A stretch of DNA of 64,000 nt. Source: Zhongshania sp. (GTDB lineage: Bacteria > Pseudomonadota > Gammaproteobacteria > Pseudomonadales > Spongiibacteraceae). Shown one piece after another: positions 1-64,000 of the stretch (the first letter of the stretch is position 1; the number at the start of each line of letters is the position of its first letter). The translations under genes were made by a program, and so were the position numbers. Under the pieces are notes generated by a model. The model was not told the DNA's origin. It saw nothing but the letters and a program-made list of their open reading frames with translations, and did not search any database. The stretch spans positions 1 to 64,000 of the forward strand of contig JAGPVP010000009.1 in the NCBI GenBank assembly GCA_018066965.1, given 5' to 3'.

Positions 1-336
1 GGTGCGTCGATTCGTTTATTTGATGATGACGGCACCCAAATTTGGTCAGAGGCGAGTTTTGTCGGGATTGGCTTTGCCCATTACAAAGTGAGTAAAGGCA
101 AAATTAAAATCGATTATATCGGCGCGCCACCGTTGGATATGTCCGATGCTGGTCGTGAATACAGCGAAGGTATTTTTGAAATTATTGATAGCGTTGAAAT
201 AAATGCTAAGTCGCTGCTGGCCTGCAGCCAATGTGCGATGCCTGCCCGAGGACCTGAAGTGTTGTTACACAACTTTGAAGCGATTGCCGCCCACACCCAC
301 GATAGAAACCGCCGCGCCTTAAGGCACTGCGGTTAA
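1..336 (+). CDS. C-terminal part of an unrecognised protein (5' end outside window)
   Basis: The reading frame is open from base 1 to a TAA at 334-336, so at least 111 residues of a gene begun upstream are present. I do not recognise the family. The visible part has a segment starting GASIRLFDDDG, then a hydrophilic tail with a Cys-x-x-Cys (CSQC) and several His residues near the end. A GTG at 88 could be read as a start, but the frame continues upstream without a stop, so truncation by the window edge is the simpler explanation. It is convergent with the plsB gene, 12 bases away, and no terminator is evident between them. Confidence 0.55.
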   Translation, partial: GASIRLFDDDGTQIWSEASFVGIGFAHYKVSKGKIKIDYIGAPPLDMSDAGREYSEGIFEIIDSVEINAKSLLACSQCAMPARGPEVLLHNFEAIAAHTHDRNRRALRHCG

Positions 337-348
337 TGTCGGATTAGC

Positions 349-2694
349 TTATTTCTCTAACTGAGTACGTATTGCCAACCGTTTTGCATCTGAGATAGAG
401 GCCAAAAACCGTACGTTGGCAGAAATGGCTCTTAGTTCTTCTAACCAGCGCTGGCGTCCAGCCACTGCATCGTCACCGGCTTTTAGCAGGTCTTGGTTTT
501 CGGCAATTTTAATGGCATTTTCAAAATAACTGCCGGAGACCGATTCTTCGCAGTGAATACGTTTTTGCAGTACCCGTTGCTTGCCGAGCGTTAGAGCGTG
601 GTCGATGAGTTGTTTTTGATCACTAATTTCCCCCACGGCTTGCATGCGCAAAGCTCGCGCCAGTACAAGATAGGCCTCGATAAAGGGCCGTAGCGTGCCA
701 TGACCCAATATAGGCGCAATGCCTGTGAGCAATTTACGGGTTGCTTTCGCGCCTTGGGTAACGCTCTCACGCCAGTTGGGCGCGCGCTGATCAAGCTCAC
801 GTTCCAGTAGCACAATAAAGGCACTTGAGCCTTCAAAGAAAAACTCGTACTTGAACATGTCGCGCAATTTCAGTGCTTCGTTATGGAACTGGGCAATGGC
901 ATCGTCACCGGTTTCGCTAACGGCGAGTAGGGCCAGATCGGCAATAGCGCTGGTTATAAAGAAGTGAATTAAGCCATTGCGATAATAAGCCGCTGTGCGT
1001 CCTGCGTCGGTCGGCAGCATGTAAACAGATTCAATACCGTCGTTAAATGTATTTATAACGCCGGTAGTATCTAGCTCTAGTAGGCACTTTCTAATACCAG
1101 CTTCGTCAAGGTTTTGCACGTCAGTGGTGGTGGAAAACCCCAGCATATTAATAAGCTGCATGAGCTCTTGAATGTCGGTATGCATCTCACTAAAGGTTAT
1201 CGCCTTGTGGCCATGTTCAAGAATGACATAACAGATGAGCGAGTTAACCGTTATTGGGGTGACGTTGTTGGTGTCTACCGCGAGTTCAAAAGCAATTTTT
1301 TGAATGTCTCTGGTTTGTGGTGTTGGGCTGCTGCGGTCGAGATGTTCGCTAATAGTGACACCCTGGCCAAAGCGGACATGGATTTTACCATGGGGATTTT
1401 TAAGCCCGCTGATATATTCCATAAACCACGACGCAGATTCTGGCCGTTTTTTACCGCCCGCTTGAATCGCATCGTAGTCGGCAACTTCGGGTACTTGATC
1501 GTAGGTGATGGATACCGGCATTAATATTAGATCCGGTGCATCGTCGCGCATATGCGCGCCTACAACATAGTTAATTAGGCCGTAACGAGGCGGCATTAAT
1601 TTACCGGTGCGCGAGCGGGTGCCTTCCATTGCCCACATAAGTGGGAAGCGCTTTTCGCCAAGGTAGTCGATATAGTTTTTAAATACTACCTTGTAGACGG
1701 CATCGTTTTGGAAACTGCGTCGAATGAAAATGGCGCCGGAGCTGCGCAGTAAGGTGCCAAGGCCAGGTAAGCTCATATTGATACCGCCGAACATATGCAG
1801 CGGGGTTAAATTTTGGTCGTGAAAGATGGTCATCAATAAGAAACCATCGATATGAGATTTGTGGGTAAATAAAAACGCGACGGGCTTTTCGGCGAGTAAC
1901 TTACGAATACGTTCGATGTCGCCAGGTGCGTAATCGATTTCTTCGTTAAAGCCGCGGGTATACATAAAACGCCCCAGCGCGGCGGCAAGGTCGGTGCCGA
2001 GTGTGGTTGGTTTTGCCGACATTTCGTTTAGACAGAGCTTGGCTTCTTTAATTAAGCTGTCCATTGAACGGCCGGTGGACTGGCTTATCTCAGCTAGTGC
2101 CTTGATAACAGTGGGCTTGCGAATAACTTCGTCGGTAAGCAGTTGTGGAATTTTGTAGCGCGCGCCTTTGGTTTGGCGCTCAATTTTTTCGAGCGCCAAA
2201 AATGCCGAGCGATCAATAAATTTAACCAGATTTTCGGTGCCACCGTGTCTGCGTTCATGGTTTGCGCAGCTTGCTTTTAATTGCTCTAGGGTGGCACCGT
2301 TGCCGACGGTAATGCTGTGGCTGTCGCCGCCTTTGCGTAGTCTGAGTCGCTGCTGAAACCAGCCTGGGTAATCACGGTTGCCGGTGATTAAATCGCGCAG
2401 TGAGATGCCTTGAATATCGCGAGGTGCCCGCATTTGCCAGCATACTCGAACCGGCACAAAATAGGGGTTGTCGTTTGATTTGGTGAGTTCTAATAACTGG
2501 GTGTTCGAGCGCTGATTACGGTCTTTTACGTTTCGTAATTGGCGATGCACAACGTGGTAAGTTGCACCTTTGGGTTGGTTTTTGCGGATAGCGTCTTCTA
2601 ACAGGCGTTTTTCAGTTCGATTAATGCTGTCGACAATAAAAACTAAAGGTCCAGAAATCGTTTCGGGCCAAGGGTTGTTGCGAGCTTCTTGCAT
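349..2694 (-). CDS. plsB: Glycerol-3-phosphate 1-O-acyltransferase PlsB
   Basis: Membrane-associated enzyme that acylates sn-glycerol-3-phosphate at position 1, the first step of phospholipid and triacylglycerol synthesis. The 781 residues are close to the roughly 800 usual for gammaproteobacterial PlsB. All acyltransferase blocks are visible: the HX4D catalytic motif HKSHIDG (H278, D283), the GAIFIRR block near 320, EGTRSR at 357-362, and LMPVSITYDQVPE near 391-403. The ATG at 2694 is preceded by AAAGGA at a normal distance. It is the last of five minus-strand genes that all handle glycerolipids, which supports a role in lipid storage or remodelling as well as membrane synthesis. A gap of 113 bases separates it from the upstream hydrolase, so it may have its own promoter. 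Confidence 0.95.
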   Translation of the reverse strand: MQEARNNPWPETISGPLVFIVDSINRTEKRLLEDAIRKNQPKGATYHVVHRQLRNVKDRNQRSNTQLLELTKSNDNPYFVPVRVCWQMRAPRDIQGISLRDLITGNRDYPGWFQQRLRLRKGGDSHSITVGNGATLEQLKASCANHERRHGGTENLVKFIDRSAFLALEKIERQTKGARYKIPQLLTDEVIRKPTVIKALAEISQSTGRSMDSLIKEAKLCLNEMSAKPTTLGTDLAAALGRFMYTRGFNEEIDYAPGDIERIRKLLAEKPVAFLFTHKSHIDGFLLMTIFHDQNLTPLHMFGGINMSLPGLGTLLRSSGAIFIRRSFQNDAVYKVVFKNYIDYLGEKRFPLMWAMEGTRSRTGKLMPPRYGLINYVVGAHMRDDAPDLILMPVSITYDQVPEVADYDAIQAGGKKRPESASWFMEYISGLKNPHGKIHVRFGQGVTISEHLDRSSPTPQTRDIQKIAFELAVDTNNVTPITVNSLICYVILEHGHKAITFSEMHTDIQELMQLINMLGFSTTTDVQNLDEAGIRKCLLELDTTGVINTFNDGIESVYMLPTDAGRTAAYYRNGLIHFFITSAIADLALLAVSETGDDAIAQFHNEALKLRDMFKYEFFFEGSSAFIVLLERELDQRAPNWRESVTQGAKATRKLLTGIAPILGHGTLRPFIEAYLVLARALRMQAVGEISDQKQLIDHALTLGKQRVLQKRIHCEESVSGSYFENAIKIAENQDLLKAGDDAVAGRQRWLEELRAISANVRFLASISDAKRLAIRTQLEK

Positions 2695-2807
2695 ATTGCT
2701 ATTCCTTTAGTGCTATACCGCTAGATTATCACTATTAAAATTATTGTAACTTCTTATTCTGTTTTACCGAATACGTTAAGTATCCACTATATACCTTGCA
2801 CTCGTCC

Positions 2808-3641
2808 TTATATTTGTTGTTCTAGCCACGCGTGTATTTCGGCATAGATTTCGAACTTCTCAGGTTCTAGGAAAATCTCGTGGTAAAGACCAGGGTAAAT
2901 CTTAAGGGTCTTATCAGCCGAGGAGATACGGGCGTACAATTTTTCTGAGCCGGTGGGCGAGGCCATTTTATCGTCGCCACCATGCAGGATTAGCATGGGT
3001 AGGGTAATGCTTGCCGCATTTTTAAGTGCGTGGTCACCGGTACGTAAAATCTCACTAATTAGACGTGCCCGAATTTTGCCGGTGAATACCAGCGGATCAT
3101 TGCGGTAGGCTTCAACCACAGCGGGGTCGTGGCAAACATCATTAGCCTCTAGCTGCAGTACGGGAAGCTTGGGGAGTATTTTTGATAAACCCTGAAGAAA
3201 CGCTTTTTGTAGCGGGCTCACCACGTCGCCGGTTGCTAACGCCGCACCGGATAAAATACAGCCGGCGAGTTTTTGCTGATGTTCCAATAAGTACGCAGTT
3301 GAAATAACGCCGCCCATGCTGTGGCCGACTAAGAATAGTTTGCTGCCTGGATGCAGTGCGGCAACTTTGTCGCAGTATTGATCCAGTGTATTCAAAAAGT
3401 CGTCAAAGCGATTGATGTATCCGCGCAGGCCTTGAGAGTGACCGTGGCCCTCGTGATCTAGGGCGTAAACGGCGAAACCTTGTTCGGTAAAATAGTGAGC
3501 GATGTCGACGTAGCGATTACTGTGTTCGGCCAGTCCGTGCACCAGAATTAGCACGGCTTTGGGCTTGCCAGTGGGCTGCCAGTTCTGGGTGTAAATGCGA
3601 CAACCGGAGCGGCTGTGTAAAGTACCTTGTTGGTGTGTCAT
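2808..3641 (-). CDS. Alpha/beta hydrolase, monoacylglycerol-lipase-like
   Basis: Predicted serine hydrolase of the MGL/lysophospholipase (Hydrolase_4) family, likely releasing a fatty acid from monoacylglycerol or lysophospholipid. The 277 residues show the family signature in order: HGLAEHSNRY near 35-44 (oxyanion region), nucleophile elbow GHSMGG with Ser108, acid at D223/D224 in GGDDKMASP, and catalytic His254 in GLYHE. No signal peptide is seen, so it is probably cytosolic or lipid-body associated. Its ATG overlaps the stop of the upstream patatin gene in an ATGA, so the two are translationally coupled. Substrate preference is inferred from family and context. Confidence 0.88.
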   Translation of the reverse strand: MTHQQGTLHSRSGCRIYTQNWQPTGKPKAVLILVHGLAEHSNRYVDIAHYFTEQGFAVYALDHEGHGHSQGLRGYINRFDDFLNTLDQYCDKVAALHPGSKLFLVGHSMGGVISTAYLLEHQQKLAGCILSGAALATGDVVSPLQKAFLQGLSKILPKLPVLQLEANDVCHDPAVVEAYRNDPLVFTGKIRARLISEILRTGDHALKNAASITLPMLILHGGDDKMASPTGSEKLYARISSADKTLKIYPGLYHEIFLEPEKFEIYAEIHAWLEQQI

Positions 3642-5119
3642 TGCTTAGCTTCCATTGCGACATCGGTTCTAGTTTGCTGTGAATCGGCAATCAAGCGCAA
3701 CTCCATATCTCGTAAAATGCGATCTAGAACATGGCTGACGCTGGTTTGTAGGCGAATAGTTTCTATGTGCGGCCAGCAGGCGCGCTCACCATCGCGAATC
3801 ATGTCCATGACTTCTTCGGTGCTGCGGCCAGAGAGCAAACCAATGGGGCTGTGTAAACGGCGGGGCGGCAGAATATTTATGTCACCGGTATACGTTTGTG
3901 CTAACACTGAGCTGGTCATGTTTACTAGTTTACTAAGACTGGGGTTGAGGCCCACAGGTTTGGCAATAAGCTTGGTGCCTGCCAATAGCCATTCACGGGT
4001 GGTATTGCGCATGGCGTGCTTGATAATGCCCCAGCCATGTTGGTCTTTGGACTCGGACACAAAGGGCAGGGCAATAGGATTGGTTTGGCTAACAATAAAA
4101 TGATTAACGCCGTATAAGCGAGCCACACGTTTTATGGGCATGTCGTCGCTGACTGAGCCGTCAATCCATTTACGCGATGCCAGATAGGCTTGGCGCTCGC
4201 CGCGTTGATTTTTTGCCGCAAGGGTGACGGCCGGAAATGCGCCAGGAAATGCGCAGGAGGCCATGACCGCCTCGCGAATCATGACATTGGGTGAGGCCAC
4301 GGCATTGAGTAATCGCGAAGATTGGTGTTTTTCAGCGGGCGCTACCGAGACATTAATTTGCAAGCCGGTGAGGTGATATGCCTCTTGGAATGTTAGGTCG
4401 GGTATTAAACGCTCATAAAGCTGGGTTACCGCTTCGGGTGAAATCGCAGCGCGCTTAAATATATTTAGGCCGGCGAGTACGCCTGCTTCTTTTTCTACTT
4501 CAAAGCGGATGTACTCTGGCGCAAATATTTTTGCCAAGTCAGCCCGCGAGTGAGTGCCAACCAAGGCAGAAATTAAGGCACCGCCACTGGAGCCAGAAAT
4601 AATGGGCGGCAGTAATTGCTGTTCCCATAGCGCTTTAACAACACCAAGGTGAAAATATAAGAGGGTGCCAGAGCCGCTTAACATGAGCGCAGAACGGCCA
4701 AAGCAGTGGCTGGCGCGCTGGAAAAATTCAAATTTTTCCTCCAGCGTAATATCGTCAGCCTTGTCGCTGGCCAAGTGCAGTAGTGAGGAACCGATTTCCT
4801 CTATGTATTCAACAATGAGGCTTTTGGTGCCAAAGCGAGCTTTTTTGTACAGGCTGGAGCTGCCCATGCCACCCATATTGCCGTGAATGCCTTCGTTAAG
4901 GGCAAACAGCAGGCCTTGGTTGTCGCCACTGGCACGCATTCCTCGCAGTCGTTCTAGGCGGTGCCGAATCGATTTGAAATCATAGAGACCGCTGCGGTCG
5001 ACGTTCTTCCAGTAATCTAGGCCGGTCAGTTCGTCGCTGCGAATGGCGGCGGCTTTCCACTGTTCATAGCTCTCTGCTTTATCTATTTCTTGGTCGATTA
5101 CGTCTTGGCGTCGAGACAT
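3638..5119 (-). CDS. Patatin-like phospholipase with N-terminal DUF3336
   Basis: Predicted lipid acyl hydrolase of the bacterial relatives of yeast triacylglycerol lipases Tgl3/4/5: an N-terminal DUF3336-like helical region followed by a patatin domain. The Ser-Asp dyad is present: GSSGG with Ser178 (counted from the ATG at 5119) and DGS with Asp320; the glycine-rich SGSGTL oxyanion loop precedes the nucleophile. The longest frame begins 45 bases earlier at 5164 and would overlap the WS/DGAT gene by 41 bases. I chose 5119, just after that gene's TAA at 5124-5126, with a GGAG 11 bases upstream. It sits between a neutral-lipid synthase and a monoacylglycerol-lipase-like enzyme, suggesting triacylglycerol or wax mobilisation. 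Confidence 0.88.
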   Translation of the reverse strand: MSRRQDVIDQEIDKAESYEQWKAAAIRSDELTGLDYWKNVDRSGLYDFKSIRHRLERLRGMRASGDNQGLLFALNEGIHGNMGGMGSSSLYKKARFGTKSLIVEYIEEIGSSLLHLASDKADDITLEEKFEFFQRASHCFGRSALMLSGSGTLLYFHLGVVKALWEQQLLPPIISGSSGGALISALVGTHSRADLAKIFAPEYIRFEVEKEAGVLAGLNIFKRAAISPEAVTQLYERLIPDLTFQEAYHLTGLQINVSVAPAEKHQSSRLLNAVASPNVMIREAVMASCAFPGAFPAVTLAAKNQRGERQAYLASRKWIDGSVSDDMPIKRVARLYGVNHFIVSQTNPIALPFVSESKDQHGWGIIKHAMRNTTREWLLAGTKLIAKPVGLNPSLSKLVNMTSSVLAQTYTGDINILPPRRLHSPIGLLSGRSTEEVMDMIRDGERACWPHIETIRLQTSVSHVLDRILRDMELRLIADSQQTRTDVAMEAKQ

Positions 5120-5123
5120 TGTT

Positions 5124-6587
5124 TTATACGCTCCGGTCGGCGGCGGCAGGTGTAGTGTCTGCAAGTGCTTTCAATTCTTCAAAGGCCTTATTTAGGCAGG
5201 CAATGAAAAATGGCAGGTCGGGGATAATACTTTTGGCACTGGTAATACTAAACGTCATTTCACCATTGTAACTCAGGGTGACAATAAACAGGCCCATGGC
5301 GTCTGCCAGCGGCACCATGCCATATTGGTGGAGACATTTGGCGCCATTGATATACAGCGGAATTTGCGGGCCGGGTACGTTTGATACTGCCAGATTGCAG
5401 AGTTTGGCGGTGATGTTCGAGGCGAGAATAAGGCGACTAGCCACTGCCATGGTGGAGCCAGGCATGTGCTTGCTAAGGTCGGTCATCAAGCGTGCTGACA
5501 CACCCGACTTTGCCGCTTTGGACAATTGGGTGGCTGCGGTAATCGCGCTTAAGCGCGCTAGCGGGTTTGCGATATGGGTGTGTAGGTTTGCCGACATGGC
5601 CGTAATGTCATTGCCTTCTGTGCTGTCTTTGTTTGATTTTGGGGTGCGAGCATTAATGGGTACCCACGCAACTAAGGGCGCTTCCGGTAAGTCTTGGTGG
5701 GCAAGCAGATAGTGGTGGAGGCCGCCGCTACAAATGGCGAGCACAATGTCGTTTAGTTTGCTTCCCGGCACTAATGCTTGCAGAGCTTTTAATTCTGTAA
5801 GCGCAAAGCTGAGCGCGGCAAAACTTTTCTGTGGCGGCACGGGATGGTTAAACCGACTGTGGGCGACGGTATTGCCGTGCTTGGTATCGCCTTTGTTTAA
5901 TAGCGATTTAATGAGGCCGGGCGCAAGGCTCGGCACGCTGCGGGCGGCAGTGTTCATAAATAGCAGCGGTGAACGAATGTGGTTGTGTATGGCGTTGTAA
6001 AGCATTTTTCCTGTTGTGGGTTCTTCATCATGCACTGAAGGTTGGTGGCTAATGTCAGTGGCTGGGGTGCCGTTTGGGTCGATATCGCTTAGCGCTTGAA
6101 AGAATCGCATGGCCGATGTGCCATCAATCGCCACATGATGTATTTTCGCGATCAGCGCAAAGCTGCCTTTGGGGACGCCAGCGCATTCGGTATTGTCAAT
6201 GTTATTGAGATCTTTAACAATATGAATTTCCCATAATGGCCGGTTCATGTCCATGGGGCGGGAGTGAATGGCTGCGGCCTGCTCGCAGAGCTGCTGCCAG
6301 TTGCCGGGGGTGGCAAGGCCAACATTGAAAAGATGGCTGTCTAAGTCGAAATGGCCGTCGTCAATCCAGTAGGGGTAATCTAAATTTAGGGGTAGGCGCT
6401 TGAGCTTGCGAGTAAATATGGGGCTGACGTGCAGGCGACGTTGAACGTGTTCTTTAATCGATAAAAAACAGTCGAAGTCCTTGTCGTTAGCTGGTGGAGC
6501 ATACAGGCAGATCATAGTGGCATTCGACAGGTTGTTTTCAGTTTCCATGTATAAAAACTGCGAGTCCTGAGGTCTTAGCTGAGTCAT
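5124..6587 (-). CDS. Wax ester synthase/diacylglycerol acyltransferase (WS/DGAT), copy 1
   Basis: Acyl-CoA-dependent O-acyltransferase that esterifies fatty alcohols or diacylglycerol into storage wax esters or triacylglycerol at the inner membrane. The catalytic HHxxxDG motif is intact as HHVAIDG (150-156), and PLWE (117-120) and a later NVPGP segment also match the family. The length of 487 residues is normal. A second WS/DGAT lies at 34964-36418, so the organism has at least two. The neighbouring lipase and acyltransferase genes on the same strand point to a storage-lipid gene set. Confidence 0.93.
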   Translation of the reverse strand: MTQLRPQDSQFLYMETENNLSNATMICLYAPPANDKDFDCFLSIKEHVQRRLHVSPIFTRKLKRLPLNLDYPYWIDDGHFDLDSHLFNVGLATPGNWQQLCEQAAAIHSRPMDMNRPLWEIHIVKDLNNIDNTECAGVPKGSFALIAKIHHVAIDGTSAMRFFQALSDIDPNGTPATDISHQPSVHDEEPTTGKMLYNAIHNHIRSPLLFMNTAARSVPSLAPGLIKSLLNKGDTKHGNTVAHSRFNHPVPPQKSFAALSFALTELKALQALVPGSKLNDIVLAICSGGLHHYLLAHQDLPEAPLVAWVPINARTPKSNKDSTEGNDITAMSANLHTHIANPLARLSAITAATQLSKAAKSGVSARLMTDLSKHMPGSTMAVASRLILASNITAKLCNLAVSNVPGPQIPLYINGAKCLHQYGMVPLADAMGLFIVTLSYNGEMTFSITSAKSIIPDLPFFIACLNKAFEELKALADTTPAAADRSV

Positions 6588-6656
6588 GGCGCTGTTACTC
6601 TTATTGCTGATTATTGAGTTTGCTTGCTGCTGTATTTTTATCTGAAGTTCGGTGCT

Positions 6657-8180
6657 TTAGCTGTCACCTTTTGGCGCCGCTTTTTTTGCCCTTGGCTTTG
6701 GTGATGCGGCAAGTTTGGCCGCTGGTCTCGCTTTGGCAGGGGAAGCAGTTTTTGTGCCGTCTTGGTTTTCTGCGTCAAAACCGAGGGCGACCAAGAACTG
6801 ATTTCGGACCTCGTTGATGTGGGTATTTAAATCAGCTTTGCGCCAGGAGTCGGTATTGATGGCGGGCAATATCTCCACCGTTACCGTGGCTGGGTGAAAT
6901 AAGAAGTCGCCCTTGGCTTGCACGTCGGCGGTGTTGTGAATCACCACGGGTAGAATCGGCACGCCGGCATCAATTGCCAAATGAAAGGCGCCTTTTTTGA
7001 ATGGGCCCGGTTTCATTGAACTGGAACGGGTGCCTTCGGGGGCGATCGCGACACTGCGCCCTTCGATCTGCAAGGTGTCGACCAGCGGCTTCATGAGATC
7101 GATGGTGTTTTTGCTGTCTGAACGGTCGATTGGAATGATGCCCGCGAATTCGTAGGCATTGGCCAGCAGGCGAAATTTGCCGAACTCCTTTTTGCCGATC
7201 CCTGCAAAGTTGTCGCGCAGCAGCTTCATAATAATGAAACCATCGGCTTGGCTTTGATGATTGAATATCACTACCGCCGGGCCGCTGTTTGCCATGTTTT
7301 CTGGGTTGCGAACCTTTAGCTCCATTTGAATCAGCGCGCAGACAAAGTCTGAAAACGACGACACCATAAAGTTGCGACCAGTAATGCTCGAGCCGCTGAG
7401 CTTAGATACACCCAATCCCCCAAAATAGGCACTTATCAACGAGGTGTATACTCCGACACTGCGTAACGTTTTGCCGATACCGCGTGTACGGCTGCCAAAG
7501 GTTTGGCTTGACCAGCCATTGGTTTTAGCGATTTGGCGAAGGCGCTTATTGGGATTTAAAGGCCGGGGGTGGCCGACAATGTCGAGTAGCGGTAGGTCTT
7601 CATCGCTGTCTGAATAGAAGTAGCTTTGGCCTAAATCGATATTGTTTTGAGCAGCAAAGCTGCCCGCTGCCAGCACTTTGCCTTGGCCCCAGCACACCGG
7701 AGAAACGACCTCGCCGGTAAATACGCCATTCTCGACTTGGTATTGGGTGCATAGAATATGTTCGACGCCCAGCTCTTTCGCCGCATCGGCGAGCTGATAT
7801 TGGCTAGCAGACGACACAATCACGATCTGGTGGCCCTGCGCACGGTGTTTTTCAATAAGTGCGCGGGCTTCGGGGTATATCAGCTTAAAGATATTCTTTT
7901 CGTAAACCTGCCGGCCAAGGTCAGCAAAATCGCTTTCTAGCATGCCTTTTAGGTGAGAAGTGCCAATCGTCATCAGCTCGTCGGCATTAATAAGCTTGGC
8001 GCGGTAGTTGACCATGCCTAAAATCACTTCGGTGATTTGATTGCGCCCGAGCAATTTGCGCTTTACCTGCTCCTTTAATAGATAGTAAGCCGAGTAGCCG
8101 GCAATCAGGGTGCCGTCAAAATCGAAAAAGGCGGCGGTCTTGTTGCTATCAAGGGCTGGAGTAGCTGCTTTATTTTGCAT
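6657..8180 (-). CDS. HAD-IB phosphatase fused to 1-acylglycerol-3-phosphate acyltransferase
   Basis: Two-domain enzyme of 507 residues. The N-terminal HAD-IB hydrolase carries DFDGTL (about 20-25) and a DSDEDLPLL motif near 192, typical of phosphoserine-phosphatase-like enzymes. The C-terminal PlsC-type domain has HX4D in NHQSQAD (H308, D313) and EGTRS at 382-386. Similar fusions are known in proteobacteria and mycobacteria and may couple lysophosphatidate acylation with a dephosphorylation step. The last 35 or so residues form a basic Ala/Lys/Pro-rich tail resembling histone H1. The longest frame starts at 8216, but only the ATG at 8180 has a plausible AGCGGAC ribosome-binding site. It lies 69 bases upstream of the WS/DGAT gene, probably in the same operon. 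Confidence 0.9.
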   Translation of the reverse strand: MQNKAATPALDSNKTAAFFDFDGTLIAGYSAYYLLKEQVKRKLLGRNQITEVILGMVNYRAKLINADELMTIGTSHLKGMLESDFADLGRQVYEKNIFKLIYPEARALIEKHRAQGHQIVIVSSASQYQLADAAKELGVEHILCTQYQVENGVFTGEVVSPVCWGQGKVLAAGSFAAQNNIDLGQSYFYSDSDEDLPLLDIVGHPRPLNPNKRLRQIAKTNGWSSQTFGSRTRGIGKTLRSVGVYTSLISAYFGGLGVSKLSGSSITGRNFMVSSFSDFVCALIQMELKVRNPENMANSGPAVVIFNHQSQADGFIIMKLLRDNFAGIGKKEFGKFRLLANAYEFAGIIPIDRSDSKNTIDLMKPLVDTLQIEGRSVAIAPEGTRSSSMKPGPFKKGAFHLAIDAGVPILPVVIHNTADVQAKGDFLFHPATVTVEILPAINTDSWRKADLNTHINEVRNQFLVALGFDAENQDGTKTASPAKARPAAKLAASPKPRAKKAAPKGDS

Positions 8181-8420
8181 ATTTTGTCCGCTGGGCAGTG
8201 ATAATAATAAGTACATAGGCGAAATGTAACCAAGCTTACTAAATTGTGCATCGGATCAGGGTGCGAGTCCAGTGCTTTCCTTAGCGCGACTCGGTGTTAA
8301 TTAAGGCGGGCTTTGGGGGAATATTTACTATTTAGTGCTTGTGCGATGGTGCTAGGCAGATGACGATTGCGGTTGAATCCTTTATTGTACGCCCCTTTAT
8401 ATTGTTGAGAGCATAAACCA

Positions 8421-9584
8421 ATGGATGACTTCGCTGAGATCCGGCCCTATCACGACGATGAAGTCGCGCCGGTTTTAGCCAAGTTGCTGGTCGACCCTGA
8501 GTTGCTGAATGTGGTCGCAAATCTGCGCATTCCCAAACTCAATCGCTATCTGCCTTGGTTAGTTCGTCCTTTAATAGCGTGGTATTTGCGCCGCGAATTC
8601 AAGGGCGTCAACAATGTGGCGGATTTTCAGTTGATCATTAAGCGTTATATGGACGCGATGATCGAAGATCATACCTGCAGTTTTAATGTTTCGGGCTTAG
8701 ATGTATTAGATTCGAATGCTGCGTATTTATTCATTAGCAACCATCGCGACATCGCCCTTGACCCAGCCTTTGTAAATTATTCTTTGTATCATCATGAGCG
8801 CAGTACGGTGCGTATTGCGATTGGTGACAACTTACTTTCCAAGCCTTTCGCCGCAGACCTGATGCGTCTTAATAAAAGCTTTATTGTGCGCCGTTCAGCC
8901 CGTGGGCCTCGGCAGATGCTGGCGGCGTTTCGGCAATTAGCGAACTATATTCGTTTTTCATTGCTGGAAGAGCGCAGCTCAATTTGGATTGCCCAGCGCG
9001 AAGGGCGTGCCAAAGACGGCAACGATGCCACCGAGGCGGCGGTAATAAAGATGATTGGTATGGCCCAGCAAAAGCCGGACGAGAGTTTTTCTGACTACAT
9101 CAACAAGCTCAATATTGTGCCGGTATCCATTTCTTATGAATGGGACCCGCTAGACGCGGCCAAGGCCCAAGAATTGGTGAGAGTTGAACGTGATGGTGCG
9201 TATTTAAAGGCCGAGCACGAAGATTTAAAAAGTATCGCCGTGGGTGTGCTTGGCAATAAGGGTGATGTACATGTGAGCTTTGGCGCGCCCTTAAAAGGTG
9301 AATTCGCCGATGCGGCGATGGTGGCGGCAATTTTAGACGAGGCGATTATTGATCAGTATCGTCTGCATGCCAGCAACGTGCTGGCGTATATGCGTCTTTA
9401 TAATAATGAAAGCTGGCGCGAATTGCGGGTGCCAAACATCACCGACGCTGACGTGGCAGATTTTGAACAGCGTTTCGCTAAAATCCCTCAGGAATTTCGT
9501 GTTAAGGCGATGGAGATATACGCCAATCCGGTGCGCAATCAATTGCGCAGCCGAGATTTGCGGGCAATAGACGAGGCGGTGTAG
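8421..9584 (+). CDS. PlsC-like glycerolipid acyltransferase
   Basis: A 387-residue acyltransferase of the lysophosphatidate-acyltransferase superfamily. Motif I reads NHRDIALD (107-114), where the Asp is six residues after His108 instead of the usual five unless D110 plays its part. FIVRRSARGPRQ (near 154) is block II, QREGRAKDG (near 193) block III, and IVPVSISYEWDP block IV. There is no convincing membrane span. It starts divergently from the HAD/PlsC fusion, and dinG begins on the base after its stop. The exact acceptor is unknown; membership of the superfamily is clear. Confidence 0.85.
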   Translation: MDDFAEIRPYHDDEVAPVLAKLLVDPELLNVVANLRIPKLNRYLPWLVRPLIAWYLRREFKGVNNVADFQLIIKRYMDAMIEDHTCSFNVSGLDVLDSNAAYLFISNHRDIALDPAFVNYSLYHHERSTVRIAIGDNLLSKPFAADLMRLNKSFIVRRSARGPRQMLAAFRQLANYIRFSLLEERSSIWIAQREGRAKDGNDATEAAVIKMIGMAQQKPDESFSDYINKLNIVPVSISYEWDPLDAAKAQELVRVERDGAYLKAEHEDLKSIAVGVLGNKGDVHVSFGAPLKGEFADAAMVAAILDEAIIDQYRLHASNVLAYMRLYNNESWRELRVPNITDADVADFEQRFAKIPQEFRVKAMEIYANPVRNQLRSRDLRAIDEAV

Positions 9585-11708
9585 GTGCTCACAGATGCAC
9601 TGAAAAAAGTGATTCAAGACGCGTACCGGCAATTTCTAGATGTAAAAGCGCTGCGGCCTCGCTATGGTCAGCGGCTGATGATTGCCCATATCGCCAGAGT
9701 GCTGGGTGGTGTGAAGCGCAATCAAGAGTTTCAGCGCGGTGGTGGCGATCATCTCTGTGTGGTTGAAGCGGGTACAGGCACGGGTAAAACCTTAGCCTAT
9801 GCGGTTGCGGCTATTCCTATTGCCCAGCAAACCAACAAAATCCTCGTGATTTCCACCGCAACGGTAGCCCTGCAAGAACAAATTATTTACCGCGATCTGC
9901 CTGACATCCTCACCAATAGTGGTCTGCAATTTACGGTTAGCCTGTCTAAGGGCCGCCGCCGCTATATCTGTTTGTCTAAATTAGACCAGTTGCTGTCGGG
10001 GGCAGACGCCAAGGTCCTACCTTTATATATAGACGAACACATGGCGGCGCCAGACGCCGAAAGCCTGTCTTTATATACCGATTTTGCGCAGAAAATGGCG
10101 ACCGGAAAATGGGCCGGTGACCGCGATGACTGGAGCACGGTTATTGCCGACGATAAATGGGCTAGGGTCACTACCGATCACGCCCAATGCACAGGTCGGC
10201 GCTGCAGCCACGTTAAGCAGTGTAGTTTTTTTAAGGCCCGCGAATCGCTGACTCAGGCAGATGTGATTGTGGCCAATCACGATTTAGTGCTCGCCGACCT
10301 CGCCTTAGGTGGCGGGGCAATACTGCCACCGCCGGAAGAATGCATTTATATCTTCGATGAAGCCCATCATCTGCCCGATAAAGTCATCAATCATTTCAGT
10401 GCTAATTTTCGTCTTGCGGCGACCGAGCGTTGGCTAGAGCAAATTGAGCGCGCCTTGACCGCCATGATTGCGGTGCCGGCCATGGACATGACGGCGCGTG
10501 GACAGCTAGAGAGTTTACTGACTCAGCTTATTGCGGTGCGACGTGGTTTGGCTCCGCTGCGGCCCTTGCTGGAAGAATTACTAGACGGCGCTGAAGAGCG
10601 CCAGGGCACCAAGAGCGTTCGCTTCCCGGATGGCATCGTGCCAGCCGATTTGGCGGCTCACGCCAGAAACATGCTGGACGGTTTTAGCGCTGTGATTCAG
10701 CAGGCAGAAAGGATTATTGATACCTTTCAAGACAGCTTGGACAGTAATCAATTATTGGCTAGCCGCGAAGTGATGGAACAGTGGTTGGCGACGGTGTCTG
10801 CGGCTCGGTTTCGGGCCGAAAATGCCGGTGCGCTGTGGCGGTCCTACGCCGCCGATGCCAGCAAAGAAAAGCCGCCCAATGCGCGGTGGATGGCGCTGGT
10901 CGAAACGGGCCAAGGCTTGTTTGATATTGAATTAAACGCTAGTCCAATTCTAGCTGCCAATGCGCTCAAGTCAGCGCTGTGGTCACGTTGCTATGCGGCG
11001 GTGCTAACATCGGCAACCTTGACGGCATTAGGCAGCTTTAATCGCTTTAGTATGCGAGCTGGCCTAGATACTGATGCCAGCTTTGAAGTGGTGCCCAGCC
11101 CCTTTATGCACGCCGAGGCGGGCGAACTGCACGTGCCAGCCATGAATTGCGACGCCGGCGATGCCGAGGCGCATACCGCGGCACTCATCGAGATGTTGCC
11201 AGAGCTTATGGCGCCGTCGGCGGGTAATTTGGTGTTGTTTTCGTCGCGCAAGCAATTGCGCGCGGTGCGCGAAGGTATGCCAGCAGATTGGCAGGGGCGT
11301 ATTCTCGCGCAGGATGATCTGCCCAAGCATGAGATTCTAAGTCAGCACCGCAAGCGTTTAGACATGGGCGAAGGTAGTGTTATTTTTGGTTTGGCGAGTT
11401 TTGCCGAAGGGGTGGATTTACCCGGTAAGTATTGCTCACACGTGCTTATCGCCAAAATTCCGTTTGCGGTGCCGGAAGATCCCGTAGAAGAGGCGCTAGC
11501 AGAGTGGATTAGCCGCAATAATGGCAATCCGTTTATGGATATTACCGTGCCAGACGCCGCCGTAAAATTGATTCAAGCCAGTGGGCGTTTGCTGCGTAGC
11601 GAGTCAGACGTGGGCCGCATTACAATTTTAGATAGACGCATTGTCACACGCCATTACGGCCGAAAAATGTTGGCATCGATGCCGCCGTACCGGCAGATAA
11701 TTGAGTAG
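9585..11708 (+). CDS. dinG: ATP-dependent 5'-3' DNA helicase DinG
   Basis: XPD-like superfamily 2 helicase that unwinds D-loops, R-loops and G-quadruplexes during repair. The Walker A motif GTGTGKT is at 63-69 and DEAH at 258-261. Four cysteines C129, C202, C207 and C213 match the iron-sulfur cluster of E. coli DinG, with the same spacing in the last three. The C-terminal helicase half ends with IQASGRLLRSE. Translation starts at a GTG immediately after the stop of the upstream acyltransferase, with GAGG a few bases before, so the two are coupled. At 707 residues it is full length. Confidence 0.94.
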   Translation: MLTDALKKVIQDAYRQFLDVKALRPRYGQRLMIAHIARVLGGVKRNQEFQRGGGDHLCVVEAGTGTGKTLAYAVAAIPIAQQTNKILVISTATVALQEQIIYRDLPDILTNSGLQFTVSLSKGRRRYICLSKLDQLLSGADAKVLPLYIDEHMAAPDAESLSLYTDFAQKMATGKWAGDRDDWSTVIADDKWARVTTDHAQCTGRRCSHVKQCSFFKARESLTQADVIVANHDLVLADLALGGGAILPPPEECIYIFDEAHHLPDKVINHFSANFRLAATERWLEQIERALTAMIAVPAMDMTARGQLESLLTQLIAVRRGLAPLRPLLEELLDGAEERQGTKSVRFPDGIVPADLAAHARNMLDGFSAVIQQAERIIDTFQDSLDSNQLLASREVMEQWLATVSAARFRAENAGALWRSYAADASKEKPPNARWMALVETGQGLFDIELNASPILAANALKSALWSRCYAAVLTSATLTALGSFNRFSMRAGLDTDASFEVVPSPFMHAEAGELHVPAMNCDAGDAEAHTAALIEMLPELMAPSAGNLVLFSSRKQLRAVREGMPADWQGRILAQDDLPKHEILSQHRKRLDMGEGSVIFGLASFAEGVDLPGKYCSHVLIAKIPFAVPEDPVEEALAEWISRNNGNPFMDITVPDAAVKLIQASGRLLRSESDVGRITILDRRIVTRHYGRKMLASMPPYRQIIE

Positions 11709-11729
11709 TATGTGGGTACGAGTGATTGC

Positions 11730-12053
11730 ATGAGTAAATATTCAGATGTGGCTGCGATTTTAATAGATATTGAGGCCGAGCTACGTCGAATTGGCTGCTG
11801 GGATGCTGAACCGCCTGCACCGGAAGCACTGCGCAGCGAGCAGCCTTTTGCCATCGATACGCTTAATTTTGCGCAGTGGCTGCAGTTTATCTTTATTCCC
11901 AGAATGCAGTTTTTGATTGATCAGCAGCAAGATTTACCGCGCGCCAGTGGCATTGCGCCTATGGCAGAGGAATATTTTAGCGGCTTGCTGTTGCCAGTTG
12001 GCGGTTTAATGGCTGCCCTGCACGCAATGGATGCGTTGCTGGGCAGCCATTAA
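11730..12053 (+). CDS. yqcC: YqcC family protein (DUF446)
   Basis: Small protein of 107 residues from the ATG at 11730; a GTG at 11712 would add six residues but has a poorer context. It matches the YqcC/DUF446 family by the DVAAILIDIEAELRRIG start, PFAIDTLNFAQWLQFIFIPR in the middle and the MAEEYF segment. The family is conserved in gammaproteobacteria and its biochemical function is not established. It follows dinG by 21 bases, so it is probably co-transcribed. It ends one base before the stop of the convergent response-regulator gene. Confidence 0.82.
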   Translation: MSKYSDVAAILIDIEAELRRIGCWDAEPPAPEALRSEQPFAIDTLNFAQWLQFIFIPRMQFLIDQQQDLPRASGIAPMAEEYFSGLLLPVGGLMAALHAMDALLGSH

Positions 12054-12054
12054 T

Positions 12055-12675
12055 TTAGCTGTTACCGGTTTCTTCTGCAGCCATCACCATACGCACCAAA
12101 TGGGCTAATGAGCGCACGCCCATTTTTTCCATTACACGGGCGCGGTGAATCTCTACAGTCCGCTGGCTGATATCTAAATCGTAGGCGATAACTTTGTTGG
12201 CTTTGCCTTCGATCATAAGCTCCATGACTTGATTTTCGCGGGGGGTGAGATCCGCTAATTTGGCGCGAATTTTATGCTTTTCTTCAAGGTCGGCTCTATT
12301 CTCAGCATCAGCGGCAATGGCCTGCTGGATTTTGCCCAGTAGCTCCTCTTCGCGGTAGGGCTTTTGAACAAAGTCCACTGCGCCCCTTTGCATTGCGTCC
12401 ACCGCCATGGGTACATCGCCATGACCGGTGACAAAGATAATCGGCAAAATAGAGTTGCGGGTATTGAGTTGGCGCTGTAATTCCATACCGTTCATGCCCG
12501 GCATGCGAATATCGAGTACCATACAACCGGCCATGTCAGTGGTGTAGTCTTCTAGAAACGAGTCGGCTCTAGAGTAGCTAATTACTTTGTGGCCAACTGA
12601 TTCCAGCACCATTTGCAGAGAATCTCTTACGGCTTCGTCATCTTCAACGAGGTAAACCGTCGCTTCTATAGTCAT
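12055..12675 (-). CDS. FixJ/NarL-type response regulator
   Basis: Two-domain response regulator of 206 residues. The receiver domain has the acidic pocket at EDD (11-13), phospho-acceptor Asp55 in VLDIRMPG, Thr in FVTGHGD and Lys in VQKPY. The C-terminal LuxR/FixJ helix-turn-helix runs from LTPRENQVMELMIEG to GVRSLAHLVRMV. FixJ-type regulators bind DNA after phosphorylation by a partner kinase. Its divergent neighbours are a hybrid histidine kinase and a REC-PAS kinase whose H-box (AHEVNQPL) is of the FixL/DctB type, so one or both are likely partners. The target genes are unknown. Confidence 0.92.
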   Translation of the reverse strand: MTIEATVYLVEDDEAVRDSLQMVLESVGHKVISYSRADSFLEDYTTDMAGCMVLDIRMPGMNGMELQRQLNTRNSILPIIFVTGHGDVPMAVDAMQRGAVDFVQKPYREEELLGKIQQAIAADAENRADLEEKHKIRAKLADLTPRENQVMELMIEGKANKVIAYDLDISQRTVEIHRARVMEKMGVRSLAHLVRMVMAAEETGNS

Positions 12676-12718
12676 TATTACGTCCTTGCCGTTACCGTTT
12701 TATAATATAGTCAGGCTA

Positions 12719-12739
12719 CCATGAAATGATAAATCATGG
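12719..12739. promoter_or_regulatory. Inverted repeat between response regulator and hybrid kinase
   Basis: CCATGA and TCATGG arms separated by nine A/T-rich bases lie in the 180-base divergent promoter region. It could be a site for the adjacent LuxR-type regulator or another factor. The arms are short, so the call is tentative. Confidence 0.3.
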
Positions 12740-12858
12740 GCATGCTTAATCGGTGATTTATTGATTGATACTGGCGAGAAGCGTCAAGACTGGATAAGCT
12801 TCCGCCTAATAAGCCGCAACGCAACGATGCGATTGCCATACAACAACAAGGGTTGCGC

Positions 12859-15800
12859 ATGCGAACTAAGCGCAGTTTAGTACAGATTTATCTCCTCAGC
12901 CTAGTCGCATTGTCTGCGATTCCTTTGGCGATATTTGGCTATATCTGGATTGCTAAAGAATACGAACGGTACACGCAGCAAAGTGAGGCGTGGAAAGACA
13001 GCTATGTGGAATCTCGCCGCGAGCTATTGCGCAGAGAAGTGGGCAAGGCGGTTGAGTATTTAGACTTTAAACATACTCAGCTCAACCGGCAGCTTTACAA
13101 TGACCTGCGCCAACAGGTCGCGGTGGGTATTTCTTTAATCGAAGACACCCGCAAAGAGTTCGTCGGCGAGAGCAAGGCACAACAGTTAACGCGCTTGCGG
13201 GCGACGATGACCTCGCTGCGATTTTTGAATAATAAAGGCTTTTTCTTCTTATTTGACGGCGATGGTCAGGTTTTATTGCCGCCAATGAACCCGTCCACAG
13301 AAGATCGAATGGCCGATAGCGCGACGGTAAATGCGTTTTCTTCGCAAATCCGAGCCGCATTAAAAGATAAGAAATACGATTTCTTAGAATACCGTTTTAC
13401 CGACACCAATAGCCAAGTGGCAACTGAGCGCAACTTCAGCTTTGTGTATTATTACAAGCCGCTGAATATTTATATGGGTGCCAGTATTTACCTGCGCGAT
13501 GAGCTTAATCGCTTGAAGCGGGAAGTGATTGAACGTATCGCCGCGGTGCCTATCGATCCCGATAATTCCATCCTTTTTGTGGTTGATAAAGACGGCCGTC
13601 AGCTAGTAAACGCCTACGACCCAAGTTCGGTCGGTGTGCTAATGCCAGATATTGTTGATGTTAGTTCTAAAGTGGGCGGCGACGAACACAGCCTATTCAC
13701 CGAGCTGAGCTGGGTGGATCGCGACGGTCAGAAAAAGCCGGTTATTTCCTATATTCGTCGATTTGAACCCTGGGGCTGGGTGTTGGGTTCCGGCGTATTT
13801 CTGGATGAACTCAACGTTAAATTAAGCGATGAGCGCGCCGCCTTGCAGGAGCGCGTCAAAGAGCATATTCGCTTTATAGTGATTATCGCCTTCGCCTTAA
13901 TGATTTTTTCGACGATTGCAGCGCGCTGGTTGGCGCGACGAAGTGCAGCCGGCTTCCATATATTTCAGCAGTTCTTTGCCGACGCGAGCAAGCGTTCAAC
14001 GGCAATAGATATTAAGCGCCTACCTTTTGCCGAGTTTCAGCGCTTAGCGGAAGACGCCAATTTTATGGTGGAAAAGCGCACAGAAACTGAACGCGCTTTA
14101 AAACTCAGTGAGCGTCGTTTCCAGCTGGCGCTAGATGCGGCACAAAACCATCTGTGGGATTTAGATTTGCAGACCGGCCTCGTTACCGTCGGCGAAAGTT
14201 TCTATCGCATACTGGGTTATGACGCGCCCGCTAAACCTTATCCAGTAGCGGCGTTTAAACACATAGCCTGCCCCGATGATTTGCAAATTATAGCCTCGGC
14301 GGTAGACAGTTGGCTGGGCTTGGCCACAGGCAATAGTGTCGAGTTTCGGGTGAAAGATCGGGCGGGTAATTTCCGGTGGATTTATAGCCGCGGTGATGTG
14401 GTTGAGAATGATCAAAACGACAAACCTATTCGCGCCATGGGTATCATGACCGATGTCACTGATCGCAAGCGCATTGAACAAGAACTGGTGAATGCGCGTA
14501 TCGCCGCTGAAGATGCGCTACATGCAAAAAGCCAATTTTTATCCAGCGTTAGTCATGAGTTGCGGACTCCTTTAAATGGCGTGTTGGGCTATGCGCAGCT
14601 ATTACAGCGTGACTCTGGAATCCCCGCGGGTAGTCAGGAATATTTGCGGGCAATTGAAAGTTGTGGCAAGCACTTACTCACGCTAATTAATGACGTGTTG
14701 GACTTGGCGAAGATCGAAAGCGGCAATATCGATATCGTTTGTCGGGCTAATAAACTAGACGATATTGTTGCCAACGTCAGTGATATTGTCGCCCATAGAG
14801 CAAAGTCGAAAGGCCTAGATTTTATTGTTGATCGCTCCCCTAATTTACCTGAGCAGGTTCAAGTCGATGAAGTAAAACTGCGGCAGGTGCTGGTTAATTT
14901 ACTTGATAATGCGGTCAAATTTACCAGCGTAGGTACGGTAGTTTTAAAACTCCATGCCGACTTTCAAAACCATCAGCTGATGTTCTCCGTCACCGATAGC
15001 GGCATGGGGATTCCCCAAGAAAAACTGCGCGATGTGTTTGAACCCTTCCGGCAGGTGAATCCACAAGACGGTAAAGGCACCGGCTTAGGTTTGTCTATTT
15101 GCCGGCGCTTAGTCGAGGCGATGGGCGGAAGCTTAAATGTCAGCAGCGAATTTGGTCGCGGCAGCTGTTTCTATTTTGACGTGCCCTTATTGCAAATTGG
15201 TGCCAACGACCTAGTTGATGACTTGACGGTAGATGTTGTCGATGCCCTTCCTGAGCTGTTGGCGGGTGTGGGTCAAAATCCCGCAATTATTATCGCGGAT
15301 GATGTCGCGGTAAATCGCCACGTATTACTCAGTATGCTTGAAGACGTTACCACTGATATTAGAGAGGCTGTTAATGGCCTTGAGGTAATTGAGCACCTGA
15401 AAGAGCGCAGCGCAAAATTAGTGCTCATGGATTTGCGCATGCCGGAAATGGACGGCATGGAAGCGACACGCATTATTAAGCAAGAAATGGGTATGAGCGA
15501 GGTTGCGATTATTATGGCCTCGGCAACCACCGATGAAGACATGATGGAAGAAGCTATCCAAGTAGGCTGTAATGGCTTTTTGCCTAAGCCGATAAGTATT
15601 GGTGATCTTCTCAGCATTGTAGCCGCTACCTGCGGTATTGAAGAGCAAGATGCGGTGACGGCCACCGCCGTAGTCGCGAATGACATGCCCGCTATTGATA
15701 TGGTGTTGCCAGATGACAAAGACCTGCAGCAGTTAACCGCGGCGGTGGATCTGGGCGATGTAACGGGCTTGCGTGAGCAGTTACAGCAATTGCGTAAACG

Positions 15801-15921
15801 CAATCCGGAATGCGATGGTTTTATCGACGAGGCGGAAGAATATCTCCGTGAATTTGACTTCGATAAATTAGCGCGGCTTTTATTGCAGGCGTCGCGTGAG
15901 GCTAACTTGAATGACGCCTGA
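12859..15921 (+). CDS. Hybrid sensor histidine kinase (Cache-PAS-HisKA-HATPase-REC)
   Basis: Inner-membrane sensor kinase of 1020 residues. In order: TM1 (about 10-30), a periplasmic double-Cache-like region with FFFLFDGDG and LGSGVFLDEL segments (about 35-325), TM2 (about 338-360), PAS/PAC (about 415-540), H-box SVSHELRTPLNG with His566, HATPase with LLDNAVKF, SDSGMGI-like and GTGLGLSI boxes, and a receiver with Asp858 in LMDLRMPEMDG. A poorly conserved Glu/Leu-rich tail (last 110 residues) might be a degenerate phosphotransfer region, but no clear HPt is seen. I start at the ATG (AAGGG seven bases upstream) and not the in-frame TTG at 12853. The next kinase gene overlaps its end by 11 bases. 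Confidence 0.92.
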   Translation: MRTKRSLVQIYLLSLVALSAIPLAIFGYIWIAKEYERYTQQSEAWKDSYVESRRELLRREVGKAVEYLDFKHTQLNRQLYNDLRQQVAVGISLIEDTRKEFVGESKAQQLTRLRATMTSLRFLNNKGFFFLFDGDGQVLLPPMNPSTEDRMADSATVNAFSSQIRAALKDKKYDFLEYRFTDTNSQVATERNFSFVYYYKPLNIYMGASIYLRDELNRLKREVIERIAAVPIDPDNSILFVVDKDGRQLVNAYDPSSVGVLMPDIVDVSSKVGGDEHSLFTELSWVDRDGQKKPVISYIRRFEPWGWVLGSGVFLDELNVKLSDERAALQERVKEHIRFIVIIAFALMIFSTIAARWLARRSAAGFHIFQQFFADASKRSTAIDIKRLPFAEFQRLAEDANFMVEKRTETERALKLSERRFQLALDAAQNHLWDLDLQTGLVTVGESFYRILGYDAPAKPYPVAAFKHIACPDDLQIIASAVDSWLGLATGNSVEFRVKDRAGNFRWIYSRGDVVENDQNDKPIRAMGIMTDVTDRKRIEQELVNARIAAEDALHAKSQFLSSVSHELRTPLNGVLGYAQLLQRDSGIPAGSQEYLRAIESCGKHLLTLINDVLDLAKIESGNIDIVCRANKLDDIVANVSDIVAHRAKSKGLDFIVDRSPNLPEQVQVDEVKLRQVLVNLLDNAVKFTSVGTVVLKLHADFQNHQLMFSVTDSGMGIPQEKLRDVFEPFRQVNPQDGKGTGLGLSICRRLVEAMGGSLNVSSEFGRGSCFYFDVPLLQIGANDLVDDLTVDVVDALPELLAGVGQNPAIIIADDVAVNRHVLLSMLEDVTTDIREAVNGLEVIEHLKERSAKLVLMDLRMPEMDGMEATRIIKQEMGMSEVAIIMASATTDEDMMEEAIQVGCNGFLPKPISIGDLLSIVAATCGIEEQDAVTATAVVANDMPAIDMVLPDDKDLQQLTAAVDLGDVTGLREQLQQLRKRNPECDGFIDEAEEYLREFDFDKLARLLLQASREANLNDA

Positions 15922-17425
15922 TCGCGGTAGCGAACAGATTTTGTTGGTTGATGATAATCCGACAAACTTGCAGGTATTATTTAAAACACTTGAGGGCAGC
16001 GGCTATCGTTTGTTGGCGGCCCGCGATGGCGAGGCGGCACTGTATACGGCGAAACGTGCTCGTCCCGCTTTAATTTTACTCGATGTTATGATGCCCGGCA
16101 TGGATGGCTTTGAGGTCTGCGAACACCTTAAAGCAGATCCGGAAACTGCCGATATTGCGGTCATTTTTTTGTCGGCGTTAACGGATAGCCAATCTAAAGT
16201 ACACGGTTTGGCTATTGGCGGCGTGGATTATATTGCCAAGCCTTTTCAGACTGATGAAGTGCTTGCTCGGGTGCGGACGCACATAAAAATTCAGCGTCTT
16301 GAGCGCGCCTTGGCACGTCGTAATACCGAACTGGAAGATGAAAATCAGCAAATCTTAAATGCCGTTGATGAAGGCATTGTTGGTTTAGATGTTGCCGGTC
16401 GCGTTACCTCTATGAATGCACAAGCGGCATCGATTACTGGTTGGGCGGCGGGGGACTGTGTCGGCGAGTTATTTTCTCAGTTGCACTTATTTCCTGATGA
16501 CAAAGCGCTGAACGAATCTTTCGGATTGCTTTGCGAGGGTGGCGTAGGTTTACGCAAAGAACACGTTAGCATCAGCACGCGCTCCGGTCGCGTCGCACCG
16601 GTTGCGCTGAGTGGGTCACCACGTAGCGAAGGAGGGGCGGTGCTGGTGTTGCGAGATATAAGCGAGTGGCTACAAAGTCAATTTGCCCTTGAGCAAGCCA
16701 GGGCAGAAATGGATAGCCAGCGTCAGCATTTGGCGCATATTGAGCGCCTTAGTACCGGCGGTGAAATGGCGGCGGGTATTGCCCATGAGGTGAATCAGCC
16801 GCTGACCGCTGTGACCAATTATGCTCGGGTTGCTCAGCGTTTGGTGGCTGATTTGCCGGATGATCGTCGTCAGAAAATGGATGAAGTTTTATCTAAAATC
16901 ACTATCCAAGCGGAGCGTGCCGCTGCGGTTATTCAACGTATGCGTAGCTATGTTAAAAAGCCCACGGGTGGTCGCGAGGTGTTGGCAATCAATAAAGTGC
17001 TTGAAGATGTGCTGGCGCTTGCAGAGGTAGATTCGCGGGTAAATGCGATTCCAGTGGAATTAAAAGTGGCCGCTAATTTACCCATGATTTTTGTCGACGA
17101 AGTACAGCTGCAACAGGTAGCGCTAAACTTGATTCGCAATGCGATGGAGTCGACGGCTAACGCGGGCCAGACTAATTCGGTGGAAGTTAGCACTTATCTT
17201 GACGGCGGGATGGTGTGTTTTCGTGTTAAGGATTTTGGTGCGGGTTTGGCGCCGGAAATAGAAGCGCAATTATTTAGTCCGTTTGTGACCTCCAAAGAAG
17301 GTGGTATGGGTATAGGCTTGTCGGTGTCTAAATCTATTATGCAGGCACACGGTGGTGATATTCGCTTTCAGCCTAACCCGAATGGCGGTGCAATTTTTAG
17401 CTGTGAATTTCCGGTGCATCATTAG
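15911..17425 (+). CDS. Response regulator/PAS/histidine kinase (FixL/DctB-type transmitter)
   Basis: Cytosolic protein of 504 residues with an N-terminal receiver (Asp58 in LLDVMMPGMDG, Lys in AKPF), a PAS domain (about 140-250), and a kinase core with H-box GIAHEVNQPLTA (His292), N-box LIRNAMES and G-box GGMGIGLSVSKSI. A receiver at the front suggests it is phosphorylated by the membrane hybrid kinase and passes the signal on, possibly to the FixJ-type regulator encoded divergently. Its start overlaps the hybrid kinase gene by 11 bases, so the two are made together. The signal is unknown; the PAS domain lacks an obvious FixL haem-binding His, though I cannot judge this firmly. Confidence 0.9.
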   Translation: MTPDRGSEQILLVDDNPTNLQVLFKTLEGSGYRLLAARDGEAALYTAKRARPALILLDVMMPGMDGFEVCEHLKADPETADIAVIFLSALTDSQSKVHGLAIGGVDYIAKPFQTDEVLARVRTHIKIQRLERALARRNTELEDENQQILNAVDEGIVGLDVAGRVTSMNAQAASITGWAAGDCVGELFSQLHLFPDDKALNESFGLLCEGGVGLRKEHVSISTRSGRVAPVALSGSPRSEGGAVLVLRDISEWLQSQFALEQARAEMDSQRQHLAHIERLSTGGEMAAGIAHEVNQPLTAVTNYARVAQRLVADLPDDRRQKMDEVLSKITIQAERAAAVIQRMRSYVKKPTGGREVLAINKVLEDVLALAEVDSRVNAIPVELKVAANLPMIFVDEVQLQQVALNLIRNAMESTANAGQTNSVEVSTYLDGGMVCFRVKDFGAGLAPEIEAQLFSPFVTSKEGGMGIGLSVSKSIMQAHGGDIRFQPNPNGGAIFSCEFPVHH

Positions 17426-17483
17426 GATTGATGATGATTTCCACAGCGATTTACTTGTTAGAATTTCTCCCCGTTGCTAGCCA

Positions 17484-18245
17484 ATGTCTATGTTAAAAGC
17501 GCTTAAATCGAAACGGCTTACTGAGCTGCGCAGTCAGCAAAATGTGCAGTGTAGAGATCAACTAATTCCTATCACTATTATTCGCAGCCGACGTCGGCGC
17601 CGCAAACTGAGTTTGCAGGTGGGGCGCTCTGGCGTGGTGTTGCGCGCGCCGTTCACTACTCCCGCTACCGACATTGATATGATGTTATCTCGTCATCGCG
17701 ATTGGATTTACGAACGCCAGCAATTGCTATTGAAACAGCAGGGTTCGGTTTTGCGTTATGAATCTGGCGAGCAGCACGATTATTTGGGTGAGTCGCTGGA
17801 GCTCGTTATTGTCGCAGGCAGTGGCCGCTTAACAGTGGAGCGGGGTGACGCTTGCTTGATACTTCGCGGCGACGCGGGAGATGCCGCGCATATTAGCCGC
17901 ACTTTACAACAGTGGTATTTACGGCAGGCGCAGCAACTTTTTGCAGCGCGGTTAAGCCTGTGGGCGGCGCGCTTGCCGTGGGTAGAGGGTGCGCCGGAAC
18001 TTAGACTTAGGCGCATGCGGTCGCGCTGGGGAAGTTGCTCTGCCGGTGGTCGTATTTGTTTAAATACCCATTTAGTGAAGGCCAGCCAGAACTGTATTGA
18101 TTACGTTATTGTTCATGAGCTGTGCCACTTGCAAGAGTTTAATCACAGCCCGCGATTTTACGCCTTGATGGCAGCCGCCATGCCAGAGTGGCGGCAATAC
18201 AAGGCGGAGTTGGAGTCGGTTGGCGCAAGGATAGTGCGCGAATAG
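17484..18245 (+). CDS. YgjP/DUF45-type zinc metallopeptidase-like protein
   Basis: Protein of 253 residues of the YgjP-like (DUF45, SprT/WLM-related) family. The zinc site HELCHLQEFNHS supplies His211, Glu212 and His215, with His221 as a likely third ligand. The family signature RWGSCS (near 181) is also present. These proteins are predicted metallopeptidases, and the physiological substrate is not known. An Arg-rich patch (RSRRRRRK, 34-41) lies near the start. It begins 58 bases after the kinase gene and is probably unrelated to it. Confidence 0.88.
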   Translation: MSMLKALKSKRLTELRSQQNVQCRDQLIPITIIRSRRRRRKLSLQVGRSGVVLRAPFTTPATDIDMMLSRHRDWIYERQQLLLKQQGSVLRYESGEQHDYLGESLELVIVAGSGRLTVERGDACLILRGDAGDAAHISRTLQQWYLRQAQQLFAARLSLWAARLPWVEGAPELRLRRMRSRWGSCSAGGRICLNTHLVKASQNCIDYVIVHELCHLQEFNHSPRFYALMAAAMPEWRQYKAELESVGARIVRE

Positions 18246-18256
18246 TTAGTGATGTG

Positions 18257-18934
18257 TTATTTCGCTATGGCACTGTAATTGGTGGCGGCAACAAATAAAA
18301 ATAAGCTGCTTTCGATGACACTATCCACTGGTTCACGATAATTGGTTAGGGCCCAGCGTCGGGCTATTTGTAAAACCGCGCCAACTAATCCCGCATAAAT
18401 CATATCTTGGTTTGGAATATTTGAAATATCTGCCAAACCCAGTGACTGGGTTAGAGTCCTGATCAATACAGCAAACTCCTCCATAGCTTGGTAATAAAGT
18501 ATATCGATGGTGTCGCTGACTCCTAAAATCTCGAATAACAAGAGTCGCGCAATGTCGGGGTTTTGATAGAGCGTGTCAAAAAAAGCGTTTAAACCCGCGC
18601 GGGAAAATGCCGCGCTATTGCGTTCGGAGCCTTCAAAGGCCGCTAACATTCGGTTTTTCAAAACGCGAGTTTGGGTTTTATACACCTCGGCTAATAAGGC
18701 CTCGCGATTGGCGAAAGACTCATAAAAATATCTCTCGGTTAGGCCGGCTGCGGTGCAAATGCTGCGAACGCTGGCAGCGGCGTAGCCATGGCTACCAATT
18801 ACGCTAAGGCCGGCGCTGAGCAATTGCTCATAACGTTCGTTGCGACGTTGATCACCACTACTACCACGATAGCGGCGTGATGTTTGAGAGTCTTTGGCGG
18901 CGAGGTGGCTGGCTTTGGGGGTAGATTTTGGCAT
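18257..18934 (-). CDS. TetR family transcriptional regulator
   Basis: Likely repressor of 225 residues. After a basic, disordered start the TetR helix-turn-helix runs SVRSICTAAGLTERYFYESFANREALLAEVY, followed by an all-helical ligand-binding domain. The frame is open back to 19021, but the ATG at 18934 is preceded by two matching 18-bp palindromes that look like operators, which would otherwise lie inside the coding region. The divergent GMC oxidoreductase at 19042 is the obvious target, together with the regulator itself. The ligand is unknown; a lipid or steroid is plausible from the GMC neighbour. Confidence 0.87.
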   Translation of the reverse strand: MPKSTPKASHLAAKDSQTSRRYRGSSGDQRRNERYEQLLSAGLSVIGSHGYAAASVRSICTAAGLTERYFYESFANREALLAEVYKTQTRVLKNRMLAAFEGSERNSAAFSRAGLNAFFDTLYQNPDIARLLLFEILGVSDTIDILYYQAMEEFAVLIRTLTQSLGLADISNIPNQDMIYAGLVGAVLQIARRWALTNYREPVDSVIESSLFLFVAATNYSAIAK

Positions 18935-18944
18935 CTCGAAATTT

Positions 18945-18962
18945 TGACATGAGTTGATGTCA
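18945..18962. promoter_or_regulatory. TetR operator candidate 1, TGACA-N8-TGTCA
   Basis: The sequence TGACATGAGTTGATGTCA has perfect six-base arms (TGACAT/ATGTCA). It lies just upstream of the regulator ATG and shares its layout with a second copy whose centre is 27 bases away. Pairs of palindromes like this are typical of autoregulating TetR repressors. Confidence 0.6.
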
Positions 18963-18971
18963 GATGTAAAG

Positions 18972-18989
18972 TGACATGATGTGTTGTCA
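18972..18989. promoter_or_regulatory. TetR operator candidate 2, TGACA-N8-TGTCA
   Basis: The sequence TGACATGATGTGTTGTCA has perfect five-base arms with the same eight-base spacing as candidate 1. It lies between the divergent regulator and GMC oxidoreductase genes and would overlap the promoter of either. Confidence 0.6.
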
Positions 18990-19041
18990 AATGGTGGCTT
19001 TGCGTTTTTGCGCGATGTCACTCACCGCAAAAAAGGTGTGA

Positions 19042-20703
19042 TTGAACGTGGAATACGATGTTGATTATTTGGTGGTGGGCTCTGGCTTTGGTGGCTCGGT
19101 ATCGGCTTATCGCCTGACTCAAAAGGGTTACAGCGTTGCCGTTATGGAGATGGGTAAGCGCTGGAGCGCAGAAACGTATCCCCGTTCTAATTGGCATTTT
19201 CACCGCTGGCTGTGGCGGCCGATGCTGGGCCTAAAGGGCTTTTTTAATATCAGCTGGTTCAAACATGTACTGGTGTTGCACGGCAACGCGGTGGGCGGCG
19301 GTTCCATTACTTATGCAAACACCTTATTGGTGCCCAAACCAGAAATTTGGCAGCAGGGGAGTTGGGCCGGTTTAAAGGATTGGAGCGCTGAAATGCCAGC
19401 GCACTATGTCACTGCCCAGAGAATGCTCGGTGTCACTGAGAACCGCATCCTAGGGCCGGCAGATCACCTTCTAAAAGAAGCGGCTGAAGACTGGGGCTGC
19501 GGTGACACGTTTTATAAAACTCAGGTTGGGGTGTTTTTTGGCGATGAGGGCGAAGCGGCCGGTAAGTCCTATCCCGATCCCTATTTTGGTGGCGAAGGCC
19601 CAGACCGTAATAGTTGCATAGCCTGCGGCGGCTGTATGGTGGGTTGTCGCTACAACGCTAAGAATAGTCTCGATAAAAACTATCTTTATTTTGCCGAAAA
19701 GCAGGGCGCGGAGGTTTTTGCTGAAACGCGCGTGGTTGATGTTGTGCCGCTTAATGGCAAGGAAGACGGTGCGGACGGTTACGAGGTCACTACCGTCAGC
19801 AGTACGTCATTCCTGTTCCGCAATAAGCGCCGCTGGCGCGTAAAAGCGTTGGTGTTCGCGGCGTCGTCCTTGGGAACACAGGAGCTGTTATTTAAGCTGC
19901 GGGACAAAAAATCACTGCCCAATATTTCCTCGCAACTGGGTCGCAAAGTCAGAACCAACGCAGAATCGCTGATTGGTGTGCGCTTGCCGAAGGCCGACAA
20001 TATGGATGAAGGTATTGCGATTGGCTCCGGTATTTACCTTGACGATAAAACCCACATTGAGGCGACACGTTATCCACGTGGCTCGGACGCTATGGGCTTG
20101 TTAGTCACTGCAATGATACGTGGGAAGACAGATTGGCGACGAATAATTACCTGGATCTACACCATGATTAGGCTATTGGTACGCAACCCTAAGCAGGCGC
20201 TTGGAGCCCTAATTCCCTTTGGTTTAGCCAAGCAGACGGTAATTTTACTGTGCATGCAAACCTTGGATGGCCATATCGATATGCTCTATAAGCGCCGCTG
20301 GTATTGGCCGTTTAGCAAGCGCATGGTGAGCTTTGGCCCTAAGATTCCCGCGCATATTCCAGAGGCCAGTGAGTTTGCCCTTAAAGCCGCGCGCCGTTTG
20401 GGCGGTATGGCGGGGAGTCTGATAACCGAAGTGTTATTTAATATCCCGGCCACGGCCCATTGTATGGGCGGCGCGGGTATGGGGCGCACTGCCGATGACG
20501 GCGTGGTCGATGTGCAAAGCCGAGTGTTTGGCTATCAGAATATGTTGGTGTGCGATGGCTCTACCTTGTCATCTAATTTGGGTGTTAATCCCTCGCTTAC
20601 TATCACTGCGATAAGTGAGCATGCCATGTCGTTTATTCCCGCCAAGCAGATGTTATCGGGCGAGGCAGGCGATATGGATTCTAAAGTGGCAGCTGTAGGC
20701 TAG
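19042..20703 (+). CDS. GMC family oxidoreductase, cholesterol-oxidase-like, with Cys-rich insert
   Basis: Flavoenzyme of 553 residues that probably oxidises a sterol or long-chain alcohol. The FAD-binding motif VVGSGFGG is at 11-18, the NAVGGGSITYAN segment near 82-93 is a typical second flavin contact, and the C-terminal CMGGAGMG...VCDGS...NPSLTITA block is the GMC_C signature. A cysteine quartet C192-x2-C195-x2-C198-x3-C202 (CIACGGCMVGC) has the spacing of a [4Fe-4S] motif and is common in this subgroup. The frame has no ATG at its start; a TTG at 19042 follows AAAAGG by about six bases, with a GTG at 19048 as alternative. It is divergent from the TetR gene and overlaps the convergent barrel-protein gene by 23 bases. 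Confidence 0.88.
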   Translation: MNVEYDVDYLVVGSGFGGSVSAYRLTQKGYSVAVMEMGKRWSAETYPRSNWHFHRWLWRPMLGLKGFFNISWFKHVLVLHGNAVGGGSITYANTLLVPKPEIWQQGSWAGLKDWSAEMPAHYVTAQRMLGVTENRILGPADHLLKEAAEDWGCGDTFYKTQVGVFFGDEGEAAGKSYPDPYFGGEGPDRNSCIACGGCMVGCRYNAKNSLDKNYLYFAEKQGAEVFAETRVVDVVPLNGKEDGADGYEVTTVSSTSFLFRNKRRWRVKALVFAASSLGTQELLFKLRDKKSLPNISSQLGRKVRTNAESLIGVRLPKADNMDEGIAIGSGIYLDDKTHIEATRYPRGSDAMGLLVTAMIRGKTDWRRIITWIYTMIRLLVRNPKQALGALIPFGLAKQTVILLCMQTLDGHIDMLYKRRWYWPFSKRMVSFGPKIPAHIPEASEFALKAARRLGGMAGSLITEVLFNIPATAHCMGGAGMGRTADDGVVDVQSRVFGYQNMLVCDGSTLSSNLGVNPSLTITAISEHAMSFIPAKQMLSGEAGDMDSKVAAVG

Positions 20704-21838
20704 CGCCGCCGCCAAATTCCCGTGGCCCAGCGTAGCTAAATTGGGCTTCGATTCTAAGTAGCTCGCCCAGGCGGTAACGCAGTCCGACGGTGGGTAGATC
20801 CGAGTCATTGTCGCTGTCTAACCACACGTAGCCGAGCAGGACATCAACTCTGTTGCTAACTGGCAGTAACGTGCTGAGTTGGTAGGCCTTGCGAGACGAC
20901 AGTTCACCAAAGCCTTTTTTCGGGGTAATGTCTGCGTCTAGGCGCAGGCTGCCCCAGCCTCCACTGTAGTTTAGATTACTGCTGACGTGGCTGCGTTGTT
21001 GGTAGCGTGTTCCCTCCGCGCCTTTCACCGCTTGTTGATAAATATCTTCAATGTCTAAGCCCAATATCCAATTGTCGACCTGGTGCTCTATACCAATATC
21101 AGCGTTGAGCTGGATGTTATCTTCTACGTCTCGGCCGCGGTCAAAGAGTTTATCTTCGTCGTATTCGGCAATAGAAATACTGCGCTCAATTACGCTAATG
21201 TTTTGAAGTTTCGCCGTCACGCCAAACTGGGTGTTGGGCATACCGTCGATGGTGAAACGGTGGTTTATTCCCAGATAATTTGTCCAGAGCGCAGATACAT
21301 CTACTGACGATTGCAGCTCGCCTAAGTTAAATAGGCCCAGTACGGTGGCAAAGCGCAGACGTGTCGCATCGGCTTCGTCGTATATAAACCGTCCGCTGCC
21401 GTTAAACTCCGAACCTCCTACCACAATCCAGTCTTTATTCTGGGTGAGCAGAGCAAAATGCCCCCCCGCCGAGAAGCTGGTCTTGTCATCGGCGGCATTA
21501 CGCAACTGTTCGACCAAGACGACTTCGTCGCCGGGAATAACGAGTATTCCCCGAGATCGCCCCTCGAGGGCGGCGCCTTCGTCGTAAATGCTTTTTAAGT
21601 TATCTAATAAGCGGTCGTTGTCGTTCAGAAAGGCGTAACCATCACCTTGGAGTGTGGTGTCGGAATAGTGATTTTCTGTAGGAAATGCGGCAGAGCGACT
21701 ATGCAATGTACTAAGCCGCTTGTCTGCATAGGTGTCGTCAGTGGTGTCGGCGATGGCCGGTGCCGATAAATAGACTAGGCCGGTGAAAAGCAGTTGTGTT
21801 ACTTGGCGAGGCGTAAATATAGGCAAGTGGCTATTCAT
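20681..21838 (-). CDS. TraF_2-like predicted outer-membrane beta-barrel protein
   Basis: Exported protein of 385 residues. A signal peptide (hydrophobic segment about 15-28, cleavage after APAIA near 30) is followed by beta-rich sequence. Segments such as FGVTAKLQNISVIERSIS and the glycine-rich final strand ending in a leucine resemble the Pfam TraF_2 family, often labelled conjugal transfer protein TraF. No other transfer genes are in the window, so a role in conjugation is unlikely. The true function, perhaps a lipid or hydrophobe channel, is unknown. Its 3' end overlaps that of the GMC gene on the opposite strand. Confidence 0.6.
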   Translation of the reverse strand: MNSHLPIFTPRQVTQLLFTGLVYLSAPAIADTTDDTYADKRLSTLHSRSAAFPTENHYSDTTLQGDGYAFLNDNDRLLDNLKSIYDEGAALEGRSRGILVIPGDEVVLVEQLRNAADDKTSFSAGGHFALLTQNKDWIVVGGSEFNGSGRFIYDEADATRLRFATVLGLFNLGELQSSVDVSALWTNYLGINHRFTIDGMPNTQFGVTAKLQNISVIERSISIAEYDEDKLFDRGRDVEDNIQLNADIGIEHQVDNWILGLDIEDIYQQAVKGAEGTRYQQRSHVSSNLNYSGGWGSLRLDADITPKKGFGELSSRKAYQLSTLLPVSNRVDVLLGYVWLDSDNDSDLPTVGLRYRLGELLRIEAQFSYAGPREFGGGASLQLPL

Positions 21839-22182
21839 CCTGTTGACGGTATTATTTTGACCGATTTTTGGTCGTTATTTTTATTAAGGATTTGGCAGAA
21901 TAGTGGAGCTGAACCGAGGCGGCAAGCACATCGCTGGTGTTTTGTGTAATATCGCCAAGCATTGTTTAGTGGCTTAACGGTGCGGTGCTTAACAATAATA
22001 AAACTATGAGTGAGCTTTACACGAGCCGGAATTTGGTTCTCTGGCAAGGAAAAATCGCACGGAATGAGGAGTTTATACTCGTAAACGACCGATTGAGTAC
22101 GATTTTTGCCAAAAGTAGGCGTCTTTAAGCGATGCCGGCAGAGGGAAAATAACTATCGTGCAAAGGCCTCTATGAGAGTTTT
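21839..22182. other. Intergenic region without a supported gene
   Basis: These 344 bases separate two divergent genes. No open frame with a ribosome-binding site and coding character is seen. An 8-base inverted repeat (AAAAATCG at 22050, CGATTTTT at 22100) is present, but the long spacer makes it weak. Promoters for both neighbours should lie here. Confidence 0.5.
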
Positions 22183-22785
22183 TTGATGATGACATCTCAA
22201 TGCAAAACTATTTGCAGTTATCCCCTGTTACTCAAAATAGTGCGGGGCTTAGTGGGCAGCCTCTTTGTTTTGGCAGGTTGGCGCTTTGATCGCAAGCAGC
22301 CTATTGCGCGTAAGTACGTCATGATTGTTGCTCCGCACACCAGTAACTGGGATTTTTTTCTTATGGTTGTGTTGGGTGCAGGTTTGGCGCGGCAGGTGCG
22401 TTTTATGGGTAAACACAGCTTATTTAACGGTTGGCGTGGCAGCCTATTACGTTGGCTTGGTGGCGTGGCTGTTGAGCGCAGCAGTCAGCATAATTTTGTG
22501 TCTCAGATGGTGTCATTGTTTCAAGAAACCGATGACATGGTGCTGATTATTGCGCCGGAAGGCACGCGTGGCAAAGTCGCTGCATGGAAGGGTGGCTTTT
22601 ACCATATTGCCGCAGGTGCGGGGATTCCCGTGTTGGCTGCACAACTAGATTACGCCAAGAAAACCGCCATGATTGCGCCAGAATATCGTCTCAGTGGTGA
22701 CTACGACTGCGATCTTGCACAAATTCAGGCGCTGTATTCTGACGTTACCGCTAAATATCCTGAGCAAGACAGTAGCTGCTTTTAA
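22183..22785 (+). CDS. Small PlsC-type acyltransferase
   Basis: Protein of 200 residues with a compact lysophosphatidate-acyltransferase fold. HTSNWD (His50-x4-Asp55) is the catalytic HX4D, MGKHSLF and GGVAVERSS form block II, and APEGTRGK block III. Short members of this type acylate lysophospholipids or similar acceptors, and the acceptor cannot be read from sequence. Several ATGs (22183, 22186) sit together after a GAGAG, so the start is uncertain by one residue. It is the fourth PlsC-superfamily protein in the window. Confidence 0.85.
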   Translation: MMMTSQCKTICSYPLLLKIVRGLVGSLFVLAGWRFDRKQPIARKYVMIVAPHTSNWDFFLMVVLGAGLARQVRFMGKHSLFNGWRGSLLRWLGGVAVERSSQHNFVSQMVSLFQETDDMVLIIAPEGTRGKVAAWKGGFYHIAAGAGIPVLAAQLDYAKKTAMIAPEYRLSGDYDCDLAQIQALYSDVTAKYPEQDSSCF

Positions 22786-23101
22786 TCTTGGTAGTTGTGT
22801 GGCTTTAAACCCACGACTGTGATTTTTGTGTCTATAGTAGAAACAGTGCTCGTTGCTTGTCGATTTTTATGCCGGCCAGTGCAAGCTAGTAAATGCCTGC
22901 TTATACCTAGTAATTACTTTGTGTGAGCCAAGTTTAAGGTCATTGTGATGAGTATTGAGAAAATTACGCGCTAGCTAGGTGGAATACACAATATTGCTGT
23001 GCGGCGTAGCTTGTTATAAAGGACACTTTGGCTTGTATAGAATGCGAACGAATGACCATGTCGATGGTTAGTTGGATAGAACTCAGCGATTGGATGATGA
23101 A
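22786..23101. other. Intergenic region before the ethylene-receptor-like kinase
   Basis: About 316 bases with no supported gene. An in-frame TTG at 23072 would extend the kinase by ten residues. I see no clear terminator or operator here. Confidence 0.4.
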
Positions 23102-24334
23102 ATGTCGGATGTTATGAATTTTTTGCTTGGCCCCGAAATGCCGCCGCACGGGCATTGTTATTTGTGGAATGAAGATTTGGTGCGCTTGCACGTCACTAGC
23201 GACGTGCTAATCACCTTGTCGTATTTCACTATTCCAATCGCCTTGGTGTATTTGGTACGTAAGCGCGAAGATTTAAAATTCAACTTTATGTTTGTGATGT
23301 TCGCGATATTTATTTTTGCCTGCGGCGCGACTCATCTTATTAATATTTTCAATGTGTGGCATGGCGCTTATTGGCTGAGTGGCATTGTGAAATTGATCAC
23401 GGCGATTGCATCGGTTGGAACGGCTATCGCAGTGTGGCCTTTAATTCCCAAGGCCTTGGCGATTCCGAGTAATCAGCAATTACTCGCCCTAAACCAGCAG
23501 CTGCGCGATGAGGTGGCCGACAATATTAAGCAGCGGGCAGAGGTCGAGCGTCTGTCTCGTGATTTACGTCAGCTGGTTGATGAACGAACCGAAGAGCTGG
23601 CTGAAACGCGGGTAATGAAAACGCTGCTTGAGCAGAACCACGACTCGCTTGAACGCTCGAATACAGCCCTGGAACAATATGCCTTGGTGATGGCCCGTGA
23701 TATTAAAGAACCGCTGCGGTCTATTGCGGTATTTGGCGAGTTACTGGCAGACCGCTTAAGCGATCGCTTGGCAGAGGACGAGGCGAAGTGGCTGGCAATG
23801 ATCGTGAAGTCAGCCAAGCGCAGCACCTCGATGATTGATGACTTACATGAGTACTCGGTACTGCAGCCGAGCAGTGACATTGAGCCGTCGTCCTTAGAAG
23901 ATGCCCTTGAGCAAGCCTTGGTGGCCAATGCCGCAGAGTTGAAAAAGCACGGCGTAAGCTTGCAGCGTGAAACATTGGCAATGGTCGGAGTACCTAAAGT
24001 GCCGTTGGCGCAATTGCTGGGACAACTGTTGAACAATGCGATTAAGTTTAGCCGAAATCAGGCAGCGCCAAAAATAGATATTGGCCCGTTGAATGATGGC
24101 GAAAGTGGCGAGACTGGGTTTTATATTCGCGATAACGGCATTGGTTTTGCGCGACAGTACGGCAACCGTATTTTTGGCGTGTTTGAGCGTTTGCACACTG
24201 AACAGGAATACGAAGGCAACGGCATTGGCTTGGCTATTTGCCGACGCATTCTTGATGAGTATCAGGGCCGCGTTGTAGTAGTGAGTGAAGAGGGCGCGGG
24301 AGCAGAGTTTCGTATTTACTTGCCAGCCGTATAG
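23102..24334 (+). CDS. Ethylene-receptor-type sensor with degenerate histidine kinase
   Basis: Membrane sensor of 410 residues. The N-terminal three-span domain (about 30-115) matches plant ETR1 and cyanobacterial ethylene-binding domains. The copper/ethylene residues of ETR1 (Asp25, Tyr32, Pro36, Cys65, His69) correspond to D34, Y41, P45, C74 and H78 here with a constant offset of nine. A coiled-coil linker follows (about 125-185). The dimerisation domain reads MARDIKEPLRS where the usual box is ASHDLQEPLR, so the phospho-acceptor His is Arg199 (codon CGT at 23696). The HATPase domain keeps LLNNAIKF, DNGIGF and GNGIGLAI, so ATP binding may remain. The start at 23102 is chosen by family alignment. 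Ligand and output are inference. Confidence 0.87.
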   Translation: MSDVMNFLLGPEMPPHGHCYLWNEDLVRLHVTSDVLITLSYFTIPIALVYLVRKREDLKFNFMFVMFAIFIFACGATHLINIFNVWHGAYWLSGIVKLITAIASVGTAIAVWPLIPKALAIPSNQQLLALNQQLRDEVADNIKQRAEVERLSRDLRQLVDERTEELAETRVMKTLLEQNHDSLERSNTALEQYALVMARDIKEPLRSIAVFGELLADRLSDRLAEDEAKWLAMIVKSAKRSTSMIDDLHEYSVLQPSSDIEPSSLEDALEQALVANAAELKKHGVSLQRETLAMVGVPKVPLAQLLGQLLNNAIKFSRNQAAPKIDIGPLNDGESGETGFYIRDNGIGFARQYGNRIFGVFERLHTEQEYEGNGIGLAICRRILDEYQGRVVVVSEEGAGAEFRIYLPAV

Positions 24335-24399
24335 CCGCATTGAAATGATTGGCTTGGGTTACGCGCCCAAGCCATATCGCATTAATTCAGTAAAAGATT

Positions 24400-24657
24400 C
24401 TAGTTTTGAGGGCCGTTTTCGCTGGGTGCTGACTGACTAATTCGTGTAAATATCATGTCTGCCATTGCTGCGTCGCCGCGCCATATTTGCTGAGCGATGG
24501 CGGCACCAGTTTGGCGGCTGCGATCAAGGTGACGGTTAAAGCGCCGGCAATGGCGACAAATCATCAGGTGCAATCGAACCTCAACGCGCTTCCAGCCGGT
24601 ATGCTGGTGGTCGATATGGTCGCTGGCAAGATCGGTAAATTGCTTACAATTTAGCAT
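24400..24657 (-). CDS. Zinc-finger anti-sigma factor, short
   Basis: Protein of 85 residues with a His-x3-Cys-x2-Cys (HLMICRHC) zinc-finger motif of anti-sigma factors, preceded by LNCKQFTDLASDHID, the typical start of zf-HC2 proteins. There is no membrane span, so it should act in the cytosol. Its start overlaps the ECF sigma gene by seven bases, the standard sigma/anti-sigma arrangement, and it presumably holds that sigma inactive. The metal-binding residues suggest it might sense metal or oxidation directly; this is inference. Confidence 0.8.
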   Translation of the reverse strand: MLNCKQFTDLASDHIDHQHTGWKRVEVRLHLMICRHCRRFNRHLDRSRQTGAAIAQQIWRGDAAMADMIFTRISQSAPSENGPQN

Positions 24658-25277
24658 TCTCCGGTCTCCTGATAGTGATTGATGATTTTCATAAGCTGCA
24701 ATCGCGCACGGTGCAGAATCACCCTAACATTGGCCTCGGTCAGCGAGAGAATCTCGGCTATTTCTTCCAAGCTGCTCTGCTCAACATCGCGCAGTAAAAA
24801 TACTGCTTTCTGATTTTCTGGCAATACCGTTAAAGTGTGTTCAATGCAGTGTCTTAATTGATCCTCCTGAAGCATCAGCTCCGGTGTATTTATATCCCAA
24901 TGCGATGGTGGGTTTACCCAGTGGCCGCTGCCATTAAAACTAGTTGGGTCGACCTCAGGTCGCACTTCGTCAATATCGCCAAAACTGCTGTGGCGTTTTT
25001 CGCGTCGCAGCCTCGATTTGGCCTCGTTGCTCACAATCTGAATCATCCACGTCGACAGACTGGAGCGGCCTTCAAACTTCCCAATGGCCTTGTAGATAGA
25101 ACTCCAGGCTTCTTGGGTAACATCTTCGGCGAATACATCGCCGGCGATGGCTCGCGCTACGATCAGCAACTTGGGGTGATAAGCGCTGATAAGCTGTTTA
25201 AACGCATTGTTATCACCCGCTTTGAGGCGGGTGATAAGTTCCTGATCGTCAACGGGCAGTGACACGGGCAAATCCAA
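24651..25277 (-). CDS. ECF-type RNA polymerase sigma factor
   Basis: Sigma-70 family protein of 208 residues with region 2 (LKAGDNNAFKQLISAYHPKL to STWMIQIVSNEAKSRLRR) and region 4 (LPENQKAVFLLRDVEQ to LTEANVRVILHRARLQL), joined by an acidic, Pro/Ser-rich linker of about 45 residues. The frame has no early ATG; a TTG at 25277 is the longest start and is uncertain. The anti-sigma gene overlaps its end. HvfX lies 79 bases upstream on the same strand, so hvfX, sigma and anti-sigma probably form one unit. The two identical promoter-like elements between hvfX and hvfA are its likely targets. Confidence 0.9.
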   Translation of the reverse strand: MDLPVSLPVDDQELITRLKAGDNNAFKQLISAYHPKLLIVARAIAGDVFAEDVTQEAWSSIYKAIGKFEGRSSLSTWMIQIVSNEAKSRLRREKRHSSFGDIDEVRPEVDPTSFNGSGHWVNPPSHWDINTPELMLQEDQLRHCIEHTLTVLPENQKAVFLLRDVEQSSLEEIAEILSLTEANVRVILHRARLQLMKIINHYQETGEC

Positions 25278-25356
25278 ACCATGATTAAGCCCCTAGTGTC
25301 TCTGATCCTCCTGCCTACAGGCAACAACTCACTGCATTAGCGTTTGAAATTGTTGC

Positions 25357-25968
25357 TTATTTTGCGCCGGGCAGGGCCCGCCCCAGCCAGTAATCGACGC
25401 TGACAAAACGCCCGCCGCCCATCACCATTAATGCCAGCAGCATAATTAAGTAAGTGACAGCAAACTCAATACCGTTATTCAGTACCACAAAGTTGCCGCT
25501 AGACGTGAGCCAGTCGTAATTGCCATGGGTTTCCAATAAAGACCGGGCTGCAGACAGTTTTTCAACCGAGTCCGCCACGCGTTCATTGGCAAATGGCGCG
25601 CTGGCATCGGCAATGGCTTGCCAGCCGTTATTCCAATGCACCGTTGTGGCGGCGACAATCATGGTCATGGCGAGTGGAATCGATATCCAGCGAGTTGCAA
25701 AGCCCAGTAGTAATAGCGCTGCGCCACCAACCTCCGCTGCCGTTGCCATAAATGCCATCACATAAGGGAAGGGTAGTCCAAGCCCCCAGTCGCTATTGCC
25801 AAACCACTCGGCGGTGTCAGCAAAATGCATCATCTTACTGCTGCCAGCCATCCAAAATACCGGTACCAAGTACAGGCGAAGCGCCAGTGACGGTAAGCCG
25901 TCAAGAGGCATTGCCAGTCGCCCTATGGCATTTTGCAGGCTGCGAAGTTTGCTGAAAAAATCTACCAT
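25357..25968 (-). CDS. hvfX: HvfX-like DoxX family membrane protein
   Basis: Inner-membrane protein of 203 residues with four predicted spans and the DoxX signature (LRLYLVPVFWMAGSSKM, then AEVGGAALLLLGF). The inserted loop with VHWNNGWQAIA and the NNGIEFAVTYLIMLLALM segment match the HvfX subgroup that accompanies copper-binding RiPP precursors. HvfX is thought to act in maturation or membrane handling of these peptides. The ATG has GGAG eight bases upstream. It is divergent from the hvfA-like precursor gene across a 232-base region with a bidirectional promoter. No DUF692 (HvfB) or DUF2063 (HvfC) gene accompanies it here. Confidence 0.82.
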   Translation of the reverse strand: MVDFFSKLRSLQNAIGRLAMPLDGLPSLALRLYLVPVFWMAGSSKMMHFADTAEWFGNSDWGLGLPFPYVMAFMATAAEVGGAALLLLGFATRWISIPLAMTMIVAATTVHWNNGWQAIADASAPFANERVADSVEKLSAARSLLETHGNYDWLTSSGNFVVLNNGIEFAVTYLIMLLALMVMGGGRFVSVDYWLGRALPGAK

Positions 25969-26043
25969 GGGGTTTACTCCGTATAGTGATCACGATTGCG
26001 TGACTGTCGACTTGATGACAGTAATCGTGGTGCATGTTTATGC

Positions 26044-26075
26044 TTATAAGACGTACGGCGAGAAATCTTGTTACA
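26044..26075 (-). promoter_or_regulatory. ECF-type promoter candidate for hvfX
   Basis: Read on the minus strand: TGTAACA (26075-26069), 16 bases, then GTCTTATA (26052-26045). The same elements with the same spacing occur on the plus strand towards hvfA. TGTAAC-type -35 boxes are known for some ECF sigma factors; assignment to the neighbouring sigma gene is inference. Confidence 0.55.
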
Positions 26076-26108
26076 TGTGTTGGGGAATAAATTTATTTTC
26101 TCTGGTGT

Positions 26109-26139
26109 TGTAACAGTAGCTAACCTTGTTTCTCTTATA
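26109..26139 (+). promoter_or_regulatory. ECF-type promoter candidate for hvfA
   Basis: TGTAACA (26109-26115), 16 bases, then CTCTTATA (26132-26139), about 60 bases before the hvfA start. It has the same architecture as the divergent hvfX element, and the two -35 boxes form an inverted repeat. Confidence 0.55.
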
Positions 26140-26200
26140 GGTAGAGTCGCAATGTTGCGGCCAATTTGATCTTTTAACTTATTACTAAGGTGATGACACA

Positions 26201-26467
26201 ATGAAAAATACTGCGATGACGGCCCTCGGTGCGGCCATGCTAGCCTCTTCAATGGCCTCAGTTGCCGTTGCAGATACCAACCCTTTTGCAGCAAAAGTAA
26301 TGAGCAGCGGTTATCAGCTAGCTGATTACGCGAAAGACGCGGAAGGCAAATGTGGCGAAGCAAAATGCGGCGCAGAGAAAAAAGCAGCTGAAGCTAAGTG
26401 CGGCGCTGACAAGGCTGCTAAAGAAGGTAAGTGCGGCGAGGCCAAATGCGGCGCTGACAAGAAGTAA
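26201..26467 (+). CDS. hvfA: HvfA-like copper-binding RiPP precursor (Cys-repeat peptide)
   Basis: Small exported protein of 88 residues. A signal peptide ends near AVA24-D25, the mature start is DTNPFAAKVMSSGYQLA as in HvfA proteins, and the tail carries five Lys-Cys-Gly units (Cys51, 56, 67, 78, 83) within EGKCG or EAKCG blocks spaced by Ala/Lys/Glu-rich linkers. In characterised systems the Cys of EGKCG is converted to oxazolone/thioamide by HvfB/HvfC and the product binds copper in the periplasm. Only two of the five units are strict EGKCG. AAGGTG precedes the ATG and a strong terminator follows, so it is a single-gene transcript. The modifying enzymes are not encoded in this window. Confidence 0.82.
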   Translation: MKNTAMTALGAAMLASSMASVAVADTNPFAAKVMSSGYQLADYAKDAEGKCGEAKCGAEKKAAEAKCGADKAAKEGKCGEAKCGADKK

Positions 26468-26488
26468 TAGCTAGACCCCGTTAGGCTT

Positions 26489-26525
26489 AGCCTCTTTGCC
26501 CTCGCAAAGAGGCTGAATTTCTCTT
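26489..26525 (+). terminator. Rho-independent terminator after hvfA
   Basis: A perfect ten-base stem (AGCCTCTTTG/CAAAGAGGCT, 26489-26498 and 26505-26514) with a six-base loop is followed by the T-rich GAATTTCTCTTT. It begins 21 bases after the hvfA stop. Confidence 0.8.
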
Positions 26526-26607
26526 TCAACCCCCCTTCCATTTTTGGCTAGTGACTGGCCAACCTTCATTAGGCTCATTATAGTGTGGCAGCGCCAGACC
26601 GGTATTC

Positions 26608-27522
26608 GTGGTAGCTCGGCGTAAAAACCTATATAGAGACGATGGCTTGCAATTATCTGTTGAGAAAAAACAATTACTGACCGGATTACTGCTGTCTTTA
26701 GTGACCGTGTTTTTTTCTAGCACAGTGGCGGCGGTGGGCAAGCACGTGTCGCAGGAAGTTCATGTCTCGGCCATTGTGCTGGTGCAGTATGGTATTAGCT
26801 TTTTATTTGCATTGCCGTCGGTGTTGCGCGCCGGGCGCGTTGGTTTGGCTACATCACGCCCTGGCCTACATATAATTAGAGGTGTTAGCGGCTGCGCGTG
26901 TTTTTATTTGTATTATTTAGCGCTTAGTAAAATAAGCTTAGTAGATGCAACTTTACTGCGTTCGACGGCGCCGCTCATGGTGCCGCTAGTCATTTATTTG
27001 TGGTTTAGCCAGCGCGTGCGTAAAGAAAGCTGGCCGCCGTTAGTGGTGGGTTTTGTGGGTGTGCTGTTGGTGCTCAAACCGGGCTTTGCCGGTTTAAGTC
27101 TGTGGCATTTGCTGGCATTACTGTCCGGCTTGGGCTTGGCGGTGTCGATGGTGAGCACCCGTGTTTTGGCCCAGCACGAACCGCAAAATCGCATTTTATT
27201 TTATTATTTCAGCATTTCTCTGCTGGTCAGCCTGCCGTTTTATTTATGGCATTATGAACCGATACCCGCATCGGCATGGCCGGGTTTGCTGTATATGGGC
27301 GTGGTTATCTACCTTAGTTTTGTGATGTATACCTTGGCGTATCGCTATGTGTCGGCGGCGGCGCTGGCACCTATTAGCTACTTTGGTGTGGTGTTTAGCG
27401 GTTTACTAGATTGGCTAATTTGGGATCACATTCCCGACACAATCACGTTAATGGGTATCGCGTGCGTGGTAATGGGTGGGGTGTTGGTGCTGAAGCATAA
27501 AGAAGTGCCTGCGCCAGCTTAA
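26608..27522 (+). CDS. EamA/DMT family transporter
   Basis: Integral membrane protein of 304 residues with about ten predicted spans in two EamA repeats (about 20-150 and 165-295). It belongs to the drug/metabolite transporter superfamily of metabolite exporters; the substrate is unknown. No ATG occurs near the start. GTG at 26608 is the longest option and TTG at 26647 the main alternative, neither with a strong ribosome-binding site. It is separated from hvfA by a terminator and is probably independent of it. Confidence 0.85.
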   Translation: MVARRKNLYRDDGLQLSVEKKQLLTGLLLSLVTVFFSSTVAAVGKHVSQEVHVSAIVLVQYGISFLFALPSVLRAGRVGLATSRPGLHIIRGVSGCACFYLYYLALSKISLVDATLLRSTAPLMVPLVIYLWFSQRVRKESWPPLVVGFVGVLLVLKPGFAGLSLWHLLALLSGLGLAVSMVSTRVLAQHEPQNRILFYYFSISLLVSLPFYLWHYEPIPASAWPGLLYMGVVIYLSFVMYTLAYRYVSAAALAPISYFGVVFSGLLDWLIWDHIPDTITLMGIACVVMGGVLVLKHKEVPAPA

Positions 27523-27542
27523 GCAGCGCAGGGTGCTAAATT

Positions 27543-29273
27543 CTAACGAGAATACAGTGGCGCCAATGCGGCCTGTGTTGGTTTAGTCGCACCAGCGCTG
27601 CGTACTCTTTTTAGCGTACTGAGTATCGCGTCAGTGTCGATGACAAGCTCCTGCCCGGAAAATAAGTGTGCATCTAGTTGCTGGCAAAAATCGCTTAGCT
27701 CTGGAATGGCTTTGCCTAACTCACTCAAGGTCATGGTGCGTTTAAAATAGCGCTGGCCCCACTGTGTTAGAGCGTGTCGTAGCTCCCCGTGGTCTACCTT
27801 GGTTTTTAGGCTTTTTTCCAATAATTTAAACGCTTTGTTCTCATTGTTACTGTTGTTTTCTGGCGGGATAGCTGCAACAAACGTGCGCTGCCGTCCACGC
27901 CACCACGCCGCCGCAAACCCTATATTGCTAAGTAATAACAGCGCAATAACGCCCCAAAGAAGTAAGTTGTTAGGGCCATCAGAGAAGGAAGTGCCTTGCT
28001 GTTCAGCGTCGTCAGCTGTGACTAAGGCGCTGTCATTTTGACTCGGGGTAGTATTTAACGTGGGCGAATCAATGGCGGTGATCTGGGTGGTGCCGCCATT
28101 GGCAACGGCGGGGGCAACCGTAAATTTGCGCTCGGCAAGTACTGCGAATTCGGCTTTATTGGTGTCGGTGTTCCACCACGCAATCCGTATTTCCGGAAGC
28201 ACAAATTCTCCCGCGCGGGTGGGGATGATAGCCAGCGATTCGCTGCGAATACCTGTCCATTGAGATTTGTCGTCGCCTTTTTCAATCTTGGCTTGGTCTG
28301 GGTAGAGCTTGGCGTTGTTTAAATTAATGCTTGGTAGCGCAGGCAGTTGTGAGCCGAGTAAGCCCTCAGCTTTAATACTGATAGTCCGGGTAATAGAGTC
28401 GCCGACTTTAAGGGTATCTGGACTTTTGCTCCAGTTTTCCTCTAAGGCTACCTCTTTGGCGGGTAGCCACACCGACCCTTTAAATTCGGCCGGTGGTGGC
28501 AATATTTTCACACGGTGTTCGCTGCTGCGCTTTACCACTAGCCTGCCGGGGTCGAGCATAGACGGACGGTATCCTTCGACCCGTGCTTGCAGAGTGAGTG
28601 CCGGAATAATAAGGGTGCCGCTGGTTTGTGGGTAAAGCGTGTAGCGGCGCTCAATCACTTGAAAGTAACGGCCATTTATCAGGGTTTGGTAGCGGTCTTC
28701 GCCATTGGCTTCGACCACTGCATTATCTACCTCAGGCGCGTCGAGAGAGGCATCGAGAATATTCACCGACGTGAAAATTTTGACCGTGTATTGTAACTCT
28801 TCTTGCACATATGCACTGCGCGGCGTGACGTCAGATTCCATATACATGGCGTCATTGCCAGACTGTCGGTTCTGACTCGCTTGGCTAACGGTAATAGTGA
28901 TAGGGCGAGTTTTGTATTTCCCCATGGGCAGGGCAGGTATGGTCAGCGTGCCCTCGCGCTTGGCGACTAAGGTGTAATCCCACTGCCGGCTGCTGTTGAC
29001 CTTGCCGTTAATGATATTGGTACGACTACTTTGTTGGCGGTTAATAATATGAAAGTCTTTTTCCAGCGCGCTTACATCGGGTTCACCAGAAAACAAAATA
29101 CTGTCGGCGGTGAGTGACAGTATTAGCGTTTCTTCGCTAGACACTTGATTGCGATCTACGCTGGCGCGCACATTAGTGTCGGCGTGGGCACTGCCTATTT
29201 GGCATAGCAGTAACGCCAATATCGCGAGCATTGTGGTGTGGCGAGTTATGGTGCTATAGAGCTGGCTGGCCAT
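27543..29273 (-). CDS. batD: BatD family protein (aerotolerance operon)
   Basis: Periplasmic/inner-membrane protein of 576 residues: a signal peptide (hydrophobic 15-28, cleavage near SAHA), BatD beta-sandwich repeats starting VRASVDRNQVSSEETLILSL, a membrane span near 440-460 (NNLLLWGVIALLLLSNIGFA) and a C-terminal helical domain. The frame is open to 29351, but the ATG at 29273 has AGGAG seven bases upstream and places the signal peptide at the N-terminus. BatD acts with BatA/B and MoxR; the exact role of Bat systems is unsettled, with links to envelope stress and aerotolerance. It is the last gene of the operon. Confidence 0.9.
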   Translation of the reverse strand: MASQLYSTITRHTTMLAILALLLCQIGSAHADTNVRASVDRNQVSSEETLILSLTADSILFSGEPDVSALEKDFHIINRQQSSRTNIINGKVNSSRQWDYTLVAKREGTLTIPALPMGKYKTRPITITVSQASQNRQSGNDAMYMESDVTPRSAYVQEELQYTVKIFTSVNILDASLDAPEVDNAVVEANGEDRYQTLINGRYFQVIERRYTLYPQTSGTLIIPALTLQARVEGYRPSMLDPGRLVVKRSSEHRVKILPPPAEFKGSVWLPAKEVALEENWSKSPDTLKVGDSITRTISIKAEGLLGSQLPALPSINLNNAKLYPDQAKIEKGDDKSQWTGIRSESLAIIPTRAGEFVLPEIRIAWWNTDTNKAEFAVLAERKFTVAPAVANGGTTQITAIDSPTLNTTPSQNDSALVTADDAEQQGTSFSDGPNNLLLWGVIALLLLSNIGFAAAWWRGRQRTFVAAIPPENNSNNENKAFKLLEKSLKTKVDHGELRHALTQWGQRYFKRTMTLSELGKAIPELSDFCQQLDAHLFSGQELVIDTDAILSTLKRVRSAGATKPTQAALAPLYSR

Positions 29274-29280
29274 AGTGGTG

Positions 29281-29285
29281 CTCCT
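29281..29285 (-). promoter_or_regulatory. Ribosome-binding site fixing the batD start
   Basis: AGGAG on the minus strand lies seven bases before the ATG at 29273. It favours this start over three in-frame ATGs further upstream, which would overlap the preceding gene or displace the signal peptide. Confidence 0.65.
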
Positions 29286-29310
29286 GCTGCGCATGCGATC
29301 AACAGTTTGA

Positions 29311-31395
29311 TTAATAGGGTGCATAGTCTTCGTTACTACCTTGTTGTTCACCGCGCTGCTGATGTTGATAATAAAATTTATTGCGTAATAAATTTCCTGG
29401 GTTGTCAGGAATTTTGCGCAGCCACTGTTCGCGGGCCTGCTCTTCTTCGCTTAGCGGTTCCGCTTCGTCGCTAGCGATGGCTGCCGTGGCTTGCTTGGCG
29501 TCGGCGCTGTCTTTTTGCTTAGCCTCTTGGTTTGCGTCCATCGCTTTTTGCATTGCCTCTGATTGCTCGGCAGCTTGCCGCGCATAATCTTCAGCTAATT
29601 TTTCATTGCGTTGTTCGGCGGCTTCTTTTTCCGCTTGAGACTGCTCGGTTTGATCTTGTTTGTCTTCTGGTTTGTTTTGATTTTGCTCGTCTTGATTTTG
29701 TTCAGAGTCGTTTTGTTTGGACTGATCTTCTTGCTCGTCGTTGGGCGACGACGGTTGATCTTGTTGCGAACCGTCTTGGTTTGCTGAATCGTCTTGGGGC
29801 GACTGCTGCTGATCTTTGGAATTTTGTGATTTATCGCCAGCGTCGGATGGTTGAGAATCTTGATTTTGCTGATCTTGCTTGTTGTCGCCTTGTTGGTCTT
29901 GTTTATTGTCCTTGGATTGGCTGTCTTTGGATTGACTGCCCTGGGATTTGTCGTCCTTAGATTGCTGGTCTTGGGAATCGCCGTCTTGAGATTGTTGCTG
30001 ATTTTGCTCTTGGGATTTTTTTAAATCCTCAACAATTTTTTTGTTCGTTTGGGCATCACTATGAGATGGATCTTTTTGCAATGCGGCATCGTAAGCTGCA
30101 ATGGCTTCGTCAAGTTTGCCCGCTTTGGCTAGCGCATTACCGCGATTGTAATGGGCATCGCTGGTATCGAATTGGGCATAGCTTGCTGCGGCGGTGGCAA
30201 AGTCGCCAGCGCGATATTGCGCGGCCGCTTTCCACATGGGGTCTTTAAATTTCTCGGCGGCGGCCTGTGGGTCTGTTGGTATCAGAGCGGCGGCTTGTTG
30301 ATCTGGGGTTTGCCAAAGATCGTTAAATTCAAAGGCATTGGCTTTAGGTGCTTGTCCGGCGAGTAGTGCGGGCAATAACAATGGTAATAAACTGGCCAAC
30401 CAGCTTTTGCGAAAACCCATCAGGGCAAACGGCAATAGTAGTAATACCAGCCACGGGCCGGCGTCTTTCCATTGATCGTAATTACGCTCGGAGCGGGTTT
30501 CAGAGTCGGCGTCGGCTAGGTTCGAGGCTGTATCGATAGCGAGCGTATTAATGTCGCTGTCGTCCAAACTGAGCTCACGGTATTTGCCATTGCCCGCCGC
30601 GGCTAGCGATTTTAATTCGCTCACCGTCAGTGCCGGTACAATAATATTGCCGCCGCTGTCCCGTGCAAAACCACCGCCGGGAAGGGGAATGGGCGCGCCA
30701 TCGCTAGTGCCAACACCGAGTACCGACAATGAGTAATCGCTGTCGCTAATAAACTCTTTTAAACCGTCGAGTTGCTGTGGGTTTACGCCGTCGCTAATGA
30801 GTAAAATACTGCCGTCGCCGCCACTGCGATCCAGTAATTCTTTGGCGAGGCTAATGCCGGCGAGTGGGTTGCTGCCGGGCAGCGGCATCATGCTGGGGTT
30901 GAGTCCAGGGATCAGTGTTAGCAGCGTGTTCACGTCGTCGGTTAGTGGTGCGACGATAAATGCGTCGCCGGCAAATACCACCAAACCAGTTTGGCCGTCG
31001 AGACGTGAATGCAGAATATCGCGTAACTTAAAACGCGCCTGCCGCATGCGCGAAGGTTGAATGTCTTCGGCTAACATTGACGGTGATAAATCTAATACCA
31101 CGACCAAGCCTTGGGTGTTTTTATGCAGCGGCGATGGCACCTTCTCCCAAGCGGGGCCGAGTAACGCTAGCCATGCCAGCGCCCCTGCCAGCAGTAAAAT
31201 TAGCGCAGAGCGGCGGGGTTTACCGCCGGGCTTGCCGTCTAATAAATAGGGTAATAACGCGGGGTCGATATGCTTTTGCCAGCTGCGTTGCTTAAAGCTC
31301 TGACGGGCCAGTAACAGCGCGCATATGAGTAATGGAATACCCGTCCACAATAGCTCGGGACGAATCCAATGTAATTCGAGGCCGGCAAAATTCAT
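29311..31395 (-). CDS. BatB/BatC fusion: von Willebrand A domain plus TPR and Gln/Asp/Ser-rich tail
   Basis: Membrane protein of 694 residues joining the two proteins called BatB and BatC elsewhere. Two spans near 15-30 and 63-82 precede a vWA domain with MIDAS motif DLSPS (Asp102, Ser104, Ser106) and ISDGVN (near 200). Further spans lie at about 312-347. A TPR unit follows (HYNRGNALAKAGKLDEAIAAYDAAL, split about 415-440), then about 180 residues dominated by Gln, Asp, Ser and Lys, then the conserved BatC end KIPDNPGNLLRNKFYYQ. The start overlaps the batA stop as ATGA. Confidence 0.92.
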   Translation of the reverse strand: MNFAGLELHWIRPELLWTGIPLLICALLLARQSFKQRSWQKHIDPALLPYLLDGKPGGKPRRSALILLLAGALAWLALLGPAWEKVPSPLHKNTQGLVVVLDLSPSMLAEDIQPSRMRQARFKLRDILHSRLDGQTGLVVFAGDAFIVAPLTDDVNTLLTLIPGLNPSMMPLPGSNPLAGISLAKELLDRSGGDGSILLISDGVNPQQLDGLKEFISDSDYSLSVLGVGTSDGAPIPLPGGGFARDSGGNIIVPALTVSELKSLAAAGNGKYRELSLDDSDINTLAIDTASNLADADSETRSERNYDQWKDAGPWLVLLLLPFALMGFRKSWLASLLPLLLPALLAGQAPKANAFEFNDLWQTPDQQAAALIPTDPQAAAEKFKDPMWKAAAQYRAGDFATAAASYAQFDTSDAHYNRGNALAKAGKLDEAIAAYDAALQKDPSHSDAQTNKKIVEDLKKSQEQNQQQSQDGDSQDQQSKDDKSQGSQSKDSQSKDNKQDQQGDNKQDQQNQDSQPSDAGDKSQNSKDQQQSPQDDSANQDGSQQDQPSSPNDEQEDQSKQNDSEQNQDEQNQNKPEDKQDQTEQSQAEKEAAEQRNEKLAEDYARQAAEQSEAMQKAMDANQEAKQKDSADAKQATAAIASDEAEPLSEEEQAREQWLRKIPDNPGNLLRNKFYYQHQQRGEQQGSNEDYAPY
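29476..30015 (-). repeat. Low-complexity Gln/Asp/Ser/Lys coding repeat inside BatB/C
   Basis: Residues 461-640 of the BatB/C fusion consist almost only of Q, D, S, K, N and E with recurring SKD and KQDQQ units. At the DNA level it is built of degenerate short repeats, so length variation between strains is likely. It is probably a flexible periplasmic linker. Confidence 0.75.
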
Positions 31396-32423
31396 ACAGA
31401 CGCCTCACTTGTTTTACCACCAGCGAAGGGCCAGTTGCGACTAAGTGCTAGCAGCAACATAAGACCGCCGGCGAATAGCAGCGACCAGTGCAGCAGCGAA
31501 CGCTCTGGGCGCAGCATCTCTTGTTCTTGCTCCACCGGTTCTAGTGCCGCGATGGCATCGTAAGCGGCTTGGAGTTCGGCGGGGTTGCGTGCGCGGAAAT
31601 ACTCGCCACCGGTTTTACTGGCGATGGTTTCCAGCGTGTCTTCATCTAAATCAGCCGAGGGATTCACGGTGCGCGCACCCAAACTACTACCGAAAATACC
31701 GGGAATTTTCATTTCAGTGGCGCCGACGCCAATGGTGTAAATTTTAATTTTTTCAGCGGCGGCAATATCAGCTGCTTTTAATGGCTTTAAGGTGCTGGCG
31801 GTATCTGCGCCGTCGGTGAGTAAAATTAATACGCGGCTATTTTCTGGGCGTTGGCGCAGGCGCTTAATGGCAAAGCCAATGGCGTCGCCAATGGCGGTTT
31901 GCTTACCGGCAAAACCGACCTGCGCCTCGTTCATTAAGGTGTTAAGGGTTTCTAGGTCGAAGGATAACGGCGATTGAATATAGGGGTTTGAGCCAAACAA
32001 AATAAGGCCGAGCTTGTCGCCCTGACGCTGGCGAACAAACTCGTTGACTACGGCTTTGACCACGGCGATCCGCGGCAGGCCCTGATCTTTAATGATCATG
32101 TCTTCTTGGCTCATTGAGCCCGAAATGTCGACTGCCAGCATAAGGTCGCGGCCGGTGGTGGGCATGGCGACGGGTTCACCTATCCACGTTGGTCGGGCGG
32201 CGCCGGAGAGCAGCGCTAACCAAACTAAGCTGAGCAAAATCAGGTTTAGATAATTACCACTGTGATTGGGGCCACTGTGCTCGCCGCTAAGACTGCGAAG
32301 CTGGGCAAAAAACGGCACGCGCAAAGCCGCAGCGGTGTGTTGGCTTCGGGGTTTGGACAGCCAGCGCACTAACAGCGGCAGCGGTACTAATAAAAAAATT
32401 AATGGCCATTGAAACTCAAACAT
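31392..32423 (-). CDS. batA: BatA-like von Willebrand A domain membrane protein
   Basis: Protein of 343 residues. A Bat-type N-terminus with a span (FQWPLIFLLVPLPLLVRWL) is followed by a second span near 60-75, then the vWA domain with MIDAS motif DISGS (Asp99, Ser101, Ser103) and LTDGAD, and a last span near 315-335. The open frame reaches 32465, but the ATG at 32423 gives the expected N-terminus and an eight-base overlap with the DUF4381 gene. It likely forms an inner-membrane complex with BatB/C, assembled or regulated by the MoxR ATPase. Confidence 0.9.
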   Translation of the reverse strand: MFEFQWPLIFLLVPLPLLVRWLSKPRSQHTAAALRVPFFAQLRSLSGEHSGPNHSGNYLNLILLSLVWLALLSGAARPTWIGEPVAMPTTGRDLMLAVDISGSMSQEDMIIKDQGLPRIAVVKAVVNEFVRQRQGDKLGLILFGSNPYIQSPLSFDLETLNTLMNEAQVGFAGKQTAIGDAIGFAIKRLRQRPENSRVLILLTDGADTASTLKPLKAADIAAAEKIKIYTIGVGATEMKIPGIFGSSLGARTVNPSADLDEDTLETIASKTGGEYFRARNPAELQAAYDAIAALEPVEQEQEMLRPERSLLHWSLLFAGGLMLLLALSRNWPFAGGKTSEASV

Positions 32424-32931
32424 GGCGGCTCCGATGACGGTGTATCCAGGTCTTACTTTCGGCAATGAGTATATCGCGGGGAAGTGTATTGGCGGCGGGC
32501 TGGTAGGCAGCTGTTAGCATTGCCTCTAAAGCAGCGTCGCTAAAAGCGGGTTTGTCGCCGCAGCTTTGGTGTAAAAAATTTAGCCATTTGTCACCGCTGA
32601 GTCCCGCAATGTTTTCTGCCGAATAACTATGCAGCGCAACGCGACGTAGTAATTGGTTGAGCTGCTGCGCGAAATCTTGGTCTTTTTCAGTGGCGCTAAG
32701 CGCGGCTAATTCTACTAATGCGGCACGTTTAAATGCAGTTTTACGGCGATGGTGACGCAGCCATAAAATACCAGTCAATAATGTAATCACTATTAAGCCG
32801 AGTAGCAGCCACCAACCAGGTGCCCAAGGAAAGCTGGCAATGGCGGGGGGTAAATGAATATCTGTAAGCTGGTCTAGGGGCGATGCTTGAGCGGGCGCAG
32901 GGTTCATTGCAGCTAAGTTATTGCTGTTCAT
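32416..32931 (-). CDS. DUF4381 domain protein of the MoxR/Bat operon
   Basis: Protein of 171 residues with one membrane span (about 33-53, WWLLLGLIVITLLTGILWL) after a Pro-rich start typical of DUF4381 (LPPAIASFPWAPGWWLL), then a cytosolic helical region. The family occurs almost only between DUF58 and BatA genes, as here. Function is unknown beyond that association. It overlaps the DUF58 gene by four bases and batA by eight. Confidence 0.88.
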   Translation of the reverse strand: MNSNNLAAMNPAPAQASPLDQLTDIHLPPAIASFPWAPGWWLLLGLIVITLLTGILWLRHHRRKTAFKRAALVELAALSATEKDQDFAQQLNQLLRRVALHSYSAENIAGLSGDKWLNFLHQSCGDKPAFSDAALEAMLTAAYQPAANTLPRDILIAESKTWIHRHRSRHV

Positions 32932-33878
32932 GCCTGCCCCAAACCGCGTTGTAGTGCTTGAAAAAATGCCACGTCAGTAGACAGCGCAATATGGTGAATG
33001 CCGCCGCGTTTAAAACTGGCTAATAAATTGTGGCGAGCGAGTTGATGGCGATTAAGAAATTGTTCGCGCAGCTTGTTTGTTAACACCATTTGAAGGCGCT
33101 CGCGGCCGTTGCTGACGGGGTAGCTGCCATTGGCGGGGAGGCTTTCTTCCATCGGGTCGCTAATTGAAATGGCGATAACGTCGTTGTGACGGGCAATTAA
33201 ATGCAGCTGACGCTCGGCGTCTTGCTCGTAACCGGCAAAGTCGCTGAGGACGTATACGGTAGAGCCGGGACGGGTAATACGTCGTAATTCTTCAAAGGCG
33301 GTTGCCAAACTTTGGGCATTGTCTATTTCAGAGGCAGCCTTGGTTTGGCTTAGGTTTTGATTGTAGTCAGACGCGGTGTGAATAAAGTTGAGCACCGAGC
33401 GATGGCTGCGCCGTGGTCTGACTTCGCGGTGGTTGTCATCGCCAAAGACCAAACCGCCAATCCGGTCATTATTTTCTAGTCCCGCCCATGCGAGGGTAGC
33501 GGCGACGTGGCAGGCGAGCACTGATTTAAAACAGTGGCGACTGCCAAAAAACATAGCGGCGCGCTGGTCTAGGCAGAGCACGACGGGCCGCTCTTTTTCT
33601 TCTTCAAATATTTTGGTGTGGGCTTTGGCGGTGCGGGCGGTGACGCGCCAGTCAATATGGCGGATTTCATCGCCACCTTGGTATTCCCGAACATGGTGAA
33701 AGGCGAGACCGCGTCCTTTAAAGGGCGACGCGTGGTTGCCACCTTGCTTGGCAAAGTGGCGACGACGGGGTTTGGCTTTTAGTTTGGTCGCGGCAAAGCG
33801 GGTGTGGATCAGGTCTTGCTGATCAACCACCGCACCTTTTACTGGTGCACTAAAGTCCCGGCGCAGCGGACTGCTCAT
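32928..33878 (-). CDS. DUF58 domain protein
   Basis: Cytosolic protein of 316 residues. It shows the DUF58 signature GRGLAFHHVREYQGGDEIRHIDW (about 57-79, here given as the family landmark in two pieces: FHHVREYQGGDEIRHIDW) followed by a vWA-like fold with VLSDFAG near 210. DUF58 proteins are constant partners of MoxR ATPases. It overlaps moxR and DUF4381 by four bases each, so translation of the whole operon is coupled. Confidence 0.9.
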   Translation of the reverse strand: MSSPLRRDFSAPVKGAVVDQQDLIHTRFAATKLKAKPRRRHFAKQGGNHASPFKGRGLAFHHVREYQGGDEIRHIDWRVTARTAKAHTKIFEEEKERPVVLCLDQRAAMFFGSRHCFKSVLACHVAATLAWAGLENNDRIGGLVFGDDNHREVRPRRSHRSVLNFIHTASDYNQNLSQTKAASEIDNAQSLATAFEELRRITRPGSTVYVLSDFAGYEQDAERQLHLIARHNDVIAISISDPMEESLPANGSYPVSNGRERLQMVLTNKLREQFLNRHQLARHNLLASFKRGGIHHIALSTDVAFFQALQRGLGQA

Positions 33879-34831
33879 GCCACCGGCACCACCTGCAGCA
33901 GGCGGTCGATAATGTCATCTTTGCGGATGCCGTCTGCCTCGGCTTCAAAACTTAAAATTAAGCGATGGCGTAATACGTCGTGAGCTACCGCTTGCACATC
34001 ATCGGGGCTGACATAGTCGCGATCATTCAGCCACGCGTGGGCGCGTGAGCAGCGATCTAAGGCAATGGTTGCGCGTGGGCTGGCGCCGACTTCAATCCAG
34101 TTGGCGAGATCGGCGTCTAAGGCTTTGGGGTCGCGGCTGGCAACCACCAGCTGCACCATATATTCCTCAACCGCTTCTGCCATATGCAGTTCTAAGACTT
34201 GCTTGCGGGCGGTGAGTAGGGTGTCTTGGCTAAGTGGCTGTGGGGTGTCTACTTCGCCTCTGGCTTCGGCGCGCACGCGGCGAAGAATTTCGAGCTCTGC
34301 TGCGGCATTGGGATAAGCCACATTGACGTGCATTAAGAAACGGTCGAGCTGGGCTTCGGGTAGTGGATAGGTACCCTCTTGCTCAAGCGGGTTTTGGGTT
34401 GCCATCACCAAAAATAGCGGTGGCAGCGGTAGGGTGTTACTGCCCACACTGACCTGGCGCTCGGCCATGGCCTCTAATAGCGCGGACTGCACCTTGGCGG
34501 GGGCGCGGTTAATTTCATCGGCCAGAACCAAGTTGTGAAATATCGGCCCCGGTTGAAATTCAAAGACGCCGGTTTCAGGCCGGTAAATATCGCTGCCGGT
34601 GACATCGCCGGGTAATAAATCGGGTGTGAACTGAATGCGCTGGAAACTGGCATCAATACCATCTGATAGGGTTTTGATGGCCTTGGTTTTGGCTAAGCCC
34701 GGCGCGCCCTCAACTAACAAATGACCGTCGGCCAGTAGTGCAATGAGGAGGCGATCTACCAGACTTTGCTGGCCAATAATTTGCGAAGTCAGCCAGCTAC
34801 GTAACTGGCCGATGGATTGTTTTTCCGTCAT
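33875..34831 (-). CDS. MoxR family AAA+ ATPase
   Basis: First gene of the Bat operon, 318 residues. Walker A is GAPGLAKT (42-49), Walker B LVLADEINRAP, with the MoxR-specific segments QFTPDLLPGDVTGSDIY and ATQNPLEQEGTYPLPEAQLDRF. MoxR ATPases are chaperone-like and thought to load or remodel the partner vWA proteins. The frame is open to 34861; ATG 34831 is preferred because AAGGG precedes it. Four-base overlaps link it to DUF58. Confidence 0.93.
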   Translation of the reverse strand: MTEKQSIGQLRSWLTSQIIGQQSLVDRLLIALLADGHLLVEGAPGLAKTKAIKTLSDGIDASFQRIQFTPDLLPGDVTGSDIYRPETGVFEFQPGPIFHNLVLADEINRAPAKVQSALLEAMAERQVSVGSNTLPLPPLFLVMATQNPLEQEGTYPLPEAQLDRFLMHVNVAYPNAAAELEILRRVRAEARGEVDTPQPLSQDTLLTARKQVLELHMAEAVEEYMVQLVVASRDPKALDADLANWIEVGASPRATIALDRCSRAHAWLNDRDYVSPDDVQAVAHDVLRHRLILSFEAEADGIRKDDIIDRLLQVVPVA

Positions 34832-34902
34832 TGGGGGTTTCCCTTGCCGAGCGAGTGTCATTTATCCGTTCTTGTGACACTAAAAATGGGGATTTGCTCA
34901 GC

Positions 34903-34957
34903 AATTTCAAGGGAAAATTTAGCTTTGCTGTATTTTAATGTCCTTTACCTTGAAATT
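34903..34957. repeat. Ten-base inverted repeat upstream of moxR
   Basis: AATTTCAAGG (34903-34912) and CCTTGAAATT (34948-34957) are perfect inverted copies 35 bases apart in the A/T-rich gap between the second WS/DGAT gene and moxR. It may be a regulatory site of the Bat operon or a long-loop hairpin ending the WS/DGAT transcript; neither is shown. Confidence 0.45.
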
Positions 34958-34963
34958 AATCGC

Positions 34964-36418
34964 TTAGGCTCGCTTTTCGAGGGGGCCGTCCTTGCTGTCG
35001 GCTTCGCGTGTAACCGCCTCATCGAGTGCCGCGTAAGACGCTTTAAGGCAGCGTCGATACAGTTCAGGTTCCTTGAGCGAGCTGGGACTGCTGAGTACCG
35101 ATAAAGTCATTACACCGTTGTAGCTCATGGCAACGTGGAATAAGCCTAAATGGTCCAGAATCAGTCCAAGCGCCATCATGTCTACCAGTTTGGCGTCATT
35201 AAAGTACAGCGGTACTGGCGGACCTGGCACATTGCTGACTATGGTGCAGGCTGGCAGCGCCACGCCGCCGGGCCAGTAAGCAAGGGCCGACAGTGCCCGC
35301 AGGGCGACGGACTCCAAGCCGCTGGGCATTTCGCGCACTAGCGAGGTAATAGAGCTGCGGCCAATGGTATTAGAAAACTGCTTGGCGTTATTAGAGGCGT
35401 CGCGCACCGCCTGTAAACGCTGGAGAGGGCATTCAATGTCGGTGCGAAGATTGGCAATCATCATGCTGATCGCATTGCCTGCTACGTCGCTGTCGCGGCT
35501 GCGTACATTAACGGGGATCATCGACGCCAGCGGGTTACTTGGCAGCTTATTGACCGCAATAAGGTAACGCCGTAAGGCGCCGCCGATGATGCTGAGAATG
35601 ACGTGATTAACCGTGGTATGTGGATAGTGGCGCCGAATTTGGCGCAGTCGGCAAAAATCAAAGCGCACTAGTAAGACGTTGCGGTCAGCATCTATCCGGC
35701 TATTGAAAGGTGACTTTTGCCAGCTCACGGTAGGGGCGTGATCAACATTGCCGACACTAGCTGCGCGCTTCATGGATGGGATCAGTTTGCGAGCTTGCCA
35801 GGCCAAATTTAGGGGTTTGCGAAGATTGTTCAGGCAGGCCTGACGGGTAATCGTCCATTGCTTTGGCGCTGGGTCTGCCTGCCAGCTATCGGTTTCTGCT
35901 GACGCGTGTTCGGGTGAAAAGGCGATGGGTTCTAAATTGTGTAGGGTCGCTAGAATTTCTGTGCCAGACACCCCGTCCATCGCCGCGTGATGGACTTTCA
36001 TATATAGACCGAAACTGCCCTTATCATAGTCTTTTAAGGTTCCCAAACCATGAATAACGTGGGCTTCCCAAAGCGGTCGCGTCATATCCATGGGCTGTGC
36101 ATGCAAGGTCGCGAGTAGGGCTTGCAGGTCACCGTCGTGATCTTTTATTGAATGGCTGAATACGTGGTGGTCTAGGTTAAAGTGCTGGTCTTCAATCCAA
36201 TAAGGGTGATCCATATCGTAGCGCACGGTAAATAAGCGTCGTCTAAAAATAGGCGAGCTCCCTAAGCGCTGCTTGAAACTTTGACGTATTTCCTGCTGCA
36301 GAAACGTCTTGTGCTTGGTGGTTTGGGCTTTGTAAATCAGCAGGGCCGCAATATGCATCGGTGCGTGTTGACGCTCGTTAAGAGTGAAGAGAGCATCTAG
36401 GCCGTCAAGTTGTTGCAT
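34964..36418 (-). CDS. Wax ester synthase/diacylglycerol acyltransferase (WS/DGAT), copy 2
   Basis: Second member of the family, 484 residues, with the catalytic HHAAMDG (143-149), PLWE (about 115-118) and SNVPGPPVPLYFNDAK near the end. It makes wax esters or triacylglycerol from acyl-CoA. It differs clearly from copy 1 at 5124-6587, suggesting different acceptors or conditions. It stands alone, upstream of the Bat operon, and is probably transcribed separately. Confidence 0.92.
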   Translation of the reverse strand: MQQLDGLDALFTLNERQHAPMHIAALLIYKAQTTKHKTFLQQEIRQSFKQRLGSSPIFRRRLFTVRYDMDHPYWIEDQHFNLDHHVFSHSIKDHDGDLQALLATLHAQPMDMTRPLWEAHVIHGLGTLKDYDKGSFGLYMKVHHAAMDGVSGTEILATLHNLEPIAFSPEHASAETDSWQADPAPKQWTITRQACLNNLRKPLNLAWQARKLIPSMKRAASVGNVDHAPTVSWQKSPFNSRIDADRNVLLVRFDFCRLRQIRRHYPHTTVNHVILSIIGGALRRYLIAVNKLPSNPLASMIPVNVRSRDSDVAGNAISMMIANLRTDIECPLQRLQAVRDASNNAKQFSNTIGRSSITSLVREMPSGLESVALRALSALAYWPGGVALPACTIVSNVPGPPVPLYFNDAKLVDMMALGLILDHLGLFHVAMSYNGVMTLSVLSSPSSLKEPELYRRCLKASYAALDEAVTREADSKDGPLEKRA

Positions 36419-36683
36419 AGTGATGTGATCCCTTATTTTGATGGTCTACATACCGAGACCAGCTTAAGTCTTTTATGTGGCGGCGATATGTCACTGAACC
36501 AGCGATTTGAAATACGTGTGAACTAGCTATCAAATTGTGACTAGTCATTGTTTTAATAATTCAGCAATAACTGCGCCATATTTAGGCGATCTAGTCCAAT
36601 GTGGTAAATCGCCGTTGCTGCGGGGTGGGCTTCACGATAAATTGCGGATTACGTGAGAGTCTTTTAATCAAGGAGGGCGTCTG

Positions 36684-37040
36684 ATGTCAGTAATGCATTT
36701 TGACGGTGCGTGCCAGTGCGGCGCAGTTAGTTACGAAGTTGACGTTGATATTGAGAGTACGATTACCTGCAACTGCTCCCGGTGTCAGCGCATGGGCTTT
36801 GTGCTGGCATTTACGTCAGTAGATAATTTTCAATTGAAATCCGGCGAAGGACATTTGATGGAGTACCTCTTCAACAATAAAGCGATACGTCATCTCTTTT
36901 GTAAAACCTGTGGTGTCGAAAGTTTTGCCTACGGAAAAATGCCGGATGGCACGCAGACGGTCGCGATAAATGTGAATTGCCTGTCTGGGGTAGATTCTCG
37001 CGCCTTGAATAGCCAGCATGTTGATGGCAAGAGTTTTTAG
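36684..37040 (+). CDS. GFA family zinc-binding protein
   Basis: Protein of 118 residues of the GFA/CENP-V family (glutathione-dependent formaldehyde-activating enzyme fold). Zinc-binding cysteines appear as CQCG (10-13), CNCSRC (29-34) and CKTC (about 74-77). Most members have no proven activity; formaldehyde or glutathione adduct handling is only suggested by name. AAGGAGG lies eight bases before the ATG, a very strong ribosome-binding site. It is convergent with the FprA-type reductase gene. Confidence 0.88.
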   Translation: MSVMHFDGACQCGAVSYEVDVDIESTITCNCSRCQRMGFVLAFTSVDNFQLKSGEGHLMEYLFNNKAIRHLFCKTCGVESFAYGKMPDGTQTVAINVNCLSGVDSRALNSQHVDGKSF

Positions 37041-37109
37041 AAACCATTGATGAAAAATGTGTTGCTTGCGCTGGTAAGTAGTCGGGCGGACTACTTACCA
37101 GCAACCCTA

Positions 37110-38471
37110 TTAGGCGCTTTTTAACATATTAAGTATGGCGCTACTGACGGTAATTTTGAGTCGTGGACGACCGAGTGCTTTGCCGTCTTGCTGTTCACGC
37201 ATATCTATTTTATGCCAATCAGAAAATGCGACCGTTGTAGCTACACGTTCTTTGATACGTTGAAGTGCCTGATCTTTACATAAGGTTCCCTCTAACGGCA
37301 GCAGGCCGCTTGTTGCGTCATCCATCACAGCTATTACGGCATCCCGTGCGCATTTTTTATTGCTACCGATAATGCCTTTAGGGCCGCGTTTTATCCAGCC
37401 TGTTACATAAGAGCCTGGTAAAACTACGCCATGGTCTACAACACGAGATTCACAACTGGGGATTACGCCGCGCTCATGATCAAAGGGTAGGCCATCAATG
37501 GCTAAACCGCGATAACCGATTGCCGCTAGTACCAATCCTGCGGATAGCTCACTCTCGGTTTCAAACTCACCTTGTTTGTTTATAAGGCTAACTTTGGCAA
37601 CGCGCTCTTCGCCTATAAGCGCAGTGGGAGCTGCATTAAAACGGAAGACGATTCGCCGGTTGCCTTGAATTTTTTCTTTACATAATTTCGCTAGGGCGGC
37701 TATTTTTAATTGCGCCTCGTGATTTTGCGACCTTGGCAGCGCATTTAAGTCTGCGCCTTCCACGATAATTGCGGTATCGGGAAGGTCGGCTAGCTCCATC
37801 AACTCAGGATAGTTGAAAGCGGCATGTTCGGGGCCGCGGCGGCCAAGAATGACTATTTCTTTTATCTGACTTTTGCTGAGTGCGTCCAAGGCATGGCTTG
37901 CGATGTCAGTGATATGTAGTGCGCTAATTGGAGAAAACAAAATTCTCGCGACATCCATTGCCACATTGCCATTGCCGACGAGCACCGCGCGTTCAGCACT
38001 TAAATCAAATTGTAAATTGCTGAAATCAGGATGGCCGTTATACCAACTGACAAACGCCCTTGCCGAATTACTGCCGAGTAAATCTTCGCCGGGAATACCA
38101 AGTCGACGCTCGTCGTCAGCACCAACGGCGTAAATTACCGCGTCATACCATTGGCTGAGTTCTGCCGGGCTAATATCTTTCCCCACTTGAACATTGCCAA
38201 TAAAACGAAAGCCGTCGCGCCTTGCGATGCTGTCGTAAATCATCGCCATGCGTTTTTTGTCGGGGTGATCTGGCGCAACACCTGAGCGAATCAAACCCCA
38301 TGGCGTGGCTAAACGGTCTAAAACATCAACCGCGACTTTGCTATGAACAATTTGCTTTAGCTCTCCGTCGATCAATGTTCCGCCGGGACTTTCCAGTAAA
38401 TGACCCGCAGCGTACATTCCCGCAGGGCCGCTGCCGATAATGGCGACGCGCAGAGGTCGATCATTAATCAT
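37110..38471 (-). CDS. FprA-type ferredoxin-NADP+ reductase
   Basis: FAD enzyme of 453 residues of the adrenodoxin-reductase/FprA type. The FAD site IIGSGPAGMYAAGHL lies near the start, WGLIRSGVAPDHPDKK is the family signature, VGNGNVAMDVARIL is the NADP-binding motif, and TGWIKRGPKGIIGSNKKCA closes the FAD domain. The frame reaches back to 38513; ATG 38471 overlaps the ferredoxin stop by eight bases and gives the usual N-terminus. It probably shuttles electrons between NADP(H) and the ferredoxin encoded just upstream, which in turn serves the molybdoenzyme. Confidence 0.92.
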   Translation of the reverse strand: MINDRPLRVAIIGSGPAGMYAAGHLLESPGGTLIDGELKQIVHSKVAVDVLDRLATPWGLIRSGVAPDHPDKKRMAMIYDSIARRDGFRFIGNVQVGKDISPAELSQWYDAVIYAVGADDERRLGIPGEDLLGSNSARAFVSWYNGHPDFSNLQFDLSAERAVLVGNGNVAMDVARILFSPISALHITDIASHALDALSKSQIKEIVILGRRGPEHAAFNYPELMELADLPDTAIIVEGADLNALPRSQNHEAQLKIAALAKLCKEKIQGNRRIVFRFNAAPTALIGEERVAKVSLINKQGEFETESELSAGLVLAAIGYRGLAIDGLPFDHERGVIPSCESRVVDHGVVLPGSYVTGWIKRGPKGIIGSNKKCARDAVIAVMDDATSGLLPLEGTLCKDQALQRIKERVATTVAFSDWHKIDMREQQDGKALGRPRLKITVSSAILNMLKSA

Positions 38472-38745
38472 GGCACGCCTCCGTTCCGGACTGACGCTGA
38501 AAGTGAGCTGCATTAATACTAATGTAATCCACCCACTTTGCTGGCAATTGATCTACAGCAAAAATGGCGTTCACCGGACAGGCTTCGCGGCAAGCGTCGC
38601 AATCAACACAAAGCTCGGGATTAATATAAAGCTGCGTCGCCGCTTCAAAACCAGATTCATCTGGCATGGGGCTTATACAATCAACTGGGCATACTTCTGC
38701 GCAGGAATAATCCGCGACGCAGGGCGCGGCAATCACATAACTCAT
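38464..38745 (-). CDS. 7Fe-type ferredoxin
   Basis: Small electron carrier of 93 residues. The first cluster has C9, C15, C19 and C23 (an irregular [3Fe-4S]/[4Fe-4S] arrangement like mycobacterial FdxA/FdxC), the second a regular CVDCDACREACP with C46, C49, C52 and C56. It overlaps the molybdoenzyme gene by four bases and the reductase gene by eight, so three proteins are made as a unit. It is the likely link between the FprA reductase and the molybdopterin oxidoreductase. Confidence 0.9.
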   Translation of the reverse strand: MSYVIAAPCVADYSCAEVCPVDCISPMPDESGFEAATQLYINPELCVDCDACREACPVNAIFAVDQLPAKWVDYISINAAHFQRQSGTEACHD

Positions 38746-40955
38746 GATGCCATCTCCATCTTGTCGCGCAGCGAGCGAATACGTACGCTAATGCCGTTAA
38801 CCGTGGCGTTGCCGCTGGGCAAATCTGCGGAGTCGGCGCGATTGGTGGTGAGCTGATTGTAGCCAGCACCACCGACAGCAACCGCTCGCTGCCAGCCGCC
38901 CTCATGCCCCCAGCCGTGCGGAAGTGCTAGGCAGCCGGGCATCATTTCGTCGCTAATGCGCGCTTCCGGAACCCGAATTTGCCCATAGGGTGAGCTTATT
39001 TCTACGGCGTCGCCTTCTTCGATACCGTACAGCGCGGCATCGTTGGGGTGAATACGTAAACGTTGAACACGGTCTGCTACGACCAGCTTAGAGATATTAT
39101 GTAGCCAGGTGTTCTGCGAGCGCAGTTCGCGCTGACTAATCAAGCTAAGCGGGTAGTTCTTGTCTTGCGCTAGCGAACTCGCTAATAAGCGAGTCATTTC
39201 TGTCCTAAATACCGCGTGGTCAAGGTTCACTTTTTTGTCTTTGGTAAACATTCGCTTTTTAAGAATACCAGTGGGTAATTTATCAGCTAATTTAATGGCC
39301 CCGTTGTTTTCTAATAATTTCTTACGGCTTAAGCCTGAAGGGCGCAGGCCAAACCAATCTCCCTCTGGCCCCGTACGCAAACCAACATCCATTAAAAAAG
39401 AGGGGCTGGGTCGTATGCCTAACTTCCCCAATAATTGAGCGCCAGGAAAATCTGCGGGAACAATGCCAATACGCTTAGAAATTTCATCCATAATCCACGC
39501 ATCGTCACGAACATCACCGCGCGGTTTTACCGTTGCGCTTACCCATTGCGCGTGCGGTACACCAGAGTGAGATTGGGTGAAAATGGGGAAACCTTCTCTT
39601 TCCATCCATGTAGTTGGAGGCAGAATATAATCTGCCAAACGGCTAGTTTCAGTAATATAAATATCTTGCGAGATTAGTAAATCGAGCTGTTTAAAGGCAT
39701 CTCGTAATTCGCCCGCAGCGGGACTGCTAGTTGCCGGGTTGGCGCCAATTACCATCATTGCTCGCAACTGGCCTTTACCGGGCGTGGTAATTTCCCGAGG
39801 AATACTCACCACCGGTGCCGTGCCTGCAACTTCTGGGAAACCGTCTACACGGGTGCGCCAGCGGTCGTAGCCGGTGGACTTCAAGCGGTGCATTAATTCT
39901 TCAAGGTCAATGAAGGGGCGCGCGAAACACCAGCCGCCTTCACGGTCTAAATTGCCGGTGGCAATATTAAGTACATCAAGAAAGTATTTACTTAAGGTGG
40001 CAAAGGGCCCAATTGACATGCCACAGCGACCATAAGCACAGGCTGACGGTGCGGCTGCAAAATCTCTAGCGAGTTGTTCAATATTGGCGACCGAAATACC
40101 AGCCGCCTCTGATGCTTGTTTTAAGGACAGTGGCGCCAATAGCGCTGAAAGAATGCTAGAGCCTGAACATTGGGTTTCTAGCGCCTCAAGGTCAGCCAAA
40201 CCTTCATCAAAAATTACTTTTAGCATGGCGGCTAATAACCATACGTCGCCATTGGGGCGAATAGGCAAATGCTCAAAAAGTTCAGCTGTTTCTGAGCGCC
40301 GAGGATCTATGACCACCACTCTGCCGCCGCGTTGGGTCACACCCAGCATGGTGTCTCGGAAGCGGCCAATATTTGCCATACTACCGTGAGAGACGGCAGG
40401 GTTGGCGCCGATACACAGCATAAAGTCAGTGCGGCTTACATCGGGAATAGGGTTTAAAAAATTACTGCCGTAGAGCAGTTGGCTCACCAGCCAATAGCCA
40501 TTAATGTCGATAGAGGCAGCGCTATAAAGATGCTTAGTTTTTAATGCTCCTGCCATACCAAATAAATTAAGGAAGGCGCCAAAATTCCATGCGACAGAGT
40601 TGCCTTGATATAGCCCGATAGAATCGCGACCATGTTGCTTAATAATTGCGTTTAAGCGCTCGCCAATTTCATCCAGTGCTTGCTGCCAAGAAACTGCGAC
40701 AAAAGAACCGTCTTCAGATTTCTTTAAGGGTTGTAATACGCGATCGCTATCATCTCGAACCGCACCAAACGCAAGACCTTTAGAGCAGGCGAAGCCTTTC
40801 GAGTTAGGGTGGTCTGGATCGGGGCGCAATTTAAGTAATTCGTCACCTTGAACGGTGGCTACTAATCCGCAAGAGGATTCACACACGCCACAGAATATCT
40901 TTTTATCAATAATCTGCTTAGTTGATGCCGTATTATTATTTATAGAAGCACTCAT
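38742..40955 (-). CDS. Molybdopterin oxidoreductase, formate-dehydrogenase/nitrate-reductase superfamily
   Basis: Protein of 737 residues binding a [4Fe-4S] cluster (C22, C25, C29, C57: CGVCESSC...FACSKG) and a bis-MGD cofactor, with the molybdopterin domain (about 60-560) and the C-terminal dinucleotide-binding domain (about 610-730, ISQRELRSQNTWLHNI and LPHGWGHEGGW). No Tat signal is present, so it should work in the cytosol. It belongs to an undefined group; the substrate is unknown. Partner genes for a ferredoxin and an FprA reductase directly downstream argue for an NADP-linked reaction in either direction. Confidence 0.87.
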   Translation of the reverse strand: MSASINNNTASTKQIIDKKIFCGVCESSCGLVATVQGDELLKLRPDPDHPNSKGFACSKGLAFGAVRDDSDRVLQPLKKSEDGSFVAVSWQQALDEIGERLNAIIKQHGRDSIGLYQGNSVAWNFGAFLNLFGMAGALKTKHLYSAASIDINGYWLVSQLLYGSNFLNPIPDVSRTDFMLCIGANPAVSHGSMANIGRFRDTMLGVTQRGGRVVVIDPRRSETAELFEHLPIRPNGDVWLLAAMLKVIFDEGLADLEALETQCSGSSILSALLAPLSLKQASEAAGISVANIEQLARDFAAAPSACAYGRCGMSIGPFATLSKYFLDVLNIATGNLDREGGWCFARPFIDLEELMHRLKSTGYDRWRTRVDGFPEVAGTAPVVSIPREITTPGKGQLRAMMVIGANPATSSPAAGELRDAFKQLDLLISQDIYITETSRLADYILPPTTWMEREGFPIFTQSHSGVPHAQWVSATVKPRGDVRDDAWIMDEISKRIGIVPADFPGAQLLGKLGIRPSPSFLMDVGLRTGPEGDWFGLRPSGLSRKKLLENNGAIKLADKLPTGILKKRMFTKDKKVNLDHAVFRTEMTRLLASSLAQDKNYPLSLISQRELRSQNTWLHNISKLVVADRVQRLRIHPNDAALYGIEEGDAVEISSPYGQIRVPEARISDEMMPGCLALPHGWGHEGGWQRAVAVGGAGYNQLTTNRADSADLPSGNATVNGISVRIRSLRDKMEMAS

Positions 40956-41010
40956 ATTAAAAACCTGAACTTTGTTGCGGGTAAACTACTTTTTATTAAA
41001 AAAAAGACAT

Positions 41011-41044
41011 AAAAAAAGCGTATACCGTTTGAGTATACGCTTTT
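41011..41044 (-). terminator. Rho-independent terminator of the Gly-rich protein gene
   Basis: An 11-base perfect stem (AAAAGCGTATA/TATACGCTTTT) with a nine-base loop ends 23 bases after the stop of the gene at 41067 and is followed on the minus strand by a run of T. It separates that gene from the downstream molybdoenzyme operon. Confidence 0.8.
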
Positions 41045-41066
41045 GGAAATAAGCCGCTAAAAAGGC

Positions 41067-41747
41067 TTACAGCCCAAATCCGCCTCCGGTCAAAGTACCT
41101 AAGCCACCGAGGACAGGGATACCTTCCGCAAGGCCTAGGCCAAGCGGTGCCGTAACAAGGGGAATAGCCGGTAGATCACCTAGTGCGCCAAACTGAGTAA
41201 GAATGGTGCCACTACCCAGAAGATATTCCACAATATTTGATGGGTCAGTGGTAACCACTTCTATCAATGGCACAAAGCTATATAACGCACCAACACCCAA
41301 ATTTCCGCCAATACCCGCTACTGTGCTGGCAGCCCCTAAAGGGCTAAGCTGGGTGCCCAGCGAGAGCACGCCGGGAAGCGCGCCCGCATTTCGACTTAAA
41401 CTGCGTGGCAGATCTGCAAGAAGACCCGGAATTATCGCCGGTACGGCGGCGATATCGATTATTTCGTCCAAGCCCGCCGGCATGGGGGGCAGTACGCCGT
41501 CGATGTTACCCAAAAAAGGAATCCCGCCCAGTAAATCCAAACCGGGAAGGCTTCCACCACCAAGCGAACCTAATAACGGAATACCGCCACCGCTAAGTGA
41601 ACCTAACACGGGAATACCACCACCGCCTAATCCACCAGAAAGTAAGCCGCCAATAACAGGTAAACCTTGAACCTGCGCAAACGCCGATCCCGCATATAAA
41701 CCAGATATCGCGATCATGGTTGCTGCTGCCATAGATTTTATTTTCAT
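41067..41747 (-). CDS. Exported Gly/Leu/Pro-rich protein, unrecognised
   Basis: Protein of 226 residues with a clear signal peptide (MKIKSMAAATMIAISGLYAG, cleavage after AFA near 24). Residues 28-80 repeat a unit like GGGIPVLGSL, GGGIPLLGSL, GGSLPGL, GGIPFLG. The middle is Ala/Leu/Pro rich, and the end returns to GIPVLGGLGTLTGGGFGL. Composition is hydrophobic without charged clusters, suggesting an envelope-associated or surface structural role. I do not recognise the family. It is monocistronic, with its own terminator, and lies next to a TonB receptor gene. The name and function are open. Confidence 0.75.
   Translation of the reverse strand: MKIKSMAAATMIAISGLYAGSAFAQVQGLPVIGGLLSGGLGGGGIPVLGSLSGGGIPLLGSLGGGSLPGLDLLGGIPFLGNIDGVLPPMPAGLDEIIDIAAVPAIIPGLLADLPRSLSRNAGALPGVLSLGTQLSPLGAASTVAGIGGNLGVGALYSFVPLIEVVTTDPSNIVEYLLGSGTILTQFGALGDLPAIPLVTAPLGLGLAEGIPVLGGLGTLTGGGFGL
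41508..41666 (-). repeat. Coding repeat with GGGIPxLGSL-like units
   Basis: The N-terminal part of the exported Gly-rich protein (residues 28-80) has four to five imperfect units of about ten residues, visible in DNA as repeated minus-strand GGTGGCGGTATTCC-like strings. Confidence 0.65.
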
Positions 41748-41926
41748 TTCATACCCCTAAATACAATTGATTTTGTTCAATAACTCAACGCTGACAGTCA
41801 AAATATACGCTTATCTAATAGTGGTTTCTGTGAAGTCTGTACCACTTCTAACACTGCAGTTATGTTTCTGTCGCTCTAAATCCCTGAACAAAAAACCGCA
41901 TATTAATTTCGTATAAAGATGTTCTA

Positions 41927-44338
41927 TTAATAGAACATCTGATCAAAGTTCCACTTCACTCTCATGCCCATTAAGCGCGGTGGTGCCAACACGACTGTGC
42001 GGCCAAAGTCTTGCTGCAATATGGTGCCAAAATACTCTTCATCTAAGGCATTATTTACATAGGCGGTTAGCTGCAGTCCGTACGGATCGTAAAAATAGCT
42101 GAGTCGCGCATTCCATAGGCCGTAACCCTCTTGCTCAAAGAATGGCGAGTTTTGTGGGGTCGTGTTGTAACCGCTGTTGTAGTAATAATCTACGCCCAAT
42201 TCGAGATCACCGGCATTGCCCATAGAGATGCGTTGGTTCGCTGCCAAGGTGTAGCTAAGATCAGGTGTACGTACTACATCATTCCCAGAAAAGTCCCGCG
42301 CAGTATCCCCTGTAAGACCGTCTGGCCCAAAATACAAGCCGCTGTCATCATCAAAGCCCGCACCATTTGTGTACTCGGTATATTTAGCATCTAGGAGCGT
42401 AACGGATCCAGTCAGGGCTAAGCCTGGGTTAATTTCTGACATGGGTTGCCATTGGAAGTCCATTTCGGCGCCTTCAATGTCAGATTGACCCGCATTTTGG
42501 AAACGTACAATACCACCGGATGTTAGCGATACAATCGCCGTCAACACGTCCTTTATTCTCGTTTTAAACACAGCGGCATTTAGGCGTAAAGTGTCGTCAA
42601 ATAAATCAGTCTTAATACCAAGTTCGACTGCGGTTGCTGTTTCTTTCTCTACGAGATCCGGGTCGGAAAAGAAGTTAATAGTGTTATACGTTGGACTTTT
42701 GAAACCTTGAGATGCTGATGCATAAATCTGGGTTGTGTCGTTAGGCAGGTATTGCACCGCTATCCTTGGCGACATAGTGATTGTTTTAACATCGGGTACG
42801 TCAAAAGTGCTAACTCTTACGTTATTGGTTCTATCGCGGCCACTAACGTAATAAGGGTCATTCTGGTCGCCACTGGTCAGCAAGACCGCGTCCAGAAACG
42901 CGTCACGAACCCCGCGAGTCTCCGATTGGTAGCGAGCGCCAAGCGTCATGTTCCACTCTTCATTGAATCTATAGGTACCTTGGAAGAACGCAGAATTGGA
43001 GTCGGTATACAAGACTGAGCCAGCTTCTAGTGTCACATTGAGCGCTGGATCTGACAATATGGTGTTTAACAGCGGAACAGCTTGCAGCAACGAGTCGATG
43101 GGTAAAATATTTTCTGCAAAGCCACCACCGCCGACGGTAAAGAATAAACTATCAAAGCCGCCTTCAGCTTCAAGTCGGTATAATCCCGTTACCCATTCAA
43201 ACTTATCGCTGCCCGGTGTTTCAGCATTGGAGGTAAACTGAAGTTCGTAGGTCTTCTGCTCGTTAAACTGGCCATCAACGAAAAAGAACGTTACTTGGCT
43301 GTTTTCTGTCGAATCGTAATCATACGCGCCATAGGGCAGTGCGACAGAGTTATCCGCATAGATAAACTTCATGTCAATTGGCCCTGGGCTCCATTCCAGA
43401 ATAGCCGCGTACATGGTGTTTTCCGTTTCGTTGCCGCCTTGTATATTATTATGCCAATTGCGGTCAGCCACATCTGGCTGATACGCCCCAGTAACTAGTC
43501 CAGAGGGGCGAGTATTTTCGTTAATTAGTGAATTGCCATTAAACTGATGAATATAAGAACCAATTAACGTAGCGCTAAAGGTGTCGCTTATATCCCAGCG
43601 CAACTTTAAACGACCACCCTTGGTGAAGTCTTCGCGCTCAGGGGCAGGAGAACCGCTGTCTGTGGTGTTTTTACCCATGAGCATGGGTAATTCTTCAAAA
43701 TACGCCAAGGTAAAGCCGATATCCTCGGTAATAGGGCTGCCCAAGTACAGGCTGTACGACTTCTTATCGACTGTTTCATTTATCGAATCTAAATCGTAAC
43801 GCCCATAATCCGCGCTTAATGTGCCCACAAATTCTTCGGGCGGGTTTGCTGTAACAATATTGATTGCGCCGCCGGTGGAGTTGCGACCAAACAGTGTGCC
43901 TTGCGGTCCTTTGAGTACCTCAACCCGTTCAACAGGACCTAGAGTGTCGTTTTTACCTTGGCTAGATGGAATGTTGACGCCATCAATATAGGTTGCAACA
44001 CTCGGGTCGGCAGATGGTAAGAAAGCATCCGTACCTACGCCACGCAAGTAAATCAAGGTGTAGCCGTAGGTGAATGTGAAGGTTAAACCGGGGGTAATAC
44101 GCGCTAAATCTGCCGTACTTTCAATGCCAAATGCATCCAGTTTTTCAGCACTAAAGGCTGCGATACTGATAGGGACATCTTGCGAATTTTCTTCTCGTTT
44201 TTGTGCTGTAACCGTAACTTCTTCGAGTAAACGGTTACTGCTTTTCTTGATAGTCGGTGCGGGAGATTCAACATCTTGCCCATAGACAACCCCGCTACTT
44301 AGCAACGAAACCCCGATAAGGGTGGCGACTTTCCTCAT
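41927..44338 (-). CDS. TonB-dependent outer-membrane receptor
   Basis: Receptor of 803 residues: signal peptide (cleavage near VYG20), TonB-box-like EEVTVTAQKR (about 40-49), plug domain with GIESTADLARITPGL and VEVLKGPQGTLFGRNSTGG, and a beta barrel ending in WNFDQMFY. The plug signatures resemble the large sphingomonad/Cellvibrionales receptor group that often imports complex organic compounds instead of siderophores. No siderophore genes are nearby. Neighbouring genes are the Gly-rich protein and a NorE-like gene, so the substrate is unknown. A CRP/Vfr-like site lies about 130 bases upstream. Confidence 0.93.
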   Translation of the reverse strand: MRKVATLIGVSLLSSGVVYGQDVESPAPTIKKSSNRLLEEVTVTAQKREENSQDVPISIAAFSAEKLDAFGIESTADLARITPGLTFTFTYGYTLIYLRGVGTDAFLPSADPSVATYIDGVNIPSSQGKNDTLGPVERVEVLKGPQGTLFGRNSTGGAINIVTANPPEEFVGTLSADYGRYDLDSINETVDKKSYSLYLGSPITEDIGFTLAYFEELPMLMGKNTTDSGSPAPEREDFTKGGRLKLRWDISDTFSATLIGSYIHQFNGNSLINENTRPSGLVTGAYQPDVADRNWHNNIQGGNETENTMYAAILEWSPGPIDMKFIYADNSVALPYGAYDYDSTENSQVTFFFVDGQFNEQKTYELQFTSNAETPGSDKFEWVTGLYRLEAEGGFDSLFFTVGGGGFAENILPIDSLLQAVPLLNTILSDPALNVTLEAGSVLYTDSNSAFFQGTYRFNEEWNMTLGARYQSETRGVRDAFLDAVLLTSGDQNDPYYVSGRDRTNNVRVSTFDVPDVKTITMSPRIAVQYLPNDTTQIYASASQGFKSPTYNTINFFSDPDLVEKETATAVELGIKTDLFDDTLRLNAAVFKTRIKDVLTAIVSLTSGGIVRFQNAGQSDIEGAEMDFQWQPMSEINPGLALTGSVTLLDAKYTEYTNGAGFDDDSGLYFGPDGLTGDTARDFSGNDVVRTPDLSYTLAANQRISMGNAGDLELGVDYYYNSGYNTTPQNSPFFEQEGYGLWNARLSYFYDPYGLQLTAYVNNALDEEYFGTILQQDFGRTVVLAPPRLMGMRVKWNFDQMFY

Positions 44339-44467
44339 GTTTGATACCTCGGTATAGACCCTAAGTTATTTTTGTCAATGCTACGCTACATTATGTTTTG
44401 TGTGCGTACTATTTTATAAGTAATTTAGCATGAAACCAGTTTATGTCAATCATCGAATTGATTATTT

Positions 44468-44483
44468 GTGAGCTAGCTCACTA
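44468..44483. promoter_or_regulatory. CRP/Vfr-like site
   Basis: TGTGA-GCTAGC-TCACT matches the CRP consensus TGTGA-N6-TCACA at nine of ten positions and contains the perfect 14-base palindrome GTGAGCTAGCTCAC. It lies upstream of the TonB receptor gene, with no other gene start nearby on that side. Confidence 0.5.
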
Positions 44484-44530
44484 CAAGCGCGAGACAGAAT
44501 TTGGTGCGTGAAGCAGAGTGCGCTTGAAGT

Positions 44531-44550
44531 GAGCAGTGGTAACACTGCTC
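44531..44550. terminator. Hairpin after the NorE/subunit-IV genes
   Basis: An eight-base perfect stem (GAGCAGTG/CACTGCTC) with a GTAA loop lies 30 bases past the end of the minus-strand gene at 44582. The T-run expected for that strand is missing, so terminator function is uncertain. Confidence 0.4.
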
Positions 44551-44581
44551 CAACTATTTGATATGTATTGTTTTTTTTTGG

Positions 44582-44839
44582 CTAGTAAAATTCAGCAATT
44601 ATCATTGATGAGCTCACCACAGCCAGCCAGCCAGCCATTAAATATTTCCATGCCCCCCCCATTTCGTCGACCTCCATGAACGAGCTCATGATCGCCTGCA
44701 CTTTAACTGTAGATATTAGGACAATTACGACGGAGGCTTGTACGTAACCGTGAAACTCCTCGAATGTGAACCAAGAGGCAACGGTTGCTAGTAATAAGCC
44801 GATTGCTACAGCGCTTTTCTTATTTATTATCCAGTCCAT
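44582..44839 (-). CDS. Cytochrome c oxidase subunit IV-like/NorF-like membrane protein
   Basis: Protein of 85 residues with three predicted spans and the COX4_pro-like pattern (FHGYVQASVVIVLISTVKVQAIMSSFMEV given in part: VQASVVIVLISTVKVQAIM). These small proteins accompany haem-copper oxidases and NO reductases. The frame continues to 44905, but the ATG at 44839 is two bases after the NorE stop, with AAAG before it. No catalytic subunit is nearby. Confidence 0.78.
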   Translation of the reverse strand: MDWIINKKSAVAIGLLLATVASWFTFEEFHGYVQASVVIVLISTVKVQAIMSSFMEVDEMGGAWKYLMAGWLAVVSSSMIIAEFY

Positions 44840-44841
44840 CT

Positions 44842-45432
44842 TTATGCCCCCAAGAAATAAATTAGCGGAAAAATAAACACCCAAAGTAGGTCGACCATAT
44901 GCCAATATACGCCACCGCTCTCTAATCCAGAGAAGTTGTTAGCAGAGTATTTTCCCTTTTTTGTGTTCATAAAAAGGACTAACAAAATAATCATGCCGCC
45001 TACCACGTGTGCCATGTGTATACCGGTAATGATGTAGTAGAACATAAAGAAATCATTGCTCAGCAGGGTAATGCCGTCCTTTACCTTGGCGCTGTATTCA
45101 ATGATCTTATTAACGATAAAAAGCCCGCCACAGGTAAACGCTAGGGCGATGAACACGGCGCTGATCTGATGCGCATTTTTCTTGATGGCTCTCACTGCTA
45201 ATACAACGAACCAAGAGCTGAGTAAGAGTATTAATGTGTTAACTGCACCCAAGGTTTGATTGAGCTCGGTTTGTGATGAAATATACAGTTCAGAGTTGGC
45301 ATTACGCTCCATCAAATACGATATAAAAATTAATGCAAAAAAGCACATGTCCGCAAAGATGAAGATCAGAATGCCTTCTTCTACTGCAGGTGATTTCGTT
45401 TTTTCTTTACTAACTGAGGTATTCATACTCAC
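44842..45432 (-). CDS. norE: NorE-like cytochrome c oxidase subunit III family protein
   Basis: Membrane protein of 196 residues with five predicted spans matching the short subunit III/NorE family: GILIFIFADMCFFALIF, MFYYIITGIHMAHVVGG and GGVYWHMVDLLWVFIFPLIY. NorE is an accessory protein of NO reductase in denitrifiers. Neither norB nor norC, nor any oxidase subunit I, occurs in the window. The subunit-IV-like gene follows two bases downstream. It may serve a reductase elsewhere or have been recruited to another role. Confidence 0.83.
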   Translation of the reverse strand: MSMNTSVSKEKTKSPAVEEGILIFIFADMCFFALIFISYLMERNANSELYISSQTELNQTLGAVNTLILLLSSWFVVLAVRAIKKNAHQISAVFIALAFTCGGLFIVNKIIEYSAKVKDGITLLSNDFFMFYYIITGIHMAHVVGGMIILLVLFMNTKKGKYSANNFSGLESGGVYWHMVDLLWVFIFPLIYFLGA

Positions 45433-45506
45433 TCCTTCGCCACATAACAGCCATCACCGACCTTAACCCTAGAGCCTTGGTCAGTGATGGTTGTGCAGTT
45501 ATTATT

Positions 45507-46250
45507 TTATGCTTTCGACAAACTGGGATTGTATTCAGGGGTGGCTTCGCTAGCCTTCTGGCGACGCTTCACTTCTTTAATCATGTAGGTACTCGCGATG
45601 GTGTACCAACCTAACCAGCACGCGTAAGGAATGTAGTAGCTGAGCATGCCGTCCCAGGCAAATGGACCGGTTTTAACCACACCGGTAAAGCTTGCAGGCA
45701 GGAAGCTAAGACCACACCAGATTGTGACGTAGCACACCCAGCGCGGGAATAACGGTACTTCACGCTTGTCGGCTAGACCAACCATCGCGGCGGCAACCAT
45801 CTGTAAGGTTGTGCAGGCGTACTGCAGATCGATGCACAGCCAACCAAGGTCGGTTAGCATTTGCGTTGTTGCGGGGTCTTGATCAGGACGGAAAGCAGCG
45901 GCTACCCAGAAGAATGCGCTGAAAGACACCACCATCACGGTTAAGCCGCCGCCAAGTAGCTGCAGGTAGGCCATGACGGGTACGCGGCCTTCAATTCGTG
46001 CCATCTGGGTGCTAAGTAGCGCCGTCCACGGTAGGTATAACGTTACGCAAATCAATGAAATGATAAAGCCGAAACGTATTGAGCCAAGGTGCTCTGCGTA
46101 GCGAGCTTGTAATGCCTCAGCGGTCAAAGCAGCTGAGGGGTTTGGCAAGTTCTGCCCAATAATGCCCCAAAAAACGACAAAGGTCACTAAGAAAGCCGGA
46201 CCACACCATGCGCTAATTAATTCATGCCGAAAGGCAGTTTTCTCATCCAT
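45507..46250 (-). CDS. Unrecognised multi-span membrane protein
   Basis: Protein of 247 residues from the ATG at 46250, which has GAGG nine bases upstream; the frame reaches 46283. Six or seven hydrophobic segments are visible (about 15-35, 60-85, 95-120, 140-165, 175-195, 205-225), with Trp-rich loops and a charged tail (IKEVKRRQKASE). I do not recognise the family. It sits between a MarR regulator 45 bases upstream and the NorE-like pair 74 bases downstream, all on one strand, so the four genes may be one operon. Confidence 0.75.
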   Translation of the reverse strand: MDEKTAFRHELISAWCGPAFLVTFVVFWGIIGQNLPNPSAALTAEALQARYAEHLGSIRFGFIISLICVTLYLPWTALLSTQMARIEGRVPVMAYLQLLGGGLTVMVVSFSAFFWVAAAFRPDQDPATTQMLTDLGWLCIDLQYACTTLQMVAAAMVGLADKREVPLFPRWVCYVTIWCGLSFLPASFTGVVKTGPFAWDGMLSYYIPYACWLGWYTIASTYMIKEVKRRQKASEATPEYNPSLSKA

Positions 46251-46295
46251 CGCTATATACCTCGCTTGTTGTAAAAACACCAAGCTCAGCTTTTG

Positions 46296-46808
46296 CTAGC
46301 GAAACTTGGCTTCATCGAAAGACACTATTGCCTTTCTTAGTAGTCGATCTAAAACTGCTTGCTCTTCTTCATCTAAGTCAGCAAATGCGTTGGCTGCTGG
46401 TCCGGCAACAGACGGCGTTAATTTTTTAACGACATCTCTTCCGCGTTTAGTGATGGTAATAACACTTCGGCGGCCATCTAATGCGCCCGCTTCGCGGCTG
46501 GCATAGCCTTCCTTTTCTAGTTCAACAATCACCCTAGACATATTGGGCCGGCTGGTGCCCACTAGCTCGCTTAATTCACTTGGCGACGCTCGGCCTTTGT
46601 CGCTAGACACCAATACGCATAAGGCGTGATAGCTGTGCTCGGTAAGCCCTAATTCATTGAATACGCTAGTGAAATAATCACCTAAACCATATGCTGCGAC
46701 CCGTACCAAGCGAATTAGCATCGTTTGCTGCTTTGGTAGCGCCGGTAAAGCTTTTGCCAATGGCTCTGTGGAGCGTTCAATGGACCTAAGTCTTTCAATT
46801 CCTCTCAT
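46296..46808 (-). CDS. MarR family transcriptional regulator 1
   Basis: DNA-binding protein of 170 residues with a MarR winged helix (SPSELSELVGTSRPNMSRVIVELEKEGY, then the wing AGALDGRRSVITITKRG). I start at 46808, where GGAG lies nine bases upstream; the frame extends to 46856. It is clearly paralogous to the regulator at 57025-57552: both begin MRG, share TMLIRLVR/TIMVRLLR and GTSRxNxxR, and end LLRKxIVSFDxAxxR. It probably controls the membrane-protein genes directly downstream. Confidence 0.88.
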   Translation of the reverse strand: MRGIERLRSIERSTEPLAKALPALPKQQTMLIRLVRVAAYGLGDYFTSVFNELGLTEHSYHALCVLVSSDKGRASPSELSELVGTSRPNMSRVIVELEKEGYASREAGALDGRRSVITITKRGRDVVKKLTPSVAGPAANAFADLDEEEQAVLDRLLRKAIVSFDEAKFR

Positions 46809-46871
46809 TAATCTATCTCCAAAAAAGGTAGCAGGAGATAGTATTGGCGCGGTCATTGCTCAGTCAAGTAG

Positions 46872-46883
46872 TTAGCTTGCTAA
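46872..46883. promoter_or_regulatory. Short palindrome upstream of MarR 1
   Basis: TTAGC-TT-GCTAA lies about 65 bases before the regulator start, a usual place for MarR autoregulation. The arms are only five bases, so the call is weak. Confidence 0.3.
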
Positions 46884-46944
46884 TCTATCTAAGTAAGGTT
46901 TAACCAAGTTTGTATTGATTGGGTTCAGAGCCTACTTATATTTA

Positions 46945-46972
46945 TTAAAAAAGGCTGTTCGTCGAAACAGCC
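46945..46972 (-). terminator. Rho-independent terminator, minus strand
   Basis: A seven-base stem (GGCTGTT/AACAGCC) with a six-base loop is followed on the minus strand by six T. No intact gene ends just before it. The nearest upstream remnant on this strand is the decayed gene ending at 47294, so it may be a relic terminator or end a longer transcript from the alcohol dehydrogenase gene. Confidence 0.65.
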
Positions 46973-47293
46973 AAATCGCGTGCGAGTGGGGTCGCGTGCG
47001 AAACTTTGAATGCTGTGATTTTTAGTTACAATATAATTTCATATAAAACTATTTAACGACGACACCGATTTTTTGTCAAGGATAAAGTTAGCGTGCAAAC
47101 GATTTTGTCTGTAAGCTAGAAATTCGGATAAAGTGATGTAAATGGGTAACATTCTGTTGCTCTTAAAGTGGATTAGGGCACGCCGGTCTTAGTTATCATG
47201 GCTTTAAGAGGGGGGGTTGGGCGAGTCCACAACAGTCGTAGCATGCACATCTGTCTTATTTGTGGCGACCTCTTTGTATTTCAGGGTCAAAGA

Positions 47294-47550
47294 GCTAGTA
47301 TTTCTCTGCGATGATTAGGTGGGCGAGTATGGTAAATACCGATAAAGTCATGGCGTATTTATAAGCGGCCGACGCGATATCAAAACCGGAAAATACTCCG
47401 TCTCAGCGATTTGATTAGCTCGGCTTCCCCTGCGGCGCTCCAAATTTGCAATAACGCTGTCAGCCCCAGTGATATACCGACCCAAGGATTCAACCGCAAG
47501 CTGTCAGAAGCTAAGGTGTACCGAGGCGGGGGAGCCGTTAGCTCAGTAAT
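47294..47550 (-). pseudogene. Decayed membrane-protein gene (C-terminal remnant, frameshifted)
   Basis: On the minus strand one frame reads TAPPPRYTLASDS, then LRLNPWVGISLGLTALLQIW and SAAGEAELIKSLRR, then runs into a stop. The next frame continues with VFSGFDIASAAYKYAM and TLSVFTILAHLIIAEKY before a TAG at 47294. Together they look like the last two or three spans of a membrane protein with a single frameshift near 47395. No start or upstream part is recognisable. I cannot name the family. Confidence 0.4.
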
Positions 47551-47835
47551 TTAGACGTATAAAAATTGAGGTATTAGAAATAGAGCCCTGTTAGTTTTAA
47601 ATACAGCCACAGGTATTCGAGTAGGTGACGTCAGCACTAATGGTGTATATAAAAACGCTATAAATGATCTGATGGATTGACGCGGAAATAAAATGGGGCA
47701 AATTACCGTGTTGGCGCAGCCAATATTTGGGAATAGACCAAGCTCTTTGTAACAAGCGAGCCGAATGTAGACTCGCTGCACTAGAGTAGAAATATGAGTA
47801 CCGTGCCATATTTTTACTTTAGCGAACTTGCTGCC

Positions 47836-48945
47836 CTAAAACCTTAGTATTGCCTTCACACAGGAGCCATCACTGTTTGCTGCCACGGCCTCATTAATGT
47901 CTGCTAGATCATATATCTTACACATTTTGTCATAGGGGAATTTTCCGTCCATATATAAATCCACCATAAAAGGTATGAATTCTTGCGGATCAGCGTCACC
48001 TTCACAAATGCCTTTAACTGTATAACCTCCGAGTAAAAAGCTTAATATGCTGAATTCTGCCTTCATAGCGGGATCTTTCGGTATACCCACAATACCTAGT
48101 TTTCCGCCAGCTGCCAACGCAGGGAAAAGACCATCGAGTACAGATTGAATGCTAGTGGTATCCAGTACATATTTGACACCGTTAGTAGCGATCTCGCGGA
48201 TTGCTGTCGAAAGATCATCGACCGCAACAGGGTCAATAGTGTGAGTGGCACCCAGTTCCAATGCTAGCTTTCGTCGCTCGCTATGCGGCTCTATCACAAT
48301 AATTGGATGACACCCCTGAACGACGGCACCTAGAACACCGCTCAAACCAACCGCACCACCACCAGCCACGGCAACAGCAGATCCTGCCTCACACTTAAAC
48401 GCTCGCATAAACGTGCCTGCACCAGTCTGTATTCCGCACCCTAGTGGACCGAGAATTTCAAGCGGCGCGTCACTGCGTACTTTTACAACGTTGCTTTCGT
48501 AAGTTAGGGCGTAATTTGCAAACGATGATTGGCCGAAAAAATGGCTGGAAATAATCTCGTCGCCTTTATTGATCGCCTTGCTACCATCAAGGCGAATGCC
48601 GAGCATATTCAGTGAAGGAAAGGCTTCGCAATAATTCTTTTGATCGTTATGGCAAGGCGCGCAATCACCGCAAGTAGCAAAGGAAATTACTACATGATCA
48701 CCCGGCTTCACTCTGGTCACTGCCGCACCAACCCGCTCCACGATACCTGCTCCTTCGTGGCCTAACACCACAGGTAGTTCGGTGGGAATCTGGCCATCCC
48801 GGGCAGAAATATCGGAGTGGCAGATGCCAACACCGACGATTTTTACTAACACTTCATTGTCGCGGGGCTCTTCTAATTCAAGCTCCTCAATGGTGAAGTC
48901 TGATTGCGCGGAACGAGCTACGGCGGCAGTAATTTTCATGGTCAT
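47836..48945 (-). CDS. Zinc-dependent alcohol dehydrogenase (MDR superfamily)
   Basis: Cytosolic NAD(P)-linked alcohol dehydrogenase of 369 residues. Catalytic zinc ligands C42 (with H43) in GICHSD, H63/E64 in LGHEGAG and a Cys in [11 protein letters not shown] are present, and the structural zinc site is C92, C95, C98 and C106. The Rossmann motif is [12 protein letters not shown]. It resembles aryl/allylic alcohol dehydrogenases. As the last gene of the catabolic run, it may oxidise the alcohol made by the AlkB-like hydroxylase. The start could also be the second ATG, two codons later. Confidence 0.92.
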
Positions 48946-49003
48946 TAATCCTTTTTATTTACAGGTTGATATTATTCGTTGTTAAGAAATATCTACTGAC
49001 GCC

Positions 49004-49906
49004 TCATGCTTTCCCGCTTCGAGTGGAATGCTTCTTTGGCCCCTCTAACAATACCTTTGGCGGCGCCTCCAAAGGAAAACCGTCAAAGGCCTCTGAGTTG
49101 CACTCCGGCCTGAGGGGCCCCCAACAAATGCGGGCATTGGGGGAGCCGCCATCAACGCGAATACAGGCCCCAGTAATATAGGCAGCTCCCGGAGACAGTA
49201 GATAAGCAATGGCACTGGATATTTCCGCCGCATTTCCCCAGCGCTGTAATGGAATAGTTTTGGGTATTTCAGCAAAAAAGGCTTGCGCTTCCGGCTCGTA
49301 GGTATCTAAGCCACTGCTGGCAATACATCCGGGGGCAACTGCGTTTACGCGCACGCCATAGCTGGCCCATTCTGACGCGACACTCTCGGTTAGCGTCCAC
49401 ATACCTCCACGAGCCGCTGCGGAATGAGAGTAGTTAGGCCAGCCATTCCATATGTCGGCAATCATATTCACAATGGCGCCGCCATTTGCTTTCATCCAGC
49501 GCTTGTAGGTTTCCCGCATAAAGATAAAGCCGCCCACCAAGTTATTCCTTACCACCGCCTCAAAGCCCTTGGTGGAGATGTCCTCAGCGGGCATACGGTA
49601 TTGGCCACCGGCGTTATTAACTAGGCCGTTGATCTTGCCATGCTGTGCAAGTACTGCGTCAATAGTTGCAATAACACTGTCCTCTTCCCGAATATCGCAC
49701 ACGTGGGTGGAAACCTTGCCACCAGTGGCTTCAATCTCTGCCTGAACCGCCTCCAGTTTTTCTAATTGGCGGCCGACGATTGCCACTGTTGCGCCGAGGG
49801 AAGCAAGCTCATGGGCCGTGCAGCGGCCAATACCACTACCACCGCCGGTGACAATCATGACTTGATTTTCGAACAGGTTTGCTCGGTAAATTGAGTTGTA
49901 GTTCAT
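49004..49906 (-). CDS. SDR family oxidoreductase, PECR/citronellol-dehydrogenase-like
   Basis: Protein of 300 residues with cofactor motif TGGGSGIG (20-27) and NNAGG near 96. Where classical SDRs have YxxxK, this protein reads YSHSAAARGG. That matches the variant HSxAAR motif of peroxisomal trans-2-enoyl-CoA reductase and citronellol/citronellal dehydrogenase relatives, in which the catalytic Lys is absent. A Pro/Gly-rich tail of about 45 residues follows the usual end (RVDGG). It likely reduces or oxidises a CoA thioester or terpenoid intermediate. It lies 65 bases from the ligase gene and 58 from the alcohol dehydrogenase. Confidence 0.87.
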   Translation of the reverse strand: MNYNSIYRANLFENQVMIVTGGGSGIGRCTAHELASLGATVAIVGRQLEKLEAVQAEIEATGGKVSTHVCDIREEDSVIATIDAVLAQHGKINGLVNNAGGQYRMPAEDISTKGFEAVVRNNLVGGFIFMRETYKRWMKANGGAIVNMIADIWNGWPNYSHSAAARGGMWTLTESVASEWASYGVRVNAVAPGCIASSGLDTYEPEAQAFFAEIPKTIPLQRWGNAAEISSAIAYLLSPGAAYITGACIRVDGGSPNARICWGPLRPECNSEAFDGFPLEAPPKVLLEGPKKHSTRSGKA

Positions 49907-49971
49907 TGCGTTGCTTCCTATCTATTCAGTATCAATGCGCTGCGAAAACGTCGGCACCTAGCTAGCCAAGT

Positions 49972-51534
49972 TTATTTACACGTAATTTTCTGCAGGTCTT
50001 CACGCAGAATTTTCTTCATGACTTTGCCACTAGGCGTCATCGGTAGACTCTCTAAAAAAACGACCCGTTTGGGCACTTTATAACCCGCGATTAATCCTCT
50101 GCAGTGCTCTATTACCTTCGCTTCATCTAACTCGGTGCCAAGCTGGCGCACTACTGCGACCGTGACACGCTCGCCCCACTTGGGGTCCGGCACTCCCACC
50201 GCAGCGCATAATGCAACCTCTGCAAGTTTTTGTACGGCCTGTTCAACCTCAGTGGAATAGACATTTTCGCCGCCACTAATAATCATATCTTTGACTCGGT
50301 CAACGATGTACAGCAGCCCAGCTTCATCTCGATAGCCCGCATCCCCAGAACGGTACCAGCCATCGCGAAAGGCCGCTGCTGTTGCCACCGGCTGACCGCG
50401 ATAGCCTTCGCACAATGACGGTGAGCGAATCAGGAACTCGCCAACCTGCCCATTAGGGAGCTCTTCACCTTGTTCATTAGCAACCCGAATTTCCATCAAC
50501 GGCAGCGGCGCGCCGCAAGATTTCAAGCGAGCTTCATCATCTAGGCGATGATCTGCAGGGCGTAGAAAGGTGACTCCAGAACAGGTTTCGGTGGCACCAT
50601 AAAATTGAATGAACTCGCATCCTAGACGCTGTATGGCGCGTTTAAGCACCGGGACAGTGATGGACGACCCCGCATAAACTACCAGTCGAACCGAAGATAG
50701 ATCGGCCTCAGCATTGTCCGGATGGTCAATCAACATCTGCACTGCAGTGGGAATCAAGGGGAGTACTGTCGGCCGTATTTGAGTAATCAAGCCCGCCAAG
50801 ATCACTGGGTCGGGCATCGGATAAACCGCCACGCTGGCCCCATTATATAGTGCCTGCAAAGAAAGGCTCAGTCCCATTGCGTGAAATAAGGGCATAACAG
50901 TGAGCATGCAATCGCTGGCGCGATACTGAAAAGACGGCTCTAGGTGTTCGCAAAGCCGCAAATACAGGTGGTTTTGGTGGGATTGCTGCACCCCTTTGGG
51001 CCGCCCAGTAGTACCTGAGGTGTACATCAGAATACACGTATGTAGAGGGTTAACATCTATTTCGGGGTCGGCCTCCGAGGCCCTAGTGGCCAGCGTTGCT
51101 AACTCGCCCTCATCGGGCTTATTGCTGTTATATACCACTACTCGGCAGGCCGTAGGCGACGAGGAGGCAATCTTCGCTGCAATTTCGGCAAAGTCACTGT
51201 CGGCGAACAGCAGGCGTGGAGCCGCATCTTCCACCACGTCCTGCAACTCCGGTACCGCCAGACGCCAGTTTAATGGCAGGAAGGTGGCGTCCAGCTTGCT
51301 AGCCCCAAACAGTAATTCAAAGTACTGAACCGAATTGCCCCCCAAAATCGCCATCCGGTCCTGAGATTGAATACCCAACTCCGCAAGCACATGACTCATT
51401 TGGTTGGCGCGCGCATTCAGCGCTCGCCAGGTAACGGTCCCCGACATACCGATTAAAGCTGGGGCGTCCGGTGTGTGCCCAGCGTAATGGAGGGGGATGT
51501 CACCCAGCGATTGAATTTCATTAAACAGCCACAT
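49972..51534 (-). CDS. AMP-dependent acyl-CoA ligase
   Basis: Enzyme of 520 residues that activates a carboxylic acid to its CoA thioester via an acyl-adenylate. Motifs are MYTSGTTGRPKG (about 168-179), QFYGATETC (near 305), YRSGDAGYRDE, the hinge IVDRVKDMIISGGENVY, and the catalytic-lysine end MTPSGKVMKK. It resembles medium/long-chain or aryl acid ligases, and the acid is not predictable. AGAGGAAAAG precedes the ATG. It is separated by 198 bases from the upstream enoyl-CoA hydratase, so it may have its own promoter. Confidence 0.93.
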   Translation of the reverse strand: MWLFNEIQSLGDIPLHYAGHTPDAPALIGMSGTVTWRALNARANQMSHVLAELGIQSQDRMAILGGNSVQYFELLFGASKLDATFLPLNWRLAVPELQDVVEDAAPRLLFADSDFAEIAAKIASSSPTACRVVVYNSNKPDEGELATLATRASEADPEIDVNPLHTCILMYTSGTTGRPKGVQQSHQNHLYLRLCEHLEPSFQYRASDCMLTVMPLFHAMGLSLSLQALYNGASVAVYPMPDPVILAGLITQIRPTVLPLIPTAVQMLIDHPDNAEADLSSVRLVVYAGSSITVPVLKRAIQRLGCEFIQFYGATETCSGVTFLRPADHRLDDEARLKSCGAPLPLMEIRVANEQGEELPNGQVGEFLIRSPSLCEGYRGQPVATAAAFRDGWYRSGDAGYRDEAGLLYIVDRVKDMIISGGENVYSTEVEQAVQKLAEVALCAAVGVPDPKWGERVTVAVVRQLGTELDEAKVIEHCRGLIAGYKVPKRVVFLESLPMTPSGKVMKKILREDLQKITCK

Positions 51535-51732
51535 ATTGCTTTTCCTCTTGATTATTATTCGTGAAGCCGTGAGTAATTACCGCGCGCCGAATTCTAAGCG
51601 TTAGTGGGTGCTCTCAATGCTCATTTACTTTTTATAAGCGCCGCTTTTTCCGCTCAGGTGAGGTTCAAGCTGTCTTTGCTTGATACATTGGTCGGCGCCT
51701 CAGCGAGGCTTGTTGATTCGGATGAAGGAAAC

Positions 51733-52521
51733 CTAGCGGCCTCGGAAGTCCGGTGACCGCTTTTCCGTAAATGCGCGAATACCTTCTTTAGCGTCGTCAG
51801 AAGATGCTATAGCACGGAGTGCTTGAGCCTCGTCCTCCAATTGAGTTTCAAAGGGTGTACAGCTCGCCGCGGCTAGTAATTGCCGCAGAGCCGCATAGGC
51901 ACGGGTGGGGCCACAGTTAAGTTTTATCGCTAGAGCTTCAGTCCGTGCAACAAGTTCAGTGTCCTCGCATAATTCATCTACCAAGCCCACCTTAAATGCC
52001 GCTTCTGCGCCCAGTGTCTCGCCGAGCATCAGAAAACGACGCGCAGCTGGTAGGCCCATGCGCGACACCAAGCCTGTGGTAGCACCTAAATCGCAACTAA
52101 ATCCTATGTGGATATAAGCGGGGCTAAAACTGGCTGATCGTGCCGCCACCACAAAGTCGCAATGGGACAGTAGAGCCACTCCGCCTCCTGCTGCAGCACC
52201 TTGTACGCAGGCAATAATGGGAGCATTTAAGCGTCGCAACCGAGTCAGGCCCATATGTAGACCGCTGGTGCCGCGCAATACTGCCGAGTGGGCCTGATCA
52301 AGGTCGCGAGTAAACATACTGAGATCACCACCCACGCAAAAGTGCTTGCCCTTACCAGATAGCAACACGGCGCGAAGATCCTCACGTTGACCGAGTTCAT
52401 CAGCCACTAGAGCAAGCTCTCGGCAGGTCGTTTCAGTTAAAGCATTTCCGAGCTGCGGCAGATTGAGAGTTAGGCGAGCGAGACCTTTATCAAAAGACAG
52501 TTCAAACGATTCATAGGTCAT
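51733..52521 (-). CDS. Enoyl-CoA hydratase/isomerase family protein 1
   Basis: Crotonase-fold protein of 262 residues with oxyanion-hole segments KHFCVGGDLSMF (about 53-64) and QGAAAGGGVALLSHCDF (about 106-122). The two-step pattern fits hydration or isomerisation of an enoyl-CoA. The second Glu typical of hydratases is not obvious, so an isomerase or hydrolase role is possible. Its ATG shares a base with the stop of the upstream SDR gene (TAATG). Confidence 0.88.
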   Translation of the reverse strand: MTYESFELSFDKGLARLTLNLPQLGNALTETTCRELALVADELGQREDLRAVLLSGKGKHFCVGGDLSMFTRDLDQAHSAVLRGTSGLHMGLTRLRRLNAPIIACVQGAAAGGGVALLSHCDFVVAARSASFSPAYIHIGFSCDLGATTGLVSRMGLPAARRFLMLGETLGAEAAFKVGLVDELCEDTELVARTEALAIKLNCGPTRAYAALRQLLAAASCTPFETQLEDEAQALRAIASSDDAKEGIRAFTEKRSPDFRGR

Positions 52522-53327
52522 TAGATCACCGATATGCCGCCGTTGATGCTGATAGCCTGACCGGTCATGCGCTGCGCCGCAGGACTGGCCAGATATAAAA
52601 TCATCGCGGCTTGATCGGCAGAGTCCGCCACACCTAAATGTGCCATCGCCGATGCTTTCTCAAACATTTTTGCGCTGAAGGATTCGTTAAAAATGAGTTC
52701 AGCCCCGGGCGTGCCGGCAATAAGTGAAGGCGTTAGCAGGTTGATGCGCACATTTTCGCGTTTGACTTCCAACGCCGCGGTTTTGCAGTAGATCAAGATG
52801 GCTCCCATTGCCGAACCGACCATGGTCTCTCCTGGCGTGGGAATTTTGCCTGCGTCGGAGGCCACTACCACAATGGCACCGCTGCGCTGTTTGCGCATGG
52901 CTGGCAAGGTAGCGTGAACCATATGCAGCGGCGGCAGCATGATTTCCTCAATGCGCTGTTGAAGATCTTCAATTGCGATGTTATGCATCAAACGCGGTGG
53001 CGCACTGGGCCCAGTAGTGCAGGCGAGAATATCAATAGCGCCCAATCGCTCTCGGCATTCAGCCTCTGCACGAACTGCATCGGAGGCATTAGTGGCGTCA
53101 ACCCGCACAAACCCAATTTCGGATTTTGGTACGCGCTGGCGCAGCTTTTCACAAGCCGCCGCTCCGCGCTCATCATTGCGACCTAATATCAACACCCGGG
53201 CACCCTGCTCGGCAAACTGAGCTGCCGCTTCAAAACCCACGCCAGCCGTACCACCTAGCACCACAACTCCGCTGCCGGAGATCGGTCTGGCAAGCTGCTG
53301 TGTATTATTATTGTCTTGCTCTTTCAT
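52521..53327 (-). CDS. Atypical SDR family oxidoreductase
   Basis: Protein of 268 residues with a Rossmann start VVLGGTAGVGFEAA (near 22-35) and the SDR end GQAISINGG. The usual NNAG is replaced by ACTTGPSAP. At the catalytic site the classical YxxxK is missing: the aligned stretch reads TMVGSAMGAILIYCKTAALEV, with VAS(D) retained as the likely Ser. It may be a bacterial relative of 3-oxoacyl reductases with altered chemistry. It is translationally coupled on both sides (four-base overlap with the thioesterase, one-base with the hydratase), so it belongs firmly to the pathway. Confidence 0.82.
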   Translation of the reverse strand: MKEQDNNNTQQLARPISGSGVVVLGGTAGVGFEAAAQFAEQGARVLILGRNDERGAAACEKLRQRVPKSEIGFVRVDATNASDAVRAEAECRERLGAIDILACTTGPSAPPRLMHNIAIEDLQQRIEEIMLPPLHMVHATLPAMRKQRSGAIVVVASDAGKIPTPGETMVGSAMGAILIYCKTAALEVKRENVRINLLTPSLIAGTPGAELIFNESFSAKMFEKASAMAHLGVADSADQAAMILYLASPAAQRMTGQAISINGGISVI

Positions 53328-53800
53328 TGCGCTGACTCTCCTTTAAGTAATTCTAATTTCCAACTCGCGAGTACATTTAGGATTTCTGTCGTTAATGGCC
53401 GGCTCTGACGCGTATTGTCGTCAATCAATACCAAGCGGGAATCAGCTACTGCGACGCAGTGTCCATCTTGAAATAAAGCCTGAGCAAAAACGCATGAACT
53501 ATTACCAATAGCTGAAATGCCCGTGCCAATGTCAATAACATCGGGCCAATGCATTTCACTTAAAAGCCGTAGCCGAAACTCCGCTACTACCAATAAGCTG
53601 CGATTTTTCGCATCGGGATGAATTATGTCCTTGAGTATCAAGGCTCGACCGGCCTCGCAAAACGCAGCAAAGGTTAAGTTATTGGCATGTCCCGCCATAT
53701 CGGTATCGGACCAACGAATTTGCTCATTTAACCAGTGCGGATAACACCTTCGGCCCAAGCGTTCGGGATTATCAAACGGGTCATCAAAGTGCTGTGGCAT
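53324..53800 (-). CDS. Hotdog-fold acyl-CoA thioesterase
   Basis: Protein of 158 residues of the 4-hydroxybenzoyl-CoA thioesterase/YbgC type. The catalytic region reads RWSDTDMAGHANNLTFAAF (28-46), with Asp and His typical of the family. It would release free acid from a CoA intermediate, or recycle CoA from dead-end products. It overlaps the upstream enoyl-CoA hydratase gene by 17 bases and the SDR gene by four. Confidence 0.87.
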   Translation of the reverse strand: MPQHFDDPFDNPERLGRRCYPHWLNEQIRWSDTDMAGHANNLTFAAFCEAGRALILKDIIHPDAKNRSLLVVAEFRLRLLSEMHWPDVIDIGTGISAIGNSSCVFAQALFQDGHCVAVADSRLVLIDDNTRQSRPLTTEILNVLASWKLELLKGESAQ

Positions 53801-54599
53801 TTTTACCTACTCGGCCGCGGTCTTGCTTATTCAAAAATTCTTCGGAGCGCCGGACTAGTTCGGGGTTGCCGCCGCACAGGGCATAGCCGTACAGGCACTC
53901 CATCTTCAATTGCTCATCGAGGGTTCTGCCAATCACTTCAAAGATAGTTTCTTTAGCGCTTTCTACTGCTCGTCGGTCATTGCGCAGAATTTTCTTGGCA
54001 TAGTCATAGGCTGTGGCCATCAGCTCATCATGCGGCACGACCTTGGATACCATATTGGCATGGTAGGCTCGCATCGCATCAATTGGCTCGCCTGTTAGCT
54101 CCATCTCTAGGGCAATGCCAGTGCCACAGGTATTTACCAGTCGTACAATTCCGCCATCTGCGGGGTGCATTCCTCGGCGCAATTCAAATGAACCAAACTG
54201 GGCGTGCTCCGAGGCAATGCGAATGTCGCAGGCCATGGCTAATTCAAGACCGCCACCCAATACCCAGCCGTTACAAGCCGCAATAATAGGCTTATAAATC
54301 CGATGCACTCCCCGAGTAATGCCACCAGCGAAGCCATCTGATAATTTGTCGCGACCTAGGCTAGGGCCTACGCCATCCCATTCAGGTACGTGGGTTTGCA
54401 GATCGGCACCTGCGCAAAAGGCGTCGCCTTTACCGGTGATGATCGCAATTCGCAAGTTATCGTCATCGCGGAAGTCCCGCCAGATTTCACCTAAACGGTT
54501 GTGTACGTCCATATCAATCGCATTCTTTTTTTCTGGACGATTAAAGGTAATCAAGGCAATCTCGCCGTCTTTTTCGTAGAGTACTTTTTCGGTCATCAT
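53784..54599 (-). CDS. Enoyl-CoA hydratase/isomerase family protein 2
   Basis: Crotonase-fold protein of 271 residues with ITGKGDAFCAGADLQ (oxyanion loop 1, about 54-68) and NGWVLGGGLELAMACDIRIAS (loop 2, about 110-130), then FGSFELRRGMHPADGG. It should act on an enoyl-CoA in beta-oxidation of the pathway substrate. It lies 24 bases after the AlkB-like gene and overlaps the thioesterase gene. Confidence 0.9.
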   Translation of the reverse strand: MMTEKVLYEKDGEIALITFNRPEKKNAIDMDVHNRLGEIWRDFRDDDNLRIAIITGKGDAFCAGADLQTHVPEWDGVGPSLGRDKLSDGFAGGITRGVHRIYKPIIAACNGWVLGGGLELAMACDIRIASEHAQFGSFELRRGMHPADGGIVRLVNTCGTGIALEMELTGEPIDAMRAYHANMVSKVVPHDELMATAYDYAKKILRNDRRAVESAKETIFEVIGRTLDEQLKMECLYGYALCGGNPELVRRSEEFLNKQDRGRVGKNATAL

Positions 54600-54623
54600 T
54601 TTGTTTCCTTCTTTTATAACTAT

Positions 54624-55754
54624 TTAGCAACCAACGGTGGTAAATCGGGTGGTGCGTGTCGCTGGATCATCGTTTGCCAGCCAATCCTCCCAACCCGTCG
54701 CGCGATTGGATTCGCGTGCCAGTGTTTGTTCTTCTTCCGTGGCGTATTCAATATCCCAGCGCTTTAAAGCCGGCTTGATAATCCATTCATGCCAAATTGG
54801 CGGAATCAGTGCGGCAAAAAAGCACACAAATAGGCTGGGCATCGGTATTTGATCTTGGTGGGGCATTAGTTTTTGATACGGCATATGGGAGTCTTGGTGG
54901 TGACCCGCATGATTGGTAATCTCAAATGAGACGATGCGAGATAGTTCGCTCATATGGTTCCAAACATGACGATGACCGATCCGAGCGCCAGGCAGGCGAA
55001 TTAGGCCGTAGTGCTGAAAATAATTGAATGACTCAACCCAAAGTCTCGCCGCGAGCATACCGCTAAGAGCAAGTGCGACCCCAGCCCAGCCGCCAACCAT
55101 ATAAACAAGTGATTGAAATAAGACTTGTACCAATAGCCAGGCCCAAACTCGATTGCGCCAGTGCCAAACACTTAAACCGCGCTTTCTCAGAGAGTTGCAT
55201 TCGAGTTCAATGCCAATTCGAAAGCTTACGTATAGCTCGTGCAGGGCGAACCAGTACAGGTTTTGCCCTCGGGGCGCGGTATCGCCATCTGCGGGAGTAC
55301 ACACTTCAATATGGTGGCCAGCAACGTGACCGATGTCACGAATACCATCAAACATACAGATTTGCGTTATTTGTCCCAGCATCCGTGAAGGGGTATGGCG
55401 GCGGTGCCACAGCTCATGAGATGCTGGCCCACCTGGTACCACCGATATCCACATTACCGAGGCAAAGCTACCTACGATTTGCCAAAGAGTTGGGTTGCCA
55501 GTCGCTATATAGTGGGCGGCAAACAGGTAAATTACCAAGGAGCCAATTGATGCTATCCAGACCGGCGCTGTTGACATGAAGCTGTTTGCCATCTGCCGCG
55601 GCTTCATGTTGCGCGGAATAAAACTGTCGATGAAGGCGAGTACGGGGAAGGTGGCAATGCCGAGCCAAACCCAATTGCCGCCAAGAATAAAACCGGCAAT
55701 GCCGATTGCAACGATACCGCTGGGAATAAGCCAGAATTTCAGATAATCCGACAT
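54624..55754 (-). CDS. AlkB-like membrane-bound non-haem diiron monooxygenase
   Basis: Integral membrane protein of 376 residues with about six spans. The histidine boxes of the alkane hydroxylase/fatty-acid desaturase superfamily are HELWH (113-117), HVAGHH (143-148) and NHAGHHQDSH (281-290), with NYFQHYGL (about 244-251) as the AlkB-type signature NYxxHYG. Such enzymes hydroxylate terminal methyl groups with O2 and rubredoxin-delivered electrons; no rubredoxin gene is in the window. The sequence around the boxes is divergent from classical AlkB, so the substrate may be a branched or cyclic compound. It is the likely first step of the cluster. Confidence 0.87.
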   Translation of the reverse strand: MSDYLKFWLIPSGIVAIGIAGFILGGNWVWLGIATFPVLAFIDSFIPRNMKPRQMANSFMSTAPVWIASIGSLVIYLFAAHYIATGNPTLWQIVGSFASVMWISVVPGGPASHELWHRRHTPSRMLGQITQICMFDGIRDIGHVAGHHIEVCTPADGDTAPRGQNLYWFALHELYVSFRIGIELECNSLRKRGLSVWHWRNRVWAWLLVQVLFQSLVYMVGGWAGVALALSGMLAARLWVESFNYFQHYGLIRLPGARIGHRHVWNHMSELSRIVSFEITNHAGHHQDSHMPYQKLMPHQDQIPMPSLFVCFFAALIPPIWHEWIIKPALKRWDIEYATEEEQTLARESNRATGWEDWLANDDPATRTTRFTTVGC

Positions 55755-55845
55755 TACGCTTCTCCTTAATTATTGATATGTAGAAACCGTCTGTTACTCA
55801 CCTGCAAACACGTAGATATGCTGGTGATCGTTCAAGTTAATTTAC

Positions 55846-57012
55846 CTACTCTGCAGTTGCGCCTCTTTCTTCCGTTGCCGCCCGCCCGGCGCGGGCTCGG
55901 GCAATGACCATTTTCATGATTCCCGCAGTACCATCGCCAATTTCAAGCCCCATTACATCGCGCATACGCTGCTGGTGTGGCGCATCCATCGACCAGCCGT
56001 AATGGCCCAAGGTTAGGGCGCACTGGTGAATAACATCAAATGACGTTTTCGGCGCCATCCACTTGACCATAGCGGCTTCAGAAGTATGGGGGCGCCCTGC
56101 GTCTCGCAGTGCTAAGGTGTGGTAAGAAAGTTGTCGGGCAGCGGCAATCTGGGTTTCGCCTTCAACCAGTGGAAAACTAACACCTTGGAAGCGTGCAATG
56201 GGGCCGCCGAAAGCTTCGCGCTCCTTGGCATAAGCCCAAGCCTCGTCTAGGGATGCCTGAGCAGCGCCTAGACATTGCAGAGCAATTAGCGCGCGGCTGA
56301 AATCGAAGCCCGCCATCACTTGACTAAATCCTTTGTTTTCGTCACCAAGACGATGGTCAGCCGGAACGCGAACCTCATCAAAGAACACCGAGCCACGGCC
56401 TGAGCAGCGACTGCCGAGATCATCAAATAGAGTGGTGGTGATACCGGGTATACTCGAAGGCACTAGAAAAGCTGATACGCCGTGGGGGCCATCCTCTGGG
56501 CTGCCGGTGCGGGCAAAGACGATAAAAGCGTCAGCGGTATCACAATAGGTGGTGGAAGTTTTTTCACCATTAAGTACATATACGTCGCCGTCACGGCGGG
56601 CTCGCAGGGACAGCGCGCCAGCATCCGAGCCGCATTTAGGTTCGGTTATAGATAGCGCTAAAATCGCCTCTCCTTTGGGAATGCGGGCCAACCAGTGGGC
56701 AGCCAATTCCGGGGAGGCATTGCGCTGGATAATAGCGCCGCACAGAGACATCACTAGAACAACAGCTGCAATATTAAAATCACCGTAGGCCAGCTCCTCG
56801 ACAATTAAGCCCGTGGTTAGACTATCTGCACCCATGCCTCCATATTCTACCGGCACATCGACACCCAGCATGCCTAGTTGCCCCATTTCGGCTAACAAGC
56901 CCATTTCAATGCAGCCATCACGCTCCCGTTGTTGATAGGCAGGTAAAAGACGCTCCCGTGAAAAGCGCCGAGCTGCGTTCCGCAGTGCTTCTTGATCTTC
57001 AGTAAAAATCAT
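55846..57012 (-). CDS. Acyl-CoA dehydrogenase
   Basis: FAD-dependent dehydrogenase of 388 residues with the usual three-domain plan: helical start, the SITEPKCGSDAGAL flavin segment near 137-150, the GEKTSTTYCDTAD segment near 169-181, and a C-terminal helical domain ending HYGWSMDAPHQQRMRD and GTAGIMKMVIAR. It introduces the 2,3-double bond in an acyl-CoA. GAGG lies eight bases before its ATG, and the MarR gene ends 12 bases upstream, so the two share a transcript. It is followed after 91 bases by the AlkB-like gene. Confidence 0.93.
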   Translation of the reverse strand: MIFTEDQEALRNAARRFSRERLLPAYQQRERDGCIEMGLLAEMGQLGMLGVDVPVEYGGMGADSLTTGLIVEELAYGDFNIAAVVLVMSLCGAIIQRNASPELAAHWLARIPKGEAILALSITEPKCGSDAGALSLRARRDGDVYVLNGEKTSTTYCDTADAFIVFARTGSPEDGPHGVSAFLVPSSIPGITTTLFDDLGSRCSGRGSVFFDEVRVPADHRLGDENKGFSQVMAGFDFSRALIALQCLGAAQASLDEAWAYAKEREAFGGPIARFQGVSFPLVEGETQIAAARQLSYHTLALRDAGRPHTSEAAMVKWMAPKTSFDVIHQCALTLGHYGWSMDAPHQQRMRDVMGLEIGDGTAGIMKMVIARARAGRAATEERGATAE

Positions 57013-57024
57013 TGTCCGCCTCGC

Positions 57025-57552
57025 TCAAGCCACAATGCGCAGTGCCCGAGCGCTCTTATCAAAGGACACAATCATTTTCCTAAGAAGAAGGTCGAGTTGG
57101 GCAAGCTCATTTTTGCTCAAGTCAGAAAATGCATTCTCAAGGGGCTCGGAAACGCGTAATACTGTCTCGTCAACTTTTTCACGACCGGTCGGCAGAATGC
57201 TAACGAGCTGTCTACGCGCATCTCGACAGCCTGCCGTTCTTTCGACATAGCCGCTGGCAGCTAGCTCGTTGAGCAGTCTAGTGGTGTTTGATCGGCTGGT
57301 GCCCACCATTTCAGCCAGTTCAGTGGGAGACTCAGAACCACTTTCGGTAGCTGCCAGCAGGCATAGAACGTGGAAGCCGTTTTCACTGATATCAGCATCT
57401 CGAAATACCTGTTCAAAATAGCTGGCCATACCAAAGAAGCCAATGCGCAAAAGCCGCACCATGATAGTTTTATCCATAGGCAAGTCTGGGAGTGCCTGAG
57501 CCATACCTGGAGTGCAGCTATCTAGGTGGGTTAACTTTTCACGACCACGCAT
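57025..57552 (-). CDS. MarR family transcriptional regulator 2
   Basis: Protein of 175 residues with a MarR winged helix (SPTELAEMVGTSRSNTTRLLNELAASGYVE, wing CRDARRQLVSILPTG). It is paralogous to MarR 1 at 46296-46808. AGGAG lies seven bases before the ATG. It is the first gene of the minus-strand catabolic operon and lies opposite the plus-strand APH-like gene, so it probably controls both directions. A 17-base palindrome 40 bases upstream is the best operator candidate. Confidence 0.9.
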   Translation of the reverse strand: MRGREKLTHLDSCTPGMAQALPDLPMDKTIMVRLLRIGFFGMASYFEQVFRDADISENGFHVLCLLAATESGSESPTELAEMVGTSRSNTTRLLNELAASGYVERTAGCRDARRQLVSILPTGREKVDETVLRVSEPLENAFSDLSKNELAQLDLLLRKMIVSFDKSARALRIVA

Positions 57553-57591
57553 ACGTATCTCCTGATTTTTCTTTGCTTCACTTGTGCTTCA

Positions 57592-57608
57592 TATCTGTTT
57601 TACAGATA
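57592..57608. promoter_or_regulatory. MarR operator candidate
   Basis: TATCTGT-TTT-ACAGATA is a perfect seven-base-arm palindrome 40 bases upstream of the MarR 2 start. Position and size fit autoregulation by a MarR dimer. Confidence 0.5.
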
Positions 57609-57817
57609 ATTCAGCGATGAAGTATCTTTCCACAGCTTGTATAAGATTGTAAAGTGAAAACGAATAATCGATCGTATTTAGCTTTTTAAGTTGATCACGT
57701 TTTAAAGAACGCCTGTAGTCTGTGCCTGTATTCTTTACTGGCAGACGCTGTGTGGCGACCATATTTTTGACGGTAACGTATGTCGTTATAACTAATTATT
57801 TAATGGCGATTGTTAAG

Positions 57818-57835
57818 AGAGAGTGCGCACTCTCT
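57818..57835. promoter_or_regulatory. Perfect 18-base palindrome AGAGAGTGCGCACTCTCT
   Basis: A perfect dyad with no spacer lies about 83 bases before the APH-like start. It is a likely binding site for a dimeric regulator, perhaps one other than MarR 2, since it shares no sequence with the site at 57592. Confidence 0.55.
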
Positions 57836-57917
57836 TGATAAAGGTTGGCAAACTATAAAGCTAGTCTATAGGCATCCTGATAATTGTAGATGCTAAAAAT
57901 TATTTTCGGAGTTGCTA

Positions 57918-58982
57918 ATGTCAGATTGGGACTGGGATGAAAAAACCCGCGGATGCTTGACCCGTTTTCTACAAAGAAAAGGGCTTGCCGTTGGCAATAT
58001 CAGCACAATGGCGATTGGTGATGGCCATTCAAATCTTACCTTTCTCGTAACTGATGCCTTAGGCAATCAAGTTATCGTAAGACGGCCGCCACCACCCCCC
58101 ACCCCACCTGGCGCGCATGATATGTTGCGTGAAGCTCGCATAATTTTAGCATTGGAGGCTACTGCGATACCCGTCGCTAAGTGTTTAGCCACGGCGGAAG
58201 CTAATGATGTTATTGATGTACATTTTTATGTGATGAGTTTTGCTAGGGGTGCGGTAATAACAACGCAAACCCCTGAGATATTGGCTACCCCAGATATTCG
58301 CCGCGCTATTGCTTTCAACTTGGTGGATACCCTAGCAGATCTACATCAGGTCGACTGGCGCAAGGCTGGTTTGACTGATATTGGAAAGCCGGAAGGTTTC
58401 AATGCTAGACACCGTAAAAGCATGGCACGTCTTATTGCCGACGAGCACGGCCAACCACCTGTACATTTTGCAGAAATCGATAAATGGTTAGGAGACCATG
58501 TACCAGAGGAGTCTGGGGCCTCAATTATTCACAATGACTTCAGAATTGGTAACGTCATTTTGTCGCTAGAACGTCTAGGAAATATCGAGGCTGTACTAGA
58601 CTGGGAGTTAGCAACGCTAGGTGATCCGCTGTTTGATCTAGGCTACTTTTTGGCGAGCATCCCTGAGTCGAAAACGAATTTGAATCCTACCGAAGCACTT
58701 GGTACTGCCCTGCTAGAGGAAGGTTACCCGTCCCGTGCCGAGCTGGCTGAGCGCTATGCGAAACGCACTGGTGCAGATCTAAATCAATTAAATTGGTATA
58801 CAACTCTGGCACTTTGGAAGTTAGCGGTATTGTATGAATACGGTCGTCGACGGGCTGCAGAGGGTATTGGTGATCCTTATTTTAAGGATCCGAAGATGGT
58901 TCAAGCATTTATTGTGGCGGCCCATAACGCCGCCCAACTGCCTTTATCACCCACACTATTTTCGACAAAGGAAGAATTATGA
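57918..58982 (+). CDS. APH-like phosphotransferase family protein
   Basis: Protein of 354 residues with an aminoglycoside-phosphotransferase/choline-kinase-type fold. The catalytic loop is HNDFRIGN and the magnesium-binding segment VLDWELATLGDPLFDL (near 230-245). Members of this group occur beside acyl-CoA dehydrogenases in mycobacteria and lipid degraders, and ACAD10-like fusions phosphorylate hydroxyacyl-CoAs; a similar role is an inference here. ATG 57918 has GGAG seven bases upstream; a TTG at 57912 is less likely. Its stop overlaps the next gene as ATGA. Confidence 0.88.
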   Translation: MSDWDWDEKTRGCLTRFLQRKGLAVGNISTMAIGDGHSNLTFLVTDALGNQVIVRRPPPPPTPPGAHDMLREARIILALEATAIPVAKCLATAEANDVIDVHFYVMSFARGAVITTQTPEILATPDIRRAIAFNLVDTLADLHQVDWRKAGLTDIGKPEGFNARHRKSMARLIADEHGQPPVHFAEIDKWLGDHVPEESGASIIHNDFRIGNVILSLERLGNIEAVLDWELATLGDPLFDLGYFLASIPESKTNLNPTEALGTALLEEGYPSRAELAERYAKRTGADLNQLNWYTTLALWKLAVLYEYGRRRAAEGIGDPYFKDPKMVQAFIVAAHNAAQLPLSPTLFSTKEEL

Positions 58983-59998
58983 GCAATATCCAGCAAAAGT
59001 TTCACGACGAACTGATCCCTCCAAACACGACAGGTAAGTCAGAGCGCTTCTTTGATCGCTTTATGTTTAATATGCACCCTAACAATGCTAATGCACCCTC
59101 AGTGATTATGGGCTACGGTCATTACCCGAGTCGCAATGTTGCCGATGGTTACGCCATCATCAGTTTACCCAAGCAGCAACGTAATGTTAGATTTTCTACC
59201 GAGCTAAATGACACCCGCGGCGACGGCGCTGGGCCTTTACGCTTTAAGTGCATTGAGGCGAACAAGTCTTGGCAGTTAACATTAAGAGCAAACCCCACTG
59301 GGGTAGAGTACGACGTTATCTGGCGCGCGCGAACACCCTATTGGTTGGATGTAGTTCAGCTCAAAAACGCCAATGTAGCCCCTACCAACTTTGAGCATTT
59401 GGTTCAATCCGGCCGCTATCAAGGGTGGATCAAAATAGACGGCCAGCAGCAATCCGTTGACGACTGGTATGGTCAACGAGATCGCTCTCGGGGTATGCGC
59501 ACTATGCGAGGGGGACAAGGGCTTCATGTTTGGTGTCAGGCGCAATTTGAGGATAAATCCATTGGCTTTCTGTTAGTAGAAAGCCGTGACGGTGCACGTA
59601 TTCTCCTAGAGGGCGCCGTGTTAACGGAAGACGGGCGAGTTGATAATGTGGTAGAGGGGCAACACCGCCTGATTTTTAATGACCTGGACTTGATCGGCGG
59701 TGTGGTAGAAATAGTCACTGAATCTGGCAGCCACTACACCATAGAGGCCGATGCATCCGCTGGTGGCGGATTGATGGCCGGAGCTGGGTACGGCGGCCAC
59801 CACGGCAAAGTCCGTGGCAAAGATTATATTGAGCACGATATTTATCCACTGGACGGATCAGTTACACAAAGAACTGTAGATACTTCTTTAACAGATCGCC
59901 TTACTTGTTTCCGTTGTGACGGGAAGGTTGGCTACGGAATTTTCGAATTCGCACTAAGTCGCAGTACCTCTTACCGATATCAAGCAACTCTGAGTTAA
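58979..59998 (+). CDS. DUF7064/AttH-CrtC-like protein
   Basis: Cytosolic protein of 339 residues built of beta-rich sequence, with HYPSRNVADGYAIIS (about 48-62), SGRYQGWIKIDGQQQSVDDWYGQRDRSRG (about 141-169, cited as the segment around GRYQGWI and DWYGQRDRS) and GGLMAGAGYGG near the end. These features resemble the lipocalin-like AttH/CrtC hydratase superfamily now split into DUF7064/DUF7065. A role in binding or hydrating a hydrophobic, isoprenoid-like substrate is possible but unproven. It overlaps the APH-like gene by four bases. Confidence 0.68.
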   Translation: MSNIQQKFHDELIPPNTTGKSERFFDRFMFNMHPNNANAPSVIMGYGHYPSRNVADGYAIISLPKQQRNVRFSTELNDTRGDGAGPLRFKCIEANKSWQLTLRANPTGVEYDVIWRARTPYWLDVVQLKNANVAPTNFEHLVQSGRYQGWIKIDGQQQSVDDWYGQRDRSRGMRTMRGGQGLHVWCQAQFEDKSIGFLLVESRDGARILLEGAVLTEDGRVDNVVEGQHRLIFNDLDLIGGVVEIVTESGSHYTIEADASAGGGLMAGAGYGGHHGKVRGKDYIEHDIYPLDGSVTQRTVDTSLTDRLTCFRCDGKVGYGIFEFALSRSTSYRYQATLS

Positions 59999-60049
59999 AA
60001 TTGCGCCATGAAATTCTGACCTGCTAAATAGTCGCGCTATTGGATATTT

Positions 60050-61120
60050 ATGAAAAGGATTAAAGCAGTCCATACTTCGGCTAACCAAGGAAACGTCTTG
60101 GTGGGGTGGGCGCTGGCCATAATTCGCGCGATGCAGTCGCATGGAGTTAGCCTAGAAACGCTGGTAGTTGAGTTAAACCTCGATATTTGTGTTTTACGAA
60201 ATGGTGCTCAGCGTTTAGATCAAGAGTATGTGGATCGACTTTGGAGTTACGCAGCGGAACATATAAAAGATCCTGCGTTTGGCTTAACGGTCGCTAAGCA
60301 TGTGAGGCCCGCAAGCTTTCATGTCGTCGGGCATGCCATGAGTTGTAGTGCAAATCTCTATCGATCACTAAGCCGATTTTCCCAATTTTGCAGGCTAATT
60401 TCTCAGTCGGCTACAGCAACATTGGTGCACGGGGATCAGTGGGTTGCATTGGAATTCTATTTTGATCCAGAAAAAAAACCACCAACGCATCATTCTTATG
60501 ATGTTGTTTTGGCAATGGTGTTGAACTTTGCGCGCGAGATTAGCGGTAGACCTATAACTCCTACGAAAGTGTATTTTTCTAGCCAAACAAAAACGTTAGC
60601 GGAGCCGTATCAACAGTTTTTTTCCTGCCCGATTCACTACGTCGCTGGGCATAGCTCTATTGTTTTTAGTAAAGCTGATTTAGATGAAGATATTTTGGGA
60701 GCCGATGAGCGGTTAGCCGCTTTGCTGGATGAGCTTGCAAAAAAAGATTTGGCACTACGAATGGAAGGTCGATTCTCAACTCGAATCACTGATTCATTAC
60801 TGAAGCAATTTGCTGAAGGGGCGTGTTCAAAAGAACGTACCGCCAAAATGCTTAATATGACTTCCCGTACGCTTTTGCGGCGTTTGAAAAGTGAGGGAGT
60901 CACTTATAACGGCATCGTTAATCAGTTTAGGGAAGAGCTGGCAATGAAATATATTGCCGTAGTTGATATGCCCTTTAAAGAAGTTGCGTTGCGGCTTGGC
61001 TTTTCAGATTACACGACCTTTGCTAGGGCTTTTTCGCGCTGGACTGGGAGTAATCCTAGTGAAATGCGAAGAAAAATCTGTCCGCTCGATGGGCACGAAA
61101 ATAAGCTCTCCATTACATAG
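60050..61120 (+). CDS. AraC family transcriptional regulator (arabinose-binding-domain type)
   Basis: Protein of 356 residues. The N-terminal part (about 20-210) is the OruR/ArgR-like ligand domain (GLTVAKHVRPASFHVVGHAM), and the C-terminal AraC helix-turn-helix runs SKERTAKMLNMTSRTLLRRLKSEG to FKEVALRLGFSDYTTFARAFSRW. Regulators of this subgroup often control fatty-acid, alkane or terpenoid catabolic genes. It stands between the APH/DUF7064-like pair and the sulfotransferase operon, with intergenic gaps of 51 and 220 bases, and could activate either. Confidence 0.9.
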   Translation: MKRIKAVHTSANQGNVLVGWALAIIRAMQSHGVSLETLVVELNLDICVLRNGAQRLDQEYVDRLWSYAAEHIKDPAFGLTVAKHVRPASFHVVGHAMSCSANLYRSLSRFSQFCRLISQSATATLVHGDQWVALEFYFDPEKKPPTHHSYDVVLAMVLNFAREISGRPITPTKVYFSSQTKTLAEPYQQFFSCPIHYVAGHSSIVFSKADLDEDILGADERLAALLDELAKKDLALRMEGRFSTRITDSLLKQFAEGACSKERTAKMLNMTSRTLLRRLKSEGVTYNGIVNQFREELAMKYIAVVDMPFKEVALRLGFSDYTTFARAFSRWTGSNPSEMRRKICPLDGHENKLSIT

Positions 61121-61340
61121 TGATAATGCGATTGTCACCTATTGTGTAGCCGAGGCACAAAACACCCTTCTCGCGGCGATATATGCTTCTTATACTCCTT
61201 CTACGATTTTCCTTAAGGTCTATTTTTTAGTGTGGCTGGCCTAGGCTTATCGAATTTCGCTAAGTGATATTTTCATTTCGCGAGTTCATTTTTTCTGTAT
61301 ACCCAATTTTGAAAATGATAATAAATAAAGGGCGATACCA

Positions 61341-62528
61341 ATGGCTATGCAATCAGCAGTATCTGCGGGTCCATTACGTTCTGCGTCGATGGAGTCTGTT
61401 CTTCGCGCGGCACGCACAAAAGCAGGTCTAGACGATTTTGGTTCCATGAGCTTTACGACAGGGCTTAATATTCTACTAACCGCACTTCAGCGCGAGGCCG
61501 AATTAAACGAGATCGGCGAACAAATGAACTATGACGGCATTATTCGCCGGCTGGTTAATCGTTTGCGTTATCAAGATGATCTAAAGAAGCATCCTGAAAT
61601 CCTCAATGAAAAAATTTTGGCTCCTATCATTATTCTTGGCTTGCCGCGCACGGGTACGTCTAAATTACAGCGCGTGTTATCGGCAAGTCCTAAGGCGCAG
61701 CGCTTGGATTTCTGGCGGTTAAATAATCCTGCCCCGTTTCCTAATGAAGAATTTGGAAACCCAGCCGCAAGAATAGCGCAGGCTGTAGAAGAGGAAAAGT
61801 TGATGGCAACGGCCTTCCCAGACTTTATGGCACGTCACCCTATGGAGGCTACCGAGCCGGATGAAGAATTGCATTTAATGGATATGTCCTTCGACTCATA
61901 TCTGCCTTGGGTATTTGCCGATATTCCTAGTTACTACCAGCACATGCAGCATTGTGACGCGCAGCCTATGTATAAAGAGCTCTATGCCATGTTGCAATAT
62001 CTGCAATGGCAAGATGGTGGCGCGGGCGCGCGTCATTGGGTATTGAAAACACCTGTACATTTAGGGCAATTACCCGCGCTGCTTCACACCTTTCCGGATG
62101 CAAATCTTATTCATTGCCACAGGGATCCAGTTGATGTGATTCCGTCTTTTGCATCCATGATCGCGGAGGCGCGGCGGATAGGTTGTAAGCAGATTGACGA
62201 ACATCAAATTGGTCGAGAGCAGCTCAAACATTGGTCTACAGAAATGGAAAAGTACTTGTTGGATCGAAAAAAAATGGCCAGCGATCGCATTCTAGATGTT
62301 GATTACAAAGATATTGTCAGTGATGTGTTTTCTGTTATCGAAAAAATTTATGTGCATTCAAACCTAGCATTGGAAGACGAGGCTATGCAGGCATTTGATA
62401 ACTATGAAGCGCGTCGTCCCAAAGGACATTGGGGTAATTATAGCTATACCCCTGAACAATATGGCTTAACTGCTGACGACATTAATACGCAGACTGAGTC
62501 TTATCAGCAGAGGTATTTACAGAAATGA
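61341..62528 (+). CDS. Sulfotransferase family protein
   Basis: Protein of 395 residues with a P-loop-like PAPS-binding motif ILGLPRTGTSKLQRVLS (about 95-111), the CHRDPVD segment (3'-phosphate binding region, near 255) and the RRPKGHWGNYSYTPEQYGL end typical of the bacterial Sulfotransfer_3 group found in mycobacteria and marine lipid degraders. It may sulfonate a hydroxylated lipid or sterol, but acceptor and even catalytic activity are unproven. AAGGGCG precedes the ATG. The next gene overlaps its stop as ATGA. Confidence 0.88.
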   Translation: MAMQSAVSAGPLRSASMESVLRAARTKAGLDDFGSMSFTTGLNILLTALQREAELNEIGEQMNYDGIIRRLVNRLRYQDDLKKHPEILNEKILAPIIILGLPRTGTSKLQRVLSASPKAQRLDFWRLNNPAPFPNEEFGNPAARIAQAVEEEKLMATAFPDFMARHPMEATEPDEELHLMDMSFDSYLPWVFADIPSYYQHMQHCDAQPMYKELYAMLQYLQWQDGGAGARHWVLKTPVHLGQLPALLHTFPDANLIHCHRDPVDVIPSFASMIAEARRIGCKQIDEHQIGREQLKHWSTEMEKYLLDRKKMASDRILDVDYKDIVSDVFSVIEKIYVHSNLALEDEAMQAFDNYEARRPKGHWGNYSYTPEQYGLTADDINTQTESYQQRYLQK

Positions 62529-63724
62529 GTAATCAAACTACAGCGGCTTTTAGAGAAAACTTGTCCTCAACTGGTTTTGAATCACCGGCATTGTGGCACG
62601 CCGCGTTGGACGCAATGTCTGAAATGGAGGCCCTTGTTTGGGGTGACCCTTTAGTAAAGGATGAGCTTACTCGAGCCGAGGGCTTGCGCTATTTAATGCG
62701 ACTTATTGGTGCGGCATTACCGCTTACGATTGAAGCGCCTTCTGTTCAGCATCCTCAGTTTCTCAATTTTATAAATCCGCGTGCTCACTTTGGCTTACCC
62801 GCGCCAGATTGCTTTTATCTCTGGGCACCAATTCACGGTGATCATGTTTACCGGATTGTTGGCGACAAAGGCAGCGCGCATTTGTTTGATATGGAAATTC
62901 GCAATGACCATATCGCCCATATTGCGGACTGGCAACTATTAGATCGACGCTCAGACTTTGAAGTGGGGCCAGATGGCCAGATTGAAATTTACTTAAGTAG
63001 GGAGGAGAGAGACGGGAACTGGCTGAAATTGCCTGAGGGTGATTGTAACTTGGTTTTCCGCCAGTATTTTTATGACTGGACTAATGAACGTCCGGCCAAT
63101 GTGCGTATTGAGTGTGTGGGCGCGTCCTTGCCTCCGGCTCCGCTATCAGCCGCTGATATACATCGTCGTACTGAGATGTTCATAGACTGGTTTCGCAACG
63201 CGCCGCAGCAGTTTGGCCAGGTAGCGCGAAGTTACTACGATGCGCCAAAAGACGCATTGTATTTTGACGCCATCAGTTTTGGCTGGAAGGATTTGCAATA
63301 CGGCAAAGGAATTTATGAGTGCGAAGTTGATGAAGCCGTTATTCTCGAATTTACTCCCCCAGATGCCTATTACTGGAGTTTACAGCTAAGTAATCATTTT
63401 TGGGAAGCGCGAGATTATCAGTTGCGGCAGACATCGCTGAATGGCCATCAAGCTGTACTTGATGACGATGGCATATTGCGCATTGTTATTGCGCATAAAG
63501 ACCCTGGTGTTGCTAATTGGCTAGACGCTGGAGGCCATACGCAAGGCTTGGTAGCCGTTCGATACTACTTGGCAGACACACAGCCGGTACCCACCTTAAA
63601 GCGAATCCCGTTCTCACAATTGAAAAGTACTTTGCCTACGACAACCAAGCAGATTGACCTGGATACGCGTCAGCAAATTTTGAAAGATCGCTATAGTGCA
63701 GTTATGAATAGAAATTGGGTGTAA
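62525..63724 (+). CDS. DUF1214 domain-containing protein
   Basis: Protein of 399 residues whose C-terminal part (about 265-370) shows the DUF1214 pattern with APDAYYWSLQLSNHFWEA-like sequence (here PPDAYYWSLQLSNHFWE) and a GVANWLDAGGH motif. The N-terminal part is specific to this subgroup. No signal peptide is visible, unlike many periplasmic DUF1254/DUF1214 proteins. Function unknown; the same pair of sulfotransferase and DUF1214 genes is a recognisable arrangement in actinobacterial and gammaproteobacterial lipid loci. It overlaps the sulfotransferase gene by four bases. Confidence 0.78.
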   Translation: MSNQTTAAFRENLSSTGFESPALWHAALDAMSEMEALVWGDPLVKDELTRAEGLRYLMRLIGAALPLTIEAPSVQHPQFLNFINPRAHFGLPAPDCFYLWAPIHGDHVYRIVGDKGSAHLFDMEIRNDHIAHIADWQLLDRRSDFEVGPDGQIEIYLSREERDGNWLKLPEGDCNLVFRQYFYDWTNERPANVRIECVGASLPPAPLSAADIHRRTEMFIDWFRNAPQQFGQVARSYYDAPKDALYFDAISFGWKDLQYGKGIYECEVDEAVILEFTPPDAYYWSLQLSNHFWEARDYQLRQTSLNGHQAVLDDDGILRIVIAHKDPGVANWLDAGGHTQGLVAVRYYLADTQPVPTLKRIPFSQLKSTLPTTTKQIDLDTRQQILKDRYSAVMNRNWV

Positions 63725-63748
63725 TAAAACAACTATTGGAGTTTTCCT

Positions 63749-64000
63749 ATGTTTGAAGTTCAAGAATTATTCTCTATGAAAGGCCGGGTGGCCTTGGTGA
63801 CAGGTGCGGCTAGCGGAATGGGACGCCGGTTCGCGTTAACCTTGTCGGCCATGGGCGCGAAGGTAATTTGCTCAGCTAGGCGTATTGAAAATATTGAAGC
63901 GCTTGCAGCAGAGATTCGCGCACAGGGTGGTGATGCAGTCGCTATTGCGCTCGATGTTGGCTCTACAGACAGTGTTAAGCAGGCATTTGATCAAGCAAAT
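63749..64000 (+). CDS. SDR family oxidoreductase, N-terminal part (3' end outside window)
   Basis: The first 84 residues of a short-chain dehydrogenase are present, starting MFEVQELFSMKGRVALVTG with the cofactor motif TGAASGMG and an Asp-containing strand ALDVGS. GGAG lies seven bases before the ATG. It starts 24 bases after the DUF1214 gene and continues the same operon. The catalytic residues lie beyond the window edge, so its class cannot be judged. Confidence 0.88.
   Translation, partial: MFEVQELFSMKGRVALVTGAASGMGRRFALTLSAMGAKVICSARRIENIEALAAEIRAQGGDAVAIALDVGSTDSVKQAFDQAN

Follow-up and report, generated by a model that had tools for sequence, protein, structure and literature searches.

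A putative split Hvf-type copper-RiPP pathway and its predicted ECF sigma promoter element in Zhongshania

The window, meaning the whole stretch of 64,000 nucleotides analysed here from a Zhongshania sp. assembly, holds the following features.

26201..26467, plus strand: hvfA2, an orphan HvfA-type precursor gene (88 aa; signal peptide, NPFAAK...SGYQ leader, five KCG units)
26487..26516, plus strand: terminator-like hairpin 3' of hvfA2 (13 pairs, weak T tail)
26109..26138, plus strand: predicted ECF promoter of hvfA2 (TGTAACA-N17-TCTTAT)
26046..26075, minus strand: predicted ECF promoter of the hvfX-sigma-anti-sigma operon (TGTAACA-N17-TCTTAT)
25357..25968, minus strand: hvfX (DoxX family, HvfX equivalog), promoter-proximal in the divergent operon
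24651..25277, minus strand: ECF sigma factor gene (Sigma70_r2 and r4_2)
24400..24657, minus strand: small zinc-type anti-sigma (ZAS) gene overlapping the sigma gene (zf-HC2 and antisigmaE)

An earlier note had read an HvfA-like precursor, HvfX, an ECF sigma factor and a zinc-type anti-sigma factor from this DNA, and all four genes are present where it placed them. HvfX scores 236.8 bits against the NCBIfam HvfX model (cut-off 80). The assignment of the 88-residue protein to HvfA holds at the level of the family and not at that of the equivalog: with its five KCG units it passes KCGExKCG_twice (NF050137, HvfA family; 48.7 bits, cut-off 19.5) and stays below the narrower HvfA equivalog model NF050188 (39.4, cut-off 95). 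The latter looks narrower than the HvfA family, because it also misses the enzyme-linked HvfA1 of the same genome (33.1) and the HvfA of a one-piece cluster in a relative, G006 (76.9). The hairpin after hvfA2 has a fold z of -4.5. In the anti-sigma factor, C4, H30, C34 and C37, which include an HX3CX2C motif, are invariant among the 15 sequences compared. Pfam scans of the four window genes detected zf-HC2 and no DUF2282, so the locus is not of the bufferin Buf1/NrsF type, NrsF being what we take the Caulobacter DUF1109 anti-sigma factor to be.

Profile searches confirmed that the window contains neither an MNIO (DUF692, PF05114) nor a DUF2063 (PF09836) gene; the precursor is thus not part of a contiguous Hvf operon with both enzymes beside it. 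The genome-wide search that the earlier note had called for gave a single match to each profile, both on another contig, C121, and the idea that the enzymes are absent from the genome was rejected. The two proteins exceed the NCBIfam cut-offs for HvfB (427.5 against 360) and HvfC (307.2 against 142), and a second HvfA-type precursor gene adjoins them. With HvfX encoded in the window and again on contig C77, the genome has a complete set for the Hvf pathway. A sigma-70-like sequence was read by eye before hvfA1. At 84% completeness, 6% contamination and 127 contigs, the assembly says little by its absences alone, and the argument from absence is carried by 17 relatives within the genus listed at 99-100% completeness.

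The genus set comprised 18 Zhongshania/Spongiibacter genomes. hvfBC adjoins hrpA in 17 of them, and hvfX-sigma-anti-sigma occupies a separate locus in 16, with a divergent hvfA2 in 14 of these 16. Since the same layout recurs across the genus, the arrangement in the window is more than chance. HvfA was found in every genome: at both loci in ten, linked to the enzymes only in three (G001, G003, G009), as an orphan at the sigma locus only in four (G011-G014), and in a one-piece sigma-anti-sigma-hvfABCX cluster in one (G006), a form shared with two Pseudomonas loci. No KCG-bearing ORF was seen at the hvfBC loci of G011-G014 among ORFs of 35-250 aa with at least five Cys. G014 is a single-contig genome, and G013 has a second, divergent MNIO.

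These distributions bear on the possibility that a duplicated Hvf cluster is decaying here, leaving HvfA2 and HvfX next to a sigma gene to which they are unrelated. The window HvfA2, with 88 aa and 5 Cys, is shorter than those of its relatives, hvfA2 is missing from the sigma locus in G001 and G003, and G009 has lost both hvfX and hvfA2. Against decay, the HvfX of 13 relatives is 64-88% identical to that of the window with reading frames intact, the promoters are footprinted across species, and the orphan-only species have no other HvfA. Decay is consequently considered very improbable.

The precursors of the two loci share their leader. N27, P28, F29, A31, G37 and Y38 are invariant in 25 precursors from both loci, and the resulting NPFxA...GY leader is common to orphan HvfA2 and enzyme-linked HvfA. 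The earlier note had left two choices, that enzymes encoded at another place act on the peptide in trans or that it binds metal through unmodified cysteines. A survey of MNIO peptides reported precursor genes without an adjacent enzyme, leaving trans modification and no modification both open (PMC12452194). HvfA2 might accordingly never be modified and act as a kind of small secreted metallothionein whose plain cysteines hold the metal, and no enzyme gene lies next to it. The shared leader speaks against this, as does the fact that HvfA2 is the only HvfA found in four genomes that keep HvfBC (one of them, G013, with its second MNIO), two of which, G011 and G014, carry before hvfBC the same promoter element as the window. 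Unmodified HvfA2 is therefore regarded as unlikely. Because G011-G014 keep hvfBC and have no HvfA apart from the orphan of the sigma locus, the simplest reading is that HvfA2 would be modified in trans by shared HvfB and HvfC, the first of the two choices. The oxazolone/thioamide modification named in the earlier note needs updating, as newer accounts give the product as 5-thiooxazole (PMC13419390, PMC13097082).

Inspection by eye of the two window sites gave the first version of the promoter element. This initial pattern, TGTAAC-N18-TCTTAT, matched at 2 sites in the own genome and at 10 across the 18 genomes, 7 of the 10 in the gap between hvfA2 and hvfX; it proved too narrow, missing hvfABC even with spacers of 16-20 allowed. 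After inspection of the regions upstream of hvfABC the -10 was relaxed to TCT at fixed spacing, and the strict element is TGTAACA-N17-TCT. In the own genome it precedes hvfX-sigma-anti-sigma, the orphan hvfA2 and hvfABC on C121. At hvfX it occurs in 14 of the 16 genomes with the locus (not G003 and G011), which predicts autoregulation of the operon, although in G012 and G013 the site lies within an ORF that seems to have been called with its start too far upstream. At hvfA2 it is present in 12 of 14 genomes (not G011 and G014); G011 has near matches only at both places. Fourteen of 17 genus genomes (not G001, G012 and G013) and 3/3 genomes of the sister genus carry it at hvfABC or hvfBC. G009 retains the sigma-anti-sigma pair with the element before the sigma gene, and its hvfABC bears it too. 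Upstream of the sigma gene of G006 neither GTAAC nor GGAAC was found.

In 763 kb of fetched loci there were 44 strict matches, compared with 1.45 expected for random bases, and 42 of them lie ahead of an hvf gene or of the sigma gene of G009, a tally that includes G009 and G042 genes placed by separate inspection of gene context. Counts over whole genomes are less distinct from a reversed-pattern control (10 against 5 in the own genome, 119 against 82 genus-wide). Many single sites are thus background, and the weight falls on location and recurrence. A scan of further loci returned 17 strict matches, 8 of which repeat earlier ones (L167, L168, L170 and L172 are the G004, G016, G015 and G012 contigs). 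The variant TGTAACG-N17-TCT precedes hvfA in both Pseudomonas one-piece loci. Six of 80 loci are of the hvfX-sigma-anti-sigma type and lack an MNIO label, and no precursor-like ORF was seen near these six; the strict or TGTAACG form stands before hvfX in five of them (Cellvibrio, one of two Gilvimarinus, Simiduia and a MAG). The second hvfX, on C77, was considered as a further site and rejected, since none of 16 fetched hvfX2 loci has the element. Its neighbours resemble prfA-prmC-moeB, as read from the proteins alone.

In the own genome, strict sites also lie ahead of the genes for MsrP, DUF1223 and a YghU-type oxidoreductase. At least 10 of the 18 genus genomes have the MsrP site, at least 5 the DUF1223 site and at least 3 the YghU site, own genome included. 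Twenty further sites were fetched from the 119, chosen by eye and hence non-randomly for their likeness to own-genome sites or for a CGTCT/CATCT -10; among them were 9 MsrP, 4 DUF1223 and 2 YghU sites, and 5 without a recognised target. Taken together, the genes that carry the element resemble a thiol/methionine-oxidation regulon that may respond to oxidant or thiol stress.

The earlier note was right to connect HvfX and a precursor of the Hvf type with a sigma/anti-sigma pair of the ECF class. It had further described the locus as a self-contained metal-response switch. On such an account the sigma factor would serve only the window locus and respond to copper, and the element at hvfABC would be an accident of hrpA coding. 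At 13 of the 14 hvf(A)BC sites of the genus the -35 does overlap the hrpA 3' end, and coding constraint may account for some of its conservation there; the reversed-pattern total is not far below that of the pattern, and a copper chelator is the product of a related cluster (PMC12538549). However, the hvf(A)BC sites are intergenic in G014 and G018-G020, the element recurs before MsrP, YghU and DUF1223, and G009 keeps the sigma pair with neither hvfX nor hvfA2 adjacent. A switch of this kind is improbable. Because the element also precedes the distant hvfABC, MsrP and thiol-redox genes, the locus is better placed within a wider regulon, and the description as self-contained is unsupported.

The proposal is that the locus forms one half, with the regulators and a precursor, of a copper-RiPP pathway of the Hvf kind (oxazolin-type, 5-thiooxazole) that is split between loci; this model is given a probability of about 0.83. 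Gene identities, the one HvfBC elsewhere, the conserved split, the shared element and the shared leader are read directly from sequence; that this sigma factor reads the element we infer. The small anti-sigma factor would hold the ECF sigma factor and let it go once the Cys/His site of the anti-sigma factor is perturbed; oxidant or thiol stress is the probable cause and copper a possible one. The released sigma factor would then transcribe from TGTAACA-N17-TCT promoters its own operon (positive feedback), the divergent hvfA2, the distant hvfABC operon between hrpA and vacJ, and the repair genes for MsrP, the YghU-type glutathione oxidoreductase and DUF1223. HvfA2, modified in trans by the shared HvfB and HvfC, would be exported by Sec and bind copper in the envelope, and HvfX would have a role in the same pathway. 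For G011-G014, we lean towards a more specific view, in which precursor and maturases at distant loci are joined only by a shared ECF promoter code, and the copper peptide is an arm of an envelope oxidant-repair regulon (MsrP, glutathione/thiol enzymes) triggered by oxidant or thiol damage to the ZAS anti-sigma factor, not by copper as such.

Several characterized systems share parts of this design. In Haemophilus influenzae, hvfABCX encodes the same families, including an HvfA with KCG repeats and a signal peptide that was proposed to double as leader (PMC13419390). It forms one operon there, whereas here the precursor and HvfX stand apart from HvfB/HvfC, most species have a second precursor beside these enzymes, and one ECF element occurs at both loci. 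In Caulobacter, sigmaF drives YedY (MsrP) together with two DUF692/DUF2063 operons through a GTAAC -35, but it differs in its DUF1109 anti-sigma factor, its DUF2282 precursors, which lie beside their own enzymes, and its CGAA -10 (PMC3511200). Sinorhizobium RpoE7, controlling a DUF692-DUF2063 operon, and Bradyrhizobium EcfF (ECF16), controlling methionine sulfoxide reductases, also use a GTAAC -35; their -10 is of the CG type (CGAA proposed for the group), EcfF has the membrane anti-sigma OsrA, and the DUF692 and DUF2063 genes under RpoE7 are neighbours (PMC6180224, PMC3420878). The Neisseria sigmaE-NMB2145 system (operon NMB2140-2145) has ZAS residues at the same positions (Cys4, His30x3Cys34x2Cys37), a DoxX-like gene in the operon, co-regulated methionine sulfoxide reductase (MsrA/MsrB) and a -10, CGTCTAA, similar to the element here; its -35 is different, its spacing is 12-13 nt and its polycistronic operon is single and unsplit (PMC2893595). 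Bulbicupramide from Microbulbifer (mmrABC), the copper chelator mentioned above, loses four hydrogens per Cys and likewise combines an EGKCG precursor, MNIO and DUF2063, but from a single cluster, the account of which drawn on here mentions no sigma factor (PMC12538549).

A literature search of titles and abstract openings returned no description of an Hvf pathway that is split and governed by a sigma factor with a ZAS anti-sigma. The genus offers a natural test of trans modification, as four species have one HvfA gene and a distant HvfBC, and the shared promoter element is a cheap way to find split pathways in other genomes. By tying the peptide to methionine-sulfoxide and thiol repair, the element also bears on the purpose of these peptides.

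The locus at 24400-26525 of the window comprises four genes:

24400-24657, minus strand: small anti-sigma gene (Pfam zf-HC2)
24651-25277, minus strand: ECF sigma gene (Pfam Sigma70_r2/r4_2)
25357-25968, minus strand: hvfX, divergent from hvfA2 (NCBIfam HvfX, 236.8 bits vs a cut-off of 80)
26201-26467, plus strand: hvfA2, the orphan precursor gene (NCBIfam KCGExKCG_twice)

The earlier note had read the last of these as an HvfA-like precursor, and the family match bears this out (NCBIfam KCGExKCG_twice, 48.7 bits vs 19.5); the product falls under the narrow NCBIfam HvfA equivalog cut-off (39.4 vs 95). In the anti-sigma, C4, H30, C34 and C37 are invariant among the 15 sequences compared, and the Cys/His positions equal those reported for the zinc-type anti-sigma factor NMB2145 of Neisseria in excerpts of PMC2893595. 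hvfA2 is followed by a strong hairpin whose T tail is weak. The neighbour of the anti-sigma gene, convergent with it, encodes a histidine kinase (23072-24334, plus strand) with an ethylene-receptor-like N-terminal domain, ETR1_N (PF25487, 130.9 bits). This kinase contains CGATHL, the motif with which ETR1 of plants binds Cu(I) and ethylene, and the adjacency is kept in 13 of 16 relatives' loci.

The modifying enzymes missing from this locus were found elsewhere, in keeping with one of the two options in the earlier note, action in trans. A search of the own genome returned one MNIO (DUF692, HvfB) and one DUF2063 (HvfC) match, both on contig C121 and adjoining a second precursor gene, in the order hvfA1-hvfB-hvfC between hrpA and vacJ, as we read these two proteins. 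Both enzymes exceed the NCBIfam equivalog cut-offs. The assembly is 84% complete, in 127 contigs, and the recurrence of the hrpA-hvf neighbourhood in relatives argues that C121 belongs to this genome despite the 6% contamination listed. A second, longer HvfX (272 aa; contig C77, L116:6654-7472) lies outside any Hvf cluster and has no promoter element; two HvfX matches above cut-off are present in 16 of 18 genus genomes. The arrangement is best explained as a split Hvf pathway with a shared ECF element, with a probability of roughly 0.83.

The split is conserved across the genus set (n=18: the own genome, G000, and G001-G017). The hvfBC genes adjoin hrpA in 17 of the 18, and hvfX-sigma-anti-sigma lies at a separate place in 16; among these 16, a divergent hvfA2 occurs in 14, and an EamA gene and a histidine kinase are both nearby in 13. 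Whole genomes were also searched with an alignment of 25 HvfA sequences, and HvfA was detected in all 18: at both loci in ten (G000, G002, G004, G005, G007, G008, G010, G015-G017), enzyme-linked only in three (G001, G003, G009), orphan only in four (G011-G014), and in G006 (L102) within a one-piece sigma-anti-sigma-hvfABCX cluster that replaces the split system. The G006 sigma is 41% identical to that of the window, and the G006 MsrP still has the element. In G009, hvfX and hvfA2 were lost, sigma-anti-sigma was kept beside EamA, and the element stands before sigma and before hvfABC.

In G011-G014 the hrpA-hvfB gap measures 45 to 160 bases. No KCG-bearing ORF was found around hvfBC among ORFs of 35-250 aa with at least 5 Cys, and six-frame KCG triplets number 1 or 2, scattered, per 10-kb locus, vs 7 in the 9 kb of the C121 control. 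MNIO matches amount to one per genome in 17/18 and two in G013. The leader residues N, P, F, A, G and Y are invariant in precursors from both loci. Haemophilus HvfA minus its signal sequence is poorly modified, according to excerpts of PMC13419390.

The predicted ECF promoter element occurs before both divergent genes:

26046-26075, minus strand: element before hvfX, same sequence and spacing as the hvfA2 site
26109-26138, plus strand: element before hvfA2, same sequence and spacing as the hvfX site

Both sites are footprinted across species and are the only 2 own-genome matches to TGTAAC-N18-TCTTAT. The broader pattern TGTAACA-N17-TCT matches the own genome (3.66 Mb) at 10 places, three of them inside ORFs, vs 5 for the reversed control. 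That control count slightly lowers our confidence in the split pathway and slightly raises that in the earlier note's idea of a self-contained switch at the window locus, which we still consider very improbable; the named sites lie not only before hvfX and hvfA2 but also before hvfABC on C121 (239 bases upstream of hvfA1), MsrP and DUF1223. Further sites precede a YghU-type glutathione-dependent disulfide oxidoreductase and a small hydrophobic protein that matched no Pfam family. In any one 350-base upstream window, the own-genome match rate gives a chance hit with a probability of about 5 in 10,000.

The relatives' fetched loci (763 kb) hold 44 matches vs 1.45 expected for random bases, the pattern having been derived in part from sequences in which it was then counted. 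Within the genus, 13 precede hvfX, 11 hvfA2 and 13 hvf(A)BC; the rest are three in the sister genus, one before G042 hvfX, one before the G009 sigma gene and two others. With the own genome included, strict matches precede hvfX in 14/16, hvfA2 in 12/14 and hvf(A)BC in 14/17 genus genomes. All three sister-genus genomes (G018-G020) carry the strict element before hvf(A)BC, their sigma/anti-sigma pair lying at yet another place. MsrP, YghU, DUF1223 and the loci from outside the family played no part in defining the pattern. The element precedes MsrP in 10/18 genus genomes, DUF1223 in at least five genomes and YghU in at least three. Of the loci outside the family, two of Cellvibrio have the strict or TGTAACG form before hvfX, as do Simiduia, Agitococcus and one of the two from Gilvimarinus; in two one-piece clusters of Pseudomonas it stands before hvfA.

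Genus-wide, summed matches number 119 vs 82 for the reversed control, and therefore single sites prove little; five of 20 further sites, hand-picked and fetched, had no recognised target. The hvf(A)BC sites overlap the hrpA 3' end in 13 of 14 genus cases, those of G014 and G018-G020 being intergenic. The strict element is absent before hvf(A)BC in G001, G012 and G013, and G006 has no element before its sigma gene. Deviating sites precede hvfA2 and hvfX in G011, hvfX in G003 and hvfA2 in G014; in the G012 and G013 genomes, the site before hvfX falls inside a called ORF whose start lies about 50 codons upstream of that in relatives.

The components and the idea of trans-modification are each already known or anticipated (PMC12452194). 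Literature searches found no report of the conserved split, of split-only species or of an element tying the halves together. Among 80 HvfX loci from named genomes (L167-L246), 27 bear no hvfB, hvfC, hvfA, sigma or anti-sigma label, the labels coming from bases 3500-9500 only, a range that misses genes in short loci (L205, L215, L218, L236, L245); L218, one of these, has a KCG precursor. HvfX may act outside Hvf clusters. Six loci combine hvfX with sigma-anti-sigma and no MNIO label (L184, L195, L204, L210, L213, L228; Simiduia, two Gilvimarinus, two Cellvibrio and a MAG), five with the element or the TGTAACG variant before hvfX. Hvf may thus be split in these cases too.

That MsrP shares the element is in line with Caulobacter sigmaF, with DUF692/DUF2063 operons plus YedY (PMC3511200), Neisseria sigmaE, with MsrA/MsrB (PMC2893595), and Haemophilus RpoE2, with msrAB (PMC7907618), as excerpted from these papers. 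Neisseria sigmaE expression is reported in PMC2893595 to be unchanged by oxidative stimuli, which counts against a simple oxidant model. In the split pathway that we favour, the anti-sigma most likely holds sigma via its zinc site and would release it under oxidant or thiol stress or when a metal attacks that site. Freed sigma would amplify itself, make HvfX and more HvfA2, and raise the shared HvfBC. HvfBC would then modify HvfA2 in trans, yielding a thiooxazole peptide that binds copper in the envelope, and MsrP and the thiol enzymes would meanwhile repair oxidised proteins.
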